Origin: a virus
Length of the DNA stretch: 64,000 bases
Reading direction: 5' to 3' (one strand)
IMG/VR virus record: IMGVR_UViG_3300022932_000018
Location: 1-64,000 of that record
Below, piece after piece: positions 1-64,000 of the stretch; position 1 is the stretch's first letter, and every line of letters begins with the position of its first letter. The notes under the pieces are model-generated. The model was not told where the DNA came from and made no database searches. It saw only the letters and a list, made by a program, of their open reading frames with translations. The position numbers and the translations under genes were made by a program.

Positions 1-193
1 CTTGCTTGCCCTTGCGCTGCTCGTTCGGGTTGTTGTCCCACATCTCGGCTTTGAAAGTATCTGCAAGGAACTGTATGCGCTCTGCATCTGTTGCCAGTGT
101 GCGGTCGTATGGCTGCCCGTCGATTGCATCGAGAATGTACTGTGCGCGGCTTGCTGTTACTTGTTTGCTGTTGGTACGGAGTACGGTGTTCAT
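1..193 (-). CDS. Hypothetical protein, N-terminal part, cut by window edge
   Basis: The first 64 codons of a leftward gene whose remainder lies outside the window. It begins MNTVLRTNSKQVTASRAQYI and continues with a polar, helix-like sequence. I do not recognise the family. The start follows directly on the small gene at 204-326, as expected in a compact early phage operon. Confidence 0.6.
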   Translation of the reverse strand, partial: MNTVLRTNSKQVTASRAQYILDAIDGQPYDRTLATDAERIQFLADTFKAEMWDNNPNEQRKGKQ

Positions 194-203
194 GGTAGTA
201 AAT

Positions 204-326
204 TTATCGGAGTAAGTAAATGAGGTTTGAAATTTCAGATTTAAGCTGCTGCGTGGTCAGGTTATAGTAATGCTTGGGAACATGCCCCAATAGCTGACGG
301 ATGCGGGTTAGGTAGTGGGTGCGCAT
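204..326 (-). CDS. Small hypothetical protein (40 aa)
   Basis: A short basic protein beginning MRTHYLTRIRQLLGHVPKHY. Its ATG overlaps the TAA stop of the upstream gene (TAATG), which suggests translational coupling, and its stop lies 10 nt before the next start. No function can be assigned. Confidence 0.5.
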   Translation of the reverse strand: MRTHYLTRIRQLLGHVPKHYYNLTTQQLKSEISNLIYLLR

Positions 327-508
327 TAGCTTCTATTTTTCCATTCTTTGGTGCTCCTGCTGCTCATGTAATAGGTATTTGAGCAATCTGATAGCTGATA
401 TTCTTTCAGGCATCTTTTAGCCTCGTTGCGTTCCTCTTTGTTATTGTAAGGGAACTCGTCTACTGTTTCAACTTCTGAGCCGTTTTTGATGTTGATATAC
501 TTTTTCAT
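326..508 (-). CDS. Small hypothetical protein (60 aa)
   Basis: A charged 60-residue protein starting MKKYINIKNGSEVETVDEFP, with two Cys and many Lys, Glu and Asn. The ATG at 508 is preferred over one 27 nt further upstream because an A-rich stretch precedes it and the product starts in the usual MKKYI style. It is coupled to the next gene by a TAATG overlap. Function unknown. Confidence 0.6.
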   Translation of the reverse strand: MKKYINIKNGSEVETVDEFPYNNKEERNEAKRCLKEYQLSDCSNTYYMSSRSTKEWKNRS

Positions 509-565
509 GGTAGATATTTTAAGAGTGAGTCCCATCTGCTTTTCAAATTCCGACCCCTGATTTGG

Positions 566-772
566 TTAGTTACATATTTTATCGCACTCAAGCCAAGCGG
601 CCACTTCTATTTCATGTCCCATCCCGTGCTTTTTACGCGCGGCCATCCATTTAACATACGATTCAGCTTTTGCCCGTGTTGTAAATTCACAGGTTGTATG
701 CTCTGGCGTCACAGCGAACACCTTCCCCTTTTTAGGCCACATTGAGTTCTGATACTTTATTTCGAGGTTCAT
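566..772 (-). CDS. Small hypothetical protein (68 aa)
   Basis: The start at 772 (MNLEIKYQNSMWPKKG) is chosen because AAAGAA directly precedes it. An alternative ATG at 814 would add 14 residues. The product has a mixed beta-strand and charged helix pattern and resembles small phage accessory proteins. Function unknown. Confidence 0.5.
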   Translation of the reverse strand: MNLEIKYQNSMWPKKGKVFAVTPEHTTCEFTTRAKAESYVKWMAARKKHGMGHEIEVAAWLECDKICN

Positions 773-2140
773 TTCTTTGATTTTAAAGTTTCGGCCTCTA
801 AACTGTTTGGCCATCGTCAGTTGCAACACTATTGCAAGACTTTAAACACAGAGCCAACACGATAATCGCGGCATGTCCTGAACCTGATTTTACAGGTCTT
901 ACTTTCTCCGGCCTTATGTGTGGCCTTCATCACATTCCCACTGCGTGAAACAGTACAGTTTTTAAGAGTCTGTCAATCTACCTGCTCTGGCTTCGAGCAT
1001 CTTTAACTTTCACATCCGCCTACTTGCTTCGGTCGTTTCTTTCGGTGCTACTAATTCAGTGTTACATCCTATTGGTGCAAATCAGCTCAAAGCCTTACTG
1101 GGCGGGGGTTATAGAAGATTTCGGGTAAAACGAGCAAATAAACCTGCATATAATGGAATTACTGTAAATCATAGCATTAACTCAATGAATGCGGATAAAT
1201 ACAGGATTACCTGCGCATGGGATAAATGGAACAAAAGACATAACAAGAAAAAACATTGATTATCAGTTCAATAGAAAATTTGGGTTACCAAAATAAAATA
1301 AAAGGGGAAGCATATTAAATAAGAGAGGGAAACTGTAATAAACCTCGATTTTAGAAGATAACTCGTTGATAAATAGGGGTAAGTTGTAAAGCGCGACCAT
1401 TTGTCTACTCGTTCAATCAATCCGCTGTAAAAAATAAATCTCGGACGCAAACTGTTGTTTATCAGTAATCATTCCAACAATTCACCCTGACACATTGTCC
1501 GAATGGTGCAAATAGCTGGAGAATATGGAAGTTGATAAAGTTAATCTCCTATCAATCAGCATTATCGTATCGTGGTATTTGTTGCAGAACAGAATGATAG
1601 AAAGCAGCCATTGAATGGTTATCAATAGATTAATGTTTCCCCTCCCTGGATTGCCAAAATAGGTGTGTGATGACCGAATAGTAAAAGGCTGAACAGCAAT
1701 GGAATAAGATAATCGACAGGTCAACAAAGACTGTGCAATGTGCTGTAAATCACAGGGAATATCTCAAAAGTAAAAGTTGAAAATCGAAAACGACCCCACC
1801 CGGTCTGGCTTTTGCGTTTCCTCTCAGCGAGTTGCGTCACGTTTTCTGGGGGGTTACCCCTTGTATTCTATACTCACAAGAACTTTTCTCTTTATTCAAT
1901 CCAAGGATAAAAACCTTTGCCCAGAAAACCCGTAAAAACATCCATAAATCCACCCAAATCGGCAACAATGTAAAGTATGCTTTACAACTGAGAGGCACTT
2001 ATTTCAATGAATAATGGTGTAGTAATTCGTGCCATTCATATAGGTGTGGATATAAGTGCATATCGAAGCCCGTTTTCGGCACTCATTAAGGAAAAGTGTA
2101 ATGGTTGTTTTTGGGATTGGAAAAAGAGGAAACACGTTTG
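773..2140. other. Long non-coding stretch
   Basis: About 1.4 kb without a convincing gene. The longest open frames (1059-1259 rightwards, 1482-1727 leftwards) lack good starts and have ordinary chance composition. It contains a perfect 7-bp dyad at 1969-1986 and is A/T-rich from about 1260 to 2100. It could hold an origin, an operator or untranslated RNA, but I see no decisive signal. Confidence 0.5.
1969..1986. promoter_or_regulatory. Perfect inverted repeat, possible operator
   Basis: TGTAAAG-TATG-CTTTACA is a perfect 7-bp dyad with a 4-nt centre inside the non-coding stretch. The symmetry suits a dimeric repressor site. No promoter is clearly overlapped, so the role is a guess. Confidence 0.25.
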
Positions 2141-2490
2141 GCCTCCTGCGTATGGTATACAGGAGGCTGATGAATGGTGATTCGGTTCGATTGATGGTAT
2201 AGGACCCCCAAGGCAGAACCCGATTTTTTTACGGGATTCGGCGGCTCAGACACCTGGCGTTCTGAGGGGGTTAAAGCTCGGACTTGGGTTATTGCCTTGT
2301 GCGTCGTCCTCTGTTCGCGTTGAGGACTATACCCGACTAACTTAATACCGGCTTCCTATTCGCTGCTACCGGAGAAACCTGGGCGCTATGTTTCCGTGTT
2401 ATTTCAACGGTGCACTTACTATCCGATGTCTATCCGGGGTGAATTAAACAGTAGTTCCAGTGCCCGGTGTCCGCATGTCTTGTACGTACA
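2141..2490 (-). ncRNA. Candidate structured RNA transcribed leftwards
   Basis: No open frame is supported here, but the stretch is less A/T-rich than its left flank and full of hairpins: 2306-2311 pairs with 2322-2327, 2245-2250 with 2261-2266, 2219-2222 with 2232-2235, and 2141-2148 with 2160-2167 (8 bp, at the 3' end of a leftward transcript). A good Bacteroidota promoter (2497-2526) points into it. The last stem is followed at a distance by a T-rich tract, so it may be the terminator. The RNA family is not recognised. Confidence 0.4.
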
Positions 2491-2496
2491 GCACCA

Positions 2497-2526
2497 CAAA
2501 TGTAGGGAAAGGCGGGAATAACCAAA
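2497..2526 (-). promoter_or_regulatory. Host-type promoter for the leftward RNA
   Basis: Reading leftwards, TTTG (2526-2523), an 18-nt spacer, then TACATTTG (2504-2497) match the Bacteroidota -33 TTTG / -7 TAnnTTTG pattern. Fifteen bases around the -7 element are identical to those at 57171-57185. Confidence 0.5.
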
Positions 2527-2973
2527 TTATTTTTTACCTGCGTCCATATATCTTTTCATGAATGCTTCCAGCTGCTGAGCATCGATGTAATGCTCTTGCC
2601 GTGGTCCCAGCCAGGTGTGATGTTCGGTATTCACATGGAGGTCGTGTAGGAATCCTTTCTTGTACATGAACATTGAGCCGGGCGATGCATGCTGGTGGTA
2701 GTTGCGCTGTGTGTCGAAGTGCTTGTGGGCTATGGCCAGTTCGTCAGAGTTGTCCGGGTATAGGATGGTACATAGCCGCTCATACAGTTCCTCGGTGAGC
2801 GCAGCAAGCTGGTCCCATCTGGCACCGTGTGGATATTCCTGGATAAAGGCATTGAACAGCTTTTCGTACCGGGCTTTCCATACCGACACTGCAGCGGCGC
2901 GGCCGGGCATAGCAATGCACCACAGATATTGCATGCATGGTATTTTGTAGTACGGCTCGCCGAAGGCTTTCAT
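2527..2973 (-). CDS. Hypothetical phage protein (148 aa)
   Basis: Starts MKAFGEPYYKIPCMQYLWCI and is rich in aromatic residues, His and Tyr, with several amphipathic helices. A longer reading from 3111 is rejected because it runs back through the downstream half of the neighbouring gene. It is the last gene of a tight leftward operon that ends just before the candidate structured RNA. No family recognised. Confidence 0.6.
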   Translation of the reverse strand: MKAFGEPYYKIPCMQYLWCIAMPGRAAAVSVWKARYEKLFNAFIQEYPHGARWDQLAALTEELYERLCTILYPDNSDELAIAHKHFDTQRNYHQHASPGSMFMYKKGFLHDLHVNTEHHTWLGPRQEHYIDAQQLEAFMKRYMDAGKK

Positions 2974-3040
2974 TTGTAAAAAAGCTGGTTTTTGCGACCG
3001 TGGTTGGCCACGTTTGTAAAAGGTACCGATTTCGACACCT

Positions 3041-3358
3041 TTACCAATCAGACTTGGTTTCTCCGTACTTCTCCAACTTGAGCGCTTCGTATTTGGAAAC
3101 GAGCTTCTCACGGCATTCTTTCACCCACTGCACATCGCGGTATGGCTTGGTTGCAACCATGAGCATCTTCAGTTCTCCGATTGGGTTGATGGTCGGCACG
3201 AAGTCCTGAATGTAGGCAGCCAGGCGGCGCCACTGATTCTCTGTGACAGGCTCGGGTTTCCAGTCTTGTGGCCGGAAGGTCAGCTGAGCGTAGCTGTGAC
3301 CAAGTATCTGCTTCACATCCTCGACTATTTGCTTGAGTCGGTCCATTTCTGCATCCAT
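3041..3358 (-). CDS. Hypothetical protein (105 aa)
   Basis: The start at 3358 (MDAEMDRLKQIVEDVKQILG) is chosen because the preceding gene ends at 3360. The ATG at 3412 would overlap that gene by about 50 bases. The protein is mostly helical, with charged heptad-like segments. Function unknown. Confidence 0.6.
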   Translation of the reverse strand: MDAEMDRLKQIVEDVKQILGHSYAQLTFRPQDWKPEPVTENQWRRLAAYIQDFVPTINPIGELKMLMVATKPYRDVQWVKECREKLVSKYEALKLEKYGETKSDW

Positions 3359-3359
3359 G

Positions 3360-3770
3360 TTATTTTCTTTTGCGCTTTCGCTGTGATTTTTTAACTCTGT
3401 TTTTTTCTGCATGCACTTTCATCCGGCGCTTCTGATGGTCTTTGTCGAACGACCGTAGGTATCGTTTTTCTGCCTCGATGCTGGCGACGATGTGATCGCC
3501 GACCATTGCTTTCCAGTTGTCCATTGCATGCCGGCGCATCAGCACGGCAAAGGCCCGGTCCCGGTAGCCAGGCTTTTCAATCTCCATGGTGGCGGTTATG
3601 CCGACCGCCCGGAGAACATCTGTTGTGAAGCCGATGTACTGGTTGGTGTAGTAGGTCCAGATTATGAAGCCCGGGTCAGGTGTATCGAATACCCGGGCGA
3701 CGGTCTTGTCCTTGTATTCGCCGGCACGGAAGTGCGACTGCATTGCCATGGTGCGAAGAAGGACTCTCAT
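3360..3770 (-). CDS. Hypothetical protein with a basic tail (136 aa)
   Basis: Starts MRVLLRTMAMQSHFRAGEYK at 3770, touching the end of the upstream gene. The C-terminal third is very rich in Lys and Arg, which suits nucleic-acid contact. No recognised domain. Confidence 0.6.
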   Translation of the reverse strand: MRVLLRTMAMQSHFRAGEYKDKTVARVFDTPDPGFIIWTYYTNQYIGFTTDVLRAVGITATMEIEKPGYRDRAFAVLMRRHAMDNWKAMVGDHIVASIEAEKRYLRSFDKDHQKRRMKVHAEKNRVKKSQRKRKRK

Positions 3771-4249
3771 TATCCAAACCTTTTTCTGGCATCTGCCTGG
3801 TTGTCGAAAATCTCCTGTACCCAACCTCCGTAGTATCGGCCATTATCCCTCTTTTCAATCTGGTTTTTGGGATTGCGATTGTTCCAATCCTTTATAGCGT
3901 CAGCGAAGTCAATTCCCGTTGCATGACCCATAAAGTGTGCGGGGCTGTGTTCCCCAGTGGCGGCATAGCCTCCCATCCAAAGGTCGTATTGCCGGGGTTC
4001 AGGTCCAGCATCTTTGATATGAGCCCAGTGAGTAGGATTGGTGCCTCCTTCGTCCATGAGCTTGCCTGCAGTCCAGCCATCTACTTCTTTGTAGTAGCTG
4101 CCATCAGCGTCGGTTTGTACCCGGCCTAGCGCGATAATTTTGCTCCCGGTCCTGTTGTTGACCGAAGCTGGCCAGAAGAACAGCACATCGGTTCCGTCTT
4201 TTGGTACTGTGGCAAACGGCTGCCAGTCGAGTTGGTTATTCATGCCCAT
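3770..4249 (-). CDS. DUF551-like protein (159 aa)
   Basis: The N-terminus has the pattern W-x-P-x-(4)-P-K-D-G-T-x-V-L, and a THW-like motif follows about 50 residues later. Both are typical of the short DUF551 phage proteins. Two further relatives lie at 45565-45849 and 60447-60761. An unrelated C-terminal extension follows the core. The biochemical role of DUF551 is not known to me. AAAAGAA precedes the start, and the gene overlaps the upstream one by 14 bases. Confidence 0.55.
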   Translation of the reverse strand: MGMNNQLDWQPFATVPKDGTDVLFFWPASVNNRTGSKIIALGRVQTDADGSYYKEVDGWTAGKLMDEGGTNPTHWAHIKDAGPEPRQYDLWMGGYAATGEHSPAHFMGHATGIDFADAIKDWNNRNPKNQIEKRDNGRYYGGWVQEIFDNQADARKRFG

Positions 4250-4613
4250 TTCTTTTATCGAGTTCCTGGTGAATTTTCTTATTGTGGTCTGCGACGGCCA
4301 CGATATTGAGAACGCCGACGGCCGCCGTCAAATCAGCTTCAGTACCGTCAATGATTGTCTCATTGAGCGCACATCTGCAGTAGATAGGTTGCTCGTAGCC
4401 GAGTTCTTTCATCTTTTTAGATGCGGTTTTCAGCCAATCCGAGGTGCTGATAAACCGTTGCCCTTCGGCGATAACCTCCTTTGTGCATTCGGCCATACAC
4501 TGGCCAACGTCCTTCCGGAATTGTTCTTCCGTCTTATCCGGATGGAACCAGGTGAACTCGGTTTCGTCACTCCAATCCCAGGCGCTTGCGCTGAATATTT
4601 GTGGGTTGTTCAT
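4236..4613 (-). CDS. Hypothetical protein (125 aa)
   Basis: An acidic, helix-rich protein starting MNNPQIFSASAWDW, with four scattered Cys but no clear zinc motif. It sits between a lipoprotein gene and a DUF551-like gene in the same leftward operon. Function unknown. Confidence 0.55.
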   Translation of the reverse strand: MNNPQIFSASAWDWSDETEFTWFHPDKTEEQFRKDVGQCMAECTKEVIAEGQRFISTSDWLKTASKKMKELGYEQPIYCRCALNETIIDGTEADLTAAVGVLNIVAVADHNKKIHQELDKRNGHE

Positions 4614-4615
4614 GC

Positions 4616-4918
4616 TTATCGAATAAAAGAAGCCTTTTGGCCACAGTGAAAGTTGTAGAAGCTGGTGCTGTCGACGTTGACCTCGTAGGTGTCGTAACGG
4701 TTGGCAATCCAGATGATGAATGTGCTGGCCACATAGTGTGGTTTTGAAGTTGTCCGTGGAACAACAACTACCGGCACATAGGCATACTGGACGCGGCTTG
4801 CTGTTTTGTCGCTCATGTGCCCGGCCGTGTACTCCTTCGCTACGATGTACCCTTCAATTTTCTTTTTGCCGCAGGCAGATAGAAGAATTGCTGCCAAGGC
4901 GATTGCTGCGTATTTCAT
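4616..4918 (-). CDS. Small phage lipoprotein (100 aa)
   Basis: The first 16 residues form a signal peptide ending in a lipobox, LLSAC, so the mature protein should begin with a lipidated Cys16 and sit in the cell envelope. The rest is a compact beta-rich domain with a GYIVAKEY segment. Phage lipoproteins of this size often block superinfection or modify the host surface, which is inference here. The gene is co-oriented with its neighbours with 2-22 nt gaps. Confidence 0.65.
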   Translation of the reverse strand: MKYAAIALAAILLSACGKKKIEGYIVAKEYTAGHMSDKTASRVQYAYVPVVVVPRTTSKPHYVASTFIIWIANRYDTYEVNVDSTSFYNFHCGQKASFIR

Positions 4919-4940
4919 GGATGCAATGTTTTTGAGTTCC

Positions 4941-5768
4941 TCATTTTAAAAAACTAAGTAGCGAAATTTCTCCGGACAAAACTTTATCCGCCCGGCTGTC
5001 AATAATGTCGTCAAACTTTGATTGGCAAAGTGCACCACATTCAGGAATTATTATTTCAGTGTCGCGGCCAGCTGTTGGCGATAGTTCATCCAGGAAGGTG
5101 CCATTGATGCAGCTGTGGCCGGCGGCTCTTTCTGCCGTAGCCATATTCTTGAAGTGCTGGGGAAAGTCCGTTCTGATTTTATTCCAATATCCTTTGCCTC
5201 CTTTGGTACATCCAATGCAATTATTATTGTTGTAGCCGAGGCCATACATGGCCGGGATTTCAATTCCTGCAGTCTGAATGATACCGGCGCACTCATTCTT
5301 GTCAAGCTGATTTTCTATGAGCGGGAATACTGGACGTGTATCAGGGAACTCCTGCAGGAAGCGGATAGCGCGGTTGACCTGGCGTGTTTCACACTCAAAT
5401 CCCCAAACCTGATAGGCAGATGGGAACAGCATTTCCACAGTACGCCTTACCTTCTTTTTCAGTTCCTCCGTACACCTGGCACCGTCCGGGCCATTAACGT
5501 AGCCAGTATCTTCAATGACTTCAAACTGGTCTTTGTAAATTCTGTTTTGGAACTGCTTTATCTCCTGTCCATACCATCTCTCACAGTCTGCTTTGAATCG
5601 TAGAGTATCTGGATGGTGACTGTTGATATGGATGTAGCATAGCTCTACTTTTTTGAACATCTTCAGTGCAAGCCAGCATGCAACAGCGGATGTTATTCCA
5701 CCACTCCACCAAGCAATTACAGGCTTGTCAGTGACGACCTGTTCATTTTTGTAGTCTGGGAAAAGCAT
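4941..5768 (-). CDS. PAPS-reductase-like (PP-loop) protein
   Basis: A 275-residue member of the phosphoadenosine-phosphosulfate reductase / adenine-nucleotide alpha-hydrolase fold. The PP-loop signature WWSGGITSAVAC lies near residues 20-31, followed by a CTEELKKKVR segment near 98 and a NNCIGCTKGG cysteine motif near 181. Phage members of this family are common and may act in nucleic-acid sulfur chemistry or anti-defence rather than sulfate assimilation. The exact substrate cannot be read from sequence. A strong hairpin (5777-5822) lies 8 nt before the ATG. Confidence 0.75.
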   Translation of the reverse strand: MLFPDYKNEQVVTDKPVIAWWSGGITSAVACWLALKMFKKVELCYIHINSHHPDTLRFKADCERWYGQEIKQFQNRIYKDQFEVIEDTGYVNGPDGARCTEELKKKVRRTVEMLFPSAYQVWGFECETRQVNRAIRFLQEFPDTRPVFPLIENQLDKNECAGIIQTAGIEIPAMYGLGYNNNNCIGCTKGGKGYWNKIRTDFPQHFKNMATAERAAGHSCINGTFLDELSPTAGRDTEIIIPECGALCQSKFDDIIDSRADKVLSGEISLLSFLK

Positions 5769-5776
5769 GATGCAAG

Positions 5777-5822
5777 AATCCCTGCTCAGGTTTGGCAGGC
5801 AGGCCTCCCCCGAGCAGGGATT
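5777..5822 (-). promoter_or_regulatory. Conserved 5'-UTR hairpin, copy 1
   Basis: Eleven perfect base pairs (5777-5787 with 5812-5822) enclose a loop containing GGCCTGC. The helix base is exactly 8 nt upstream of the ATG at 5768. A second copy with a different inner stem but the same frame lies at 51137-51180. It probably acts in the mRNA leader on translation or stability. Confidence 0.6.
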
Positions 5823-5831
5823 AAAAATGAG

Positions 5832-6077
5832 TTATGAATGGACTGCCTTCCTTTCACCCGGTCCTTCCGGTGGTTGCAAAGATACGCAAGGTCTGGAATA
5901 AACAACAACTCCGGTACCTTTTTTCTTTACCAGCCATGGCCGTATCTCGGACAGAGTTTTGCCTATCATCCATGCGACAATTGGTGGCGCCAGTGTTACT
6001 TTGGAATCTACTGTAACCAGGGCGAAACATGCATAGCCAATGTCAATCCAGAACAGTTGTTCCACTTGCCGGGGCAT
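5832..6077 (-). CDS. Hypothetical protein (81 aa)
   Basis: Begins MPRQVEQLFWIDIGYACFAL and contains an APPIVAWMIGK segment followed by a WLVKKKG stretch. The pattern looks like conserved small phage proteins, but I cannot name the family. The downstream end abuts the leader hairpin of the PAPS-reductase-like gene. Confidence 0.55.
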   Translation of the reverse strand: MPRQVEQLFWIDIGYACFALVTVDSKVTLAPPIVAWMIGKTLSEIRPWLVKKKGTGVVVYSRPCVSLQPPEGPGERKAVHS

Positions 6078-6089
6078 TTTCCCTTCGGC

Positions 6090-6383
6090 TTATGAAAACG
6101 AACGAACGATTGCGTGAAAGATTCGGTGAGTTGCCTGGTATTCCTCGGGCATTTCTATAAAGTTTTGGATTGAAGTCCGGCCGTTCATTGCAGCTTCTAT
6201 CTTTCTTTGATGATTGTGTACGGCATTTGCTCCAAGGGTTTTGTCGCTGAGCAGGAGTGATACCATTTCGGGAGTAAATTTGGAGTTACCAACTGATTGG
6301 TAGCCGAAGGTTTCTACCCATTTGTCAATTGCCGCAGTAGCTACTTTTGAGATCGTGAGGATAAGCAGGGTGTCTTGTATCAT
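6090..6383 (-). CDS. Hypothetical protein (97 aa)
   Basis: Helical, with a hydrophobic N-terminus (MIQDTLLILTISKVATAAID) that is too polar for a confident membrane span. It overlaps the upstream gene by four bases (ATGA type). Function unknown. Confidence 0.55.
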   Translation of the reverse strand: MIQDTLLILTISKVATAAIDKWVETFGYQSVGNSKFTPEMVSLLLSDKTLGANAVHNHQRKIEAAMNGRTSIQNFIEMPEEYQATHRIFHAIVRSFS

Positions 6384-6661
6384 TTGCTATACCGGCTGCC
6401 TATACGCCGGAAGGTTTTGGGGTTTAATCTGATTGCTGATTTAAGAAGGAATATTGGTCCGCCGAGGCCTGGTGTATTCGGCCGATTTTCAGTGAGAATT
6501 TTCAACGCCTGCTTGATAAGTTCGTCTTTTTGTGAAAGAAGGCCCTCTGCTATTTTCGTACAAGACTTGACAGCCTGGTCAGTTTCAAAATCGGCCTCGT
6601 CGCCTTTGGGTCCAAAACATTCATTTATCGCAGTGCACATTTTCTTTTCAATGCTGTTCAT
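6380..6661 (-). CDS. Hypothetical protein (93 aa)
   Basis: Starts MNSIEKKMCTAINECFGPKG. It has a helical N-terminal half and a Pro/Gly-rich centre. Coupled to the next gene by a four-base overlap. Function unknown. Confidence 0.55.
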   Translation of the reverse strand: MNSIEKKMCTAINECFGPKGDEADFETDQAVKSCTKIAEGLLSQKDELIKQALKILTENRPNTPGLGGPIFLLKSAIRLNPKTFRRIGSRYSK

Positions 6662-6674
6662 CGTATCGTTTTTT

Positions 6675-7022
6675 TCAGTAAAAAATAACTCGTATGAGTA
6701 GTCCTTTCTTTCTTGCTTTTTTAATCATGTCGCCGGTGCCGGTACTGAACTCGTCCCAAAAGGCAATCAGGGCGTCGGCATTGTCAGCCATCTGCTGGTT
6801 CCTCACCGGTCCGCCGGCTTTGCCAAGACCTTTGATATACGGATAAACTACTACTGGATATCCGCGCTCATTCGCATATTCCTCACCCAGCTTGTCGGCG
6901 CCAACACAGCCACCTGATACGATGGTGATAGGCGTTCTAACTTTTGCCAGGATGTTGTCGCACTTTTCGCAGAGCAGGGGATAGTCGTTAAATGTCCTGC
7001 CGCCGGCTATGATTACTCGCAT
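6675..7022 (-). CDS. SLOG-type DUF2493 protein
   Basis: A 115-residue Rossmann-like protein with the DUF2493 signature: MRVIIAGGRTFNDY at the start, IVSGGCVGADKLGEEYA near residues 33-49, and a GKAGGPVRNQQMADNADAL stretch near 67-85. SLOG proteins bind nucleotide-derived ligands. Free-standing phage copies are frequent but their partner is usually unknown. It overlaps the preceding gene by 35 bases. Confidence 0.8.
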   Translation of the reverse strand: MRVIIAGGRTFNDYPLLCEKCDNILAKVRTPITIVSGGCVGADKLGEEYANERGYPVVVYPYIKGLGKAGGPVRNQQMADNADALIAFWDEFSTGTGDMIKKARKKGLLIRVIFY

Positions 7023-7569
7023 GGTTGTTCTTGTAGTTTGCTAGTCGTTGCTTTGCGTCCGTCAGTTTGTAAGCGAGGTTGGCGGCCAGGTGCTGCCACT
7101 TCTCTGCAGTTGCGTTTGGCGCCTTGAACATCTTTGATGTTTTTATCACCTCGAATACAATGCCCCACTGTGTGAGCTTAGTGTATATCAGACCTAATCC
7201 GGGCGGCACTTCATCAGCTTTTATCAGCCCCTCCGGTACCACGAAATAGAACCTGTTGCAGCGCTCATTGCAAACAATCATGTCGTGTTTGGTGCGTGGT
7301 TCGTAAACGGCCCCTTCATAGGTGTAGGTGGCAAAGACTTTCTTCTCTATTCGGTCCGTTTTTACGAGTGTTTCCTTTTTGAAATCATTTTTGAAGTCGG
7401 CCCGGCTGATCTTGATTTCGTATTCGCTGTACTGGCCGGACTTTGAAACCTTGAGCACGTCGCATTCAAAGTGGCCCAGGAAGTAGTTGGGCACGATGAT
7501 GTCCGTCGGGTTGGTCCGGATGTTCTTCATCAGCGCCAGCTGGATTGCAGAGCTATTTAGCTTGGTCAT
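6988..7569 (-). CDS. PDDEXK-like (MmcB-type) nuclease
   Basis: The start at 7569 (MTKLNSSAIQLALMKNIRTN) is used because it overlaps the stop region of the small gene before it. A GHFECDVLKV strand followed about 13 residues later by YEIKISRADFK gives the D...ExK arrangement of PDDEXK nucleases, similar to MmcB-family DNA-repair proteins. Length 193 residues. Likely a DNA-cleaving or repair enzyme; substrate unknown. Confidence 0.55.
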   Translation of the reverse strand: MTKLNSSAIQLALMKNIRTNPTDIIVPNYFLGHFECDVLKVSKSGQYSEYEIKISRADFKNDFKKETLVKTDRIEKKVFATYTYEGAVYEPRTKHDMIVCNERCNRFYFVVPEGLIKADEVPPGLGLIYTKLTQWGIVFEVIKTSKMFKAPNATAEKWQHLAANLAYKLTDAKQRLANYKNNHASNHSRRQDI

Positions 7570-7684
7570 TACGATAGTCTTTAGCGAAAACCTGCTTCTC
7601 CACAATCTGCATGCGCTTGCGGAGCCGGGTGCTGCGGGATGTGTTGTCCTTTATCTTCTTCTCGGCTTCGTTCAAGTTGTGCAT
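7553..7684 (-). CDS. Small charged protein (43 aa)
   Basis: MHNLNEAEKKIKDNTSRSTR and a second charged half rich in Lys and Arg. It overlaps the following nuclease gene by 17 bases, which suggests coupling. It looks like a short basic helix; function unknown. Confidence 0.45.
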   Translation of the reverse strand: MHNLNEAEKKIKDNTSRSTRLRKRMQIVEKQVFAKDYRNDQAK

Positions 7685-7708
7685 GAGGTCATATCTTATT
7701 GATTACGT

Positions 7709-7993
7709 TTATTCTCGTATTTCCTTTTCTTTCTCGTATTCTCCTACAGTTAGGTAGGTTACTCCAGAGGTCGCTAACTGATTAATATTTCCAGTAATTA
7801 ACCCATTGCTGTTTTGCAGCCATTCTGGAACAGCATGTTCACCGAGTTTTGTCAGCATTATTACTCCATATATTTCCTTAACCGAATAGACATAGCCCTT
7901 TTCGAGAACGTCTCCAAGGTCTCTGCCCACTATTACTCCTGAAAAGTCGCGTAGGTTAGTTATTCTACAAATTTTTGGTTTTTTTTCTGACAT
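7709..7993 (-). CDS. Hypothetical protein (94 aa)
   Basis: A probable small beta-barrel-like protein starting MSEKKPKICRITNLRDFSGV, with a charged C-terminus. Part of the leftward operon between RNase HI and the small basic protein. Function unknown. Confidence 0.55.
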   Translation of the reverse strand: MSEKKPKICRITNLRDFSGVIVGRDLGDVLEKGYVYSVKEIYGVIMLTKLGEHAVPEWLQNSNGLITGNINQLATSGVTYLTVGEYEKEKEIRE

Positions 7994-8015
7994 GATTTTC
8001 CTGATTTATGTGAGT

Positions 8016-8645
8016 TTATTTTCTTCCGTAGTCTGCCGGGTTTTCACCGAAATTCTTGGTGTCCCAATTCAAAATACGGTTTGGATAGCTGTTGTTCTTC
8101 AACCATTCCTCTGCCTCTTGCAACCTGGTCAGCACATCCACATTCTCCGGTATATGCTCCAGTCTTGTCTTTGCTCTTTTGTTTCTGACCCACGCCCTTG
8201 CCGTAGTTCTGTCACTGTAAATCGGGCAACCTATTCCGTAATCGTGGCAGTGTTTCAGTGCATCTACTATGCCTAAAAATTCCGCGATGTTGTTTGTGCC
8301 GCCCGGGCAAATATCGGTTTCCAGTATCATCCTTTCATCGGGCATCGTGATAGCCTGCCATTCCATTTCATGCCTCTTGCTCGAGTAAGCGCCATCAACT
8401 ACGATGCAGGGGTACTCAATGTAGGCATTCATCTGCGACCTCACACTCCTAGTTGCCGGCGGCTTTTTCTGAATCCTGAATGGGGCTCCTGCGAATGCTA
8501 GTTCGGCCTGATGCTTGTTTGGATAGGATTTGAACTTGGCGCCTTTGAAACCATCAACCAGTGTTTTGCAGATTGCCCAGCTGTCAAAGACTCCTGTTCT
8601 TCGGCCTTGCCAGACGACGTAGAACTTTTTTTGTTTTTGCTTCAT
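8016..8645 (-). CDS. Ribonuclease HI with N-terminal viroplasmin-like domain
   Basis: Residues 8-51 (KFYVVWQGRRTGVFDSWAIC onwards) match the caulimovirus viroplasmin / RNase-H N-terminal hybrid-binding domain. The catalytic domain follows, with VVDGAYSS (Asp), NNIAEFLGIVDAL (Glu), IYSDRTTARAWV (Asp) and a terminal ENPADYGRK (Asp), giving a complete D-E-D-D set. It should cleave RNA in RNA-DNA hybrids, perhaps removing replication primers. It is the first gene of the far-left leftward block. Confidence 0.85.
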   Translation of the reverse strand: MKQKQKKFYVVWQGRRTGVFDSWAICKTLVDGFKGAKFKSYPNKHQAELAFAGAPFRIQKKPPATRSVRSQMNAYIEYPCIVVDGAYSSKRHEMEWQAITMPDERMILETDICPGGTNNIAEFLGIVDALKHCHDYGIGCPIYSDRTTARAWVRNKRAKTRLEHIPENVDVLTRLQEAEEWLKNNSYPNRILNWDTKNFGENPADYGRK

Positions 8646-8861
8646 TATACTTAATATACTATAAAGGTTATTACTTAAACATAGAATAGCAAACGGAGAG
8701 CGGAAGGGAGAGGCGTAGGTTTGCCATCCTCAATCAAACAAATGATCAAGGATGGAACGACGATGAACAGCACTACGTTTTCACGTTTAGTCTTCAACGT
8801 ACACAAGTCAGCATTTAGGTGCTTGTGCGTGGGAACAACTTTACGAACTCTAAACAATCCG
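8646..8861. other. Non-coding spacer with hairpin
   Basis: About 215 bases separate the small membrane-protein candidate from RNase HI. A hairpin CCATCCT...AGGATGG lies at about 8724-8755. A leftward frame of about 60 codons with a hydrophobic middle exists but has only a TTG start, so it is not called. Confidence 0.4.
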
Positions 8862-9113
8862 TCAGTTCTGGCTTCTCCCTTTGTTCTGCCATTGAGGTGT
8901 GAACTGAATCCCTCGGTCCCTCGACTCCTGACACTTACGCCCCGCGTTGTTACTCCCCGCCGGCATTTGATGTAGAAACATCAGTTCAATAAGTGCGAGC
9001 AATCCAAACGTCACCGGGCCAAATAGAAAAACCCGTAGACCTTGGAGGGCATCTACGGGCAGTTTCAGAAAAATCGCGGTCGTGCAACCAATACTGTTAA
9101 TCTGAACGTGCAT
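8862..9113 (-). CDS. Candidate small membrane protein (83 aa)
   Basis: A hydrophobic segment around residues 28-48 (VFLFGPVTFGLLALIELMF) would span the membrane, followed by a polar, basic tail. GGAGG lies 5 nt before the ATG, a strong Shine-Dalgarno sequence for this genome, and a TTTG-N19-TAGCTTTA promoter ends about 27 nt upstream. The doubt is that a terminator-like hairpin (9032-9059) lies inside the frame, so the locus may instead encode a short RNA. Confidence 0.45.
   Translation of the reverse strand: MHVQINSIGCTTAIFLKLPVDALQGLRVFLFGPVTFGLLALIELMFLHQMPAGSNNAGRKCQESRDRGIQFTPQWQNKGRSQN
9032..9059 (-). terminator. Leftward terminator-like hairpin with anti-SD loop
   Basis: Leftward, CCCGTAGA pairs perfectly with TCTACGGG and is followed by TTTTTC, a good intrinsic terminator. 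The loop contains CCTCCAAG, complementary to the CTTGGAGG that forms the ribosome-binding site at 9119-9126. It lies within the candidate 83-residue frame. Confidence 0.5.
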
Positions 9114-9140
9114 TCAGACCTCCAAGTATGAATTGCACTG

Positions 9141-9171
9141 TAAAGCTACAACTCTTTTCCAAACCACCAAA
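9141..9171 (-). promoter_or_regulatory. Host-type leftward promoter
   Basis: Reading leftwards, TTTG (9171-9168), a 19-nt spacer and TAGCTTTA (9148-9141) fit the Bacteroidota promoter pattern with one mismatch. The transcript would start near 9134 and run into the 83-codon frame. Confidence 0.4.
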
Positions 9172-9212
9172 TATTTTTTCTAATTTTACCTCGATACCAA
9201 AAATCACATCAA

Positions 9213-9512
9213 ATGAAATTCAAGACAAAGCCGGTAGAACTTGAGGCTATCCAGTGGACGGGCGAGAACTGGCCTGACGTACAGCGAGAGTTCATGCACG
9301 AAGACCGGCTGGTGTACGATGGCCGGCTATGGATTCGCGAAATCAGCGCCAGGGTTATGCGGAATGAAGAAGTCAATGTCGACGACTATCTGTTCTACGA
9401 CGAACGCCAGCAGCTGTGCCGCGCGTCCCTTCACGGCATACGGAGCAAATACGATCTGCAGACTGCCTTGGTTGCATCTGAACAACCAGAGGATATAACT
9501 GAAGTCGAGTGA
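9213..9512 (+). CDS. Hypothetical protein, first gene of the late operon (99 aa)
   Basis: Starts MKFKTKPVELEAIQWTGENW, a pattern seen in many small phage proteins in which EAIQWTG is the most recognisable part. Acidic and mainly beta-stranded. It overlaps the next gene by four bases. Function unknown. Confidence 0.65.
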   Translation: MKFKTKPVELEAIQWTGENWPDVQREFMHEDRLVYDGRLWIREISARVMRNEEVNVDDYLFYDERQQLCRASLHGIRSKYDLQTALVASEQPEDITEVE

Positions 9513-9754
9513 AGTGCCCGGAAACGGGAAAGACCAGGTTTGATAGAAAGCGCGATGCGCAGACGTTCATCAATACCCGGCCTCCTGAGCCCGTCCTGCG
9601 CATTTACCGTTGCCCTTCGTGCCAGACTTACCATGTAACGAAGAAGCATAAGCCAGAAGCCGTGCCTCGTATATTCCGCAATTACCAACTACAACATGCT
9701 GGGGAGTTCGCAAGATTCCTGGCAGAAAACAATCAAGATGGCGAAAGAAATTAA
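9509..9754 (+). CDS. Small zinc-finger-like protein (81 aa)
   Basis: Two Cys near the start and a CPSCQTYHVT motif near residues 35-44 suggest one zinc-ribbon-like site. The rest is basic. It lies between the first late gene and the terminase-associated gene, overlapping both. It could bind nucleic acid; no firm function. Confidence 0.55.
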   Translation: MKCPETGKTRFDRKRDAQTFINTRPPEPVLRIYRCPSCQTYHVTKKHKPEAVPRIFRNYQLQHAGEFARFLAENNQDGERN

Positions 9755-10325
9755 AGGCCAGATTTGGAAAGGCAAATGCACTGCCATGGCCATAGACCCG
9801 TACTATGGCGGGGAAATGATGAAGATGTGGAAGCAGTTAAAAGAGCTGGTTCCATCAACTGTGAGTAGCATGGTTGACCTCGACAAATACTTTCGCTACC
9901 TGGCTCTTTGTTTCGACCCGCACAGCCCGTTGGTGAAGGAGGTAGAGGAGTTGAAACGCCGGCGTAACATGGCTAAAAAAGAAGTCGGTTTTGTGGGCGA
10001 AGGTGATGTCTTGATTGAAATAAATTTCCTGAAGTTCACTCGCAGCCGACTATGGCAATTGATTTCGGTAAACGAGATACTGTTCGATTCTCACATGGAA
10101 CAACTGCTCACTCCTATCAGCGGCGACACAGAAGAAGAAAAGCTGAAGTGTGCTGAGAAGCAAGGGAAGCTACGTGTAGAGATGGCAAAAATAAACGAAG
10201 ACATAACCAAGTATCGCCGGCAGATGTTTGAGGGTGATGTTGTTCTTGACGAGGCTGCCACAGTAATGCCGGTAGATGCAGAGTCCATGGTTCGTTGGAA
10301 CAAAGCGAACCGCGTAGAGGAATAG
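9738..10325 (+). CDS. Hypothetical protein next to terminase (195 aa)
   Basis: Begins MAKEIKGQIWKGKCTAMAID, is almost entirely helical and ends in a charged coiled-coil-like segment. Its place directly before the large terminase gene (17-nt gap) makes a small-terminase or packaging-accessory role possible, but no DNA-binding motif is visible, so this is inference from position only. Confidence 0.55.
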   Translation: MAKEIKGQIWKGKCTAMAIDPYYGGEMMKMWKQLKELVPSTVSSMVDLDKYFRYLALCFDPHSPLVKEVEELKRRRNMAKKEVGFVGEGDVLIEINFLKFTRSRLWQLISVNEILFDSHMEQLLTPISGDTEEEKLKCAEKQGKLRVEMAKINEDITKYRRQMFEGDVVLDEAATVMPVDAESMVRWNKANRVEE

Positions 10326-10342
10326 TATATTTGCACTGAACT

Positions 10343-12550
10343 ATGTTTAGCCCAATAACTGTTGAAAAAGCGCGTGGCCAGGTCATAAACGTCCAGGGAT
10401 TGGAATGTCATTTGCCTGCACGCGGATGGATATGGAACCCTTTTATCGGCAACAAGCGTGCTGATGGGAGTTTTGAAGGGGACTGGTATCGCGCTCAACA
10501 CCCAAGTGTCCGGGGTGAAGGGACTACTGCAGGCGTATTCCGTCGGAGTACGGCAGAGTCAGAGAACTACTGGCAGCCAGATAGCCGGCTCTGGCTAAAG
10601 CAAAAGGACACTTTTGTTGAGGGCGAGTATTGGCGTTGGGAGCGGTGGGAGAAACAGCAGGAAGAAGAAAGAAAGAAAAAGCCCGATTACGAGCACCCAG
10701 AACTCCGGAAGTTCCACGAAACATTTGCCGGTAAGCCTGCACGCATTCAGACCTATGCAGACCTTGTGGCTTTCAAGACCGAGATGTGGCTCTACCGTCT
10801 ATCTGGATTCTGGTTTTCGAATAAAGGAGAAGCTACTTATATCACTGGTGCATACTGGTACTTCCTTTCTGTGTATCAGATGGATGTTGGCCTCCCCAAA
10901 TACAAAGAGATTGACCGGGATTATTTCTACTTCTGGCAGTATTGCCTGGAAGACCCGTTGTGCTATGGCATGATTGAAATGACGCGCCGACGTCTTGGTA
11001 AAAGTTATCGTTGTGGCGCCATCGGTCTGGAAATGACATCGCGTAATGACCAGTTCAATATGGGCATCCAGTCGAAGTCGGATGAAGATGCGAAGAAAGC
11101 ATTTAAGAAAACGGTAGTATCTCCATTCAGGAAGTTGCCGGCATTCTTTCAGCCGTTGTCGGACATCCCGCCATCCGGCAAGTCACCGACGTCAGCGCTC
11201 AAATTCCAGACCGGTAAAATGAGCACTGACGAAGACGAGCTGGAAAGCATGATCGACTTTGGCTCGTCCAGTACCGACTACTACGATGGTCAAAAACTGG
11301 GCTTCTACTACCACGATGAAATCGGTAAGACTAAGCTGGTTGACGTGTTCGAGAGGTGGGACACAGTGAAGATGTGTTTGGTGGATGACCGTTCAAGAAT
11401 AATAGGCAAGTCCATAAATACCACTACGGTGGAAGATATGGATAAGGGTGGTAAGCCGTTCCTTAAAATGTGGAAGGGGAGTGACCACAATAATCGCGGC
11501 GTAAACCGTGATGGCCGTCCGAATAAACAAACCAAGACAGGTCTTTACAGATTCTTCACACCAGCACAAAATACAATCTTCATTGACAAGTGGGGCAGGC
11601 ATGATCCGGTAAAAGGACTGCAGAAGATTGCTGATGATATTGATGCTCTCGATGGTGACCAGCGTGCAATTTCTCGCTACAAGCACAAGATGCCGACGTG
11701 TGAACGCGATGCCTTCCAGGCGGATGCTGACACCTGCGTAATGAGCCAGCCGGTCAAGATAAATGAAAGACTGACTGAGCTTACCTTATTGCAGACTCCT
11801 GTGTACCGTGTTGGCAATTTCCGGTGGAAAGACGGAGTCGTAGATAGCGAGGTTGAGTTTGTTGAAATGAACAACGGCAAGTTCATGGTGTGCGAACTTC
11901 CTATACCTGACCGGCGGAATAAGTTCCGCATGCGAAACCGCTCCAAGTGGCCTGACAATACGGATATGTACCTTGCGGGTATTGACCCCTTCGACTTCGC
12001 GCTGGTAAAAGCGGAGGACGAAAAGAAAATGTCAAAGGGTTCGCTCTGCATAAAGCGTCTTCCTCACCCAGCGCATGATTCTAATTTTGAGAATGGCCCT
12101 GTTTGTCTTTATCTGAACCGTCCAAGCAATCCAGAAATATTTTATGAAGACTGCCTGATGGCCCTGTTCTTCTATGGCGCAATGTCGCTTACGGAAAACA
12201 ACAAGGCAAACATATTCAACTACTTTGAAGACCGAGGCTACATTGAATACATGGCCTGGTACAAGGGGGAGCGCCGTGGTGTAACGAACACCGCGAACTC
12301 CCGAGGTGGTGGGGTCAATGGGCACATTGCTGCTATTACTGACGTATTTTTGTGCAATCACCTAGAAACAGTTGTCTTCCCCATTTTGCTTGAGCAGTGG
12401 TTGGCGTTCAACCCGCAAGCAACGACAGAATATGATGCTGCCATGGCGTTCGGGTATGCAGAAATGCTTGTAAAAGACCCAAAGTTTAAGCCGGCAGACC
12501 CATCAAAGAGCCTTCCAAAAATCAGTGATTTTATAAGCTGGTACAAATAA
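10343..12550 (+). CDS. terL: Terminase large subunit
   Basis: A 735-residue packaging motor. A degenerate Walker A segment, TRRRLGKSYRCG, lies near residue 216 and a Walker B element, FYYHDEIGKT, near 320. The C-terminal nuclease half shows LAGIDPFDFALVK (first Asp), FYEDCLMALFFYGA (Glu) and ITDVFLCNH (last Asp), the RNase-H-like acidic set. It cuts concatemeric DNA and pumps it into the prohead using ATP. The length exceeds typical TerL (450-600 aa) because of an extended N-terminal region, as in large Bacteroidota podovirus-like phages. Portal follows. Confidence 0.85.
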   Translation: MFSPITVEKARGQVINVQGLECHLPARGWIWNPFIGNKRADGSFEGDWYRAQHPSVRGEGTTAGVFRRSTAESENYWQPDSRLWLKQKDTFVEGEYWRWERWEKQQEEERKKKPDYEHPELRKFHETFAGKPARIQTYADLVAFKTEMWLYRLSGFWFSNKGEATYITGAYWYFLSVYQMDVGLPKYKEIDRDYFYFWQYCLEDPLCYGMIEMTRRRLGKSYRCGAIGLEMTSRNDQFNMGIQSKSDEDAKKAFKKTVVSPFRKLPAFFQPLSDIPPSGKSPTSALKFQTGKMSTDEDELESMIDFGSSSTDYYDGQKLGFYYHDEIGKTKLVDVFERWDTVKMCLVDDRSRIIGKSINTTTVEDMDKGGKPFLKMWKGSDHNNRGVNRDGRPNKQTKTGLYRFFTPAQNTIFIDKWGRHDPVKGLQKIADDIDALDGDQRAISRYKHKMPTCERDAFQADADTCVMSQPVKINERLTELTLLQTPVYRVGNFRWKDGVVDSEVEFVEMNNGKFMVCELPIPDRRNKFRMRNRSKWPDNTDMYLAGIDPFDFALVKAEDEKKMSKGSLCIKRLPHPAHDSNFENGPVCLYLNRPSNPEIFYEDCLMALFFYGAMSLTENNKANIFNYFEDRGYIEYMAWYKGERRGVTNTANSRGGGVNGHIAAITDVFLCNHLETVVFPILLEQWLAFNPQATTEYDAAMAFGYAEMLVKDPKFKPADPSKSLPKISDFISWYK

Positions 12551-12561
12551 TCCGACTCCGA

Positions 12562-12571
12562 CCGTAATATA
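12562..12571 (+). promoter_or_regulatory. Late promoter motif, portal
   Basis: CCGTAATATA, 28 nt before the portal ATG. Preceded by GA as in the copy at 15166. Member of the eight-copy CGTAnTAT set. Confidence 0.5.
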
Positions 12572-12599
12572 TTCCAATCCATAACCGGTACAAGATTCC

Positions 12600-15152
12600 A
12601 TGGCAGATACTAACTACTCTTTCCCCAAAGAGAATGAAAACCCGAAGGTTAAAGCTAAAAAGCCATGGCTTCTTCAGTTCGTGAAAGCCGCTGTGTACAC
12701 TTCCGGCCGGTTCAATGAGAAAGCAATTGGTGCTGTCAGTGCCAGTCGCTACAACATGATCACGCGCTATGTATTGGCTGAACAGGATACGACACAATAC
12801 AAGAAGATGTTGTCCCGCAGCCAGGATGCTTCATCTGTGAAGCTGGCTGTTGACTGGACTCCGCGATCCTTTGCCTACAAGCTGCGTCGGGTGGCTGTTG
12901 AAAGAGTGCTTGATTCTGGCTACGATATTATCATCAACCCTATTGACCCACTGGCACAGACGGAGCTTCGTCGTGAACTGTCTACGGCAAAGGCAAAGGC
13001 ACTTCTTCGTGAAGCTGCTGCCGGCGACCCTGAACTGATGCAGTCGCCTGCCTTGCGGCCGAAGGAAGGGGAGCCAGAAGACCTGGCTGGCGTTGAGATA
13101 AGTGAGCTGGGCGCCCGGCACCGGACGGCAATGGAAGCGGAGATGGTTGTCGAGTCTGTGTTTAATCAGAACGACTATGCAGGCCAGCGCCGCAGCCATG
13201 TGAGTGACCTCTTTGACTTTGGTGTTACCGCCTCAAAGGATAGCACCGAGGGTTACTATGTTGGTGTGCGTCGCTGTGACCCACGCATGCTACTTCTCTC
13301 CCACTGCCGCTATCCAGATTTTAGCGACCTGAAGTATGTTGGCGAAGTGATGGAAGTTCCGGTAAGCCAGCTGGAGGCCATGGGCTGCGGTGAGATTTCT
13401 CAGGAAGACATCGACGGCCTCTACAAGAATATATTGTCAATGGCCTTTGACCCTAGTAATATATTGAAGTTCAACGTTGGCCAGTATGACAACGCTGCCG
13501 ACTTCTCAGCACGGGGCAAAGTGTTCGTCGTTGACCTGGAGTTAAAGACCACCGATGTTATCCGTCGGGAAGACCGCAAGAGCGGTGCCGGCAATCCTAT
13601 TTACGATAAAGTAGAGTACGAAGAAAAAGAAACTGAAAGAAAGAAAATAAAGGACATTCCGGTTCAGCGTATCTACCGCTGCAAGTGGGTTGTTGGCACT
13701 GATATTCTTTTCGATTACGGCCTTGCCAGAAACCAGAAGCGCGACCCAAAGAACAAAGCCTGTGCTCAGTTCTCGTTCCACATAGCGACGTCAGAGTTTT
13801 CTGATATGCGTGCCTACTCCCGGATGGAAAGTCTGATACCGTATATCAACGCGGCTCAGATAATGGTGTACAAGATTGAGGACACCTTGCAGCGTGGACA
13901 CACTGGCGGTTATGCGTTCGACCTTGATGCTTTGGAAGATATTGCCATCGGCGCGGCCGGTGGTGATGCAATGTCGCCGAAAGACCTGATTGATATGTTC
14001 ATGGACTCCAACGTGATTGTGAGCCGGAGCAAGGGCGGTCCTTATGGTGGCGGCAAGCAGAATGGCAATGGTCAGGTAGCGACGTGGATTGATGGCTTCA
14101 CCGGTAAGGAACTGGTACAGTATTGGGACCAGCTCCGAAGCAACATCCAAATGATGAAGGACACGCTCGGACTCAACGACGTGACCGACGGTTCTACTCC
14201 CAATTCAAAGAATCTGACTTCTACTACCGAGGCTGCCATCAACGGGACAAACAATGCGCTTGGCGACCTGTACTATGGCATTCAGGCATTGGAGAAAGCG
14301 CTGGCTGAATCCGTTGTTATACGCTCTCAGGATATTATACGGGATGGGAAAGGTGAAGCCTTTGCCGGCATCCTCGGTTCGGGAAGCGTGAAGTGGATAA
14401 AGGGAGTTCCGGATATCGACAAGTACACCTATGGTGTTGTTGTTGTGCCGCAACCTTCCCGTGATGAAGAACTATTGTTCCAACAGGATATGACGGAGGC
14501 TATGCAGTTGGGTATGATCACGATTGCCGACAAGCTGTTTATCCGCAATATCAAAAACCTCAAGCAGAAGCAGGATTATCTCGCCTACAAGGTCCGCAAG
14601 AACCAGGAGAAAGCTCAGCAGAATGCACTTCAGCAGCAGCAGCAAACCGGCCAAATCCAGCAGCAGTCTGCCCAGATGACTGCCCAGCTCAAGCTGCAGG
14701 AAATCCAGGCAGATGCAGAAGCGAAGAAGGATATCGCTACCCATCAGCATGCACTGAATATGGAAGAAGAAGTGACAAAGGGCAACTACCTGTTGGAAGC
14801 AAAGCGTATCGACGCTACCGGCCGCGTGGAGTCAGCAGACCTGCAGGCGCAAGGGCGCTCTACCGACAACCTCCGCAACAACCTGACCAATCTTGCGAAA
14901 GAAGGGATGGAAGACAAAGCTGCTATTCTTCAAACATCAGACTTAGAATCAGAAGTTGAACCGCTTACCGATGCAAATACGCCGCTCCAAATCACCATGC
15001 CGCAATTCCAGGGTTTCTCGTTCCTTCAACCGCCAGCACCGACACAGCCACAAGGGCAGCAGCCGATGTTACCGGAGCAAGGCATGGAAGGAATGATGGC
15101 TATGCAGGGTGGTGAAGAAAATATGTTGCCTGAAATGCAGATGCAACAGTAA
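12600..15152 (+). CDS. Portal protein
   Basis: The 850-residue product sits between terminase and the scaffold and capsid genes, the fixed portal position. It contains the helical, charged core typical of large portal proteins (a long segment around RMESLIPYINAAQIMVYKIE) and a C-terminal third that is Gln-rich and coiled-coil-like, reaching into a Met/Gln-rich tail. Twelve copies would form the DNA gate at one capsid vertex. I rely on gene order and overall architecture; no short diagnostic motif exists. Confidence 0.75.
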   Translation: MADTNYSFPKENENPKVKAKKPWLLQFVKAAVYTSGRFNEKAIGAVSASRYNMITRYVLAEQDTTQYKKMLSRSQDASSVKLAVDWTPRSFAYKLRRVAVERVLDSGYDIIINPIDPLAQTELRRELSTAKAKALLREAAAGDPELMQSPALRPKEGEPEDLAGVEISELGARHRTAMEAEMVVESVFNQNDYAGQRRSHVSDLFDFGVTASKDSTEGYYVGVRRCDPRMLLLSHCRYPDFSDLKYVGEVMEVPVSQLEAMGCGEISQEDIDGLYKNILSMAFDPSNILKFNVGQYDNAADFSARGKVFVVDLELKTTDVIRREDRKSGAGNPIYDKVEYEEKETERKKIKDIPVQRIYRCKWVVGTDILFDYGLARNQKRDPKNKACAQFSFHIATSEFSDMRAYSRMESLIPYINAAQIMVYKIEDTLQRGHTGGYAFDLDALEDIAIGAAGGDAMSPKDLIDMFMDSNVIVSRSKGGPYGGGKQNGNGQVATWIDGFTGKELVQYWDQLRSNIQMMKDTLGLNDVTDGSTPNSKNLTSTTEAAINGTNNALGDLYYGIQALEKALAESVVIRSQDIIRDGKGEAFAGILGSGSVKWIKGVPDIDKYTYGVVVVPQPSRDEELLFQQDMTEAMQLGMITIADKLFIRNIKNLKQKQDYLAYKVRKNQEKAQQNALQQQQQTGQIQQQSAQMTAQLKLQEIQADAEAKKDIATHQHALNMEEEVTKGNYLLEAKRIDATGRVESADLQAQGRSTDNLRNNLTNLAKEGMEDKAAILQTSDLESEVEPLTDANTPLQITMPQFQGFSFLQPPAPTQPQGQQPMLPEQGMEGMMAMQGGEENMLPEMQMQQ

Positions 15153-15165
15153 CTTTACAACTTGA

Positions 15166-15175
15166 CCGTAATATA
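15166..15175 (+). promoter_or_regulatory. Late promoter motif, scaffold/capsid
   Basis: CCGTAATATA, 21 nt before the scaffold ATG. Twelve bases (GACCGTAATATA) are identical to the copy before the portal gene. Confidence 0.5.
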
Positions 15176-15196
15176 ATCTGATACCAAATCTATATC

Positions 15197-16249
15197 ATGG
15201 AACCAGAAATTAAATGGGGAGGCGATAGCGATGTTGCCATTGACCCAGCACACGAAGCACCGGCTGAAACACCGACCGAGCAGCCAGCTCCAGAAGTGCC
15301 CGCTGTAGAACCTGCACCCGCAGTTGTCGAACCGGCAGCACCGGTTGTAGAAACTCCTGCTACTCCGGAAGTCCCAGCGCCGGCGGTAGCCGCTCCTGCA
15401 GTGGAACCAGCGCAGCCAGCACCAGCAGCCGCGCCTGCACAACCTGTTGACTCTTTTGCTGCCCTCGGCATCCCAAATGACGAGTATCACCAAAAGCTGA
15501 TTGAGGCTGCGAAGACCGGCGACCTGCAGAACTTCATTAAGTCACAGGCGGTAGATTACAAAAGCATGACAGCGCAGGAAATCCTGCGTGAAGATATTCG
15601 CAGAGGCCTGCCTGACCTTTCAGAAGCTCAGGTTGAACGCCTCTTGCAAAAGGAGCTCGATTCTAAATATCAGCAAGGGGACTATGATGATGACGATGTA
15701 GCCATCGGTGTGAAACGTATGGAGCGGGATGCCAATAAAATCCGGGAGGGATTTATTGCTGAACAACTCGCATACAAAGCACCGCAGATTACAGACCCAT
15801 CCATAGCTTTTCAGGAGCAAATGCAAGCTCAGCAACAGCAGATGGAGCAAGAAAAAGCCGCTTTCCAGCAGCGTGTTGAAAACGACCCAGGATACAAACA
15901 GTTCGGGACGAACCGTGTAGTAGAATTGGGTAGTGGTGACGACAAGTTTAACTATGCCGTCCGCGACAACGTTGATGTGATGGGGCAAACGATGGACATC
16001 AACAAGTTTGTGTCCAACTTCCTTGACCCGGACGGGCAGGGTGTTCCACAGTTTAATCTGAAGAAATGGCTTGGTGTACTGGCCTATGCCAACAATCCGG
16101 CTGCCTTTGAAAAGGCGCTGATTGACCATGGCCGCACCCTTGGCACCAAGAATGCTGATGCGGAACTGCGCAATCCTGATAGTGTTGTTGCCGGTATCAA
16201 GCCAGCGACGACCGACCCGAATGCTATTAAGTGGAAAGCATCCAACTAA
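15197..16249 (+). CDS. Scaffolding-like protein with Pro/Ala-rich N-terminus
   Basis: A 350-residue acidic protein. Residues 15-92 are a low-complexity run of Pro, Ala, Val and Glu. A helical region with a Gln-rich coiled coil (near 205-225) follows, then a more globular C-terminus. Position directly before the major capsid gene, acidity and helical content are typical of phage scaffolds. A protease domain is not evident. Likely lost from the mature head; this is inference from context. Confidence 0.6.
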   Translation: MEPEIKWGGDSDVAIDPAHEAPAETPTEQPAPEVPAVEPAPAVVEPAAPVVETPATPEVPAPAVAAPAVEPAQPAPAAAPAQPVDSFAALGIPNDEYHQKLIEAAKTGDLQNFIKSQAVDYKSMTAQEILREDIRRGLPDLSEAQVERLLQKELDSKYQQGDYDDDDVAIGVKRMERDANKIREGFIAEQLAYKAPQITDPSIAFQEQMQAQQQQMEQEKAAFQQRVENDPGYKQFGTNRVVELGSGDDKFNYAVRDNVDVMGQTMDINKFVSNFLDPDGQGVPQFNLKKWLGVLAYANNPAAFEKALIDHGRTLGTKNADAELRNPDSVVAGIKPATTDPNAIKWKASN

Positions 16250-16271
16250 ACCGAAAAACTAACTCAACACC

Positions 16272-17618
16272 ATGCCACAAGGTACATTTACTGGTAACTA
16301 CGCAGGCGTCCCATCGCTGCTCTACCAACCCGACATCCGCAAAGAGCTTATCAAGCGCTACCAGGATGATGACTTCGTCAACTTCCTCGACAAGACCGGT
16401 GCGTGGACAAAGAAGACTGACGACAAGTTCGTTACGGCCTTTGATAGTCCGCTGAACATCGTTGTTGACACCACTGGTGCGACAGTAACCAACTCCGGCA
16501 CTGCGACCGTGACTGTGACAAACCTGCAGGGCGCCAACGCCAACCAGCTTATCGTTGGTAAGATGGTGATGTTCCCCAACGGCCTGCAAGGTCGTGTACA
16601 GACTGTTACAACTACCACGCTGGCAAACGATACGGTAACCATCCGTAGCACTGCAGCCGGCAATCCGAACCTGACCCTCGTTGCAGGTGGCATCCTCGTT
16701 CCTTACTCCAACCACCAGGAAGAAGGCTCCCTGCAGCCAGCTCCTGAAATCTGGCCACTGACTACCCTGACCCAGCTGATCGGTATCTTCCGTAAGACTG
16801 GCGGTATCACCGACGTAGCCCGTGCCCGTAACAACGGCTCTTTCCGTCTGGAAATTGGTGGCAAAGAAGCAATGGGTTCATGGCAGGCTGTTCGCACCCT
16901 GATGTCCCACCGTGCTGACATCGGCTATGGTTTGCTGATGGACGAAATCACTGACCCGAACTTCACCAATACCACTCCGACTGTTGTTGGTGCCCAGGGC
17001 TCCGGTGTTCAGTTTGGCCGTGGTCTTGTACCAACCATCCGTGACTTCGGCTGGAACTACAGTCTGACTACCCTCGGTACGCCTACCTTGGCTGACCTCG
17101 AAGGTATCACCAACCTTATCACCGCTGTTCGTGGCGCTGACGAATACATGTTGGTAGGCTCCCGTGCCGCTGTTGCACGTATGAGCTCCTTCTTCAAGAA
17201 CCTCGGTTCTGCCGGCCTGACATCTGTACGCATGATGGTCAATGGTCGTGAAGTTGACCTGACCGTGGAAGAGTTCACCTTTGGTGGCCGCACTTTCCGC
17301 ATGGCAGCCTGGAACACCTTCGACAACCAGCAAGTGCTGCTGACTTCGAATGCTGTTTCCAAGACCCTGTATGCAATCCCTTACGGTACTGCCCACGTTT
17401 ACTCCGGTGGCGGCAAGGATGTACCTTACATGGGTGTTGGCTACCTGCCAGTGATTCACCCTGGTGATGGTACTGAAAAGCAAGCCGAGGTTCACCTTGG
17501 TGCCCTGGCTGTAAATCCTACAAGCGGCACTGCCCGTGAGGATTGGGTTTACGAAACCATGTGTGCGCTTGACATTGCCAACCCTTATATGTTTGGCAGC
17601 ATCCGCGTCCTCGCATAA
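16272..17618 (+). CDS. Major capsid protein
   Basis: A 448-residue protein after scaffold and before connectors, of normal size for an HK97-fold capsid subunit. It begins MPQGTFTGNYAGVPSLLYQP, has an early charged helix (the expected N-arm/E-loop region) and a beta-rich, Gly/Thr-rich remainder. It has its own terminator-like hairpin downstream (17628-17655), in line with very high expression. Assignment rests on position, size and composition. Confidence 0.75.
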   Translation: MPQGTFTGNYAGVPSLLYQPDIRKELIKRYQDDDFVNFLDKTGAWTKKTDDKFVTAFDSPLNIVVDTTGATVTNSGTATVTVTNLQGANANQLIVGKMVMFPNGLQGRVQTVTTTTLANDTVTIRSTAAGNPNLTLVAGGILVPYSNHQEEGSLQPAPEIWPLTTLTQLIGIFRKTGGITDVARARNNGSFRLEIGGKEAMGSWQAVRTLMSHRADIGYGLLMDEITDPNFTNTTPTVVGAQGSGVQFGRGLVPTIRDFGWNYSLTTLGTPTLADLEGITNLITAVRGADEYMLVGSRAAVARMSSFFKNLGSAGLTSVRMMVNGREVDLTVEEFTFGGRTFRMAAWNTFDNQQVLLTSNAVSKTLYAIPYGTAHVYSGGGKDVPYMGVGYLPVIHPGDGTEKQAEVHLGALAVNPTSGTAREDWVYETMCALDIANPYMFGSIRVLA

Positions 17619-17627
17619 ACCAACTGG

Positions 17628-17655
17628 TAGCCGCCCTGTCTTGATGGGGCGGCTA
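17628..17655 (+). terminator. Hairpin terminator after the capsid gene
   Basis: TAGCCGCCC pairs perfectly with GGGCGGCTA (9 bp), followed by TTATTTAC. Probably partial, allowing high capsid and lower downstream expression. Confidence 0.6.
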
Positions 17656-17696
17656 TTATTTACTTCGTTTACCAACAAAAACACCATCATACCAAA

Positions 17697-18596
17697 ATGT
17701 TACAAGCAGAAATTGATGGCAAGTGGGGTCCAATACCAAAGGAACTCTTGCCCGAAATCCCCGCAGAAGGAACGGTATCTGTGTACGAGTTCGTGTACAG
17801 CTTCCCTGACTTTGCCACAAAGAAGAAGTCCTGGCAGAACCATGTCATGATTCATCCCATCAGCAAAATCCGTGATAAGAAAGGCCGGATAATCCGCATC
17901 GGTCTTGTTGGCGGCATCGACACTGTTGGCAATCTGAAGACTGAAGAAATCCGCCAGCTACACTTCTACCCGCAAAACACCCGTGGCCGCATCAGCATTG
18001 AGGCCGGCAAGAGCGCTGAACAAGACGAGCTGCAGCAATACCTCGAGTTGACTTCTCAGAATGAAAGCAGCCCGTACCGCGATACAGCCGTTGATCCGGT
18101 AATCCGCAAGGTAGATTTCGTTGGCCGTGCCAAGAAAGACCGTGCTGACCGTGAGAAGAAGCGCGATGCCATCGGCTACGCTTACAGCCTCAAGAAAGAC
18201 GAAGACATCACTCGTACAGCTTTGCTGTTGGGTATCGATTCTGACCGCGACCTTGAGCTGGTGATGAACGACATCGAAAAGCAGGCCGAAGAAAACCCGG
18301 ACAACTTCATGCAGGTGGTGAATGACCCGAATGCAGACATCCAGGTGGCGTATGCTGAAGGCATGAAGAACGGCAACCTCGTTTGGGACCCGATTCTGAG
18401 CCAGGTAAAGTGGGGCGCCAACAACGCCAGCATCATGCAGGTGGCCAATGCCGGTGAAGCGAAGTCTGAGTTTACGAATTTTGTGAACAAGGATGGCAAC
18501 GGCAAGACTGTCTACAATCAGCTGCTTACCCTGAATGGTAAGGCTCCTGCCGAGGACAAGCCTGCTGACGAAACGGCAAGCAAACCTAAAAAGTAA
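17697..18596 (+). CDS. Virion-associated protein of unknown role (299 aa)
   Basis: A soluble, charged protein, helical in its second half, with a Lys/Ala-rich C-terminal tail. It starts MLQAEIDGKWGPIPKELLPE. It sits between the capsid gene and the connector genes, where head-decoration or head-completion proteins are often found. No recognisable domain; a DNA or capsid-interior binding role is possible. Confidence 0.55.
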   Translation: MLQAEIDGKWGPIPKELLPEIPAEGTVSVYEFVYSFPDFATKKKSWQNHVMIHPISKIRDKKGRIIRIGLVGGIDTVGNLKTEEIRQLHFYPQNTRGRISIEAGKSAEQDELQQYLELTSQNESSPYRDTAVDPVIRKVDFVGRAKKDRADREKKRDAIGYAYSLKKDEDITRTALLLGIDSDRDLELVMNDIEKQAEENPDNFMQVVNDPNADIQVAYAEGMKNGNLVWDPILSQVKWGANNASIMQVANAGEAKSEFTNFVNKDGNGKTVYNQLLTLNGKAPAEDKPADETASKPKK

Positions 18597-18642
18597 TACC
18601 CACGCCCTATCTGCTGTGAAGTAGGTGGGGTGTTGGTATCAA

Positions 18643-18670
18643 GAAAGGTCGGGGTGATGCCCGGCCTTTC
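18643..18670 (+). terminator. Hairpin before a small gene
   Basis: GAAAGGTCGGG pairs with CCCGGCCTTTC (11 bp with one G-U). The tail is only GCTATTTAT, so termination is likely incomplete. It may instead be an mRNA-processing or stabilising stem. Confidence 0.4.
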
Positions 18671-18689
18671 GCTATTTATAAAAGCCCGT

Positions 18690-18899
18690 ATGAAAGCAAA
18701 GATATTCGCGATCGTTTCCCATGAGAAGGTTGAAATGGGGGAGAGACACTTTGAGGTTATGCCATGCGTTGGCGACAGCATAGAGCTGCAGAAGACCCGG
18801 TGGAAGGTGCTGAGCCGGTACTTCCCGGAAGGTGGTCCTGTTGAGCTCCTGTGCCTGCCTTTCCTTATTGGGCCAATATCTGATTTGCCGGAGTCGTAG
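18690..18899 (+). CDS. Small hypothetical protein (69 aa)
   Basis: Starts MKAKIFAIVSHEKVEMGERH at 18690. A longer reading from 18630 would run through the hairpin. Mixed alpha/beta composition, no signal peptide. It lies immediately before the tRNA-like locus. Function unknown. Confidence 0.55.
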   Translation: MKAKIFAIVSHEKVEMGERHFEVMPCVGDSIELQKTRWKVLSRYFPEGGPVELLCLPFLIGPISDLPES

Positions 18900-18925
18900 G
18901 ATTTGCTATATTTGTGGTGAGAGGT

Positions 18926-19009
18926 GGTGTAGAGTACCCGACCTCTAATCGGGAGGTCGCCAGTTCAAATCTGGCCTTGGGTGGGAGTACCCCAGCCAAG
19001 TAGCTCAGT
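18926..19009 (+). tRNA. Candidate circularly permuted tRNA-Arg(UCU), junction in the D-loop
   Basis: The 3' part comes first. D-loop G18G19 is at 18926-18927, A21 at 18931, D-stem GAGT at 18932-18935, and A26 at 18936. Anticodon stem CCCGA/TCGGG (18937-18941 and 18949-18953) encloses loop CCTCTAA. Variable AGGTC, T-arm GCCAG-TTCAAAT-CTGGC (18959-18975), acceptor CTTGGGT (18976-18982) and G73 follow. After a 10-nt linker comes the 5' part: acceptor AGCCAAG (18994-19000), T8A9, D-stem GCTC (19003-19006), A14G15T16. The acceptor pairs 6/7 (G-G at 2-71) and the D-stem pairs 4/4 with one G-U. T8, A14, G15-C48, G18, G19, A21, T54, T55, C56 and A58 are all present. Odd points: C33 instead of U33, no encoded CCA, and no known bacterial ligase step. 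Confidence 0.6.
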
Positions 19010-19054
19010 AGAGAATCCGCTCTCTCATTTGGACCTGATTCCGCATTCAGATTA

Positions 19055-19080
19055 AACCCGCTACTTGCGGGTTTTCTTTT
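19055..19080 (+). terminator. Intrinsic terminator after the tRNA-like locus
   Basis: AACCCGC-TACTT-GCGGGTT followed by TTCTTTT is a textbook intrinsic terminator. Its 5' arm and loop (19060-19067) are also complementary over 8 nt to 18997-19004 within the tRNA-like 5' part. Confidence 0.8.
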
Positions 19081-19082
19081 GC

Positions 19083-19092
19083 CCGTACTATA
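19083..19092 (+). promoter_or_regulatory. Late promoter motif, connector operon
   Basis: CCGTACTATA, 7 nt before the ATG at 19100 and directly after the terminator, so the connector genes start a new transcript. Confidence 0.5.
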
Positions 19093-19099
19093 AGGTGCA

Positions 19100-19735
19100 A
19101 TGACAACCATCTTTGACGCATACCAACTCGTTCAATTCATACTGGATAAAGACCGGAATGGGTTTGCCTCGCCGGCCGATGTGTCGAAAGCGTTGGAAGT
19201 TGGACAGCAGACAGTTTACGACCGGTACTATGCTTTCAACTACGGCGAAAACCAGGCTTCTGTTGAAGCGCTACGCCCTTTCGTGAAGGTAGTTCCGCAG
19301 ACAGCGAGTGCTACCGGTTTGCTCACCGTCCCTGCTGACTTTGTGCATGTGCTCAGTATCAACTCTACGGATGATGCGACTGTTTACGAACCGGTGCTGC
19401 AGGTCGAGCTGAGTGACACGATAAAGAGCGTTCTGTACCCGATTGCTGAATGGCCAAAATACATGGCTATTTCTTCCGGACTGCAGCTGTACCCAAAGAC
19501 GTATGCTGATGTGAGTCTGCATTACCTGGCCCGGCCGGTTGCGCCTGTTGTTGGTGTGACTGTGACGGGGAATCAGGAAACGTATGACCCAAACACAAGT
19601 GTTCAGCTGGGTTTCGACAATAAGTATTGGGTGGAAATCATTGCCGCCAGTTTGCCTTACCTCGGCGTGAATCTTTCGGATGAACAAGTGGTGGGTCTGA
19701 GTGGCGTGTACAATCAAATGACTAAGAAACCGTAA
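19100..19735 (+). CDS. Head-tail connector (ring) protein
   Basis: A 211-residue protein with a helical N-terminus (MTTIFDAYQLVQFILDKDRN) and a beta-rich middle containing a VPADFVHVLSI strand. The pattern and position after portal and capsid recall the small ring or adaptor proteins of podovirus-like Bacteroidota phages. It would sit under the portal. It overlaps the following gene by one base. Assignment from context and resemblance. Confidence 0.55.
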   Translation: MTTIFDAYQLVQFILDKDRNGFASPADVSKALEVGQQTVYDRYYAFNYGENQASVEALRPFVKVVPQTASATGLLTVPADFVHVLSINSTDDATVYEPVLQVELSDTIKSVLYPIAEWPKYMAISSGLQLYPKTYADVSLHYLARPVAPVVGVTVTGNQETYDPNTSVQLGFDNKYWVEIIAASLPYLGVNLSDEQVVGLSGVYNQMTKKP

Positions 19736-20397
19736 TGGCAACGACAAAGGCAATCATGGCGGAGCAAATCTACCGCATCTTACAGGGGGGTGTTCCTTCT
19801 GAAGTAAGAGCGCGTGTGGGACTGCCGGAGATAAAGGCTGCGATCGGCAATGCCTGTGGTGGCCTGCTCAAGGCAAGCCATCTCGATACGGTTCTGAACA
19901 TAGATGGTGAAAGCATCCCTGATGGTAGCATGATAGCTGTGTATGAGAATCGTCCGGTAGAAAGAATACCGGGCAAAGGCTCTCCGCAAGCGCGTGTACA
20001 GCTGCCGGCCAATCCTATTCAGATGCCTGAGAAGATGGGCGTATTCGCAGTGTATCCGAGCGGCAGGCGTGACGAAGAATGGATGCCTCTGCCGGCGGGA
20101 GTGTATTCTTTCATTATGAAAGACCGCTTAATCAACCCTATAAACTGCAAGTGTTACACCTGGGGTTCAAATAGGTTTATTACTATCCATGACGACCTCA
20201 TAGGTGCCGGCATCGACACGGTGGACATTGAACTTTGCGTGGCTGATTTGTCAACGCTTGGCGATAATGACCCGTTACCGGTGCCAGGTGATATGGAACC
20301 ACAACTGATACAGACAGTGCTGCAGATATTTGGATTTGAAGTACCGACGAACAAGAAGCAAAGTGATGAAGTAAGTCCTCCGGGCACAAAGAATTAA
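19735..20397 (+). CDS. Connector/tail-adaptor protein (220 aa)
   Basis: Starts MATTKAIMAEQIYRILQGGV, with a helical start and a long beta-rich body. It lies between two ring-protein candidates with essentially no spacing, so it is very likely part of the neck. No specific family recognised. Confidence 0.5.
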   Translation: MATTKAIMAEQIYRILQGGVPSEVRARVGLPEIKAAIGNACGGLLKASHLDTVLNIDGESIPDGSMIAVYENRPVERIPGKGSPQARVQLPANPIQMPEKMGVFAVYPSGRRDEEWMPLPAGVYSFIMKDRLINPINCKCYTWGSNRFITIHDDLIGAGIDTVDIELCVADLSTLGDNDPLPVPGDMEPQLIQTVLQIFGFEVPTNKKQSDEVSPPGTKN

Positions 20398-20400
20398 TCC

Positions 20401-21576
20401 ATGGCACAAGCAAAGGGCGCGTTCATCAGCGTACATGAAATAGCAATCAGCTGGCTGCTGAAGCGTGGCAAGACAAATCACTCTTGGTATCGCGTTTTGG
20501 TGTATGCAGCTGAGTGCGTGCGTGAATTGGCTCTGACTACTATTGCGCCTGTACAGCACACAATATTACAGCGAGATGCTGGTACTCCGTGGTGGGAGCT
20601 CCCGTACGGCTACACCGATTGGGTAAACGTCGGTGTACAGGTTGGCGGCTACTACCGGCGCGTGGGTGTGACTGACAGGCTAATTCCGGTGCCGGGACTG
20701 AAAGGTTCGTCTGAGTTCAACAGTGAGTTTGGTCCTGAAGCCGGCGGACAACAGTGGGCGTCATGGGCGCAGAATGGGCAGGTTGATACACCGGCATCCT
20801 TCAACAAAGCTGACTTTGCCAAAAAGCAATTGCTGACGGCTCCATTCAGCAAAAATGTGGTGCCGAACAATGGCAACAGCCTGGCAGAGCAAGGTCTGTT
20901 TTCGCTTGGCGACTTCATGGACTATGGCTATGGCTGGCGTTACAGCGGCATGCCCACCAACTTCACCTTCGGCTTTGGCGCAGCGCACCGGGTGGATGAA
21001 GTATGCTTCAATCCTGAGGCTGGCGTTATCATGTGCAATCCCGGGTGGGGTGCTACATCGTTGTTCCTGTCCTACATCGGGGTGGGCAACATCGATACCA
21101 TGAGCAATGTGCCTTTGATGGCCCAGGCTACTGTGATGGCCTACATTGACTGGCAGTGGCAAAAGAACAAGCGTCGCGGGGAGAATGTAGTTGCATTGGA
21201 GGTCGAGTTCGACAAGCAGCACCGGATTCTTCGTGCCCGTAAAAACGACATCACTACTACTGACCTTATCCGTGCGGTGAATTACCCGGCTTACTCGGGT
21301 TCCGGATATAGCGGTGGCGCAAGTTATTACAGCCAGATACCGCCGCTGCAGGTTGTCAATTCTCAGTCCAATGACTTCAACATCGTCCTGGATGCAAGCA
21401 ATAGCACGACTACTACAATCACAAGTCAGCAGATTGCCGGCAACGTGGTATGGATAGCTTACGGCAACCAGCAGTACAACACTGGCGACTTCAGCCAGAA
21501 CGGCACAACGATAACGCTTACCAATGGTAACGTGCTTACTTACGGCCTTACAGTAACAATACACACCCAGCAATGA
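20401..21576 (+). CDS. Ring/connector protein, crAss-like type
   Basis: A 391-residue protein. The first 110 residues carry a helical lead-in followed by ELPYGYTDWVNVGVQVGGYY and a basic-aromatic stretch, the layout I recall for ring proteins of crAss-like phages (a decision strand LP.xY.DWV.VG). A Gly/Tyr-rich C-terminal half follows. It would form part of the neck between portal and tail. The start is 3 nt after the previous stop and its end overlaps the next gene. Confidence 0.55.
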   Translation: MAQAKGAFISVHEIAISWLLKRGKTNHSWYRVLVYAAECVRELALTTIAPVQHTILQRDAGTPWWELPYGYTDWVNVGVQVGGYYRRVGVTDRLIPVPGLKGSSEFNSEFGPEAGGQQWASWAQNGQVDTPASFNKADFAKKQLLTAPFSKNVVPNNGNSLAEQGLFSLGDFMDYGYGWRYSGMPTNFTFGFGAAHRVDEVCFNPEAGVIMCNPGWGATSLFLSYIGVGNIDTMSNVPLMAQATVMAYIDWQWQKNKRRGENVVALEVEFDKQHRILRARKNDITTTDLIRAVNYPAYSGSGYSGGASYYSQIPPLQVVNSQSNDFNIVLDASNSTTTTITSQQIAGNVVWIAYGNQQYNTGDFSQNGTTITLTNGNVLTYGLTVTIHTQQ

Positions 21577-22064
21577 AATACCTGATATTCATTCTTTTTC
21601 TCTTGCCGGTAAAAGCAATGGCTCAAGGGCCAATACCCATTCGATTTGCGAGTACGGCTGGTCGGCCGTACGATACTGGGTTTACTGAAAATCTGCGAGT
21701 AAACAGCAGTGTGCGGTTGCCGTTCTACGGTACAGCCGATACCAGCAAGGTGCTCGGTATCGATGCCCAGGGTCGCCTTACCGTGCGCACAAAGGGCAAT
21801 GCTACATCCGGTATCTCCGGGTTGAGCGTGAATAACATTCCCCGCGCAGCATCGGCAACCACCCTTACCACAAGTAATATCTGGCAGGTGGGTTCTTATA
21901 CTGGCCTTGCCAATAGTAATCCCACAGCGACGCTGGATGTGATAGGAACGATAAAGACAAGCATCCTGGCTGAGTTCACAGACGATGCGGCTGCGGCTAC
22001 CGGTGGAATTGCTGTTGGTCAATATTATCGTACCGGCTCCTTCGTGAAACAGCGAATAAATTAA
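21573..22064 (+). CDS. Secreted fibre-like protein with signal peptide (163 aa)
   Basis: A Sec-type signal peptide (residues 1-18, MKYLIFILFLLPVKAMAQ) precedes a beta-rich sequence with Ser/Thr/Gly repeats like those of phage fibre shafts. A signal peptide is unexpected on a virion protein. The product may be exported, for example to the host surface, or the leader may serve assembly at the membrane. It overlaps the ring-protein gene by four bases. See also 24346-25455. Confidence 0.55.
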   Translation: MKYLIFILFLLPVKAMAQGPIPIRFASTAGRPYDTGFTENLRVNSSVRLPFYGTADTSKVLGIDAQGRLTVRTKGNATSGISGLSVNNIPRAASATTLTTSNIWQVGSYTGLANSNPTATLDVIGTIKTSILAEFTDDAAAATGGIAVGQYYRTGSFVKQRIN

Positions 22065-22071
22065 TCGCGTT

Positions 22072-22079
22072 CGTATTAT
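22072..22079 (+). promoter_or_regulatory. Late promoter motif, tailspike
   Basis: CGTATTAT, 25 nt before the tailspike ATG at 22105. Confidence 0.45.
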
Positions 22080-22104
22080 CTCGTAAATCCTACAACTTAC
22101 AACC

Positions 22105-24267
22105 ATGCCTTATAAAATTTCCATGCAGGGTAGCTCTGCCCTCTTTCAGCAGTATGACGAGGACGGCGATCCCGTCGGGAATGCTTATGCTGCCGCTCGA
22201 GAAAATATCGCTACTTCCATCAGTTCTGACCGGATGATGATCAGCTTTAAGAACACAGAGGACAACACGGCTATTTTTGGCAATGGTGTTCCGACCGACG
22301 AGCTGATTACTGATAACAGCACGACTGCGCTATACCCGGATGTTGACGCATTCATAGCGAACTCTGCTTTTTTTCTTTTTGAGGGTGGCGGAACCGGCAG
22401 CGGCCTTCCCTCTATGGTAGGAAATGCCGGGAAAGTGCTTTCGACAAATGGCACATCTGCAAGCTGGGAAGCTATTAGCGCTCGGTTCAACATTGTCGAT
22501 TATGGAGCTGTTGCGGCAGCACCGGGAGAAGACCCTGATGATGTGCCCGACTCTACTCCCGCAATCCGAGCAGCTCTTAATGCAATTTTGGCGACTCCTA
22601 CTAAGTCGGGCACGATTTGGGTGCCCAAGGGAGTTTTTTATCTTCAATCCGCTCCGCTTACTGATGGCTATGGGCGTCGTGGGCAAATAATGGTTCCTCT
22701 ATTTACGGAGGCAGTTGGCACAAATGGGATTTATCCGTGTATTCGAATTGAGGGAGAGGAGTTCCCGGCCACCGAAGTCCAGGCGTTGATAGAGACAGTG
22801 CCGCCTTTGAATGGCTCAATGCTCATTTCTAATTATTTGGCTCCAGGTGGTCAACACTTTAGTGTAATAAATGTCGCTGCAAATTCGGATGCTACAACTT
22901 TTGAAAAGGTAAACTGGGTGCGGGTGGATGTTCACAATCTTGGTGTTGGTACCCGGACGCATGACATAAATGGCAATCCTGCACGGATATCGTCAGATGC
23001 TGTAGACCTTGATTGGGCTGCGCAAAGTATAAATGGCGATGTCCGCACATTCACAAGCGTAGCGCCTATAAATTCGTTAAATCCAATGCTTGGCGGTGTA
23101 GAAACTGTTGGTTTCCGGATGCCACGCGGCAGCAATCACGCTACTTGTACAATTAATTATTTGCTTACAAACGGATTTTCATTTGGGTCATGGTTGGGCG
23201 AACACACTATTGCCAATCGGATAATTGCTGTAGGTAATGACACAGGTCTTCTTACTTCCGGGGAGTACCCTATTCAGGTCAACAGTTACTGTACAGAAGC
23301 AAATCGTTATAACCATAGGTGCACCAATGCAGCTAATGTCAGTTTTGGCATGATTGAAGGAGAGAATTTTAAGCCTTCAACGCTTCCACAATTTGCGAAC
23401 GCAAATGACTTGGATTCCTATGGCGGTGGCTTTCTTTACGCTAATGTAACCGTGCTGCAGCGTTTTGTAAACTTCGATGGTTACAGCGGCGGTGGACGAG
23501 CCCCTTTTGTAAAGGGCAGCGCCTTGATTAAGGCGGCTATAATTAATAATAATGGGCTGTATGGTGTTGAAGCAGATACATGGGACAATGGCACAAGGCC
23601 TTCTGCTCCTATAAATGGCATGAGTGGTTACAATACAGATAGTCTTAGAATGGAGTATTATGTAGGCAGCGAATGGCGGACGATTCTAACGGAGGGTTTG
23701 CCAAGTCCCGCAAGTACATATCTAAACATGACGGGCGGTAGTGGTCAGTCTGATGTGGCTAACGTTACGGCTATTGAGCAGCTAACCCAAGACTTTGAGA
23801 TATCATTTGATGCTAAGATTGCTCCGGGAAATGCGCTTTCTTACGTTTTCGGCGCGATTGGCACAAGCCCTGCTGCTGACAACTGGGTTATTGTATATCG
23901 TTCGGATATCAATGCTCTTGTTCTTTGGGATAACAATGGTAGTTACCTGGGGCAAGCAGCTTCGGTACCCGACACGGCATTCCATAACTACAAGTGGCGC
24001 AGGACTGGTGGCGTTACGACTGCATATCTCGACAATGTAGCAGGTAATACAAACGCTACGGCATTCCTTACGACCGCGAAGACTGCTCCGCGATTTATTA
24101 TTAGTGCACGGCCCGGCCATCCTAATAATTGGGTTGGCGGGTTGAAAAATGTTCTTGTAAAGATTAATAGTGTTACGGTTCTTGATTTGCCACTGGCCGA
24201 TGACGGCGAAGACAATGGTCCAAATGGCATTGATGTTACTCTTTCAGGCTCCTATTCATTTGTGTAA
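22105..24267 (+). CDS. Tailspike / receptor-binding protein
   Basis: A 720-residue protein. After an N-terminal virion-binding part, residues about 132-160 read FNIVDYGAVA...DSTPAIRAALNA, the opening of pectate-lyase-type right-handed beta-helix domains found in tailspikes. The middle is a long repetitive beta region. The last 160 residues look like a lectin or LamG-like jelly roll (DFEISFDAKI, WVIVYRSDIN). It probably binds and cleaves host surface polysaccharide. The coding sequence looks more A/T-rich than its neighbours, in keeping with an exchangeable host-range gene. Confidence 0.7.
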   Translation: MPYKISMQGSSALFQQYDEDGDPVGNAYAAARENIATSISSDRMMISFKNTEDNTAIFGNGVPTDELITDNSTTALYPDVDAFIANSAFFLFEGGGTGSGLPSMVGNAGKVLSTNGTSASWEAISARFNIVDYGAVAAAPGEDPDDVPDSTPAIRAALNAILATPTKSGTIWVPKGVFYLQSAPLTDGYGRRGQIMVPLFTEAVGTNGIYPCIRIEGEEFPATEVQALIETVPPLNGSMLISNYLAPGGQHFSVINVAANSDATTFEKVNWVRVDVHNLGVGTRTHDINGNPARISSDAVDLDWAAQSINGDVRTFTSVAPINSLNPMLGGVETVGFRMPRGSNHATCTINYLLTNGFSFGSWLGEHTIANRIIAVGNDTGLLTSGEYPIQVNSYCTEANRYNHRCTNAANVSFGMIEGENFKPSTLPQFANANDLDSYGGGFLYANVTVLQRFVNFDGYSGGGRAPFVKGSALIKAAIINNNGLYGVEADTWDNGTRPSAPINGMSGYNTDSLRMEYYVGSEWRTILTEGLPSPASTYLNMTGGSGQSDVANVTAIEQLTQDFEISFDAKIAPGNALSYVFGAIGTSPAADNWVIVYRSDINALVLWDNNGSYLGQAASVPDTAFHNYKWRRTGGVTTAYLDNVAGNTNATAFLTTAKTAPRFIISARPGHPNNWVGGLKNVLVKINSVTVLDLPLADDGEDNGPNGIDVTLSGSYSFV

Positions 24268-24286
24268 AGAATAGGATGGATTTATG

Positions 24287-24320
24287 GAACACCCTGCGTC
24301 CCGTAAGGCGCGGGGTGTTC
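24287..24320 (+). terminator. Hairpin terminator overlapping the next late promoter
   Basis: GAACACCC pairs with GGGTGTTC (8 bp or more) around a GC-rich loop. The 3' arm's last base is also the first base of the CGTATTATA motif, so end and restart of transcription are fused. Confidence 0.5.
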
Positions 24321-24328
24321 GTATTATA
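24320..24328 (+). promoter_or_regulatory. Late promoter motif, fibre gene
   Basis: CGTATTATA, 17 nt before the ATG at 24346 and directly abutting the hairpin at 24287-24320. Confidence 0.5.
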
Positions 24329-24345
24329 GGCTAACCACCTGCAAG

Positions 24346-25455
24346 ATGTTCAAGACTTTTTTTAAGGCAATAGTGCTGTGCTGCACCTGCATGATGATGG
24401 ATTCATTTGGCAATGGGCAGGCCATCTCTGGTTACAATGACACGGCCGGGAACAAGAAAGCTATTCCTATCAGCCGGATGGACAGGATTCTGCTACGCAT
24501 GCGCCAGGATAGCATCGATACCCGTGCCCGGTTTGTTCAGGATAGTTCCAATTCTGCTGTGAGGGCCATGCTGGCTGATAGCTTTACTCAGATAAACACC
24601 ATGATTATCTGGGAGCTGGCAGGTAAGTTGGACACCTCTATGGCGGACAGCATGTTTACCATGGTTCGTGGGTTGCCTTCCTACACGATCACCGAGGATG
24701 AAATAATGAATTGGAATGGGGCGTATGCGGGCGTGGCTACGAAGCTGAACATCGCTGATACGACCGGGAAGTGGCTGTCTTCTGCCTATGTGCCTACCTG
24801 GAATGTGATAGCTGGCAAGCCCCCTTTGTTCAGTGGTTCCTATGCAGACCTTACTGGCAAGCCTGCCATTCCGGACATCAGTGGCAAGCTGAATATCTCG
24901 GACACCACTGGCAAATGGAAGCCCGCGAGTTATGTTGCCCCTGTGTTCTCGGTGCAAGGTCGTGTTGGAGCTGTAACGCTTATTTCTGCCGATATTACAA
25001 CGGCCCTTGGCTTCACTCCCATTTCTTCGGTGCCAGCGCAAACCTGGTCCTCAATTACAGGAAAGCCACCGTTCTCGACTGTAGCCACCACCGGTGCATA
25101 CAGTGACCTGACCGGGCTTCCTACAATCACTACCTATACCGCCGGTACTGGTATCAGTATTGCCAGCGGCGTAATCAGTACATCGGGCATGACTGCTGTC
25201 ACCCTGCCTACGGTGAATGTTACTGAAACAGCTACCGTGGCAATTGCTCTTGGCTGGCGTAATGTGACTGTTACTTGTGCTGGAGTGCTGGCTGGCGACA
25301 GGATTCAGATAAACCCTACTTCGGCGCCAACAGGCTACGCAATCGGACAAGCTGTGGCCACTGCAAACAACACGCTGCAGGTTCAGGTGTATGCTCCTTT
25401 GCTGGCCATCGGTGCCAGCTATACGATTCAGTGCAAAATTCTCGCGTTCAGATAA
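24346..25455 (+). CDS. Tail-fibre-like protein with N-terminal signal-type leader
   Basis: A 369-residue protein. The first 26 residues form a hydrophobic, Cys-rich leader (MFKTFFKAIVLCCTCMMM...GQA) resembling a signal peptide. After a helical stretch come fibre repeats of the form W..I.GKPP.F..SYADLTGKP, seen near residues 158-175 and 235-262 and common in phage fibres and their chaperoned tips. The C-terminal 90 residues are a Thr/Val-rich beta domain. It may be a surface-displayed or secreted fibre. The leader is the odd feature. Confidence 0.6.
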   Translation: MFKTFFKAIVLCCTCMMMDSFGNGQAISGYNDTAGNKKAIPISRMDRILLRMRQDSIDTRARFVQDSSNSAVRAMLADSFTQINTMIIWELAGKLDTSMADSMFTMVRGLPSYTITEDEIMNWNGAYAGVATKLNIADTTGKWLSSAYVPTWNVIAGKPPLFSGSYADLTGKPAIPDISGKLNISDTTGKWKPASYVAPVFSVQGRVGAVTLISADITTALGFTPISSVPAQTWSSITGKPPFSTVATTGAYSDLTGLPTITTYTAGTGISIASGVISTSGMTAVTLPTVNVTETATVAIALGWRNVTVTCAGVLAGDRIQINPTSAPTGYAIGQAVATANNTLQVQVYAPLLAIGASYTIQCKILAFR

Positions 25456-25465
25456 ACCTAAAAAT

Positions 25466-25687
25466 ATGGCAAGAGTAGTAAAAGGCCGGATGATTCCGGT
25501 GGAAAATACCGACCGTAAGTTTGGCAGTGCCACTTCTTACATGGCAATCCAGGTGGAAGATGCAGATGGACGCAATGAGCGCTGCCTGCTGTTCACCGAC
25601 GCTGAGATTGCGAAAGCGCAGGAGCGTGCCAATCGTAACCCGGAAGACCTCACACAAAAGGGCTTCATCACAAATCTTCTCGACTGA
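25466..25687 (+). CDS. Small hypothetical protein (73 aa)
   Basis: Starts MARVVKGRMIPVENTDRKFG, with an ATG preceded by an A-rich stretch. Charged and soluble. It lies just before the putative holin region and overlaps its stop with the next start. Function unknown. Confidence 0.6.
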   Translation: MARVVKGRMIPVENTDRKFGSATSYMAIQVEDADGRNERCLLFTDAEIAKAQERANRNPEDLTQKGFITNLLD

Positions 25688-26223
25688 TGTCAAAGACAAT
25701 TCTTTCCTTCAACAACCCAAGCCCACAGTGGGTGACCTGGCTTTTTCGTATTGAGTTCCTGATCACGAAAGGCCTTAGCGTGTGGATTGCATCTACTGCT
25801 CTCATTTCTGCAGCTGCCAAAGTTGAGATACTGCTGGCATTATCCACCATAGATTTGGTTGTATGGGGATTCGCAAGAATGATGGGTGTAAAGAAGCCCG
25901 ACGATAGTATATTTGAAGTTCCTAAACCACCTATAAGGAGAACCATGAAAAAAATTGCCTTTTTTCAGCAAGACCTCGCTGATACCGTCGTGTCTATCAA
26001 TGGCGACACTACTTACGCCGGCCAGCCCATCAGCACCCTTCCTCAGCTGAGCGAAGACTACACCATTGAGCTCGATGAAGCTGACGAGTACGAAGACCTG
26101 TGCATAGCTGTTGACGACAACGTAGACCCTGCCAACTTCATCTGTGTTTTCAATAATGCTACCAACGGGCAGTACAATGCTCCGGGTCAGGCGATTCTCG
26201 GGCCACGTCCGCCACACCGTTAA
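25687..26223 (+). CDS. Membrane protein with nested in-frame start (holin candidate)
   Basis: The 178-residue product has two probable transmembrane helices (about residues 15-42 and 46-66), then a soluble acidic domain. An internal in-frame ATG at 25945 (residue 87) is preceded by AAGGAG at the right distance, so a 92-residue soluble form could also be made. Its place directly before other small membrane genes and the endolysin suggests a holin or lysis regulator. The acidic domain is not recognised. Confidence 0.55.
   Translation: MSKTILSFNNPSPQWVTWLFRIEFLITKGLSVWIASTALISAAAKVEILLALSTIDLVVWGFARMMGVKKPDDSIFEVPKPPIRRTMKKIAFFQQDLADTVVSINGDTTYAGQPISTLPQLSEDYTIELDEADEYEDLCIAVDDNVDPANFICVFNNATNGQYNAPGQAILGPRPPHR
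25945..26223 (+). CDS. Possible separately translated C-terminal domain (92 aa)
   Basis: MKKIAFFQQDLADTVVSING begins here in the same frame as the gene at 25687. The AAGGAG-AACC-ATG arrangement is one of the best ribosome-binding sites in the window. Either two genes were fused or both forms are produced. Confidence 0.4.
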   Translation: MKKIAFFQQDLADTVVSINGDTTYAGQPISTLPQLSEDYTIELDEADEYEDLCIAVDDNVDPANFICVFNNATNGQYNAPGQAILGPRPPHR

Positions 26224-26224
26224 T

Positions 26225-26584
26225 ATGCGCAGATACATCAACATATTCCTGACCATACAGGCTGTGGCTTTCATGGTCATTGGGAATCATGTGTCTGTGT
26301 CGCCTGACAGCTTTTATCTTTATTTCCGGTTCTATGCTCTGGCAATATTCACTTTGGCTATTCTTGGCAGGGTGAATGTCCAGAGGATGGACTGGAAACC
26401 AAAATATGTAGCTGAGGTTTTTATAGCCTGGAGTGCCATAAATCTATTTGATGAATTTTTAGGAAACCCAACCAAATTTGAACCGGCAGAATACTTTATC
26501 GGCCTATGTCTTCCTTTTTACTGGATAGTCCGGCACGTCTGGCAAAATAGAGGTGAGCAATATCCTAAACGCAACGAAGAATAA
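26225..26584 (+). CDS. Small integral membrane protein (119 aa)
   Basis: Three hydrophobic stretches (residues about 5-25, 35-52 and 88-106) and a basic C-terminus. It lies in the lysis cassette between the holin candidate and the spanin-like pair. Holin or antiholin is possible; family not recognised. Confidence 0.55.
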   Translation: MRRYINIFLTIQAVAFMVIGNHVSVSPDSFYLYFRFYALAIFTLAILGRVNVQRMDWKPKYVAEVFIAWSAINLFDEFLGNPTKFEPAEYFIGLCLPFYWIVRHVWQNRGEQYPKRNEE

Positions 26585-26587
26585 TGA

Positions 26588-26881
26588 ATGAAAGAGATAG
26601 TAGCCGCTCTAAGGTGGGCAGTCACGACAATGGTTCGCCGACCTCTGATTGGTGGGCTATTTCTGTGTATTTTTTGGGGCAGCTGGGGATGGGTGCTGCT
26701 AGTGGATCGGATATTGAAGGAAGATATAAAGGACGCAGAAACAGCCAAGCAATTAAAGGCGGCTACAGATGAAACTATTTCTGCTCAGAAAACAACAATA
26801 GAAGTCCAACAAAATACCATCATCCGGAACGCTACGCTTCCTCAAAAAACCGAACGCCATGAAACGCCTGATTCTCCTTAG
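26588..26881 (+). CDS. Inner-membrane spanin-like protein (Rz-like)
   Basis: A single transmembrane helix (about residues 21-40) followed by a long charged coiled coil, the topology of i-spanins. The next gene starts inside its 3' end in another frame (26859), as in Rz/Rz1 pairs. Spanins join the two membranes and finish lysis of Gram-negative cells. Assignment by topology and gene arrangement only. Confidence 0.45.
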   Translation: MKEIVAALRWAVTTMVRRPLIGGLFLCIFWGSWGWVLLVDRILKEDIKDAETAKQLKAATDETISAQKTTIEVQQNTIIRNATLPQKTERHETPDSP

Positions 26882-27098
26882 CGGTTGCACCCTCTTTCTT
26901 TCTGCTCAACCACATGGTCAAAACTCCAACCAAAGGGCCATAAGCCAAGACACCCGATACTATCAAGATAGTATAGCCAATAATATGCGCGAAATCGATA
27001 GCTTGAAGCATGAGAAAGCAGTTAATGCAGGAATATTGAAAGTACAACAAGAGCGTGCCGACAGCCTGGCAAAGATTAATTACCCCGATGCAGAGTAA
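26859..27098 (+). CDS. Small exported coiled-coil protein (outer spanin-like candidate)
   Basis: A short signal-like N-terminus (MKRLILLSGCTLFLSAQ, with a Cys at position 10 that is not in a classical lipobox) precedes a charged coiled coil. It overlaps the i-spanin-like gene out of frame by 23 bases. It may be the outer partner, but the lipobox is poor. Confidence 0.4.
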   Translation: MKRLILLSGCTLFLSAQPHGQNSNQRAISQDTRYYQDSIANNMREIDSLKHEKAVNAGILKVQQERADSLAKINYPDAE

Positions 27099-27291
27099 AG
27101 ATACAACACAACAAATTCCGGATAACAAACTGTTTGCAAAAACCTTTTTAGCGGTGACGGCATTAATCGTCCTTCTTTTCACAATAGTCTATACCACATC
27201 CCATGAGCGCAGCAGAACAAGCACAGATTGCCGTAGCGTCGGACCCTCAGATTCAAGGTCTACGCGGCCTTTACAACCAGTACAATCTTGA
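27088..27291 (+). CDS. Small single-span membrane protein (67 aa)
   Basis: Starts MQSKDTTQQIPDNKLFAKTF, with one hydrophobic helix (about residues 18-36). Its last 30 codons overlap the start of the next gene. That overlap is long, so the C-terminus could be noise. Confidence 0.4.
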   Translation: MQSKDTTQQIPDNKLFAKTFLAVTALIVLLFTIVYTTSHERSRTSTDCRSVGPSDSRSTRPLQPVQS

Positions 27292-27493
27292 TTTTGAGAA
27301 GGAGCTCGACAAGGCTGTAAAGAAATTCATCCCAGACGACCTGCAGGAGCCCATTGGGTATGTCGTTGGACAAATCTATCGTCATCTTCGTGCGAGGCTG
27401 GACGAACTTGCTGCGCAGCCGGGCACCAGCAAGGGTGGTAAATTCTGGCGGTTACTCTATAACATTGGCCGTGCTATCGGCCTGGTAAAATAA
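27203..27493 (+). CDS. Hypothetical lysis-cassette protein (96 aa)
   Basis: Starts MSAAEQAQIAVASDPQIQGL. Helical, with a basic amphipathic C-terminus (GKFWRLLYNIGRAIGLVK). No clear membrane span. It ends 4 nt before the endolysin gene. Function unknown. Confidence 0.5.
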   Translation: MSAAEQAQIAVASDPQIQGLRGLYNQYNLDFEKELDKAVKKFIPDDLQEPIGYVVGQIYRHLRARLDELAAQPGTSKGGKFWRLLYNIGRAIGLVK

Positions 27494-27497
27494 TGCT

Positions 27498-28181
27498 ATG
27501 ACAAAAGCTCAAATAAAGTCGATTCAGGAACAGCTGAACAAAGCGCTGCCTGATCTCCCGGCGCTGGATGAAGATGGATTCATAGGCGCTAAAACAAAGG
27601 CTGCTCTTATGGCTTGGGAAACTCGCCGCAAGCTGTCGCCTATCGCTGACTTTGACCGGGCTTATGGTGTGATGTTCCCGGTGCCACAGCCAAAGGGTAG
27701 CAATGCGGGGAAGTCGCTATTTACTTCAGCCCGTGCGCTGAAAGTTTACGGCAAGCCGGGCGTTGCAGCGACGCAGCCAAAGTACATGGAAACATGGGTA
27801 GTACCTGCTGATATTCGTGAAGCGTTTGCTCATGTTTTCTTTTCGGCAGTCGGCGAAAAAGGCTTCCCTAAAAAAATATTCATCAACAAAGACTTTCGGC
27901 CAGAACTTGAAAAGGCACTCCGAAATATAATTGACCGTGGCTATGCCAGTGAGTTGAAAACATGGGACGGCTGTTATCAACTACGGGCAAAGGTTGCAAA
28001 TGCAGGTAGCTATTCAATGCACGCATGGGGACTAGCGGTGGATTTAAATGCAGGAGAGAACGGCTACAATAAGCCAGTTCGCCTTAGCGAAGGTTTTATA
28101 AAGTGCTTCACCAATTGCCATATCATTGCTGGTGCGTACTGGAAAACTCCAGACGGGATGCACTTTGAGCTGGCTGGATAA
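27498..28181 (+). CDS. Endolysin, M15-type peptidase with wall-binding domain
   Basis: A 227-residue protein. Residues 1-50 look like a peptidoglycan-binding domain (QEQLNKALPDLPALDEDGFI followed by KTKAALMAWE). The C-terminal domain carries the M15/VanY-like zinc signature: SMHAWGLAVDLNAG near 173-186 (His and Asp ligands) and GMHFEL near 219-224 (the final His). It should cut peptide cross-links of peptidoglycan at lysis. It is the last gene before a terminator. Confidence 0.8.
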   Translation: MTKAQIKSIQEQLNKALPDLPALDEDGFIGAKTKAALMAWETRRKLSPIADFDRAYGVMFPVPQPKGSNAGKSLFTSARALKVYGKPGVAATQPKYMETWVVPADIREAFAHVFFSAVGEKGFPKKIFINKDFRPELEKALRNIIDRGYASELKTWDGCYQLRAKVANAGSYSMHAWGLAVDLNAGENGYNKPVRLSEGFIKCFTNCHIIAGAYWKTPDGMHFELAG

Positions 28182-28216
28182 TTATCTGGCTGGGATAGCG
28201 TTTGTCATTTACTTCT

Positions 28217-28243
28217 AGACCTGCCACACATCATGGCGGGTCT
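28217..28243 (+). terminator. Intrinsic terminator after endolysin
   Basis: AGACCTGCC pairs with GGCGGGTCT (9 bp, one G-U) and is followed by TTTTATG. Confidence 0.75.
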
Positions 28244-28340
28244 TTTTATGCATGAATAGACGCATTAAACCATGCTTATCCATGCCGGATAACGCAGGAT
28301 AAACAAAATTTCGTGATGTGGCAGGCTTGTTGTTAGATGC

Positions 28341-28350
28341 CCGTATTATC
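28341..28350 (+). promoter_or_regulatory. Late promoter motif, tail genes
   Basis: CCGTATTATC, 18 nt before the ATG at 28369. Confidence 0.5.
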
Positions 28351-28368
28351 CACTGTAATTTATCCGCC

Positions 28369-28908
28369 ATGCCATCAATACCTTCTCTGATTAACAGAAT
28401 CCAAAATGCGCTTACGGCCGGCAACGGGAAAGTGCCATGGTCCGGCAGTGAAGGGCAGCGGCAATTCTTCCTTGATACGTTGGATATTCTGCGTACCAAA
28501 GGGCTTGCTTTCGTAGCCAATACAACAGTGCTGGCGCAGCTTTCTCCGGAAGACACTGTATTGGCGGTGATAGAGAACGTCGGCTTCTTTGCTCACAAGA
28601 ATGAGCCACAGGGCAGTGAAAAGCCGAATGACGTGGTATCAAGCGTTGGTGGTATCTGGCGCTTCCTCGGCGCGTTTGGCGCAACCAGTTCCAATACTTT
28701 CGTTGGCGACGGCACCACGACGGTATTCACCATCAACCATGGTCTGAATACTGAAACTCCATCGGTGACTGTGTATGATGTGTCTGCTCAGTTCCCGACT
28801 ATCATGTACACCGGCATTACGGTGGCTGTGCTCAATGCAAACAGCATCCGCATCACGTTCACCTCGGCACCGGGTGCTTCTTCCAAGAAAATTAAAATCT
28901 CCAAGTAA
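28369..28908 (+). CDS. Tail-fibre-associated protein (179 aa)
   Basis: The start at 28369 (MPSIPSLINRIQNALTAGNG) lies directly behind the late promoter motif. A longer reading from 28318 would include the promoter. The N-terminal half is helical. Residues about 105-140 carry a fibre-type repeat, FVGDGTTTVFTINHGLNTE, common in phage tail fibres. It has no gap to the next gene. Confidence 0.55.
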   Translation: MPSIPSLINRIQNALTAGNGKVPWSGSEGQRQFFLDTLDILRTKGLAFVANTTVLAQLSPEDTVLAVIENVGFFAHKNEPQGSEKPNDVVSSVGGIWRFLGAFGATSSNTFVGDGTTTVFTINHGLNTETPSVTVYDVSAQFPTIMYTGITVAVLNANSIRITFTSAPGASSKKIKISK

Positions 28909-29505
28909 ATGGCTTCTCCGATTATCGAACAACTGAAGACCATCCTGGCTGGGATGAAAACTACCCCTTCCGGGCTGGTTGAATACAACAATAACAGCCT
29001 GCAGTCGTTTCTCACTTTGGTGCTTGCTGTATTTCAGGCAAGAGGCCGGTCCGTATGTTTGGATGTTGCTGAGCTGTCAGCGCTTGATGCGGATGAAGGA
29101 ATACAGGCTTTTGTACAGGATGTCGGCGACTTTATTCTGCTGCCGTATTCGCCCGGCACTGCTCCAGACAATGTAACGACCTTTGCTTCTACAACGACCA
29201 ACTCGCTATGGACGAAACAAGAGGTTTTGGTGGATGGTCTGCCCGGCTTTACTATTGCATCGCCGGCAAACGGTCAGACACTGGTGTACGACAATGTTTC
29301 CGCTACTTTCAAGAATGTAGCTGTGAATCCGTCGCTGGCCTGGACATCTGTTACTGGTAAGCCTACGCTGGCAACCAAGGCAACGCTGGCATTCAATCTA
29401 CCCGGCACTCCTACCTACGCAGGCAATGCACAAGCAATAGCTGGAGGCCTGGTGGTGGATGATGTTTACAAGCTCTCGAGCGGTGAGCTCAGAATCGTAA
29501 TTTAA
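28909..29505 (+). CDS. Tail-fibre-like protein (198 aa)
   Basis: The helical N-terminus MASPIIEQLKTILAGMKTTP parallels that of the upstream gene. A beta-rich segment with a WTSVTGKPTLATKATLAF repeat matches the fibre repeat style at 24346-25455. Likely a fibre, adaptor or tail-tip component. Confidence 0.55.
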   Translation: MASPIIEQLKTILAGMKTTPSGLVEYNNNSLQSFLTLVLAVFQARGRSVCLDVAELSALDADEGIQAFVQDVGDFILLPYSPGTAPDNVTTFASTTTNSLWTKQEVLVDGLPGFTIASPANGQTLVYDNVSATFKNVAVNPSLAWTSVTGKPTLATKATLAFNLPGTPTYAGNAQAIAGGLVVDDVYKLSSGELRIVI

Positions 29506-29507
29506 TT

Positions 29508-32500
29508 ATGGCAAGCAATAACCAGACAAGATTACTGAATGGGGGGATAGAGTCAGATCGTCCCCCTTTTGGTGCGGAACCATCCGAGGTGCTGCATAGC
29601 CTGAATATGCACCCGGTAATTCAGGGGAAGGGCGGAAAGACTAGCCTTCAGTCTTTTCCTGGGAATATCGCCATGATGTTTTCTGACGTACTGCCACCCG
29701 GCCCTACCAATCCGCCCATCACCTACACGTTGCTTGGCAAGTGCGTGTATGAGCCAGACAACGTAGCTTACCTGTTTTTCCATGCCAGCTCGGGTCCGCA
29801 CAGGATTATAAGGTTTGATGGCAACGCTCCGACTGTATTTTTCCGGTCGGACTATGTTGTTGGTGGTACGGGATGGACGGTGAATACGTTTATCAGTTGC
29901 GCAGCGACAAAGGACTTGCTGATTTTTACTGATGGGACGACAGACGTTCGTTATCTCAACCGCGCCACAACCTATTCGTCCGTCACGCCAATTACCCAGG
30001 CACAGCTGTCCATCATCCCTGAGCCTGGTGTTGTGCCTCTTTTGGTTGGGCGGAACAACAATGCTTTGCTTGGCCGGCAGATACAGACTGTGCCTGTTCA
30101 ATTCAGCTACATCTTCACCAATACCGATAACATAAGGTCAGTGTTGGCGCCGTTTTCGCTTACGGCATTGCCGGCAAGGGAAAGTCAGATGGCGACTCTT
30201 TCGTATTTCTGGAATGTGATTACTGTCATCATGCTTTATGAGCAGAAGATACCGGAAAATTGGAAGACAGTAGAGTTTGTTGTTCGCTACCCTGAAACAA
30301 ACAAGTTTGATATCATACGTCGTTGGTCCCGTGGTAATCCTGCTGACGAGGCTGCGGTGAATACTCACAACTCGGGCAGTGGAGGACAGCTTACCCTGAC
30401 CAATTGGGATGGTAGTAGCTTGGAAACGCTCGACCCTGTGTATGCAGCAAAGCAAGCCGAAGCTCTTGCCCGTACTGCGGATGTCCTTACGCTATCGCTG
30501 AACAGGCTTTTCTTGGGGAATGTGTTGAATGGGTATAATACCCCGGTTATTAAGCCTGTTGCCAGCCTTACACTCAACAATTTCAATACAGTATTGCCGG
30601 GTGGCACTACTTACCCGGTGTTCATACTTCAGTACGCGCATGAGCCAGAACCAGGTTTGAATAAGTATGATGGCTATTTTACGATGCTTGTCAGGATTTC
30701 TGGCAAGAACTATGTACTTCCAGAAGACATCAATCCTGCATTCATACTACGATATAATGCTACTCCTGATACTTACCCGGTATTCTGGACGGTGCCAGAT
30801 AACATCAACATGGCTTTCCTTCGGGAGCTGACTGTGACTGCTGACCTTGACTTGACGAATGTGGCGCCTGCAACGATTACCATTCAGCGCAACCGATGGT
30901 TAGCCATTAATGAAGCCCATGGCACCACTATTGATTTTGAAGGTGGTGGCGTTGCGCTTGGTCTGGGTCCAAATTCTCGTAGCTATGGTAGCTTCCAGCT
31001 TCAGGCAGACCCGGATGAATATGGTTTGCTTGGTAAAAACCGGTTGTTTGCCCCTGGCGATAGCTATGATGTAGGGATACGATACTATGATGCTGGCATG
31101 CGTAGCTCGGGGCTCTTGTTTTTGAGCACAATCAATATACCGGCCTACAGCCCGGATACTCTGGTAATGACGGAATCCATAAGCGCTACTCTCTCGAATG
31201 CCGGGAATCCTATTCCTGCGTGGGCAGAATATTATGGGCTTACTCTTACCTCAAACAAGAAAGCGAACCGCCTTATTGAGTTTGTACCCGACACTATAAA
31301 GGTGGCAATTAAGGACAGCGTTACCGGCGAGATAAAACTTGGTGGCAACGTATATCTGACAACTCCACCATCTGGATTTGAGTTGTATGGCCTGGCAATT
31401 AGCACAAGTTCTTTGCCCAGGTATGGGTATGGTTATTCATATACTGCCGGCGACTCTATTGAGTTGTCAGGATTCAACAATGCAGGCTCCGGCCCTACGT
31501 TGATAAGTGGTCCGGTATTGGGGGCTTCGGGAGGCTATGTGTACATGAAGGTGTCTTCCGGGGTCTTTGCTCAACTTGACAACATCGTTCCTGATGGCTC
31601 CAATACTTATGTTACTGTTGGCGGTGGTACTGGCATCGTTCTGACACCTTCTGGTGGCAAGACTCAGAACATTGTATTTGCTACAATTCTGATGGGTCAG
31701 CCAGGCTCTGACGAGCAGTTTGAAGTAGCCAAGTTTGGACCGGTTGTCGGTCCGGCGGGCTCAAGGATATTCGGAAATTTCTATTCAAGTGGCACAACTA
31801 CTGCGGTGCTACTAGGCGATTACTATACCCAAAAGAGGATTGGCAGTACGGGTTCAGCTACCGGTTTTGCTGGTTCTCCGTATGAAATAAACAACGCATT
31901 CCATGTTACCGATCTCGGTCGTGTTGCTCCGGTCGACAATGTGGGTGAGCAACAACTTGGCAATACGATTATCTGGAGTAATCCAAATATACCAGGTTCC
32001 AACACCAATGGCTATGGCACTTTTGATGCCCAGGATTATGCAATCGTTGATAGCCAGGCCGGGGAAATCAGAGCACTCGTTCCAACTACAAAAGGAATAC
32101 AGGACGGTGGTCAGATGGTTGTTCTTTGCACGCATGGCTCCTTTGTGTGTTTGGTTGGTCAGCAGCAGATAAAGGGTGGTGATACAAACAATGCTTTTAC
32201 AGCCGTTGTGGGGGTGTTGGGTAACCTGAACCCTATAGCTGGCGGCCGGGGCATGCAGACTTACCGGGCATTTGATAGTTACCAGGGCAGCGTGTGGTGG
32301 GTAGATGTTTTCAGGAAGGAAGTGGTGGAATTTAATTCCGCTGGTGCCGGCAGCGTATCTCGCTTTGGTAATGCAGAACTATTCAAAGCATTGTTGACCT
32401 CCGGTGAGCCGCGTGTAGGTGTGAATCCATACAGCACGAAAGTCCTTGTGTCCATGCCTCAGCGTAGCGGCGAGAAGCCTACATTGCCTACTACAAACTT

Positions 32501-33059
32501 GCCTGACCCATTGTTTGCAGAATATCGGGCTCCGGCTAGCTACGCTTACAATTGGGAAGAAAACCGCTGGAGTGTGGTGTATCTGAGCGGCGCGGAGTTC
32601 CTGCGTATAGGCAATGATGTATATGGTTGGAAAAGCCGGGATTTGTGGAAAGAATTTCAGTCTGGGAACAGCTTCTATGGCGAGTCTGATTCCAATATCT
32701 GCTTCGTGACTGTTCCCTTCAATCAGGCCTACCCGAAGGTGATACAGCCCCAAGCAATTGCCGTTACGTCGAACCGCCCTCCGGACTTCTGCTGGATTAT
32801 TTGCCAGAACCTGTCTGTTCAGCAGATAGCGATGACCCGGCCGTGGAGCCAAAGCAGGGAAGGTGTGTGGCGTGCTGCGATCATGCGTGATCGTCTTTCC
32901 AACAATGCTGTGAGCCCGACAGAATGGGATGCCAGCAACTTCAATGGTGCTTCCCTGAAAGGCGATGTTCCTATTGTGGTGCTGGGCTGGAATCGGAGCA
33001 ATGGTATGGTGGAAATACAAACTGCTACGCTGGAGTTCACCTTGTCGAGCGGACAATAA
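29508..33059 (+). CDS. Giant tail protein, muzzle/tail-tip type (1183 aa)
   Basis: The opening (LLNGGIESDRPPFGAEPSEV then LHSLNMHPVIQGKGG) matches what I recall of the long tail 'muzzle' proteins of crAss-like phages, which begin with a GGI.SD motif followed by an ALN segment. The body is beta-rich with repeated Gly/Asn-rich blades, as in a propeller. It is the last rightward gene and very likely closes or lines the tail tube through which DNA leaves. Confidence is moderate because the match is from memory. Confidence 0.55.
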   Translation: MASNNQTRLLNGGIESDRPPFGAEPSEVLHSLNMHPVIQGKGGKTSLQSFPGNIAMMFSDVLPPGPTNPPITYTLLGKCVYEPDNVAYLFFHASSGPHRIIRFDGNAPTVFFRSDYVVGGTGWTVNTFISCAATKDLLIFTDGTTDVRYLNRATTYSSVTPITQAQLSIIPEPGVVPLLVGRNNNALLGRQIQTVPVQFSYIFTNTDNIRSVLAPFSLTALPARESQMATLSYFWNVITVIMLYEQKIPENWKTVEFVVRYPETNKFDIIRRWSRGNPADEAAVNTHNSGSGGQLTLTNWDGSSLETLDPVYAAKQAEALARTADVLTLSLNRLFLGNVLNGYNTPVIKPVASLTLNNFNTVLPGGTTYPVFILQYAHEPEPGLNKYDGYFTMLVRISGKNYVLPEDINPAFILRYNATPDTYPVFWTVPDNINMAFLRELTVTADLDLTNVAPATITIQRNRWLAINEAHGTTIDFEGGGVALGLGPNSRSYGSFQLQADPDEYGLLGKNRLFAPGDSYDVGIRYYDAGMRSSGLLFLSTINIPAYSPDTLVMTESISATLSNAGNPIPAWAEYYGLTLTSNKKANRLIEFVPDTIKVAIKDSVTGEIKLGGNVYLTTPPSGFELYGLAISTSSLPRYGYGYSYTAGDSIELSGFNNAGSGPTLISGPVLGASGGYVYMKVSSGVFAQLDNIVPDGSNTYVTVGGGTGIVLTPSGGKTQNIVFATILMGQPGSDEQFEVAKFGPVVGPAGSRIFGNFYSSGTTTAVLLGDYYTQKRIGSTGSATGFAGSPYEINNAFHVTDLGRVAPVDNVGEQQLGNTIIWSNPNIPGSNTNGYGTFDAQDYAIVDSQAGEIRALVPTTKGIQDGGQMVVLCTHGSFVCLVGQQQIKGGDTNNAFTAVVGVLGNLNPIAGGRGMQTYRAFDSYQGSVWWVDVFRKEVVEFNSAGAGSVSRFGNAELFKALLTSGEPRVGVNPYSTKVLVSMPQRSGEKPTLPTTNLPDPLFAEYRAPASYAYNWEENRWSVVYLSGAEFLRIGNDVYGWKSRDLWKEFQSGNSFYGESDSNICFVTVPFNQAYPKVIQPQAIAVTSNRPPDFCWIICQNLSVQQIAMTRPWSQSREGVWRAAIMRDRLSNNAVSPTEWDASNFNGASLKGDVPIVVLGWNRSNGMVEIQTATLEFTLSSGQ

Positions 33060-33062
33060 AAA

Positions 33063-33086
33063 AAGCCCCACTGAGTAGTGGGGCTT
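33063..33086. terminator. Bidirectional terminator between convergent operons
   Basis: AAGCCCCACT-GAGT-AGTGGGGCTT with an A-run before and T-run after serves both the rightward tail gene and the leftward gene at 33102. Confidence 0.85.
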
Positions 33087-33101
33087 TTTTTGATGGTGGT
33101 T

Positions 33102-33296
33102 TTACTTATTGTAGGGGTAAGTTACAAATTCATAGAATCTGATTGCCATGTCGACGACTTCATCGACACCATGCTCTGATGACCCCATTGCCGTTCTGAC
33201 GCGGCCGTCTGCAAGTCTTAGGCATTCCATTCGGAGGCTTACCTCTTGTTGTATTTTCTGTTCAGCTATCGTAGCTTCTTGTTGTTCGAGATTCAT
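33102..33296 (-). CDS. Small hypothetical protein (64 aa)
   Basis: Starts MNLEQQEATIAEQKIQQEVS. A Gln/Glu-rich helix precedes a small hydrophobic C-terminus. It is isolated between two terminators, so it may have its own promoter. Function unknown. Confidence 0.5.
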   Translation of the reverse strand: MNLEQQEATIAEQKIQQEVSLRMECLRLADGRVRTAMGSSEHGVDEVVDMAIRFYEFVTYPYNK

Positions 33297-33337
33297 TGAT
33301 GTTGGTATTTTTTAGTGAAAAGTAAAGGTAACAAAAA

Positions 33338-33357
33338 GGCCGCGTAGAAACGCGGCC
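33338..33357 (-). terminator. Intrinsic terminator, leftward
   Basis: GGCCGCGT-TTCT-ACGCGGCC followed by TTTTTG on the leftward strand, just after the 243-residue virion protein gene. Confidence 0.8.
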
Positions 33358-33379
33358 ACAAGTTGTCGGGTAAAGTATT

Positions 33380-34111
33380 TTATTGCGGCCAGTAGACGCC
33401 GGTATTCCAGTTCATGTTGAATCCTTGTTGCGGCTGTTGTCCGAAAGCAAACTGAGATTGCTGTTGTGGACTGCCAACATAGTAAGGGGTCTGCGTCGTT
33501 GGCTGCAGGTATGGGCTGGCTGCGCTGGTTCCTTGCCTTGCATTCATGTTCGGCGTCCCCATTGCTGTTCCGGCACTCATAATGCCTTGCGCAGCGAGAT
33601 TGATGCCTTGTGACGCATTGTAGTTGGCAGCATTGGCACGTCCTAGACGCCAGTTGAACTGGTCGCTGTACATATTGTTACGGTCCTGGGCAACCATTTC
33701 TTGTTGCTGGCCCATGCCTTGCAAAGCGTTGTAGTAATTATTCCTGTTGTTGGCTTCATAGGCAGCCTGAGCCTGCATTATCTGAGGCTGTGCATTCTGC
33801 AGTTGTGCCTGAGCATTGGCGCTTGCCTGTAATGCCTCGGCACCGGAAGTAGCATAGCGTTGTGCCATCCCCGATGTAGCTGCTGCCTGCTTCTGAGCTT
33901 GCTGTTGCGCTAGGATGATAGCAGGATTGGCGGCATTGCGTTGGTTCATGGCATCAGCGAGTAGCATGCGGGATGCTTCTGTTGGCTGGTATGCCTGCCT
34001 GTTGTTGAGCGCACGCTGAGCAAGCGCTTCCTGTTCCTTCGCCTTCTGTGATGAATTTATTGCCTGGTATATGCCGGCGCCAGCTGCGATAAGTGGTATG
34101 ATTGGGAACAT
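33380..34111 (-). CDS. Internal virion / ejection protein, small (243 aa)
   Basis: Starts MFPIIPLIAAGAGIYQAINS, a short hydrophobic N-terminus that could insert in a membrane. The body is Gln/Ala/Asn-rich and helical, and the end is Gln/Tyr-rich. This composition is typical of podovirus internal head proteins that form a conduit for DNA entry. It has its own late promoter (34125) and terminator (33338). Confidence 0.55.
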   Translation of the reverse strand: MFPIIPLIAAGAGIYQAINSSQKAKEQEALAQRALNNRQAYQPTEASRMLLADAMNQRNAANPAIILAQQQAQKQAAATSGMAQRYATSGAEALQASANAQAQLQNAQPQIMQAQAAYEANNRNNYYNALQGMGQQQEMVAQDRNNMYSDQFNWRLGRANAANYNASQGINLAAQGIMSAGTAMGTPNMNARQGTSAASPYLQPTTQTPYYVGSPQQQSQFAFGQQPQQGFNMNWNTGVYWPQ

Positions 34112-34124
34112 GGGTGCTTTACTT

Positions 34125-34133
34125 TATAGTACG
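34125..34133 (-). promoter_or_regulatory. Late promoter motif, leftward
   Basis: CGTACTATA on the leftward strand, 13 nt before the ATG at 34111. Confidence 0.5.
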
Positions 34134-34149
34134 TTCAAAGGTAAAAAGA

Positions 34150-34171
34150 AAGCCCGACGTGTGCCGGGCTT
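34150..34171 (-). terminator. Intrinsic terminator after the giant gene
   Basis: AAGCCCG pairs with CGGGCTT and is followed by TCTTTTT on the leftward strand. Confidence 0.8.
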
Positions 34172-34174
34172 ATC

Positions 34175-37100
34175 TTATTTTCTGTACCGGCCTTTCCCGG
34201 ATGTTGTGACCTGGAATTTGCTGCCGCCATACTTGACCTGCATCTTCTTCTTGCGAATCTGTTGGAGCTTGCGGTTGATAGCAGACACATCGGCCTCGCT
34301 CACTCCGAGAAGGGCCATGCCGTCTACGAGGGCGCCGATAGTTGCAGCCTGGCGTTCGTTTGGTGCAATATCAACTCTGGTGACCTTCTGATTGAACATA
34401 TTACCCTTGTACCTGTCCGTCTGCCCGGTGATGGCCATGCGTGCTTCCGAGCCAGCGTTTGCTGCTGTCTGGAGCGGCCCGCCAAACATACCCCACTGAC
34501 CGTAATCGTACTCACCATACTTGGCAGGGTCGTAAACAGAGAAGAAGCCGGGCTCTTTCTCGCTGGCACCATTCATGCCTTTTATCAGGTAGTTGGAAAG
34601 CTCATTCAGCTTTGTCTGAGTGAAGCCGCCCATACCGGCGAAGAAGTAATCCGAGATAGAATTGGCTGCAAACTTCTGCAGGTTCTTCGCGGTATCTGTT
34701 TCTTCTGCGAATTTATCATCGTCGTCATCCCACATGCCCAGCATAGATGCTAGGCCGCGTGCGGCTGCCGTAGTGGCGATGCCTATCACAAATATCTTGA
34801 CGGCATTGAAGATGGCTGCTTCGGCCATGGTTGCCGCAAGAGAACGGGCTGCCTCGGCTTTTACATTCTTGTTGCCAAAAAGCAGCTTCTGAGCGTCGTT
34901 GGTCATGCGTACCCGCTGGTTGGTAGCAAAGCCTGAGTATGGCAGGAATATGCGCAGCATGGTGCGTCCCCAGCCTCCCTTGCGGTACATCTGGCCCATG
35001 GACGACGCATCGTTGGCATTCTGGCTACGGCTGGTCATTTGCTCAGCGTATGCGGCTGCCTCCGCGTTCGGGCTGTTGTGTTCTTCTGCCCAATTGATGC
35101 TATCGATATCTACGCCTTGCTCTTTCAGGCTCTGCATGTAGAAAGCAAGCCATGAAGTACGAGCCACCTTTACGTCGGAATAAACCAGGGCAGCCATGGT
35201 AGCATCAGCAACTCGTTGACCGATTTTATCTACCTGGCCGAGTGTCCGCTGGAAGCTGTTGCCAAATTCGGTGCGGTCTACCCGGCTGAAATCTGTGTCC
35301 CTGTTGTAGCCGGCTTTTGTTGATCCACGCTGACCGATGTTGAACTGGTCGAACAGTGGCAGGTTGGTACCTATCTGCCATGCTTTAGGGAACAGTGAGA
35401 AGTCACTGCCCAGGTTGGCCATGGTGTTGCCGGCGACAGAAACGTACTGCTTTGCCAGCTGAGAGAAGGAGCCGAGTGCGATACGGGCCGCTTTGGCAGC
35501 AGCTATATTGGCACCCTTCTCAACCATTCTTTCAACTTGGCTTACTTGTGGTGTTTTACCACGCTGTGCGTCTGCGGCTGACGTGAGGGCTGTCTGAACA
35601 AGCTCTTTATTCTGAGGCGTACCGAATACAGTTTCAGCATTCTTGTTGTCAAGGAACATGCGAATCTGGGCCTTTGCCTTATTGGTTTCTACATCGTAGT
35701 TGGTTTCGTAGAACCGGTCGGCAGCTGCAGAATCGAAGTCAAGGTCGAGTACTGCATTCTGACCTGGCAGAACGAAGTACCGGCGCCGGCGGTTCTTGGT
35801 GCCGGCGGGCGTTTCGTCAATCTTGCGGCGGGAGAAGGTCTGGTCAAACATCGTGGATGCAGCAGCCTGGTCTTTCACTCCGCGCAGCTTACTGTAAGTA
35901 ATAGGCGTGTAGTTATTGACTTCCTCGAAAGGAATATTGCTGTATATCTCACTGTTTTCTGCAACGGTTTCTCTGCGGTCGGCGAACTGCTGTTGCCAGA
36001 ACTCAACTATTTTCTGGTTGTCGGCGCCGTTCTCCATGGCAATCAGTTTGGCTTCTACCTCTGCCGGGCTGTTGGAACCCTCAAGCAAAGCATTATAGGC
36101 GTCGCTGACGTACTTTCCTTTCTGGTTGTCGTTCTTGTCGCCACTGTTATTGAGTCTGTCAGCAGTCTGGGCAACGAGCCCCTTGATGCGTTCGAACTCT
36201 GCGGCGTCCTTCTCGGCACCTTCATTGAAATTCATCTGAGAAAGAGCGTAGACACCACGCATGACCTTGTTCTCCGCATCCATCACGGCATCAGGCATGT
36301 TCTTTACCAGCTCCTCGTAGGCCTTTATAGCGTTGCTCTGTGTTTTCTGAGCACGCGCATGACCGTTGAACAACTCAGACTGGCCGGATAGGCGTTGAAG
36401 TTCTGCAGCTACACGGGTGTTCTTGGTGATAAATTCATTCAGCAGGTTGATGCTGGCAATCTCACCGGCCACAGCTTTTGCAATGCCGCTTTTCAGTTCA
36501 GCAGGATTTACACCGGAGTCCTTCATCAGCTGTATAAGATGGTCCATGTTTCTTTGGACGATGGACAATGCCGACATATCACCGGCATCCGTGAAGGAGT
36601 CGTTGTATGTGATGTTGTTTATTACATCGTTCAGCTTCACCAAGGCAGGCATTTCAAGGTCGGTAGTATCAATCTGGCGGATGTTGTCGAGCACTTCGGT
36701 TTCCTCGGCAGATAGGTTGCTGATATCGTAGTTGTCCAGGTCAATCAACTGGTCGTCTACGTAGGCTTTCATCAGCCTCAGACGTTCTTCTGCATTGGTA
36801 ACGGCAGCGGCGGCACGGTCGTCAGCTATCTGAGCAAGCTGGTCGTCAATGGCTGCCTGTATATCTGCTGGAGATGCGGTTGCAGGGTCAATGGTGCCGG
36901 CTGCCACAAGGTCTGCGAATACCCGGTCACGGCGGCGTTGCTCCTGCTCTTTCTTGGCAACTTCCATTTCAGCTGCTGCAGATTGAACGTAGGCTTCGAT
37001 GTCGGTGATAGTAGCCTGGTAGTCTGCGTTGGCGACAGTGCCGTTCTTTGCATTGGCTTTGGCGTTACTGATTGTGCTCAGCACGCGGTCAGCCATTGCC

Positions 37101-40100
37101 AGGTACTCGTCAAGGTTCGCAAGTACATCTGGTTTGATACGAAGGAATGCCTTTACGGCGTCAACATTGTTCGCAGCTTTCTGAACAGCTTTGGAGCGGA
37201 CAGCAGCGCGTATTTTCTTGGCTACGGATTGGGCGTCTTTCAGCTTGGCATCGTACTCTGCATCCGCAAGTATCTTATCGGTGTAGGTAATGAAAGCGTC
37301 GAGTTTGGCAGCGTTTTCTCCTACGGCAAGTCCACGCTTGATGATAGCAGCTACCTGCTTTGGCGTAACGGTGCCGGCTGCTTGTGCTGTTGCAAGGTGT
37401 TCCTTTATACGGTCGATGGCTGTTTCGAATGGAGCCTGCGCAATTGCTTTGCCCTGGCTGATTCCTTCTTTGCGGCCGCGACGTTCACCGGTAACCTCAC
37501 CTTCCTGCTGACCCTGGGTACGGCCGGCTCTGAATCCTTCCAATGCTGCACGGGCTTCCATGCGGATTTGGTTCTTCAGGTCTGCCATGCCAGTGGTATC
37601 GGTACGGGTGGCGTTATTGATGGTCGTGCCAATGGAAGTCTTAGCCCGTGGCTTGACGTACTCGTTTACCAGCTCCTCGAACGCAGCTTGGTTGAAGATG
37701 CTGGCGTCGTGATTTGCCTTGATAGCACGCACGGCATCATTGATGGCTGCACGCTGGGTCTTGCCGGCGGTCTGTGCTTCGATTACTGCCCGGAATCCTT
37801 CTGCGATTGCAGCTGGTGTAAGGCCTATCCGGTCCAGTGCTTCCTGCCTGCGGGTGAACTCAACGTTTGGCTTTGCCTTGTCGAGTATCTGCTGTGCTAC
37901 TTCTGGCCCTACCGTTGCGGCAAGTCCTCTCAGTATTGCAGTTTCGCTTGTGCCACGGGCGAGTTTCTTCTCAGCCATCTTTACGAGCTCAGGGTCTATC
38001 TGCGGCGCGAGGGAATACATGGTCAGGCCATTCTTCTTGGAACGGGCAGACATGGATTCGGCAAAGCGAAGTGGTGAGAATACTTCGTCAGGATATACCT
38101 GGCTGATATAGTCGTTCAAAACTCCGTACATCTCTGCTACGGCGCCAGTCAGCTCATAGGTGCCTCGTCCTTTGTGAACCAGTCCGCCAACGATGGCCTT
38201 GTCCGCTGCTGATATTCCTGCCGGGTTCTCCAGCATATCAATCATGATGCCTTCAGCGAAAGGTTCGGATGCGTTCTGGAATGCTTGCGTTTGCTCTACA
38301 AGGTCCAGCATGTTCTGGTACACATCGGGCGCTTTTGCTGCCACGAGTTCTACCATCTGCGAACCTCCAACCGAGTTGGTAATACGGGAAGCGAAGTCGC
38401 TGCTGTTGACGGATGAATAAACACCGGTGAGTTCTCCGGAATCCTCGTCGCTGGAACCCCGGCCGCGTTGCCCGGCTGTTTCTGCAGCAATGGCAATGCT
38501 TTCGTCAATGGCGTCGGCGCTCCGGTTCTGGGAGCGCTCTGCCCTGGCTGCTCTTGTCAGGGTGTTGGGAGCGTCGATGATTTCCTTGATGCGTCTTGTC
38601 AGGCTGTTGGCAGAGCTGAGTTCTGCGAGGACTGCACGGCTGTATGATTGCAGGCTGATGTTGGCAAACTGCTGTGCGGTTACCTGGTTGAAGCCGGCTG
38701 ATTTCTTGAGTGTATCCCAAAGCGATTTCAACCATGCGCTGAATCCCTTTCTGTTTTTCTGCGGGATATTCTGAGCTTCCTGTTCGATGGTCTGAGCGAG
38801 TATTTCCTCTGCGATGGCAGCACGGGCTTCGGACTTATCTTCTGCCTGTCCATATTCTATGGCATAACGTTGCCACATGGCTACATCGGATGCGCTCATG
38901 CCAGCCGGAGCGGCCGGTTGTTGACCGTCCAGCAATGCAGAAGCATACTGATAGGCGTCTGTTTCCTTTGCAAGCGCTTCGCCACGGGCATATATGTCTG
39001 GAGCATTTACCCGTGCCCAGGCAGCCCATACATGGCCAAGCTCATGGATAGGTGTTGATGGGCTTGCTTCCTCCACGTTGATGAACATGGTATTGGAGCC
39101 AGCATCATACCACCCTTTCGGCGCCGTTTCTTCTGCGAAGGTTTCAGGCAGGAATTGCCGGGCAGATTCGTTGTCTACGACGACAAGCGTTGGCTCACCC
39201 TTGAACTTGTTTTTGATGCGCTCATGCAGTGCCATTACGCCTTGGCGTGTCCAGCCGGCACGATTCATTGTCGCGTTGTCGGTGAAGATGTTCTGCGTGC
39301 CTGGGCGAACTTCAAACAGGTCTATTTCAGGGGCGGCTTCTTCTACTGGAACTGCTGTTTCTGCTGGGCTATTAGTTTGCGGAGTGTTTTGAACTTCGCG
39401 GCTAATAGCTTCTCTAACTTCTCCTGATAGGTCAATTTCACCTCTCCGGACTGCTTCGTAGTAGGCGTTCTCGAGGTCTTGCTGGTTGCCATATTCTTGG
39501 TTTAAGAGTTCTTTTTCTTTGGCTTGTAATTGCGCTTCTTCCTGTGCCATCACGATGTCGGCTATGCCATCGTTGAGTGGGAACCCTGTAAGTTGTTCAA
39601 ACTTGTCTTCTGCGAGGCGCTGATTGCTAGAAGGGCGTGATCTTACTGCCTGGTCAACTCCGCCGGGGAACCGGTACATGAAATCGACAAGGTCTTGTGG
39701 AGTGATATTGAGGCCGTTGTTGCCGTCCATATCAGCACCATTCAAGTCAATAGCAATCTGGTCGAGGCTCGCCGCTTTCTGTCCCTTCTTTCCAATGTAA
39801 TTCGCAGCGATGCCGCGATTCATATTGTTGCGGTCGCCGAACTGATTGAAAGAATCCTGCGTTGTGGTGAATCCACCCTGGTCTACGATTGCCTGCTCGA
39901 TGGTGTCGAGCATTGCTGGCTCTTGCGGCATATTCCGCCAGATGGTCGCTATCTCAACAGGGTTGGTAGAGTTCTCGATAATGGAAGCCTCATACTCCTG
40001 GCGGTTCACTCCGGCATCTGGTTGTGGTGCCAGAGCGCCTTGCAGGAAATTGTATTTGGCAGCGGCACCTTCGCGCTCTTGCTTGTTCGCAGGACGCTCG

Positions 40101-43100
40101 TTACCGGTATCAACGTTCCGAACAGTGAGGCCGGCCGGCGTATTCATGACGATGCTGTTACCAACGATGGCGTCCACGAATGGCTGAATTGGTGGTGCGA
40201 CAGGTTCCTCGGCTTGCTCGATAGTCTGCGCTTCAAGCTGGCCAAGTAAATCACCAAACTCAGGCGTGATTTCAAAGTTTGGTTCTGCTTCTTCCGCAAC
40301 TACTGGTTCCGGCGTTGATTCAGATGGTGCTGCATTCAGTTGTTCCTCGGTTACTACGATGGGTTGGAACTCTCCTTCCGTGTCTGGGGTTTCTGCTACG
40401 GTGGGCTCAAGTACTGTAACTGTTTCCCCTGTGGTTACCGGATCCGCAATGACTTCCTGTGCTACTGGTGGAACTACAATATTGTAAGCGCCCTCGGCCA
40501 GAGTAGATGGCACATTCTCGCCGCGCATCCTTTGCAGGGCATCCATCACTTCTTCTTTACTCCGGCCTTCATCTACCAGGCTACGGGTTGCAGCTACCAT
40601 GGCACGCATGGCTGAGGTGGTAATTCCGGCATCCATTTCAGCTTCGCTTACCGGGCGATCGTTCTCTACCTCTGCATCGTAAATATCACGGGCGGTAATG
40701 ATGTCGATAGCGAAGTCAGATGTAGTGCCAAGCAGGTTGGGCTCTGCAGCATCAATAGTGGCATCGTGTTCTTCCTGTACGGCTACGGAAAGTTCGGGCG
40801 CCGTGAGAGGACGTGCAATGTCCATGGTTGTTTGTCCTGTTGCCAGTGCTGCAGCTATGCGCTTCTTGCCGTCGATTATTTGACCGTCCTTTCCTATTAC
40901 GACGGGATTCGTGTTGGCGGTAATTGACTGTGATGCCGGGGTTGAAGAAGCCTGAATGTAACCTCGAACCTCTGGGTCGTTTGCATACGGCGTGATATCT
41001 ATGCTCTCCGTTGTGTAAGGTCCATTGTTCAAGATGGCAGAAGTCTGTGCGCCTCTTAGGCTGGCTGCTGGTGTGTATCGTTGAGATATTGCCGCCATTT
41101 CTACGCCAGAAACTGTGCGTCCACGAAGGTCTGTGCCTTCTTCAATTTGCTTTATCGCAAGTGTAGACGCGGCAGCTTTTGCCTGCAAGTCTTGTACTTG
41201 TGCCTCTACTGCCTGTCCGGCCTCGCGAGTGAAAATGCCGTTGGCATCACGGGCCATCAGCACCTGAGTTTTCTGCCCGGTATTTACGTCAGTTATTTCT
41301 TCGTACCGGATTTCAGGCGCAATAGCTGCAAGTGCTGCGGCTGTTTCCTGGAGTCGGGCTTGTTCAATTCCGTACTGCACAGCTTTTGGCCCTACCAGAG
41401 CCTGTCCGCCCTTATCCTTTGGCTGGATTGCTCTTGCTACAAAAGGTTCTACCCGGCCAATAAAATTCTGAATCTGCGAGGCCTGTTCAGGCGTCATTCT
41501 TCCGGACTGCAGCTGCTCAGTGATGGATTGCCGGAAGTTTTCAGGGCTTGCCATCGCCTGGTAGATTGCTGCAGCCTGGCTGGTTGGTGCCTGCGTGCCG
41601 TGTTGCCCGATGCTAGACATCATGCCGCCGGCTACGGTCCCAACAAGTCCTTCATGGGCGGCTTGTTCTACCGCGCCTTTCCAGTCGAATGGTTCGGTGC
41701 GGCCTGCGTCATTCCAATCTTGGTAGCTGTCTGCTCCAGAACCAAAAACTTCTTCTACGCCTTCGCCAAGCGATTGCCCGAGCCGAGGACTTACATTTTG
41801 CTTGATGAACTGGCCCAATTTCTGAACACGGCCTGTCGCAATTACTTCGTCAGCACTGTTGACAATTCGATTTGAAAGATTACTCCCGGCACCTCTCCGG
41901 GCAAGCGGGTTTGCAAGGCCTTCAATCAGGATATTGACCGACGCTCTTTGTGCTGCCTTTGCAGATGCTTGCTGTGGGGTATATCCGGAATCAAGTGCCT
42001 GTTTGAAATAGCTGGCATAGATAGTCGGGTATGCGTAGGCAGTAGTATTTATTACGTTATCGATGTAGCGTGTTGCTACACGGGCTGGCATAGACTGGAG
42101 CGTAGCGGCAAGGCCATCAAATGCTTTTTGCGATAGCGTGCCTTCATTAGCAAGGGCACCGCGCAAAGCTGCTGATGTAGCACCTCGTTGAGCGGCATTT
42201 GCAGCTGGCGCCCAATTACCTATGCTTGCACCTTTAGAAAGAGCACCGAGCCCTACTGATGGTCCAAGAAACTCGCCTCCTGTGCGGGTGGCGGTTCCAA
42301 GGATCGTGTCGAGATACGCAAAGGGATTGTTAGTAAGCGTTGCTGTTGTGAGGTCGGCTTCATTGGTTGGTCGGTTGCCGCCAAGATATTGTTCGCTTCC
42401 AGCCAGCCATTGGGCATGCGTATTGGCCACATTCCTTGCGGCACTTTCGTTGCCCGTCGCATCATACAGAGGCTCCAATAGTCCGCGTCCGAGGAAAGCC
42501 CCGAAGTTTGACGATGCACGCAAGCCTTCTTTTGCAGCTCCCCAGATGTAGCCAACAGGTTTCAGTACGCCGCCGGCACCGTCGTGCAAGAAATCTGTGA
42601 TGTCTTGATTGTAGTTGTTGGCTTGCTGAAATTCATTCTTCTTGCCCTGCACAATCGCATCGGCAGCTTGTTTAAATTTCTTTTCGTCGCCGCCGGCCAA
42701 TTCAATTACTTCACGCTTAAAAGTGGGGTTGAATTGTTTTGTTTCCTGGTTGGTGTAAACAAGGTCTTTGCTGACTGGCGTTTTCAGGTCTGTGAATCGT
42801 GTAGCGTTGCTCTGAATGCCACGCAAAGCAGCATCTGAAGGGTCGCCAACGATGGAACGGAACCGGTCGTCGTCATAATCAGGGAGTGCCTTTGCGGCTT
42901 TCTGTTGTGCCTTTTGCTGGCCGTAACGGGCGGTGGCTGCCAATGTATTTTGATATGCCTTACGGTCGGCATCGCTTATCCCTGCTGCAAATTCAGTTGC
43001 CGGCTTTGCGGCTGCCGCAACCTGGCTGTTGAATGCTTGTTGGTATTGCTTCAGCTGCTGTTGCCGTTGCGCTTCTGCGGCGCGTGCCTGCTGGATAGCT

Positions 43101-43255
43101 GGAGTGTTTGAAAGTGCTTGCTGTTCGGCAGCTACATTGCCAATAATCCCTTGCTCTATCTGTGTGCGTTGGTCGCCAAAAGAAGTAGGGAAAGGGATTG
43201 CTTGCGGAGCCGGTTGTGACGGCTGTTTCTTGGTGTCTTTATCTTTTGCTCCCAT
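34175..43255 (-). CDS. Giant polyvalent virion protein (3026 aa) with ParB-like and zincin domains
   Basis: One uninterrupted 3026-codon frame. Near residues 765-815 it has a ParB-like motif (VIGKDGQIIDGKKRIAAALA). Near residue 1405 it has a gluzincin-type zinc protease site, PIHELGHVWAAW (HExxH). Long coiled coils fill about 1800-2300, and a C-terminal segment near 2815-2840 is hydrophobic enough for a membrane helix. This mixture of DNA-binding-like, protease and structural parts is characteristic of the 'polyvalent proteins' of phages and conjugative elements. They are thought to be injected with the DNA and to counter host defences or assist entry. It overlaps the ejection-type gene upstream by one base. 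Confidence 0.65.
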   Translation of the reverse strand: MGAKDKDTKKQPSQPAPQAIPFPTSFGDQRTQIEQGIIGNVAAEQQALSNTPAIQQARAAEAQRQQQLKQYQQAFNSQVAAAAKPATEFAAGISDADRKAYQNTLAATARYGQQKAQQKAAKALPDYDDDRFRSIVGDPSDAALRGIQSNATRFTDLKTPVSKDLVYTNQETKQFNPTFKREVIELAGGDEKKFKQAADAIVQGKKNEFQQANNYNQDITDFLHDGAGGVLKPVGYIWGAAKEGLRASSNFGAFLGRGLLEPLYDATGNESAARNVANTHAQWLAGSEQYLGGNRPTNEADLTTATLTNNPFAYLDTILGTATRTGGEFLGPSVGLGALSKGASIGNWAPAANAAQRGATSAALRGALANEGTLSQKAFDGLAATLQSMPARVATRYIDNVINTTAYAYPTIYASYFKQALDSGYTPQQASAKAAQRASVNILIEGLANPLARRGAGSNLSNRIVNSADEVIATGRVQKLGQFIKQNVSPRLGQSLGEGVEEVFGSGADSYQDWNDAGRTEPFDWKGAVEQAAHEGLVGTVAGGMMSSIGQHGTQAPTSQAAAIYQAMASPENFRQSITEQLQSGRMTPEQASQIQNFIGRVEPFVARAIQPKDKGGQALVGPKAVQYGIEQARLQETAAALAAIAPEIRYEEITDVNTGQKTQVLMARDANGIFTREAGQAVEAQVQDLQAKAAASTLAIKQIEEGTDLRGRTVSGVEMAAISQRYTPAASLRGAQTSAILNNGPYTTESIDITPYANDPEVRGYIQASSTPASQSITANTNPVVIGKDGQIIDGKKRIAAALATGQTTMDIARPLTAPELSVAVQEEHDATIDAAEPNLLGTTSDFAIDIITARDIYDAEVENDRPVSEAEMDAGITTSAMRAMVAATRSLVDEGRSKEEVMDALQRMRGENVPSTLAEGAYNIVVPPVAQEVIADPVTTGETVTVLEPTVAETPDTEGEFQPIVVTEEQLNAAPSESTPEPVVAEEAEPNFEITPEFGDLLGQLEAQTIEQAEEPVAPPIQPFVDAIVGNSIVMNTPAGLTVRNVDTGNERPANKQEREGAAAKYNFLQGALAPQPDAGVNRQEYEASIIENSTNPVEIATIWRNMPQEPAMLDTIEQAIVDQGGFTTTQDSFNQFGDRNNMNRGIAANYIGKKGQKAASLDQIAIDLNGADMDGNNGLNITPQDLVDFMYRFPGGVDQAVRSRPSSNQRLAEDKFEQLTGFPLNDGIADIVMAQEEAQLQAKEKELLNQEYGNQQDLENAYYEAVRRGEIDLSGEVREAISREVQNTPQTNSPAETAVPVEEAAPEIDLFEVRPGTQNIFTDNATMNRAGWTRQGVMALHERIKNKFKGEPTLVVVDNESARQFLPETFAEETAPKGWYDAGSNTMFINVEEASPSTPIHELGHVWAAWARVNAPDIYARGEALAKETDAYQYASALLDGQQPAAPAGMSASDVAMWQRYAIEYGQAEDKSEARAAIAEEILAQTIEQEAQNIPQKNRKGFSAWLKSLWDTLKKSAGFNQVTAQQFANISLQSYSRAVLAELSSANSLTRRIKEIIDAPNTLTRAARAERSQNRSADAIDESIAIAAETAGQRGRGSSDEDSGELTGVYSSVNSSDFASRITNSVGGSQMVELVAAKAPDVYQNMLDLVEQTQAFQNASEPFAEGIMIDMLENPAGISAADKAIVGGLVHKGRGTYELTGAVAEMYGVLNDYISQVYPDEVFSPLRFAESMSARSKKNGLTMYSLAPQIDPELVKMAEKKLARGTSETAILRGLAATVGPEVAQQILDKAKPNVEFTRRQEALDRIGLTPAAIAEGFRAVIEAQTAGKTQRAAINDAVRAIKANHDASIFNQAAFEELVNEYVKPRAKTSIGTTINNATRTDTTGMADLKNQIRMEARAALEGFRAGRTQGQQEGEVTGERRGRKEGISQGKAIAQAPFETAIDRIKEHLATAQAAGTVTPKQVAAIIKRGLAVGENAAKLDAFITYTDKILADAEYDAKLKDAQSVAKKIRAAVRSKAVQKAANNVDAVKAFLRIKPDVLANLDEYLAMADRVLSTISNAKANAKNGTVANADYQATITDIEAYVQSAAAEMEVAKKEQEQRRRDRVFADLVAAGTIDPATASPADIQAAIDDQLAQIADDRAAAAVTNAEERLRLMKAYVDDQLIDLDNYDISNLSAEETEVLDNIRQIDTTDLEMPALVKLNDVINNITYNDSFTDAGDMSALSIVQRNMDHLIQLMKDSGVNPAELKSGIAKAVAGEIASINLLNEFITKNTRVAAELQRLSGQSELFNGHARAQKTQSNAIKAYEELVKNMPDAVMDAENKVMRGVYALSQMNFNEGAEKDAAEFERIKGLVAQTADRLNNSGDKNDNQKGKYVSDAYNALLEGSNSPAEVEAKLIAMENGADNQKIVEFWQQQFADRRETVAENSEIYSNIPFEEVNNYTPITYSKLRGVKDQAAASTMFDQTFSRRKIDETPAGTKNRRRRYFVLPGQNAVLDLDFDSAAADRFYETNYDVETNKAKAQIRMFLDNKNAETVFGTPQNKELVQTALTSAADAQRGKTPQVSQVERMVEKGANIAAAKAARIALGSFSQLAKQYVSVAGNTMANLGSDFSLFPKAWQIGTNLPLFDQFNIGQRGSTKAGYNRDTDFSRVDRTEFGNSFQRTLGQVDKIGQRVADATMAALVYSDVKVARTSWLAFYMQSLKEQGVDIDSINWAEEHNSPNAEAAAYAEQMTSRSQNANDASSMGQMYRKGGWGRTMLRIFLPYSGFATNQRVRMTNDAQKLLFGNKNVKAEAARSLAATMAEAAIFNAVKIFVIGIATTAAARGLASMLGMWDDDDDKFAEETDTAKNLQKFAANSISDYFFAGMGGFTQTKLNELSNYLIKGMNGASEKEPGFFSVYDPAKYGEYDYGQWGMFGGPLQTAANAGSEARMAITGQTDRYKGNMFNQKVTRVDIAPNERQAATIGALVDGMALLGVSEADVSAINRKLQQIRKKKMQVKYGGSKFQVTTSGKGRYRK

Positions 43256-44886
43256 TATGGATTGTCGTTGTAGCCATCATTATTCATGTCATTGCTCTCG
43301 TACTGCTTCTTGCTGAACTGCGGATAGAAAGACTCCATCACGCCAACAGCGTTGCCAAACTCAAGGCCGGGTTCCTCGGGTATTGCACCTGGAACAACCT
43401 GGCCGATCACAGCATTCGGGTCGTCGTAAATGACCCTGCGTGGACCAGGTATCAGCCTTTTTGTTGGCTTATTATCTGCGTCAAGTTCAGGCACCATGGA
43501 TTGAACAACGGTCACGTTGCCATAGCCCGGATGTTGTTCAAAGAATACCTGTGCTTTTTCGCCGGTGTTTGGGTCTGTAAGGAGCTTGCCGCCTTTCTCG
43601 GATAGATTGACAAAGGGGAATTTGCCGCCGAGAATATTGAGTGTGGTAGTATTCCTTTGCAGCATCTTTTTAGCTTCAGCATCACCACTTCCGTATGCTC
43701 GGGTTACCAGGTTTGGAACGCTTGTGTAGTCGTCCATCATCCCCTTCATCGCTTTTTGGTTGGCGCGATTATTTGCTTGCTCAGCGAGGTTTAGTCTGCG
43801 TGCTGCGAGTTGATTCTGGTATGCAAGCTGGTTGGCATTTTGCTGGTCAATTTTTGCCTGCCGCTCAATATTGTATCGGTCGCGGTCGATGTCAATTTTT
43901 GTTCCGCCTTTTGGTCCAAACTCCTCGAGTACGTCCAATGCAGCCTTTCTCTCCTGCACTTCAGCAGGCAGTTTGCCGAAGCCTCTTGGGTCAGCCTGTG
44001 CTCTCTGGCGGCGGTACATATCCGTCTGTATTTTGAACTCGGGCATGGATGAAACGCGATCATACACATCTGCAGACAATACGCGCTCTTTCCCCTTCAT
44101 TACAGACGGGATATTGCCGTTGGCATTGGCTACGTCAAAAGCCACTTCCTCAGCTTTGGTGACAAACTGATTGGTGGCCAGGTCATACTGAAGATTCGGG
44201 CGTCCGGTGAGTTTCAGGTCGGTCTGCCCATTATCCATTGGATTTGGGATAAGGGTTTGCTCAGTCTGGAAAGCGTCGCCCAGGTTTTTGCGTAGAATAG
44301 TAGGTAACTGAGCACGATTGGCTACGGCAGCCCATTGTTCCGGGTTGGAAGTAGGATTGCCTGGCAGGATGCCCTGGTAGTTGTAATTGAGGTCCGTGTA
44401 TGGTCGTGGCTGCCCTTTTTCATCAAACAGCAATGCTTGCATCCCTGCGTTCTGAGTGCGTGTAGGGTCAATGAAAGCGTACTCTTTACCAAGCCCTGTA
44501 CTCCATTGCTGCACGCCGGCAACTGCGCCTTTTGCTGCCTGCCTGCGCCCCTGCATGCGCTGCGCTGCGATTGCTGCCTGTTGTTGTGCATCTGGGGCAT
44601 TGGGGTTCTTCATCAGGTAATCGCGTACACCATTGATATCTTTTTCATCCTCTTGGCGAAGATAGTTGTCGTAGGCGGTGCCGGTGACGATAGCATCTTC
44701 GGGAATCAGATTGGCGAGAAGCCGGTCACGCTGGGCAGCCATCTGAGCCTGCTTCTGAGCTTGCCTTTCAGCATTGATAAGAGCGTTTTGCGTGTAGTTC
44801 TGCAGTCCGATGCCGATGTTATCGAGCGGCATGCGGAAAGCATTTGCTACTTCGTTAGAATTGACTACAGGATTTGAAATTGCCAT
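43255..44886 (-). CDS. Internal virion / ejection protein (543 aa)
   Basis: Starts MAISNPVVNSNEVANAFRMP. Highly helical, with Gln/Ala/Arg-rich stretches and no catalytic motif. Sandwiched between a small Cys-rich gene and the giant polyvalent gene in one late transcript. Together with the 243- and 3026-residue proteins it makes a three-member ejectosome-like set. Role inferred from composition and neighbours. Confidence 0.5.
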   Translation of the reverse strand: MAISNPVVNSNEVANAFRMPLDNIGIGLQNYTQNALINAERQAQKQAQMAAQRDRLLANLIPEDAIVTGTAYDNYLRQEDEKDINGVRDYLMKNPNAPDAQQQAAIAAQRMQGRRQAAKGAVAGVQQWSTGLGKEYAFIDPTRTQNAGMQALLFDEKGQPRPYTDLNYNYQGILPGNPTSNPEQWAAVANRAQLPTILRKNLGDAFQTEQTLIPNPMDNGQTDLKLTGRPNLQYDLATNQFVTKAEEVAFDVANANGNIPSVMKGKERVLSADVYDRVSSMPEFKIQTDMYRRQRAQADPRGFGKLPAEVQERKAALDVLEEFGPKGGTKIDIDRDRYNIERQAKIDQQNANQLAYQNQLAARRLNLAEQANNRANQKAMKGMMDDYTSVPNLVTRAYGSGDAEAKKMLQRNTTTLNILGGKFPFVNLSEKGGKLLTDPNTGEKAQVFFEQHPGYGNVTVVQSMVPELDADNKPTKRLIPGPRRVIYDDPNAVIGQVVPGAIPEEPGLEFGNAVGVMESFYPQFSKKQYESNDMNNDGYNDNP

Positions 44887-44895
44887 GCTGTAAAA

Positions 44896-45156
44896 TTAAG
44901 GTGTTGGGGTGTAGCCGGTGACTCCGTTATTGGCAACGTAATTGACTGCCGTTTTACCAATGCCGGAGCATAAGTCACATGGCTGGTAGATGGTGACCGT
45001 GTTGTTGACTTCGGTACAAGTGGCATTGCCACCACATTTTGCACAGTCGTAAGAGAACGGAGATTTGATATGAGCAATCACATCGGCCAGCGTCATCTGG
45101 TCTGTTAAGCTGGGATTAACCCGAAGGAACTCGTTTATTTCAAATGTAGTCAGCAT
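44896..45156 (-). CDS. Small zinc-ribbon-like protein (86 aa)
   Basis: CAKCGG and CDLCSGIG motifs about 20 residues apart form a DnaJ-like zinc-binding pair in the middle of the protein. It starts MLTTFEINEFLRVNPSLTDQ directly after a late promoter motif, so it is the first gene of the leftward virion transcript. A folding helper for the giant protein or a DNA-binding role are both possible. Confidence 0.55.
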   Translation of the reverse strand: MLTTFEINEFLRVNPSLTDQMTLADVIAHIKSPFSYDCAKCGGNATCTEVNNTVTIYQPCDLCSGIGKTAVNYVANNGVTGYTPTP

Positions 45157-45161
45157 CTTCG

Positions 45162-45171
45162 GATAATACGG
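45162..45171 (-). promoter_or_regulatory. Late promoter motif, ejection-protein operon
   Basis: CCGTATTATC on the leftward strand, 5 nt before the ATG at 45156. The 10-bp motif is identical to that at 28341. Confidence 0.5.
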
Positions 45172-45522
45172 TCAAACCTCTTTTATCTGAATATTATGGA
45201 AGTGTAGCATCATCTTCTTTTTCAGCCGGTAAATGTCCGTTTTCATGCCTTTGGCGTCTTCCACAATCTTGTCACCTTTGTAGTCCGTGTACACGAAATC
45301 AGCGATGTAGGTACATTCGCGCTCAACGCACTTCTTCTTTCCATCCACTACCCGGTACTGCGCTTCCATGAGCGTGAATTTCACCTGGCGCTGCAGGTCG
45401 GTTATCTGGCCGGCGTGAGCCATCACCATGAGGTCGTTGTATCTCTTTGCCTCTTTTTTAGAGTCAAATTTGATGTCGCCGACCTGGGTCTTTGTGTTGC
45501 CGTATTTGCTTCTTCTTATCAT
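45172..45522 (-). CDS. DUF1064-family nuclease-like protein
   Basis: The 116-residue protein has the DUF1064 layout: KYGNTKTQVGDIKFDSKKEA near the start, a TYIADFVYTDYKGDKIVEDAK segment (Asp ... Glu-x-Lys) in the middle and a Lys-rich helix at the end. Family members are small PDDEXK-type endonucleases of phages, possibly resolving branched DNA. Its stop lies directly beside the late promoter motif. Confidence 0.75.
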   Translation of the reverse strand: MIRRSKYGNTKTQVGDIKFDSKKEAKRYNDLMVMAHAGQITDLQRQVKFTLMEAQYRVVDGKKKCVERECTYIADFVYTDYKGDKIVEDAKGMKTDIYRLKKKMMLHFHNIQIKEV

Positions 45523-45564
45523 GCTATTATTTTTGCGCTGCGGCTTCTGTTGGGGTGGTGTGGG

Positions 45565-45849
45565 TCATGGGAGGGCGGGAATAGGCTGGAATAAAAGGGG
45601 ATATGTCATAATGAATGTTGATGGGTTAAGCCACCATCTGTCATTTTCACAGTAAACAAGTTCTATCACGCCCAACGGGTACAAGGCCAATATCTTTGTC
45701 CCATCCTTTGGTGCCTGCTCAATAGGCAACCACTGCGGCTGTGCGGCGAGGTAGCCTTGCTGATACCCTTGCCGGAGCAGCATAGAATGTTCGCCTTCGC
45801 CGGGGTATAGTGCATTTGCACGTTCATGTGCTTTATCTTCTACTTTCAT
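45565..45849 (-). CDS. DUF551 protein (94 aa)
   Basis: WLPIEQAPKDGTKILALYPL and a C-terminal PLLFQPIPALP segment match DUF551. One of three copies or relatives in the window (also 3770-4249 and 60447-60761). Function unknown. Confidence 0.65.
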   Translation of the reverse strand: MKVEDKAHERANALYPGEGEHSMLLRQGYQQGYLAAQPQWLPIEQAPKDGTKILALYPLGVIELVYCENDRWWLNPSTFIMTYPLLFQPIPALP

Positions 45850-46211
45850 TTCTGTGTGTTTTTGTGGGTGGATAGGGCGGCGCGTCCTGCATCAATGAGA
45901 GATGATTTCGCTCCCGATGATTCCAATGCATCCAATACGTTCTCCAACGCCTCCACCAGCGGCTGCATGTGGGAGGTAGCGACTTCAGCGCACGCGTAAG
46001 CTATATTTGTAGGCCTGAAAGGGGCTAATGATATCTTTGCTATTGCCTGTTCCATCCGCTCCACCAACCCTTCATCCGTCTGCGGCTGGCTGGTGGTGAG
46101 GGCGGCATATATTTCCGCTCCTTGTATCATCGCATCTTCTTGGAAGTGATGCGGGCCTTTTACGCAGGCTTTCTTTATCGCGGCCAATACCGCTTCTGGT
46201 AGGTTGTTCAT
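45846..46211 (-). CDS. Hypothetical protein (121 aa)
   Basis: The start at 46211 (MNNLPEAVLAAIKKACVKGP) avoids a low-complexity Pro extension that appears only in the longer reading. Helical and acidic, it overlaps the DUF551 gene by four bases. Function unknown. Confidence 0.55.
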   Translation of the reverse strand: MNNLPEAVLAAIKKACVKGPHHFQEDAMIQGAEIYAALTTSQPQTDEGLVERMEQAIAKISLAPFRPTNIAYACAEVATSHMQPLVEALENVLDALESSGAKSSLIDAGRAALSTHKNTQK

Positions 46212-46230
46212 GTTAGGGGGTGGGGGTGGT

Positions 46231-46641
46231 TTATGCCGTGAGGCGGCGGTTAGCATCATCTAGTGTTATCTTTCCAGTAGTCAGCAAGTGAATAAGGAAA
46301 TCCCCAGCAGAAACATTCATAGCCTTGCTTGCAAAGCCTGTGAATGGCTTTTCTACCAAGTATGAAAACCCGCACTCGTAAGACCTTTTGCCGATGCTTT
46401 GGCTAAATCCAAACATACCGCAAGCAGCCATGAGTTCTGCTATTGTAAATGCTGAAAAGAACTCGCCAACAGTTGTCCCGTCATGACTTGTCGAGTCTGC
46501 AATCCTGAGATGTGTACCATCTATAACGCTATAGTAGATGTTGCCGTTATTATCATAACTAAGATGAGTTTCTTGCTGCAATCCTAGTGCTTTTAGCTTT
46601 CTTGCCTGCTCCAGCGTGCAGACTTGTTGTTCTATTTTCAT
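46231..46641 (-). CDS. Hypothetical protein, paralogue of 58419-58808 (136 aa)
   Basis: Begins MKIEQQVCTLEQARKLKALG. The gene at 58419-58808 starts almost identically and both carry an AFTIAELxA segment in the middle, so they are diverged copies. TAAATTTG lies just before the ATG. Function unknown. Confidence 0.6.
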   Translation of the reverse strand: MKIEQQVCTLEQARKLKALGLQQETHLSYDNNGNIYYSVIDGTHLRIADSTSHDGTTVGEFFSAFTIAELMAACGMFGFSQSIGKRSYECGFSYLVEKPFTGFASKAMNVSAGDFLIHLLTTGKITLDDANRRLTA

Positions 46642-46694
46642 ACTTTCCAAATTTACCCCCACGCCTGCTATTAACAGGGCGCAAGGTTGTGAGA

Positions 46695-47441
46695 TTAATT
46701 GTGTTGAGGTCTGTTTTTCATTTTCTCTTGCCAGGCGTGGATGATTTCTTCGTCCGATTTGCATATGTCTCCGTAAATCTCGGTCTTGGCATCAATCCGA
46801 ACCAGTTTCTTGCCCGAGGTTGTATCTCTGTTTGGCATCAGAACGACCTTCTTCTCCTTGTGCGGGTTGTGTAAGCGTCCTTTGTTGACTGTGATTTTTG
46901 GCATGGGAGTTGGTTTTGGTTTTGGTATGCGTGGCTCTTTTGGCCCTTTTGTCCGGCGCCATCCCTTCTCGGTCATTATCATTTCCTTGCCGGAACTGTT
47001 GACCTTGATGTCTCCGATCTTGTATTTAGCGCCTCTGGTGCGCAGTCTAACGAGTCCGTTTTCTGTCATTTGGTAGACACCATTGCTATAATAGCGCAAC
47101 TCCCCCATTTTTACACGAAAAGCATTGGGAATGTAAGGGATATCGACCCCACTCTTGCGCATATTTTGCACCCTTTTATGGACAAGAGAAGCCTGTATGC
47201 CGAGGTGCGCAGCGATTTTACTGGCTTTTGTGTCGGCATAATTGGCAAGGATATACTCGTTTTCCTTCCGAATCAATTCGGTCTCCGGTCTGGTTGGTTT
47301 GCGCTTCCTAGACAATCCCATCTCCTTGCCTGCTGCATTGATGGTGATATGAGCACGTTTCAAGTGCTTTGACATCTGACGAAGCGTCATTGTTTCCCAA
47401 TGGTCGCGAATGTATTTCAGGTCTTTTTTTGATAGATTCAT
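46695..47441 (-). CDS. DNA-binding-like protein with helix-turn-helix segments (248 aa)
   Basis: The first 100 residues look like two helix-turn-helix units (YIRDHWETMTLRQMSKHLK, then IAAHLGIQASLVHKRVQNMR). The rest is a very basic, Pro/Lys-rich linker and a small C-terminal domain. A transcription or packaging regulator is plausible. It overlaps the upstream gene by four bases. Confidence 0.55.
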   Translation of the reverse strand: MNLSKKDLKYIRDHWETMTLRQMSKHLKRAHITINAAGKEMGLSRKRKPTRPETELIRKENEYILANYADTKASKIAAHLGIQASLVHKRVQNMRKSGVDIPYIPNAFRVKMGELRYYSNGVYQMTENGLVRLRTRGAKYKIGDIKVNSSGKEMIMTEKGWRRTKGPKEPRIPKPKPTPMPKITVNKGRLHNPHKEKKVVLMPNRDTTSGKKLVRIDAKTEIYGDICKSDEEIIHAWQEKMKNRPQHN

Positions 47442-47833
47442 GATTCTTCTTTTTGTCGCTCTGAAAGTTTGAGATATGCGGTATTCAGTTCCTTCTCGAA
47501 GACATCCCGGAGTTCTTTTGGCAGAGCCATGAACATTGTCATCACGCTGCCGGTCTGCAGGACTATTTCGTCGTCCAGCACTTCGGCCTTGTATTCAGCG
47601 TGGTCTTTCAACTGAAGTATCTGCCGGCACCCATTGAGGGCAGAATTCATGCTATTCAGCATTGCTGCCATTATCTTCTGCTGACGTGGGCTTACGAATG
47701 GTTCGCGCTTCCATGCCTGGAGGTTTGCTTTGGCGAATGAAAGGTTGGTTGAAATCTGAACCAGGTAGTTGGTGCCAGCCTGATTCCAACTGTGCTTTAT
47801 CGCTGCGTGTAGTTCTTCGGGTGTGGGTGTCAT
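47438..47833 (-). CDS. Hypothetical protein (131 aa)
   Basis: A helical protein starting MTPTPEELHAAIKHSWNQAG. It lies just downstream of the terminator that ends the lipoprotein gene, so it starts a new transcription unit with the DNA-binding-like gene. Function unknown. Confidence 0.55.
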   Translation of the reverse strand: MTPTPEELHAAIKHSWNQAGTNYLVQISTNLSFAKANLQAWKREPFVSPRQQKIMAAMLNSMNSALNGCRQILQLKDHAEYKAEVLDDEIVLQTGSVMTMFMALPKELRDVFEKELNTAYLKLSERQKEES

Positions 47834-47848
47834 TGACGATAGTTTAAA

Positions 47849-47878
47849 GAAGCCGGCAACCGGGTGGCTACCGGCTTC
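47849..47878 (-). terminator. Terminator after lipoprotein gene
   Basis: GAAGCCGG pairs with CCGGCTTC around an inner stem, followed by TTTAAAC leftwards. Confidence 0.65.
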
Positions 47879-47884
47879 AGTGAA

Positions 47885-48379
47885 TTAATGAGGTTTCTTG
47901 ACCAGCAGACCTACAATCCAGGCTGTGTTGCAGAGGCCATGGTGAATGAGGCAGTTTGCCGATGGGCATGGTATAGTTGGCCAGTATGTGTCGGCAACAG
48001 CTTCTCCGGAATCATTTACCGGTACCATGATCGTTGCTGTCTGCGTCGTCGATTGACCGTAGTTGTTGTTCGCCCACTCGATGTTGTGGACCGTGTAGAA
48101 GCGGAACCCGGTAATTTGGGAATTGTTATCAGCGTACTGGTTCAGTTCTGCCAGCGTGACGCCAAAAGAAAGCGGCGCCTGGGCAACACCTTCACCGTCT
48201 GCCACAGATAGGTAGTAGGAACGCGCCATCTTCTCGGCGTCGGCGCTATCAATGGTGCCGGTTGTTGTCCGGATCATGCTGCGGTTCTTTACTGCCGGCG
48301 CTTCCGGTGTCTTGTTGTCGCTCTTGGTGCATGCGAGAAATAGCATGGCTGCTGCGAGTGTCAGGATTGTCTTTTTCAT
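47885..48379 (-). CDS. Phage lipoprotein (164 aa)
   Basis: Residues 1-16 form a signal peptide ending in LFLAC (lipobox, Cys17), followed by the acidic Ser/Asp/Asn stretch usual for surface-exposed Bacteroidota lipoproteins. The mature part is polar with several Cys. A strong terminator follows directly. Host-surface modification or superinfection exclusion is possible. Confidence 0.65.
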   Translation of the reverse strand: MKKTILTLAAAMLFLACTKSDNKTPEAPAVKNRSMIRTTTGTIDSADAEKMARSYYLSVADGEGVAQAPLSFGVTLAELNQYADNNSQITGFRFYTVHNIEWANNNYGQSTTQTATIMVPVNDSGEAVADTYWPTIPCPSANCLIHHGLCNTAWIVGLLVKKPH

Positions 48380-48397
48380 TTTTGGTTGGTTGGGGTT

Positions 48398-49090
48398 TTA
48401 AAAGAGGGATTGTTGTTGAATGATTGGTCTGGGAGTATTTGTCCAGATAGCTTCTGTTTGAAATTTTTGGTTTGCGCCTCTCATTTCTGAGAGTGGTTGA
48501 AACGGCATCCAGTCTGACCTCATGTTTTCACATACCATTACTTGCCCATTTCGTGTTTGGCACCATTCGCCAAGCGATTTAAAATCAACTTTGTTTTCCT
48601 TGTAAGCGCTTCCTCCGTATTGGTATGGTGGGTCGATGAACCAGGTAGCATTTTCATTTTTGATGTCTTGATAGTCACCATGAATTATTGTCCAGTGACG
48701 TATTTTATGCAGCTGGTCGGCAATCCTTTTCCATCGGTTCTTTCTGCTGTTCTGCTCTGCTGCAAAAGGGGATACTTTGTTTCTTGGGACTGTAGCTGCT
48801 ATTCCGCAGCACAGCCCAAGGAATAGGCGTTCATCTTCCGATATATTTAAATCCCGCAAATCAAGTCCTTTTTTTAATTCTGGAAGACCTAGTATGTCTT
48901 GCACGCTACATTTCTGTAGCCATAGCCAAACTCGTACTATAACCTCATATTTATCAACAAGTGTTACGTCGTGGTCATAGTATTTCAAGCTATATCTGGC
49001 ACTTCCGGCAAAGGGCTCTATTATTTTTTCGTGCAATGGCGCAGGGTATAGGTGAACTATTCTGCTTTTGCTGCCGTAATAGCTGAACAT
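48398..49090 (-). CDS. DNA adenine methyltransferase (Dam/D12 type)
   Basis: A 230-residue enzyme. Motif I (IIEPFAGSARYSL, near residues 23-35) binds AdoMet, and the catalytic ATWFIDPPYQ (motif IV, near 150-159) is that of N6-adenine methylases. The start at 49090 (MFSYYGSKSRIVHLYPAPLH) is the standard D12-class beginning; the longer reading from 49258 is in the helicase gene. It may protect phage DNA from restriction. Confidence 0.85.
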   Translation of the reverse strand: MFSYYGSKSRIVHLYPAPLHEKIIEPFAGSARYSLKYYDHDVTLVDKYEVIVRVWLWLQKCSVQDILGLPELKKGLDLRDLNISEDERLFLGLCCGIAATVPRNKVSPFAAEQNSRKNRWKRIADQLHKIRHWTIIHGDYQDIKNENATWFIDPPYQYGGSAYKENKVDFKSLGEWCQTRNGQVMVCENMRSDWMPFQPLSEMRGANQKFQTEAIWTNTPRPIIQQQSLF

Positions 49091-49092
49091 GA

Positions 49093-50589
49093 TTAAAAAG
49101 GAGCGTTTTGCTCTTGTTTGTTTGATTCTGTGATGTCGCGGCGGATGCCGGCTTGTGGGTTTTGGTGTTGCCAGTCTATTTCTTTCTGGTAATCTGTGAA
49201 TTGGTTGTGCTGTTTTACGAATTTTGCTCGGAACGCACCGACCTCGCCAAGCCTCCACTTCGCTATGTCGATAATCGCGTCTGTGTCGTCGAAGGTCATG
49301 TCGGTTCCGCCAATGTTCATTTCAGGACACTTGTGTTGTGAGGGCCGGAAGACGAAAATAACGCCGTCTGCATCCTGTTCAATTGCTCCTGACTCTCGCA
49401 AATCCGACAAGGCATAAAGTCTTGCGGCCTTACCCTTTTCCATTCTATTGAGTTGAGAGAGTGCAATTATTGGTATTTCTAGGTCCATTGCCAGGCCTTT
49501 CAGTTCCTTGCTCACAAAGTTGACTTCTTCTTCTCTGGTACCGAACTTTTTGCCGGCTCCGCGAACCAGCTGAATATAGTCAATGAACAAAGCCTGTATG
49601 CCGTACTTCTTCTTCATTGTTCGTGCGGTGGCTTTAAGCTCGATGATGTTGATACCTCCTTTGTCGTAGATATACAATGGTATTTGGCGGACCTCATTCA
49701 GAATAGTCCCTTCTAGCTCTGTCCACTTTGCGTCACTGAATTTACCACCTCGGACGACCTTTATTTCTTCCTCAAGGATGCGCGAAAGTATTTTCCAGAC
49801 AAGTTGTTTGTCCTTCATTTCAAGAGAAAAGAAGCCTACCGGAGACCCTGACCGTGCGATGCTTTCTGCGATATTCAGCGCTAAGCTGGTTTTCCCTTCT
49901 CCAGTGCCTGCGGCAAGAACAATCAAGTCCGGTGCTGTAAGGCCTAGTGTTATTTCGTCAAGTTTGGTGAGGCCGGTTTTCAGACCCAGCATGTTGGTGT
50001 TGTTGTTCCTGGCTTCACGCATTTCCATTATGGTTGGCAAGATGGAGCCGGCAAGGCTTTTAATGGTTCCGGTGCGGATGTGGTCATTGATGCCTGACAT
50101 TGCCGTCTGAGTCGCTTCCATAAGGTCGAATACGTCCTCGCTGTCTTCATAGGCTTTTGCGATTGTTTCTCCCGAAATTCGGATAAGCTCTCTCATCATG
50201 AACTTCTGCATGATCAGCATCGAATGTGTTTCAGCATGAGCCCCGGAAACAACGGATGAAGTCAGCTTTACCAGATAGGGCGCCCCGCCGACAATTTCAA
50301 ATTCACCTGCTGCTCTCAGTTCCTCAATCACCGTGAGCATGTCGATTGGCTGCCCTTTATTCACCAATCTGAGTATAGCAGCATAAATTTTCTGATTAGC
50401 GTCTACATAGAAGCATTCTGGCTCTCTGAGTATTCGGATTACCGTGTCGGCTGCATTCTTTTCAAGCAATATACACCCGAGTACTGCTTCTTCTACATCT
50501 GGGAGCTGGGGCGGAATCCTGCCGTATACCAAAGTGTTCAATTGAGGTTTGTTTCTGGTATCGAAGTCTTTTTTTGTATTGAGTGCCAT
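49093..50589 (-). CDS. dnaB: Replicative DNA helicase, DnaB-like
   Basis: 498 residues. The N-terminal domain (PDVEEAVLGCILLEKNAADT) packs with primase. Walker A GTGEGKTS lies near residue 224 and Walker B ALFIDYIQLV near 330, with SDLRESGAIEQDAD near 400 as the arginine-finger region. It unwinds DNA at the fork. No phage DNA polymerase is present here, so it would load host replication proteins. It overlaps the DUF1376-like gene by one base. Confidence 0.9.
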   Translation of the reverse strand: MALNTKKDFDTRNKPQLNTLVYGRIPPQLPDVEEAVLGCILLEKNAADTVIRILREPECFYVDANQKIYAAILRLVNKGQPIDMLTVIEELRAAGEFEIVGGAPYLVKLTSSVVSGAHAETHSMLIMQKFMMRELIRISGETIAKAYEDSEDVFDLMEATQTAMSGINDHIRTGTIKSLAGSILPTIMEMREARNNNTNMLGLKTGLTKLDEITLGLTAPDLIVLAAGTGEGKTSLALNIAESIARSGSPVGFFSLEMKDKQLVWKILSRILEEEIKVVRGGKFSDAKWTELEGTILNEVRQIPLYIYDKGGINIIELKATARTMKKKYGIQALFIDYIQLVRGAGKKFGTREEEVNFVSKELKGLAMDLEIPIIALSQLNRMEKGKAARLYALSDLRESGAIEQDADGVIFVFRPSQHKCPEMNIGGTDMTFDDTDAIIDIAKWRLGEVGAFRAKFVKQHNQFTDYQKEIDWQHQNPQAGIRRDITESNKQEQNAPF

Positions 50590-51128
50590 TACAGGAGTCG
50601 TTTGTCGGGTGCGTTGATTTGCTGAGGTTGTGAAGGTGTTTTGTTTGCTGACCAGTCATTGTTCGCTTGCCACTTAAGAAGGCGCAGTCTGAGTTCCCAT
50701 GTCTTTTCAAGTTCAAATCGCATTTTCTTACCGCTGTGGCTTTTTTCACGCCAGTAGTCATAGAAGGGACGGACAATCTTTGCTCCAAATTCTGTGACGT
50801 GTGGCACAAGGCTTTCGTAAAATGCTTTCTCTCGTTCTTCGACTGGAAGTGAAGCGTCGGCCTTGTTTTTCGGCGCTCTTTTCTCTCGTTCCTGCTCAAG
50901 TCGCTGGTTGCGTAGGAGCCCATCTTCACCAACTTTAAATTTTGCCATCACGATGGCTGTATTTTCAAATCCTGTTATAAGTTGGAGAGCCTGTGGGTCA
51001 TTTGGCAGCGCTCCCTTATCCCACTGTTCACATAGTAGCCGGATATATGCTCCGACCTCCTCTGGCTTCATCCTGGCTGTTCCGAGGATGAAGTCAGATA
51101 CATTTAGCGCGAAGGATGCGAGCTTCAT
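50589..51128 (-). CDS. DUF1376-like replication protein (179 aa)
   Basis: The N-terminal 75 residues (FILGTARMKPEEVGAYIRLL and on) match DUF1376, a domain found in phage replication proteins that help load DnaB. The C-terminus is charged. It sits directly before dnaB and is transcribed from a TACATTTG promoter. Its leader carries the second conserved hairpin (51137-51180), 8 nt before the ATG. Confidence 0.7.
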   Translation of the reverse strand: MKLASFALNVSDFILGTARMKPEEVGAYIRLLCEQWDKGALPNDPQALQLITGFENTAIVMAKFKVGEDGLLRNQRLEQEREKRAPKNKADASLPVEEREKAFYESLVPHVTEFGAKIVRPFYDYWREKSHSGKKMRFELEKTWELRLRLLKWQANNDWSANKTPSQPQQINAPDKRLL

Positions 51129-51136
51129 AAAACAAT

Positions 51137-51180
51137 AATCCCTGACGGTTCAGGCGAGCAGGCCATCCCCGTCAGGGATT
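51137..51180 (-). promoter_or_regulatory. Conserved 5'-UTR hairpin, copy 2
   Basis: Twelve perfect base pairs (51137-51148 with 51169-51180) enclose a loop with GGCCTGC. Same distance (8 nt) to the ATG and the same outer stem as the copy at 5777-5822, but the inner pairs differ on both strands, which is compensatory change. Confidence 0.6.
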
Positions 51181-51242
51181 GTAAATAAGTTAATTGAACC
51201 TATCTGCTCATAGGTGCCAATGCCGATCCTTTCGGCTTGGTG

Positions 51243-51250
51243 CAAATGTA
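51243..51250 (-). promoter_or_regulatory. Host-type promoter of the replication operon
   Basis: TACATTTG on the leftward strand gives the -7 element. The -33 region is not a clear TTTG. The leader of about 110 nt carries two hairpins, including one with stem CCAAGCCGA. Confidence 0.4.
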
Positions 51251-52465
51251 CTACATGGCCTCTACATCAGAAAGGATTTGCTCTTTTAATTTTTGAATCC
51301 ACACCTGGATTTGATAGGTGTAGTGCTTTCCTGCTTGTGTTTCGCATTCAGGCATTGGGAATGTAAACGCATTGACCGCGTAGGTTGCAATCTTCTCCTT
51401 GTCCGGCCGGAGAGCCAGGGGGCGTTCTTCTGCGGCTTTGAACTCCTGCTCAGCTTTTTCTTCCTGCATGCGCTTGTCATGCGCAGCCTTTTCAGCCTTT
51501 TGTTTTTCTTCGGCATCGTGATCTGCCATGCGCTTCTTGGCAGACTCAATAAGCGCTTCCCAATCGTTTTCTGATAGGAAGTGTATTTCTTCCTTATCAA
51601 CCAGAACTTTTTCTCCGTAAGCGTATTCATCATTACCGAACGCGTCAGTTAAGCCAATTCCGGACAGCTTGTTCCTGCGTTTGTCCAACATGATTTGGGC
51701 TTGCTGCTCCGCAATCTCCTTTTGCTGACGTTCAATCTCGGCTTGCTTGGCCTCGTTCTCCTGACGGATGCGTTCTTGTTCAGCACGTGTGCGTTCGATT
51801 TCTTCACGCTCTTTGCGCAGCCTTTCATCTTCTTCCTTGCGGCGTTGTTCTTCCGCCTGACGTTCCTTTTCGATGCGCAATGCTTCTGCAGCCTCCTGCT
51901 CTTTGCGAATGCGTTCAGCCTCGGCTTTCTCCGCTTCTTCCTTTTCGAACTCCGCTTTGGCAGTGTCAAGAACCTGGCTGTATTCCTCGTCGCTGAGGCT
52001 TTTGAGCATAGAGTAGTCAACTTCCTGGTTGTACTGGCGGAGACCGTCGATGCGCTTCTGAATGCGTGCTTCTTCGGCAGCTATTCTTTCTGCTTCAATG
52101 CGCTTCCATTCTTCTTCGAACTTCTCGGCCTCGGCACCCAGGCGTTCTTCATCGGGCTTAATCAGGGCAATGAGTTCTTTCTCTTTTGCGATGATGGTCT
52201 TGCTGAGCTCTGTCAGCGGAGCACGCATGGACTTGCCTTCGTTCTCGGTGTTGTTGCGCTCTTTCTTGAGGCGTTTCCGGCCTTCCTCGATGGATTTGTA
52301 GGTCGCTTTGTCTTCCGGGTTGGTGTACTGCAGATCGCTGTAATCTTTGGCCAGCGTTGCCAGTTGTGCTTTGCGGTCTTCGAATGCTTTGAGGCCGGCG
52401 TCAATAACCTTGAGAGTTTCGGATGTGGTCGTCGCCACTGATGTGTTGGTGTTTTCGGGTGTCAT
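51251..52465 (-). CDS. Long coiled-coil protein, DUF1351-like (404 aa)
   Basis: Residues about 110-270 are an almost unbroken, highly charged coiled coil (Glu/Lys/Arg/Gln). A folded N-terminal part and a small C-terminal domain flank it. This layout resembles DUF1351 phage proteins, which sit near recombination and exonuclease genes as here. Role unknown; a scaffold for the recombination proteins is possible. Confidence 0.55.
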   Translation of the reverse strand: MTPENTNTSVATTTSETLKVIDAGLKAFEDRKAQLATLAKDYSDLQYTNPEDKATYKSIEEGRKRLKKERNNTENEGKSMRAPLTELSKTIIAKEKELIALIKPDEERLGAEAEKFEEEWKRIEAERIAAEEARIQKRIDGLRQYNQEVDYSMLKSLSDEEYSQVLDTAKAEFEKEEAEKAEAERIRKEQEAAEALRIEKERQAEEQRRKEEDERLRKEREEIERTRAEQERIRQENEAKQAEIERQQKEIAEQQAQIMLDKRRNKLSGIGLTDAFGNDEYAYGEKVLVDKEEIHFLSENDWEALIESAKKRMADHDAEEKQKAEKAAHDKRMQEEKAEQEFKAAEERPLALRPDKEKIATYAVNAFTFPMPECETQAGKHYTYQIQVWIQKLKEQILSDVEAM

Positions 52466-52500
52466 TTTATTTGGGGATTACGGTGTGGTTGTGGAGCATG

Positions 52501-52896
52501 TTAGAATAGTGGCTGGATGCCTTTTTTAGAGTTGATAGTTTGTTGTGCATTGGCGCGGCGCATAGGGCCGTCCAACTTGTTGTGACAGCGTTGGCACAGG
52601 GCTTGCAGGTTTTCGTCGCGGCAATCCATAGGGTCGGGATTATCAATGTGGGCTATGGTCAAGACAATTTTGAACGGCGGCCGCTTCAGCGCTTTCTCGA
52701 GCTCATTTTCGTCATCAGACGGCATATACCCGCCCGCAATATCTTCCACGGTGTAAAAGTTGCCTGATTTGAGCCGCCAACCTTCTCGCCCATTATCTAT
52801 GCCGCACCGCTCACACTTATTGCCAGCACGGGCCAAAATTCGTGGCCTTATCTCCGTTTTCCAGCTTGTCGGGTATTTGCTGTAATCGCACGGCAT
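52501..52896 (-). CDS. HNH endonuclease (131 aa)
   Basis: CERCG (near residue 33) and CQRC (near 107) form the zinc pair, and LTIAHIDNPDPMDCRDENLQ carries the HNH core (His and Asn positions). The size suits a free-standing phage HNH nuclease, often involved in packaging or intergenic mobility. It lies between the coiled-coil gene and a small protein. Confidence 0.75.
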   Translation of the reverse strand: MPCDYSKYPTSWKTEIRPRILARAGNKCERCGIDNGREGWRLKSGNFYTVEDIAGGYMPSDDENELEKALKRPPFKIVLTIAHIDNPDPMDCRDENLQALCQRCHNKLDGPMRRANAQQTINSKKGIQPLF

Positions 52897-52897
52897 T

Positions 52898-53161
52898 TTA
52901 CAGTTGCTTTAAAAATTCGTGAACTGATTGGGATGGCCTTTCGGTAGTATCGCGTCCCCACCAGCCAAAAGGGCTATGAGAGTAATACTTCCGATTGCCG
53001 TTGGGCTTTCGTATAGTAGGCCAAAGATGCTTGAGAAGGGTTGTCAACTCCTCTACCGTCCCATCATTCACGACGGCGGATTTGCCGTCGCGCAGGTCTT
53101 GGATTGTGAATACAGGGTCGTTGCGATGCAGGATGGCTGGTGGTGTTCTGCGGTGTGTCAT
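52898..53161 (-). CDS. Small hypothetical protein (87 aa)
   Basis: Starts MTHRRTPPAILHRNDPVFTI at 53161, in line with the end of the MazG-like gene. Basic and Trp-rich. It ends 1 nt before the HNH gene. Function unknown. Confidence 0.55.
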   Translation of the reverse strand: MTHRRTPPAILHRNDPVFTIQDLRDGKSAVVNDGTVEELTTLLKHLWPTIRKPNGNRKYYSHSPFGWWGRDTTERPSQSVHEFLKQL

Positions 53162-53162
53162 G

Positions 53163-53519
53163 TTAAAACGCTTTGCCGCCTTCTTTGGCGCGGTTTGCAA
53201 GTTGGTGGTCGGCACGGGTACGGTTGTAGGCCATCTTCTCAATAACGGCACCCTCGAGGTCATAGCCCATCATGCCACAGTAATCGCCAATGCGGATAAC
53301 GGCATCTGCAAACTCAACTTCAGCCATGCGACGGTGCGGCAGGTGGTCATCCATCAGGTTCTTCCGTTCGCCTTCCATTGCCTCGGAAAGCTCGGAATGC
53401 ATCAGGCATATCATTTCTGCCTTGTTGCGCTGGATTGGTTCACCGGTGGTACGGTCGCTGTGCCAGCCGGCATTCTGTGCGGCCTCAAACGCTTTCTTTA
53501 CAAGTTCTGTGATGGTCAT
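53163..53519 (-). CDS. MazG-like nucleotide pyrophosphohydrolase
   Basis: 118 residues with a helical all-alpha NTP pyrophosphatase layout: MHSELSEAMEGERKN (ExxE) near 40-54 and EVEFADAVIRIGDY (ExxD) near 67-80 are the metal-binding helices. Phage MazG-like enzymes hydrolyse dNTPs or (p)ppGpp-related nucleotides and may keep the host active. It overlaps the exonuclease gene by four bases. Confidence 0.7.
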   Translation of the reverse strand: MTITELVKKAFEAAQNAGWHSDRTTGEPIQRNKAEMICLMHSELSEAMEGERKNLMDDHLPHRRMAEVEFADAVIRIGDYCGMMGYDLEGAVIEKMAYNRTRADHQLANRAKEGGKAF

Positions 53520-54337
53520 TCTTTTATTTTTTTGAGTAATGATTTTGGATTGAATGGTTCTGCCAGGATGATGCCCGGTTCCGGTGATGATGCGATGATG
53601 TGGGAGCCAAGTAGTATTTTGCCTGCCTTGAGGATGCAGGCAGTCAGGTGCTTTTTATCTTCTTCCGGCACTTTGAACCTGAGTATATTCAGGTCTTTGT
53701 AGTATCCGTCGTCCAACAGGAATGGGAGGTCTGCGTCTTCAGCGTGGTAAATCCAGGAGAACTTGCTTTCCCCGGTTTCTTGTGCCAGTTCACGGATAGC
53801 AGGAAGGTCTTTGAAGTAAGGCAGGTAGACAATGAGCTCTCCATGGTCAACGTTTGCGACGCAGGCGCCAGAAACTATCTGCCAGTAGAACTTTTCTCCG
53901 TCCGGGTGGTTCTCCCGAATCGCGTTCATGGCGTCCATGCCTGTGAGCCCATCGTAGAGTGGTTGAACCAGCTTTACGAAGCTCTTTAGTGTCATGGGGC
54001 ACTTCTGCTCGGCTACTGCTCTTTCGTTGTCATACTTGTAAGCATCAATAGAGCTGGCCCAATAGTTTATGGTCGGGTGAACCATTGTTTCCTTTGAATT
54101 GCGCGAGTAGGCTGTGCTGAGCTTTTCGTCGAAAGTGTATTGCTCAAGAAGTGTTCCCCAGGTCAGTGGCCGGGCGTTGCTTTCAGAGTCAATGCAGCGT
54201 CCCAGCCGGCGTTCAAAAATCTTTTCTTCGATGTAGGTCAGTGCCGCCTTTAGAAATTCGCCCTTGCTACTCAATTTAGCAAGGACGAATATTTCTGAAC
54301 CAGTAAAGTTGCCGATTCTCTCTTTGTTGAAAATCAT
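53516..54337 (-). CDS. YqaJ-type viral exonuclease
   Basis: A 273-residue protein. NKERIGNFTGSEIFVLAK at the start is the YqaJ 'RxxxITGS' type signature, and NERAVAEQKCPM near 105-116 gives the PDDEXK ExK pair. With the next gene it forms a two-component recombination system: the exonuclease resects DNA ends, the annealing partner pairs strands. The strict catalytic set cannot be confirmed by eye. Confidence 0.65.
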   Translation of the reverse strand: MIFNKERIGNFTGSEIFVLAKLSSKGEFLKAALTYIEEKIFERRLGRCIDSESNARPLTWGTLLEQYTFDEKLSTAYSRNSKETMVHPTINYWASSIDAYKYDNERAVAEQKCPMTLKSFVKLVQPLYDGLTGMDAMNAIRENHPDGEKFYWQIVSGACVANVDHGELIVYLPYFKDLPAIRELAQETGESKFSWIYHAEDADLPFLLDDGYYKDLNILRFKVPEEDKKHLTACILKAGKILLGSHIIASSPEPGIILAEPFNPKSLLKKIKE

Positions 54338-54340
54338 GCT

Positions 54341-55255
54341 TTACAGAGCTTGTAGCTGTTTGAACAACTTGGCATACGACTTTTCTTCTTTGTTGTCGAT
54401 AATGCGCTTTGCATTTGCCTTTTCTTCTTCTGGCAGTGCTTCCAGCTTCATTTCGTACAGCATATTCAGTGTGTCGTAGTCCACCTTGTCTGTAGCTGTT
54501 GGTTCCGGCGAGAAAATATCTTTGGCATTGCTTTCGCCGTTTTTGATGGCAGCCTTAAATCCTGTCAGTGCTTCAAGTTTGTCGAGGTCGATATCGCCTA
54601 CTTTTTGAATGCCGAGTGTATCGCAAAGCTGCTTTTCTGTAACGCCAATGCTTTTGAAGTAGGCCACAGCCTTGTCGCGGCGCGCGTTCAGTGTTTCGGC
54701 TGTGCCCCGGGCAACTTCTTTGGCCTTGTCGTGAATGTCAGAAACCAGGGCAGCCGGGATGACTTTGAATATCGCATTTCTCACGGCGATGGCAATTGCT
54801 GCATTACCAGTCATTACAATCATGTCCTGGTTGTATTTTTTCCCGTTCTTATCGGTAATCTTACGATTGACCTCTACCGTAGCTTTTACGTTATTTTCGA
54901 GGTCAATGCAAACACCTTGGGCAACAAGAGTTTTTCCATCGTTTGAGATGACCCGGCCACCATACTGTATGTTGGTGTAGGATGCGGCAATGATTTCAGC
55001 AAGACGAATGCTGGGACCTTCAAGGCGTGTTCCACCTCGAGGCAGAGCGTAAGTACAGGCAGCGGCGGTTTCTTCGCTGAATGTAGCCATGCTGAGTGCC
55101 TTGTCGCGGAACTTCTGTAGTGAGCGGGGGAAGGCACGCGCTGTCGCGATTGTGCTGTCGATTTCCACGCGTAGCTGCATTGCTGCGAATTCGCTTGGCA
55201 CTTCCTGCACTTGTGTAAGTTCAGTGTTCTGGGTTTGTTGGAGTTGACTGTTCAT
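54341..55255 (-). CDS. Single-strand annealing/recombination protein candidate (304 aa)
   Basis: Directly upstream of the YqaJ-type exonuclease in the same operon. It has a folded N-terminal 200 residues (ACTYALPRGGTRLEGPSIRLA and on) and a helical C-terminus. Family unnamed from sequence alone, but position and size fit a phage recombinase that cooperates with the exonuclease. RecT/ERF membership is not proven. Confidence 0.5.
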   Translation of the reverse strand: MNSQLQQTQNTELTQVQEVPSEFAAMQLRVEIDSTIATARAFPRSLQKFRDKALSMATFSEETAAACTYALPRGGTRLEGPSIRLAEIIAASYTNIQYGGRVISNDGKTLVAQGVCIDLENNVKATVEVNRKITDKNGKKYNQDMIVMTGNAAIAIAVRNAIFKVIPAALVSDIHDKAKEVARGTAETLNARRDKAVAYFKSIGVTEKQLCDTLGIQKVGDIDLDKLEALTGFKAAIKNGESNAKDIFSPEPTATDKVDYDTLNMLYEMKLEALPEEEKANAKRIIDNKEEKSYAKLFKQLQAL

Positions 55256-55520
55256 GGTTTTTTAAGGCTTCTGTGAGTTTTTCGATGATTGTTTCTTTAG
55301 AATTGCAGCGGAACCAGTCGTGAATGTCAATGAGGATTTCGCACTGCCGGTTTGGATGCCCCGGGGGATATGTCCGGTCTATTGCTGGCTGCTCGATTAA
55401 TCCTGCAGGCGTGGCGTGTAATGCTTTGAGGATGTCTTCATGCGGTATGTCTGCAATGAGGTTGCCATTGTGAGCAAAGCATTCCACTGAGGCTGGACAC
55501 AGGTAGTAGTCGTCGATCAT
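55221..55520 (-). CDS. Hypothetical protein (99 aa)
   Basis: Starts MIDDYYLCPASVECFAHNGN. An acidic protein with two Cys in the N-terminal half and a helical C-terminus. It overlaps the annealing-protein gene by 35 bases. Function unknown. Confidence 0.5.
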   Translation of the reverse strand: MIDDYYLCPASVECFAHNGNLIADIPHEDILKALHATPAGLIEQPAIDRTYPPGHPNRQCEILIDIHDWFRCNSKETIIEKLTEALKNHEQSTPTNPEH

Positions 55521-55738
55521 TAGATTTCAGTTTCAGTGCACTCAATCCACTTTTCTTCGGCGGGAATATTGAGGTCATTCACGTCACAATCTCCCATTGC
55601 GTCGCTTACTGGTATGCGGTCTGTCACGGGGAAAAGGTTTTGTTTGGTTGTTTTAATATGCCGAACATAGTCTTCGGCCATGGTGGCTATTTCCGATGGC
55701 ATTTTTGGTCGTTTTTGGGTCGGTAAATAAAAAGCCAA
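55520..55738 (-). CDS. Hypothetical protein (72 aa)
   Basis: Begins MAFYLPTQKRPKMPSEIATM; an alternative start at residue 13 would give 60 residues. Overlaps the following gene by one base. Charged, soluble, unknown. Confidence 0.45.
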   Translation of the reverse strand: MAFYLPTQKRPKMPSEIATMAEDYVRHIKTTKQNLFPVTDRIPVSDAMGDCDVNDLNIPAEEKWIECTETEI

Positions 55739-55769
55739 TAGAATGGCGGGTAAAGGATGATTGCAAGGA

Positions 55770-56057
55770 TTAGAGTACTACCGTCCATGATTTCGTGAGC
55801 AATTCGATTTGACGATGGAGGCAGTGGTTTTGGAGCCGGTTGATGTGCCAGGGTGCTTCTGGCAGGTGCTCATACTGTTGGCCCAGGCATTGCAGCTGTG
55901 TGGCGATGTAGTTGACCTTGCGTACGGTCTTTGCTTTGGCAATTTCGAGCCGGAAGAACAGAATTTCGTCTAGAAAACCATTGAGATCGAGAGCGGACTG
56001 CTTTTCTACGCTGCGGAGCGTAAAGAGGGTGACGATGAAGTTGAGTGCTTTTTTCAT
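55770..56057 (-). CDS. Hypothetical protein (95 aa)
   Basis: Starts MKKALNFIVTLFTLRSVEKQ. The N-terminus is slightly hydrophobic and the remainder helical. Overlaps the upstream gene by four bases. Function unknown. Confidence 0.55.
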   Translation of the reverse strand: MKKALNFIVTLFTLRSVEKQSALDLNGFLDEILFFRLEIAKAKTVRKVNYIATQLQCLGQQYEHLPEAPWHINRLQNHCLHRQIELLTKSWTVVL

Positions 56058-56371
56058 TGTCTGAATTTGGTGATAGATGATGTAAAGGATGTGTAGAGCG
56101 GGTTCCGGATGATGTACTTCTTGTCGGCTAAATAGCGCTTGTCGTCCTCGGTGGCGTCGGTAATGATTACCCGGCAGTCAATCTGTGTGCTGGATTTCCT
56201 GACAACCGATTGTTTTTTGATTATGGTCGTGACGCGGTTGCAGAGAACGTATGGACCTTTGGTTGGTCCGAAGATAAACTGCCCAGCTATTCTCCTGCTG
56301 CCAAATATTCCGATGCAGGAACCTCCGTCTGCGTCCCATACTGTGCATGGTAGATGTGCGTTGGTTGTCAT
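56054..56371 (-). CDS. Hypothetical protein (105 aa)
   Basis: A beta-rich protein starting MTTNAHLPCTVWDADGGSCI. Part of the same compact leftward run. Function unknown. Confidence 0.55.
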   Translation of the reverse strand: MTTNAHLPCTVWDADGGSCIGIFGSRRIAGQFIFGPTKGPYVLCNRVTTIIKKQSVVRKSSTQIDCRVIITDATEDDKRYLADKKYIIRNPLYTSFTSSITKFRQ

Positions 56372-56377
56372 CTCAGT

Positions 56378-56497
56378 CTATTTTAGAGCCTGCCGAACAA
56401 CGGCAATGGCATAGATTACAATATAGAGCACAAGCAGCAGGAAAAAGAATACGCCTACCGGGTGGCCTGTTTCAACGAACGTGATAATTCTTTTCAT
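56378..56497 (-). CDS. Tiny membrane protein (39 aa)
   Basis: One hydrophobic helix covers most of the protein (from PVGVFFFLLLVLYIVI to AIAVV), flanked by basic ends. It ends 6 nt before the next start. One of several phage mini membrane proteins; function unknown. Confidence 0.5.
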   Translation of the reverse strand: MKRIITFVETGHPVGVFFFLLLVLYIVIYAIAVVRQALK

Positions 56498-56518
56498 TTT
56501 GATGTTGGTATTTTGTGG

Positions 56519-56710
56519 TTACGCAATCGCAGCTTCACGCTTCTCGTAAAACTCTTTGATGACCTGGAAGGTGTGCATGGTACAGGTTCCCTGGTTGAGC
56601 GCTTTGCCGATTGTCTTTGTAGAAACGCCAGCCAGCGAGGAAAGTGTAAAAACGTCGCCCATTTCCTTGAGCAGCTTCCATTTATTTAGTTTTCGTTGTT
56701 CTATTTTCAT
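56519..56710 (-). CDS. Small helix-turn-helix protein (63 aa)
   Basis: MKIEQRKLNKWKLLKEMGDV followed by FTLSSLAGVSTKTIGKALNQ, a helix-turn-helix-like arrangement. A short regulator, possibly of the lysis-lysogeny switch or of the RNA leader upstream. It follows the 450-nt untranslated region 56711-57165. Confidence 0.55.
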   Translation of the reverse strand: MKIEQRKLNKWKLLKEMGDVFTLSSLAGVSTKTIGKALNQGTCTMHTFQVIKEFYEKREAAIA

Positions 56711-57165
56711 GGTTTGATTGTGTTCGGTCTTTGGTAAATATAGGAATCAAATCGGAATCTACCAATAGGCAAAAAAATATCCGACCAAAATAGTCAGATT
56801 TACGCTGTTTTCTTGTGTAGTGGGCATACCCGCCCTATATCCTTGAACAACCCGTTTGCAGGTTTATTGAAGGGCTTCGGACTGGTGCTCTACGAGTGGT
56901 GTAGTCCTACGGCCTTTACTATGCGTCCCATATCCTGTGGGCGAAATGCTGGGTTGGGGCTCTTTCGAGTGTTCATTGTCGCTTGTTGTCGGCGGTGGGA
57001 CATGGCACGCACTGGTTAGCATTCCGATATTTTCAACTTTGTCAACCTCCACACTGAATTGTGATTTCAGCGCTTACAAGCAAAGTGCTCTAGCATAAAA
57101 AAGCTAATCATTCATTTGGCAGGCTTTCCTTCCATACCGAGGGAGAATCAAGTGTTAAAACCTCT
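56711..57165 (-). ncRNA. Long untranslated leader or RNA candidate
   Basis: About 455 bases with no supported gene between a host-type promoter (57171) and the small HTH gene. It is rich in short inverted repeats, for example AGC...GCT around 57101-57114. It could be a long regulatory leader for the HTH gene or a separate RNA. No conserved RNA family recognised. Confidence 0.35.
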
Positions 57166-57170
57166 TGGCG

Positions 57171-57178
57171 CAAATGTA
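57171..57178 (-). promoter_or_regulatory. Host-type promoter before the long leader
   Basis: TACATTTG, with 15 bases (CAAATGTAGGGAAAG on the plus strand) identical to the promoter at 2497. The -33 position is TTTT instead of TTTG. It abuts the terminator at 57201-57222. Confidence 0.4.
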
Positions 57179-57200
57179 GGGAAAGTTTGGACAATAAAAA

Positions 57201-57222
57201 AAGCCCAGCAGGATCTGGGCTT
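57201..57222. terminator. Strong intrinsic terminator
   Basis: AGCCCAG-ATCCTG-CTGGGCT with a 7-nt T-run leftwards. It ends the operon that includes 57301-57561. Confidence 0.8.
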
Positions 57223-57300
57223 TTGTGTAAGGGAATGAGGAAAGCATTCGTCCTACTGCTTGTAAGGTTGACTGCAAAGATAGAATCATTCCTGATAAAT

Positions 57301-57561
57301 TCACTCAGGAATTTTCAGTTCTTTTATGTGGGAAACTGCTTCTTCTGCTGTGAGACCGAGAAGGAACATGGTACCCATTGCATCTTGCATTCCTTCGGCA
57401 AGGGTGATTTTCTTAGAAACCTGCTGTATCCACGGTAGGTAGCCTGTGTCCTGACTGGCCATTTTGTGTGGGGTAAGGTCAGATAGCGCTACCGTTTCAG
57501 GCGCCGGCACAGTCATGCGTCCTTTGTCCATGGTGATGGTCGTGTCTTTTTTCTTGGGCAT
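57301..57561 (-). CDS. Hypothetical protein (86 aa)
   Basis: Starts MPKKKDTTITMDKGRMTVPA. A mostly helical protein with a charged start and a C-terminal helix. It is the last gene before a strong terminator. Function unknown. Confidence 0.55.
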   Translation of the reverse strand: MPKKKDTTITMDKGRMTVPAPETVALSDLTPHKMASQDTGYLPWIQQVSKKITLAEGMQDAMGTMFLLGLTAEEAVSHIKELKIPE

Positions 57562-57562
57562 T

Positions 57563-57742
57563 TCAATAATCTTGAGGGAGTGATTTGATGGAGAAAAAGT
57601 TTCTGATTTCTTCTTTGGCTGAGTGGGGATGGAACATCAGAAGGTGGGATAATGCCCGGAGTAGTTTGCTGGCCAGGTAGAGGGTGGCACCGATGATGTA
57701 CAGGAGAACCAGTAGAGGGTAAAGGAATTTTATTGCTTTCAT
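57563..57742 (-). CDS. Small membrane protein (59 aa)
   Basis: MKAIKFLYPLLVLLYIIGAT gives one transmembrane helix; the C-terminal half is polar. It overlaps the start of its neighbour by four bases. Function unknown. Confidence 0.5.
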   Translation of the reverse strand: MKAIKFLYPLLVLLYIIGATLYLASKLLRALSHLLMFHPHSAKEEIRNFFSIKSLPQDY

Positions 57743-58017
57743 TCTTTCGGTTTTCTGATTCTGCGGGTGGTGTTCTTGTCTTTGATGTGGACCGTCAGCT
57801 TCTTGTGCAAGGCTTCCAAAAGTAGTTCAGCTTTGTAGTCCGTCAGCAATTCGTGATTTTTCTGCAGGGTCTTGATCGCGTCGAGCTCACCCTGGAAGAT
57901 TGCGATTTCTTCGCTGTCGTAGAGCAGCCCCTGGTCGAGTAATTGCTTTGCGATGCTCTTTGTCTTTGACCGGAAGTTGATTGGCACCCGGTATATGAGA
58001 ACGTCTCTTTTTTTCAT
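57739..58017 (-). CDS. Hypothetical protein (92 aa)
   Basis: A highly charged, helical protein starting MKKRDVLIYRVPINFRSKTK. Overlaps the small membrane protein gene by four bases (ATGA). Function unknown. Confidence 0.55.
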   Translation of the reverse strand: MKKRDVLIYRVPINFRSKTKSIAKQLLDQGLLYDSEEIAIFQGELDAIKTLQKNHELLTDYKAELLLEALHKKLTVHIKDKNTTRRIRKPKE

Positions 58018-58032
58018 CGGAGTTTGGATGGT

Positions 58033-58209
58033 TTATGATTGGTGAGCCTCAATTGCAGTGATCAGGCCTATGATAGCTATTGCTAACGCCGACACAATGC
58101 GAAGTGCTATGTGCCAATCTGTAGGTCTAAGCGAAGCAGCGCCAATAGATGCTCCCAAATAAACAAATGCGATACACAAAATGCCTGTGAGTAGTGTCTT
58201 CCTTTTCAT
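58033..58209 (-). CDS. Small two-span membrane protein (58 aa)
   Basis: MKRKTLLTGILCIAFVYLGA and ALRIVSALAIAIIGLI give two hydrophobic segments. The leader has GGAG just before the ATG. Function unknown; one of the run of mini membrane proteins in this region. Confidence 0.5.
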   Translation of the reverse strand: MKRKTLLTGILCIAFVYLGASIGAASLRPTDWHIALRIVSALAIAIIGLITAIEAHQS

Positions 58210-58248
58210 CTCCTTCTGCGCTCTTTACCCGTGCGCGGCGGTTGGTGG

Positions 58249-58422
58249 TTAGATAGAAATAAGGTGCACCGTATGCGTGGCGGTCATGTCGAATTTCAGC
58301 AGATGCATTCTACCTCGGGCCTGCTCTTTTTGCTCGGCGTCGCTTGGTTGATAGCCATCATGCTTTGAGGTGTCACAGGTTACTCTTCCTTGCGCATCCA
58401 CTATCTGGTAGTAATACTTCAT
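58249..58422 (-). CDS. Small hypothetical protein (57 aa)
   Basis: Starts MKYYYQIVDAQGRVTCDTSK at 58422, overlapping the preceding gene's end. Beta-stranded then charged. Function unknown. Confidence 0.5.
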   Translation of the reverse strand: MKYYYQIVDAQGRVTCDTSKHDGYQPSDAEQKEQARGRMHLLKFDMTATHTVHLISI

Positions 58423-58808
58423 TGTTCCGGTGCGGGGGTTGGGGTGAGGGAGGTGTTGCATTCGGCAACAGTAAGGTAGCCGAGTTCTATGAGTTTTATC
58501 ACATGGTCAGCGAGCCATTGGGCATTCCATATCTGAGAATCGAATGCTTCAACATCTTCTAGCATTTCACGGCTGATGCGGTCGCTGTCATGATATATTG
58601 CAGCCATTGCACCCAATTCTGCGATAGTGAAAGCATCGGCCTCATGCGTTCCTTCAACCGGTGCATCTTTGGAAAGAATGCCAAACCATGAGTTCCCATC
58701 AGGGAATCCTACATAGGCATAGCAGAAATAAGATGTTGACTGTGCTATCCCTAATTGTTGAAGCTTCCTTGCCTGCTCGACTGTGCACACTTGTTGTTCT
58801 ATTTTCAT
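58419..58808 (-). CDS. Hypothetical protein, paralogue of 46231-46641 (129 aa)
   Basis: MKIEQQVCTVEQARKLQQLG is nearly the same start as in 46231-46641, and both have an AFTIAELxA segment. The C-terminal halves differ. Likely an ancient duplication within the phage lineage. Function unknown. Confidence 0.6.
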   Translation of the reverse strand: MKIEQQVCTVEQARKLQQLGIAQSTSYFCYAYVGFPDGNSWFGILSKDAPVEGTHEADAFTIAELGAMAAIYHDSDRISREMLEDVEAFDSQIWNAQWLADHVIKLIELGYLTVAECNTSLTPTPAPEQ

Positions 58809-58818
58809 GCTTTTAATT

Positions 58819-59124
58819 TTATTTTACCCATCCTTTTGATATGATATAGGATTCAACTGTTGCGAATAGCTCTGGAATAGATTCGGCCTCTATGCGGTGT
58901 TTCCAATCACAAACCAGTTCCATAGAAACGGCCTTAGCGATCATGTGATCAACGCTTTCTACCAATATCTCTTGCTTTGCCCCCTCCAGAACCATATCGT
59001 AATAGCGGCGCGGGTAGATGCTCCCGTCGAGGAAGTAGAATATATAGCCACAGCAGTGATTGCTTTCTATGCGGTAGTCGATTTCACGCTCATTTAGGAA
59101 TGCAAATATTTCTTCAATGTTCAT
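58819..59124 (-). CDS. Hypothetical protein (101 aa)
   Basis: Starts MNIEEIFAFLNEREIDYRIE, with two adjacent Cys near residue 24. Acidic, mixed alpha/beta. Function unknown. Confidence 0.55.
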   Translation of the reverse strand: MNIEEIFAFLNEREIDYRIESNHCCGYIFYFLDGSIYPRRYYDMVLEGAKQEILVESVDHMIAKAVSMELVCDWKHRIEAESIPELFATVESYIISKGWVK

Positions 59125-59184
59125 CCTTTCAATTTTTCGGGTTAATAATGGTTTGGGCTTCTTTGAGGGCGGGCTGTGTGGGAT

Positions 59185-59724
59185 TTATAGGGCGTTATCT
59201 TTTTTATACTTTATGTAGGCTATCCCGGCTAACATTGCTGTATTGAAAGTGCCTATAAATACTTTTTTATTTTTAACAGAAATCACCGCAACAAATTTTA
59301 CTTTCCCATTCTTCTGTTTGCCTCTCCATACGCCAGTAAAGAATGTTGTTTTGTTCGGGTTTTTCCATTTTGTAGATGGGTTCATTACGTTCTCTCTTTG
59401 TGAAACGTATCTCAGGTTCTCAAGGCGGTTGTTCAATGGGTTGCCGTCAATATGGTCAACACACATTCCATTAGGGCAGGTTCCTACAAAGGCTTCCATT
59501 ACTAGTCGGTGCGTAAGAAACCTGTAGAGCTTATATTTAATCATACAGTTGGTTGTATGATATCCGCTACGAGTACGGTTTTGCAACAATATCTTCTCGG
59601 ACCTTACTCTTGGATGAAGGTTTTCCCTTTCGTATTCCAGGTGAACTCTCTTTGCTCTACCTAAATTAGAAACCTGCAATATCCCAATAGCAGACGGAAC
59701 GTCTTTCCATATTTCCTGTTCCAT
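59185..59724 (-). CDS. HNH homing endonuclease with NUMOD4-like and AP2-like domains
   Basis: The start at 59724 (MEQEIWKDVPSAIGILQVSN) opens with the NUMOD4-like DNA-binding motif. The HNH core follows, with CVDHIDGNPLNNRLENLR near 92-109. The C-terminal region (FFTGVWRGKQKNGKVKFVAV then FIGTFNTAMLAGIAYI) resembles an AP2-type DNA-binding domain. Length 179. It is probably a mobile genetic element inserted in the accessory block. Confidence 0.75.
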   Translation of the reverse strand: MEQEIWKDVPSAIGILQVSNLGRAKRVHLEYERENLHPRVRSEKILLQNRTRSGYHTTNCMIKYKLYRFLTHRLVMEAFVGTCPNGMCVDHIDGNPLNNRLENLRYVSQRENVMNPSTKWKNPNKTTFFTGVWRGKQKNGKVKFVAVISVKNKKVFIGTFNTAMLAGIAYIKYKKDNAL

Positions 59725-59766
59725 AAAATGAAAATGCTCCGCATACAAGTGGCTTATCAGTATCAA

Positions 59767-60075
59767 TCCATTGGAAGGAACTGCACTTGTACGCAGGAGC
59801 GTATTCTAAATTATTTGAGTAGGGGAACATGAATTGAACTGATAAGCACAGCTAAGATACGACTTTTATCTCAAATCTCGCTGTTCGTTTCATGGGGTGG
59901 TTTTAGTCATGCTTTTTAATAAAATTATATGTATAGGCTATGAATGATATTGATGCGCATATGCAAGAAACCGAAAGCATCAAGAAAAGGCATAAATCAT
60001 CAGAAGGACGCAAACCTCCGTATTTACATGCGCCCCATATTGACCATGCAAGAACCACAAGGAAATTAATGTACT
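59767..60075. other. Mostly non-coding spacer
   Basis: Lies between the homing endonuclease and the leftward gene ending at 60076. It contains the weakly supported rightward frame at 59940-60110; otherwise A/T-rich with no clear signals. Confidence 0.5.
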
Positions 60076-60110
60076 TCATTTCATCAATTTTACCAGCACC
60101 CCATAAGTGA
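59940..60110 (+). CDS. Weak small rightward frame (56 aa)
   Basis: MNDIDAHMQETESIKKRHKS and a basic His-containing remainder. It is opposite in direction to its neighbours and overlaps the end of the gene at 60076. It may be noise. Confidence 0.2.
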   Translation: MNDIDAHMQETESIKKRHKSSEGRKPPYLHAPHIDHARTTRKLMYFISSILPAPHK

Positions 60111-60450
60111 TGCCGTAGTGAGAGAATAGGGATTGTGCGGATTGGAGGGCGGTGGGAAGGGGATGATTCAGGCCAAGCTCATCACCATGAGAATAGTCAA
60201 AGTAGCCTTCATACGGTTCCGGCAATGGATTTATATGCGCCGCCGCTTCCTCCTCGCTCATATCCCAACTGCGCAGGGCGATTTCGTAGGTGCCTGGGGG
60301 AAGTTGTATTGACCCCCGTTGTCCGCGCCATCTGGGGTAATAGGTCAGCCAATAATTGCGGTTGGCTGACGGGTGAATCTGTAAATCCGTAGTTTTTGGT
60401 GGCAGCCATATGAGCACATATTCTGCGGAGTTAAGGGTTACGGGTATCAT
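60076..60450 (-). CDS. Hypothetical protein (124 aa)
   Basis: Starts MIPVTLNSAEYVLIWLPPKT. Beta-rich with many Tyr and Trp, and a C-terminal helix. It overlaps the DUF551 gene by four bases. Function unknown. Confidence 0.55.
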   Translation of the reverse strand: MIPVTLNSAEYVLIWLPPKTTDLQIHPSANRNYWLTYYPRWRGQRGSIQLPPGTYEIALRSWDMSEEEAAAHINPLPEPYEGYFDYSHGDELGLNHPLPTALQSAQSLFSHYGITYGVLVKLMK

Positions 60451-60761
60451 GGTACGGGTGGTTGGGGGAGGTGCATGAAGTGGGATGGTTGGACGTTCTG
60501 CCTGCTGAATGGGTCGTCAGAATTGACCCAGCGTCCGAAGCCTTCTGACCATTCGTAATCACACCAACGCACTCCAATATAGGGGTCTGGCAAAGGCTCC
60601 CACAAGTCTACTATTGTCCCGTCCTTCGGCGCATCCGCTATCGGCAACCACTCCTTTCCATAATGCGCTGCGGCAAGGGTGGCGATGTTAGCGGACACCC
60701 GCACCGTATCAGAGTAGCCAGCATCAACCAGCATGTCGTGTATCTTGTCTTTCAGTTCCAT
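60447..60761 (-). CDS. DUF551 protein (104 aa)
   Basis: WLPIADAPKDGTIVDLWEPL and a C-terminal QPSHFMHLPQPPVP segment match DUF551. A third copy or relative in this window. Function unknown. Confidence 0.65.
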   Translation of the reverse strand: MELKDKIHDMLVDAGYSDTVRVSANIATLAAAHYGKEWLPIADAPKDGTIVDLWEPLPDPYIGVRWCDYEWSEGFGRWVNSDDPFSRQNVQPSHFMHLPQPPVP

Positions 60762-60775
60762 CAGTTTTTTGGGGT

Positions 60776-61051
60776 TTAAAAAGGCATAGGTGATGAGTCT
60801 ATCGGGGTCTCTCTATTTGAAACATAGATAGATTTAAGGTGCTCAAGATATTCTACAGGGTTTGTCCCGCTGTTCTTAAATGCCTCAGTTCGCAATAATT
60901 CCATGCATATTTCTAGGCCAAGTAAATAAAACTCTCTTGACATAATCAAGCTTTCTAGATACATGTCATGCGCATAGTTTGCATCTTGTGCATGCTGACC
61001 TTCTTCGTAGGCTTGTTCTGCTTGCTGTTCGTGGTACTGTTGTGCTTCCAT
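60776..61051 (-). CDS. Hypothetical protein (91 aa)
   Basis: Starts MEAQQYHEQQAEQAYEEGQH. Strongly helical, Gln/Glu-rich N-terminus. It overlaps the next gene by one base. Function unknown. Confidence 0.5.
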   Translation of the reverse strand: MEAQQYHEQQAEQAYEEGQHAQDANYAHDMYLESLIMSREFYLLGLEICMELLRTEAFKNSGTNPVEYLEHLKSIYVSNRETPIDSSPMPF

Positions 61052-61299
61052 CAGTCCTTATTTGAAATGGTGAAGGGGATGTCGATTGTGAGGGGGCGGA
61101 AATATTCCTTAGTCCAGCCGTTATGTATTGCGCCTTCTGGGTAAGCCTTACAAGGCATTGCCGCGCCTTCAAAAAATGAGCCTTCGTGTATCCCATTTGT
61201 AATGACAACACAGCCCATAGCCTCATTGCAAACCCATTGCGGCTTGCTCCAATCAATCTGTTCTTCTGCCGCCTGCTGCGGGATGGTTAGTTTGAGCAT
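61051..61299 (-). CDS. Hypothetical protein (82 aa)
   Basis: Starts MLKLTIPQQAAEEQIDWSKP. Mostly beta-stranded with Cys and Trp residues. Function unknown. Confidence 0.5.
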   Translation of the reverse strand: MLKLTIPQQAAEEQIDWSKPQWVCNEAMGCVVITNGIHEGSFFEGAAMPCKAYPEGAIHNGWTKEYFRPLTIDIPFTISNKD

Positions 61300-61475
61300 C
61301 AGTATTCTTTGTTTAGGAGGTTAATTGTACAGCTTATCGCACCAGCAATACAGAAAGTAAGGAACACGGAAAATAATAACAAGTCCGAGTCGTTTTTGGC
61401 GGATGCAACATTTTTGAAGTTTACTATCATTCCCATAATGGAGATTAATAGGCTGATTTGGTGGAATCTTTTCAT
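61299..61475 (-). CDS. Small two-span membrane protein (58 aa)
   Basis: MKRFHQISLLISIMGMIVNF and a second hydrophobic stretch (SVFLTFCIAGAISC). It overlaps its neighbour's start (ATGA style). Function unknown. Confidence 0.5.
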   Translation of the reverse strand: MKRFHQISLLISIMGMIVNFKNVASAKNDSDLLLFSVFLTFCIAGAISCTINLLNKEY

Positions 61476-61510
61476 GTCGTTTTTGTCTTATTAGGCGGGT
61501 GCAGCCTGGG

Positions 61511-61684
61511 TTACGATACTTTCATTTTCTTTTTAACCGCTTCTGCAAGGGCTGTGGCGGCGATGGATTGGGCTTTTTCGATTCCGCCAACAATAGATAT
61601 ATCGCTGGCAGTGTGGTAAGTTCGGACAATCACATTCCGGAGTTCGGATGGATTCTTTGGTTTCGGGCCGGTCTTCTTTGGCAT
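61511..61684 (-). CDS. Small basic protein (57 aa)
   Basis: MPKKTGPKPKNPSELRNVIV begins a short, Lys-rich protein with a helical C-terminus, perhaps DNA-associated. It lies next to the sigma-like gene, transcribed away from it. Confidence 0.5.
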   Translation of the reverse strand: MPKKTGPKPKNPSELRNVIVRTYHTASDISIVGGIEKAQSIAATALAEAVKKKMKVS

Positions 61685-61727
61685 TGGCTTAGTTTAATAA
61701 ACCAAAGGTAGGTTAATTCAGTTTAAT

Positions 61728-61740
61728 AACACTCGTAATT
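61728..61740 (+). promoter_or_regulatory. Host-type promoter element of the sigma-like gene
   Basis: CTCGTAATTTTGA contains TAATTTTG, a match to the -7 TAnnTTTG element, about 17 nt before the ATG at 61758. The -33 box is weak. Confidence 0.3.
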
Positions 61741-61757
61741 TTGAGCAAAGCGTTGCC

Positions 61758-62864
61758 ATGTTCAAGAAATTTCACGATCCCAATGAGCCGGCCAGGATTC
61801 TGCCGGTGGAAGCCAGCATTGTGGCCCTGCTGAAATCGGTTCCTGAGATTCCTATGAGCAACGAAGAAGCGCTGTTGCTGCTGTGGAGCTATCGTGAAGA
61901 AGGTTGTATTGCCAGCCGGAACAAGATTGTCGAGGGCAATATGCGCTGGATAGTCAAGCTGTGCCGGGATATGACGCACGGTGACGGGGTCATGGTTTCT
62001 GACCTTATCCCTGCTGCTACCATTGGCTACATTCAAGGCCTCGATTCTTTCAATCCCGACCATCAGGGCTATGAAGGGCGCACTACCAAGATAAACAGCC
62101 ATTGCACCAATTGGATGCGCAAACGTATTTACGAGTACCTAGACGAACACAGCACTCCATACAAGACCAGCGACCGGGTGATAAAATACGCGAAAAAGGC
62201 AAAGAAGCAGGCTGAAAGAGAGCTGTCAGCTTCAGAGTTCGATGTACCTGTAGATGCGTTGATGGCCGATGTGTCCTCCCGTATTCGCTGCGGTGCTGTC
62301 GAGGTTTTATCACGGCACCGGGTAATGACGGATTCTGTGGAAGAGCTGGCCGATGCTGTTGCTGAACTTGGTCCTGACCCGATGCTGCAGCTTTCAGAAA
62401 TGTGTGCCTGCCTGGATGAAGATGATAGAACGATGCTTTATTCTCGCCTCAACTTTCACGGCTTCCCCGATTTTCAGGAGCTGTGTCTTTCGCTTGGTAT
62501 CACTGTAAAACAAGGCGACAAAAAGATTCGCGGCATCATGGGCTACATAAAGGCTGGTGGCGGTCTTAAGAAGGTTGCTGAGCCCGTAGCCAGGCCAATG
62601 ACTACCGAGCGTTCTGTGATGCTGCTCTGTGGCTGTATTGAGGATGAAGAATGCGAAGGACTGTGGCAGCACCCTACCCTGCGCTTCAGCTTTTACGATA
62701 CCGGACAAGGTTCTTTGCTCATGCAAGTGAACTCAAAAATTGACCTCGGCACAATACCGCTGACCCGCGATGCTGTGAAGCAGGTTATCATAGCCTTCAA
62801 CCCGATACCGCAAAAGATGAAGATTATCCCTGTTGCTGTTGGGGTTCAGGGGGTGATGTTTTAG
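61758..62864 (+). CDS. Divergent sigma-70-like factor (368 aa)
   Basis: Residues about 55-132 follow sigma-70 region 2: a conserved RNKIVEGNMRWIVKLC helix (2.1-like), a DLIPAATIGYIQGLDSFNPD (2.2-like) and a TKINSHCTNWMRKRIYEYLD end (2.4-like). A weaker C-terminal helical area (near 222-262) could be region 4. Such proteins redirect host RNA polymerase. It is the only rightward gene in this half and is the best candidate to recognise the CGTAnTAT late promoters. Sequence divergence means this needs proof. Confidence 0.65.
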   Translation: MFKKFHDPNEPARILPVEASIVALLKSVPEIPMSNEEALLLLWSYREEGCIASRNKIVEGNMRWIVKLCRDMTHGDGVMVSDLIPAATIGYIQGLDSFNPDHQGYEGRTTKINSHCTNWMRKRIYEYLDEHSTPYKTSDRVIKYAKKAKKQAERELSASEFDVPVDALMADVSSRIRCGAVEVLSRHRVMTDSVEELADAVAELGPDPMLQLSEMCACLDEDDRTMLYSRLNFHGFPDFQELCLSLGITVKQGDKKIRGIMGYIKAGGGLKKVAEPVARPMTTERSVMLLCGCIEDEECEGLWQHPTLRFSFYDTGQGSLLMQVNSKIDLGTIPLTRDAVKQVIIAFNPIPQKMKIIPVAVGVQGVMF

Positions 62865-63129
62865 GCAATGCCTTTTTGTACTGCTTGGCAAAAGTAGAGA
62901 ACCTTTTGAAGTCGGTCTGTATAAACAGTTCCCCTGCTGTTTCTCTTGAATATCTGTCCTTCACATTACATTTGAATCCTACTTCATTCAGGTAGGCGTT
63001 AATGCAAGAATCAATCTGGCCATCGTGCCGGAATTTCATTACAAGCCTCAAGTATTTCCAGATACCATAGTTTGCGTGGCTCTCTACTGACTCGTTGTCG
63101 GCAGGAGGCGATTTGATGAATTTCCTCAT
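62824..63129 (-). CDS. Hypothetical protein, convergent with sigma-like gene (101 aa)
   Basis: Starts MRKFIKSPPADNESVESHAN. Basic with a Gln/Pro-rich end. Its 3' end overlaps that of the sigma-like gene by about 40 bases on the opposite strand. Function unknown. Confidence 0.5.
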   Translation of the reverse strand: MRKFIKSPPADNESVESHANYGIWKYLRLVMKFRHDGQIDSCINAYLNEVGFKCNVKDRYSRETAGELFIQTDFKRFSTFAKQYKKALPKTSPPEPQQQQG

Positions 63130-63560
63130 GATTTTCGTTTTAGTTTGGCCTTGGCCTTTTTGGAGAGTTTGAGGGGTTGCGCGAACATGGCGCGTTGTGC
63201 ATCCGAACACGTTGTGTTTATAAAATCCAGGAGTCCGGCATTATGCCTTACAGAACGCAAGATAGATGGCGCGGTGCCTGTGTCTATGAAATGCGTGTGA
63301 GGAATGGCTTTGCGGATATCCTCGTACACTGTGTCGACTATTTCTTCCGCTTTCTTTTGGTGTAATCCCGCAGCGCCTAATAGTGCACCCTGCCCTACAA
63401 TGCCAATTACGGTTCTTTGTTCTGGCTTAGCCACTATTTCAACGGCTGCCGCTCCATAAGTAGCTTTCTGGAGTTGGATATTCAGGTTAGCTTCTCGGTG
63501 GTTTTCTTCTTCGACCTGCATAAGCAGCAGACTTGCGAGTGTTTCTTGATGCGGTGTCAT
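63126..63560 (-). CDS. Hypothetical protein (144 aa)
   Basis: Starts MTPHQETLASLLLMQVEEEN. Helical N-terminus, a Gly-rich middle (VIGIVGQGALLGAAG) and a basic Lys-rich C-terminus. Overlaps the preceding small gene by four bases. Function unknown. Confidence 0.5.
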   Translation of the reverse strand: MTPHQETLASLLLMQVEEENHREANLNIQLQKATYGAAAVEIVAKPEQRTVIGIVGQGALLGAAGLHQKKAEEIVDTVYEDIRKAIPHTHFIDTGTAPSILRSVRHNAGLLDFINTTCSDAQRAMFAQPLKLSKKAKAKLKRKS

Positions 63561-63569
63561 TGCGTTGAA

Positions 63570-63641
63570 TTATTTAGGCCGGTTACACCAGCAGAGGTAA
63601 AGAAAAGAACCAATTACAAATCCTGTGATGAAGGGTAGCAT
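63570..63641 (-). CDS. Possible tiny membrane peptide (23 aa)
   Basis: MLPFITGFVIGSFLYLCWCN is one hydrophobic helix with a Cys/Trp-rich end. It lies between the integrase and the gene at 63126. Short, so low confidence. Confidence 0.3.
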   Translation of the reverse strand: MLPFITGFVIGSFLYLCWCNRPK

Positions 63642-63646
63642 GGGCG

Positions 63647-64000
63647 TCAATTAAAAAACGGGTGATTGGATAGTTCCGCTGCATTCTCTGCCTTGTTGAT
63701 GCGGATGTACTTAAAGAAGGATTCCTCTGTCTTGTGGCCAGTGATAAGCATAATCCTGGCCGTTTCTATCTTGCTCAGGTACGCATTGGTTGCAAAGCTA
63801 CGGCGTGCGGTGTGTGAGGTGATAAGCCTGTAACGTGGGCTGCTCATTTTCATCACCTGCTTATTGATGCTGCGCTCGTAATGCTCAATCTGAGTGAGGC
63901 CCGAAAGTCTGCCAATGTCGGAGAGCTTGCCGTTAAACTCTATCAGGTCGCCTTTCAGCGGTGGCGGGTTGCCGTTGTACTTACGGAAGATTTTCGCAGC
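63647..64000 (-). CDS. int: Tyrosine recombinase / integrase, C-terminal part
   Basis: Residues just before the end include SHTARRSFATNAY (the H-x-x-R box) and LITGHKTEESFFKYIRI (GH plus the nucleophilic Tyr), the catalytic core of tyrosine recombinases. The N-terminus lies beyond the right edge. It supports a temperate lifestyle. No attachment site is evident within the window. Confidence 0.85.
   Translation of the reverse strand, partial: AAKIFRKYNGNPPPLKGDLIEFNGKLSDIGRLSGLTQIEHYERSINKQVMKMSSPRYRLITSHTARRSFATNAYLSKIETARIMLITGHKTEESFFKYIRINKAENAAELSNHPFFN

What the first reader, a model, noticed from the sequence alone, without database searches (positions are those of the whole stretch)
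18926..19009. Circularly permuted tRNA-Arg(UCU) in a phage, with the break in the D-loop
Seen in sequence: the order is D-loop(G18G19)-D-stem3'-anticodon arm-T arm-acceptor3', then linker GGAGTACCCC, then acceptor5'-T8A9-D-stem5'-A14G15. After rejoining, all helices form (acceptor 6/7, D 4/4 with a G-U, anticodon 5/5, T 5/5). T8, A14, G15-C48, G18, G19, A21, T54, T55, C56 and A58 are all present, even though they are spread over both halves. Two unrelated decayed tRNAs would not be expected to match each other in acceptor and D stems. Established knowledge: permuted tRNA genes are known from some algae and archaea and are matured through a circular intermediate. A bacterial virus copy would need an unknown joining step. 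Odd: C33 and no encoded CCA.
Basis: partly seen in the sequence, partly recalled or inferred. Interest (0 to 1): 0.92.

Follow-up and report, generated by a model that had tools for sequence, protein, structure and literature searches.

The report
Phage RNA mimicking a rearranged tRNA
A bacterial virus carries a small RNA gene whose parts are those of a transfer RNA in rotated order; it is real, but it looks more like a tRNA look-alike (as bacterial Y RNAs are) than like a tRNA gene that is cut and re-joined into a working tRNA.

Summary
A covariance model made from 20 real tRNAs, rotated at the D-loop, hits only this place in 64 kb (18928-19008, 58.1 bits, E 2e-17). ARAGORN calls the rejoined sequence tRNA-Arg(UCU). 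A Bacteroidetes-type promoter (TTG-N19-TATATTTG) just 5' of the D-loop break and a terminator define a predicted ~165-nt transcript. Its ends pair in a 10-bp stem and the linker caps the acceptor stem.

The near-complete 67.6-kb genome has no Ro60, RtcB or tested RNA ligase. The sealed acceptor and C33 argue against maturation. Rotated tRNA-like RNAs are already known in bacteria and phages: Y RNAs (YrlA). I found ten phage examples; six of nine records also encode Ro60. All keep a closed D-arm; the eight compared fit an opening at position 26 better. The window fits a D-loop opening better by 15 bits and lacks the Y RNA double stem. Best reading: a Y-RNA-like tRNA mimic with a new opening point. 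No homologue with covariation was found; the nearest relative has unrelated sequence in the slot.

The parts
18885..18914 (+). Promoter-like site TTG-N19-TATATTTG (Bacteroidetes -33/-7 type; also a 9/12 sigma-70-like match)
   Evidence: boxes unchanged in relative L001; consensus match only, no RNA data
18918..18927 (+). Basal stem, 5' strand (UGAGAGGUGG), at the predicted 5' end of the RNA
   Evidence: pair probabilities 0.74-0.98; leader duplex P 0.06 against shuffles
18926..18936 (+). tRNA-like D-loop 3' part (G18 G19 .. A21), D-stem 3' strand GAGT, base 26
   Evidence: sequence, model R1
18937..18953 (+). Anticodon arm CCCGA-CCTCTAA-TCGGG, anticodon TCT, C33
   Evidence: competing hairpin GACCUCU/GGAGGUC favoured
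18959..18975 (+). T arm GCCAG-TTCAAAT-CTGGC
18976..19000 (+). Acceptor 3' CTTGGGT, G73, linker GGAGTACCCC, acceptor 5' AGCCAAG: one capped hairpin
   Evidence: pair probability about 1
19001..19008 (+). T8 A9, D-stem 5' strand GCTC, A14 G15
19008..19033 (+). Probable remnant of a second tRNA copy (D-loop to anticodon arm), 19/26 identical to 18929-18954
   Evidence: P 0.0003-0.0016 by shuffles
19017..19027 (+). Basal stem, 3' strand (CCGC-U-CUCUCA)
19054..19080 (+). Intrinsic terminator AAACCCGC-TACTT-GCGGGTTT then TCTTTT
   Evidence: 3' arm and T run conserved in L001

Best explanation
The locus is a small phage non-coding RNA gene whose product is a tRNA mimic. A ~165-nt RNA is transcribed from its own promoter and ended by a terminator (predicted from sequence). 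Its two ends pair in a basal stem; inside, a cloverleaf of Arg(UCU) type is laid out in rotated order, with the opening in the D-loop and the acceptor stem closed by a hairpin, so that there is no free CCA end and it cannot be charged (inferred). Proteins that recognise the body of tRNA would bind it, and it would act as a decoy or competitor (most likely) or a tether for such a protein, as proposed for the tRNA-like domain of bacterial Y RNA (inferred). It probably arose from a tandem tRNA pair whose outer halves were lost or reused for the basal stem (moderate evidence).
For: Rotated cloverleaf at 58.1 bits, the only hit in 64 kb. Promoter motif right before the D-loop break and terminator after it, kept in relative L001 although the insert differs. 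Whole transcript folds better than all 200 shuffles, z -4.4; ends paired and acceptor capped, the same plan as YrlA. Rotated tRNA mimics exist in phages next to Ro60, and Rey has one without Ro60. No ligase in the genome. If the second copy is real, the inner unit keeps 20 of 21 pairs while the outer copy decayed (inference).
Against: No homologue and hence no covariation. No expression data. The nearest relative has other, not significantly folded sequence in the slot (z -1.5). The anticodon arm and the D-stem are not the favoured pairs in the energy model. The basal stem alone is not significant (P 0.06). No Ro60 in the genome; host unknown. The decoy role is untested.
Confidence: 0.5

Rival explanations
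1. Relic: a fragment of a tandem tRNA-Arg pair was captured in this variable slot; the halves fit because both come from one gene, and it has no present function.
For: Second-copy remnant at 19008-19033; slot content differs wholly between near-identical phages, so the insertion may be recent; C33 and the G2:G71 mismatch; no conservation elsewhere.
Against: Only the inner, rotated unit is intact while copy 2's D-loop and anticodon stem are broken; promoter and terminator frame it exactly; ends and linker pair.
Confidence: 0.27
2. True circularly permuted tRNA gene: ends are joined by a host enzyme (such as RtcB), the linker is removed by RNase P and RNase Z, CCA is added, and tRNA-Arg(UCU) decodes AGA.
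For: All tRNA helices and most conserved bases present after rejoining; junction in the D-loop as in type I algal genes, whose leader and trailer also pair near the junction (PMC3978253); AGA makes 9% of Arg codons in the genes counted.
Against: No ligase in the genome; no canonical bulge-helix-bulge; linker hairpin seals the acceptor; C33; AGA and AGG are minor codons, so no strong need; no bacterial precedent known to me.
Confidence: 0.13
3. Member of the Y RNA (YrlA) family proper, working with a host Ro60.
For: Same order of T arm, capped acceptor, TA, D-stem 5'; weak RF02553 match (15.6 bits); Y RNA without Ro60 occurs in Rey.
Against: Far below the family threshold of 69; D-arm opening differs; no double basal stem as in phage Y RNAs; no Ro60.
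Confidence: 0.06
4. The tRNA 3' half is the attP core of the phage's tyrosine integrase, matching a host tRNA gene.
For: The genome encodes an integrase (PHROG, E 5e-14, at about 63.9-64.5 kb), and tRNA genes are common integration sites (own knowledge).
Against: The integrase gene is about 22 kb away on the circle; the relative lacks the sequence; only one genome contig has the 27-nt segment, and ARAGORN calls no tRNA there; it does not explain the rotated 5' half.
Confidence: 0.04

Closest known systems
Bacterial/phage Y RNA, YrlA (Rfam RF02553; structure PDB 6CU1)
   Same: Circularly permuted tRNA-like fold, capped acceptor, ends paired in a basal stem, found in phages
   Different: YrlA opens at the anticodon stem (Rfam consensus, Rey); the phage Y RNAs seen here open at position 26 with a closed D-arm and a double basal stem, often beside Ro60. 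The window RNA opens in the D-loop, has a single 10-bp basal stem and no Ro60
Circularly permuted tRNA genes of red/green algae and Thermofilum (type I, D-loop 20/21)
   Same: 3' half before 5' half, short intervening sequence, junction in the D-loop, leader and trailer near each other
   Different: No canonical BHB motif, no splicing endonuclease or ligase in the phage, acceptor sealed by the linker hairpin, C33
Permuted tmRNA (Rfam RF04321)
   Same: Rotated gene order of a tRNA-like RNA in bacteria
   Different: The window RNA has an anticodon arm; no match to this family in the window or near the element

Membership tests
Circularly permuted tRNA gene | 3' half upstream of 5' half, cloverleaf restored on rejoining | tested here: met
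Circularly permuted tRNA gene | Bulge-helix-bulge at the junction | tested here: not met
   Predicted fold shows a 1-nt bulge and a 4x10 internal loop around a 4-bp helix, not two 3-nt bulges (by inspection)
Circularly permuted tRNA gene | Joining enzyme available | tested here: inconclusive
   None in the phage; host unknown
Circularly permuted tRNA gene | Circular intermediate and mature tRNA in cells | not testable with these tools
   No RNA data
Y RNA (YrlA) | Match to RF02553 | tested here: not met
   15.6 bits against 69; note that phage elements beside Ro60 also reach only 31-46 bits
Y RNA (YrlA) | tRNA-like T, acceptor (capped) and D arms in this order | tested here: inconclusive
   T arm and capped acceptor met; local D-arm has 3 pairs and no GG, D-loop-open reading 15 bits better
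Y RNA (YrlA) | Ends paired in a Ro60-binding stem | tested here: inconclusive
   Ends pair, but not the double stem with asymmetric loop seen in phage Y RNAs
Y RNA (YrlA) | Ro60 (TROVE) gene nearby | tested here: not met
   No PF05731 match in G000; present in 6 of 9 comparison records

The most novel reading that the evidence does not exclude
A bacterial virus encodes a true circularly permuted tRNA gene with a D-loop junction, matured to tRNA-Arg(UCU) through an RNA circle by a host ligase; it would be the first such gene known to me in bacteria or their viruses.
Probability: 0.13. Interest if true: 0.92.

Novelty: new variant of a known kind. Interest (0 to 1): 0.55.

Why it matters
It suggests a second way, besides YrlA, of turning a tRNA inside out into a closed, unchargeable look-alike, here with the opening in the D-loop and no Ro60 in the same genome. 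If such RNAs are decoys for tRNA-cleaving defences or tethers for nucleases, phages that carry them make that idea testable. If instead the RNA is rejoined, bacteria would have an unknown tRNA-joining pathway.

Tried and rejected
Ordinary tRNA on either strand: ARAGORN none. Homologues by flanking proteins: one close relative with a different insert, 80 distant relatives without the element. DNA patterns of the element and of its promoter-leader: no other copy. Weak YrlA hit in the distant relative MW202828: degenerate tRNA-like genes in normal order, rejected by eye. Mycobacterium phage Rey as a second permuted tRNA gene: it is a YrlA-type element. Compensatory change: not testable with one sequence. 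attP reading: disfavoured (integrase far away). L001's insert as sharing the basal stem: leader duplex not better than shuffles (P 0.41).

Full report
1. Observation. The sequence at 18926-19009 is as described. ARAGORN finds no tRNA in the native window. Rfam's tRNA model sees only a sub-threshold 3' part (24-25 bits, threshold 29). When the 5' part (18992-19009) is placed before the 3' part (18926-18984), ARAGORN calls tRNA-Arg(tct). To give the rotated order its own statistics, I took 20 phage tRNAs, rotated them at the D-loop with a random 10-nt linker, and built a covariance model R1. It has one hit in the 64-kb window: 18928-19008, model 1-81, 58.1 bits, E 2.3e-17. In about 1.1 Mb of other phage loci, strong R1 hits occur only in ordinary tRNA arrays (phi38:1 and Rey); elsewhere the best is 16 bits.

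2. Surroundings. The element lies between virion genes of a phage distantly related to phages of Flavobacteriia (terminase 29-32% identical to a Manatee Spring podovirus, Maribacter phage Panino and Flavobacterium elemo phages). Upstream is TTG-N19-TATATTTG (18885-18914), one of six such sites on this strand of the window. Its expected start lies at about 18919-18922 (inference), immediately before the D-loop break, so a normal 5' half is not part of the predicted transcript. Downstream is an intrinsic terminator (19054-19074, then TCTTTT). The nearest relative (L001; flanking proteins 94.5-99.8% identical) keeps the promoter boxes, the leader GGTGAGAGG and the terminator's 3' arm, but has a wholly different sequence between them, with no tRNA or YrlA match. 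The slot is therefore variable.

3. Structure. The predicted transcript folds far better than shuffled sequence (z -4.4). The ends pair (UGAGAGGUGG with CCGC-U-CUCUCA, probabilities mostly above 0.9), and the acceptor continues through the linker as a capped hairpin (probability about 1). Two points weaken a clean cloverleaf in the unprocessed RNA: a competing hairpin GACCUCU/GGAGGUC (0.98) excludes the anticodon arm, and the long-range D-stem has p about 0.2. The leader duplex alone is P 0.06 against shuffles.

4. Origin. The 3' flank 19008-19033 matches 18929-18954 in register (19 of 26; P 0.0003 without the consensus GTAGAG, 0.0016 by local alignment), and both appear to have C33. This suggests a tandem tRNA pair. 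If so, the outer part of copy 2 has decayed while the inner, rotated unit keeps 20 of 21 pairs, which argues for selection on the inner unit (inference).

5. The known kind. A BLAST hit in Mycobacterium phage Rey led to another rotated element, which Rfam identifies as YrlA-like (43.6 bits). YrlA is the tRNA-mimicking bacterial Y RNA; its structure superposes on tRNA with a circular permutation (PMC11472068), and its ends form the stem that binds the Ro60 orthologue (PMC8394870). A pattern scan of IMG/VR (T arm, short capped acceptor, TAGCTCAG) gave 94 places: 84 overlap ordinary tRNAs, 10 are rotated tRNA-like elements. Six of their nine records encode Ro60 (PF05731), for example RNA at 3312-3378 and Ro60 at 3539-4558 of one contig. 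Phage Y RNAs are thus real and not rare.

6. Same or different? From the same 20 tRNAs I built model R2, opened at position 26. Eight phage Y RNAs score higher with R2 than with R1 (for example L163 56.2 against 42.0), and they carry a double basal stem with an asymmetric loop. The window scores 58.1 with R1 and 43.2 with R2. So the window RNA is opened in the D-loop, unlike them. It also lacks Ro60 in a genome whose ends overlap by 139 nt with 4 mismatches and falls far below the YrlA threshold. It works like, but is not shown to be, a Y RNA.

7. Against maturation to a tRNA. No RtcB, RNA_ligase or RNA_lig_T4_1; no canonical bulge-helix-bulge; sealed acceptor; C33. The algal and archaeal permuted genes have a BHB motif; algal ones are shown to mature through a circle, and type I has its junction at 20/21 in the D-loop (PMC3978253). 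The geometry fits type I; the processing signals do not.

8. Mechanism. Seen in sequence: rotated cloverleaf, promoter and terminator motifs. Predicted: paired ends and capped acceptor. Inferred: a stable RNA that cannot be charged but is bound by tRNA-recognising proteins. Competition with an anticodon nuclease has been suggested for YrlA (PMC7790460) and is the role I find most likely here, with a tether for a nuclease as second.

9. Limits. Chen et al. 2014 and Wang et al. 2018, the primary papers on YrlA as a tRNA mimic, were not held, so whether anticodon arms in phage Y RNAs or D-loop openings are already described there is unknown to me.

Noticed in passing
L001 3813-3985 against window 18918-19084: Between near-identical flanks (promoter, leader, terminator 3' arm) the ~150-nt insert is completely different in the nearest relative: a swap or hypervariable RNA slot.
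   Followed up: partly
L163 2974-3050, L148 11302-11380, L127 3298-3373, L146 8259-8334, L173 3735-3809, L157 4031-4106, L121 1124-1198: Phage Y RNAs (several beside Ro60) keep a full anticodon arm with U33 and plausible anticodons (Arg UCU, Ser GCU, Thr GGU, Lys UUU/CUU, Thr UGU), i.e. complete tRNAs opened at position 26.
   Followed up: partly
L089 402-471 (Mycobacterium phage Rey 57992-58061): Unannotated YrlA-type element directly after tRNA-Asn in a phage with RtcB but no Ro60 match.
   Followed up: partly
L093 4410-4833: GOLLD RNA (182 bits) in Rey that contains the annotated tRNA-Ser.
   Followed up: no
window 1-139 and record end 67439-67577: Record ends overlap by 139 nt with 4 mismatches at the extreme end, so the genome is probably circular or terminally redundant and complete.
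   Followed up: yes
L108 3-626 (record about 63902-64525), - strand: Tyrosine-integrase-like gene (PHROG integrase, E 5e-14).
   Followed up: no
window 18932-18940 and 18985-18993: Direct repeat GAGTACCC in the D/anticodon stem and in the linker, perhaps a trace of how the linker arose.
   Followed up: no
window 46231-46764 and 58419-58808, - strand: Two similar small genes (MKIEQQVCT.EQARKL motif), a paralogous pair.
   Followed up: no
window 34175-43255, - strand: A 3026-aa protein without PHROG match, probably a giant virion protein.
   Followed up: no
L109 1953-1979: Candidatus Azambacteria contig with a 27-nt exact match to the variable loop, T arm and acceptor where ARAGORN calls no tRNA; possibly an intron-split tRNA.
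   Followed up: no
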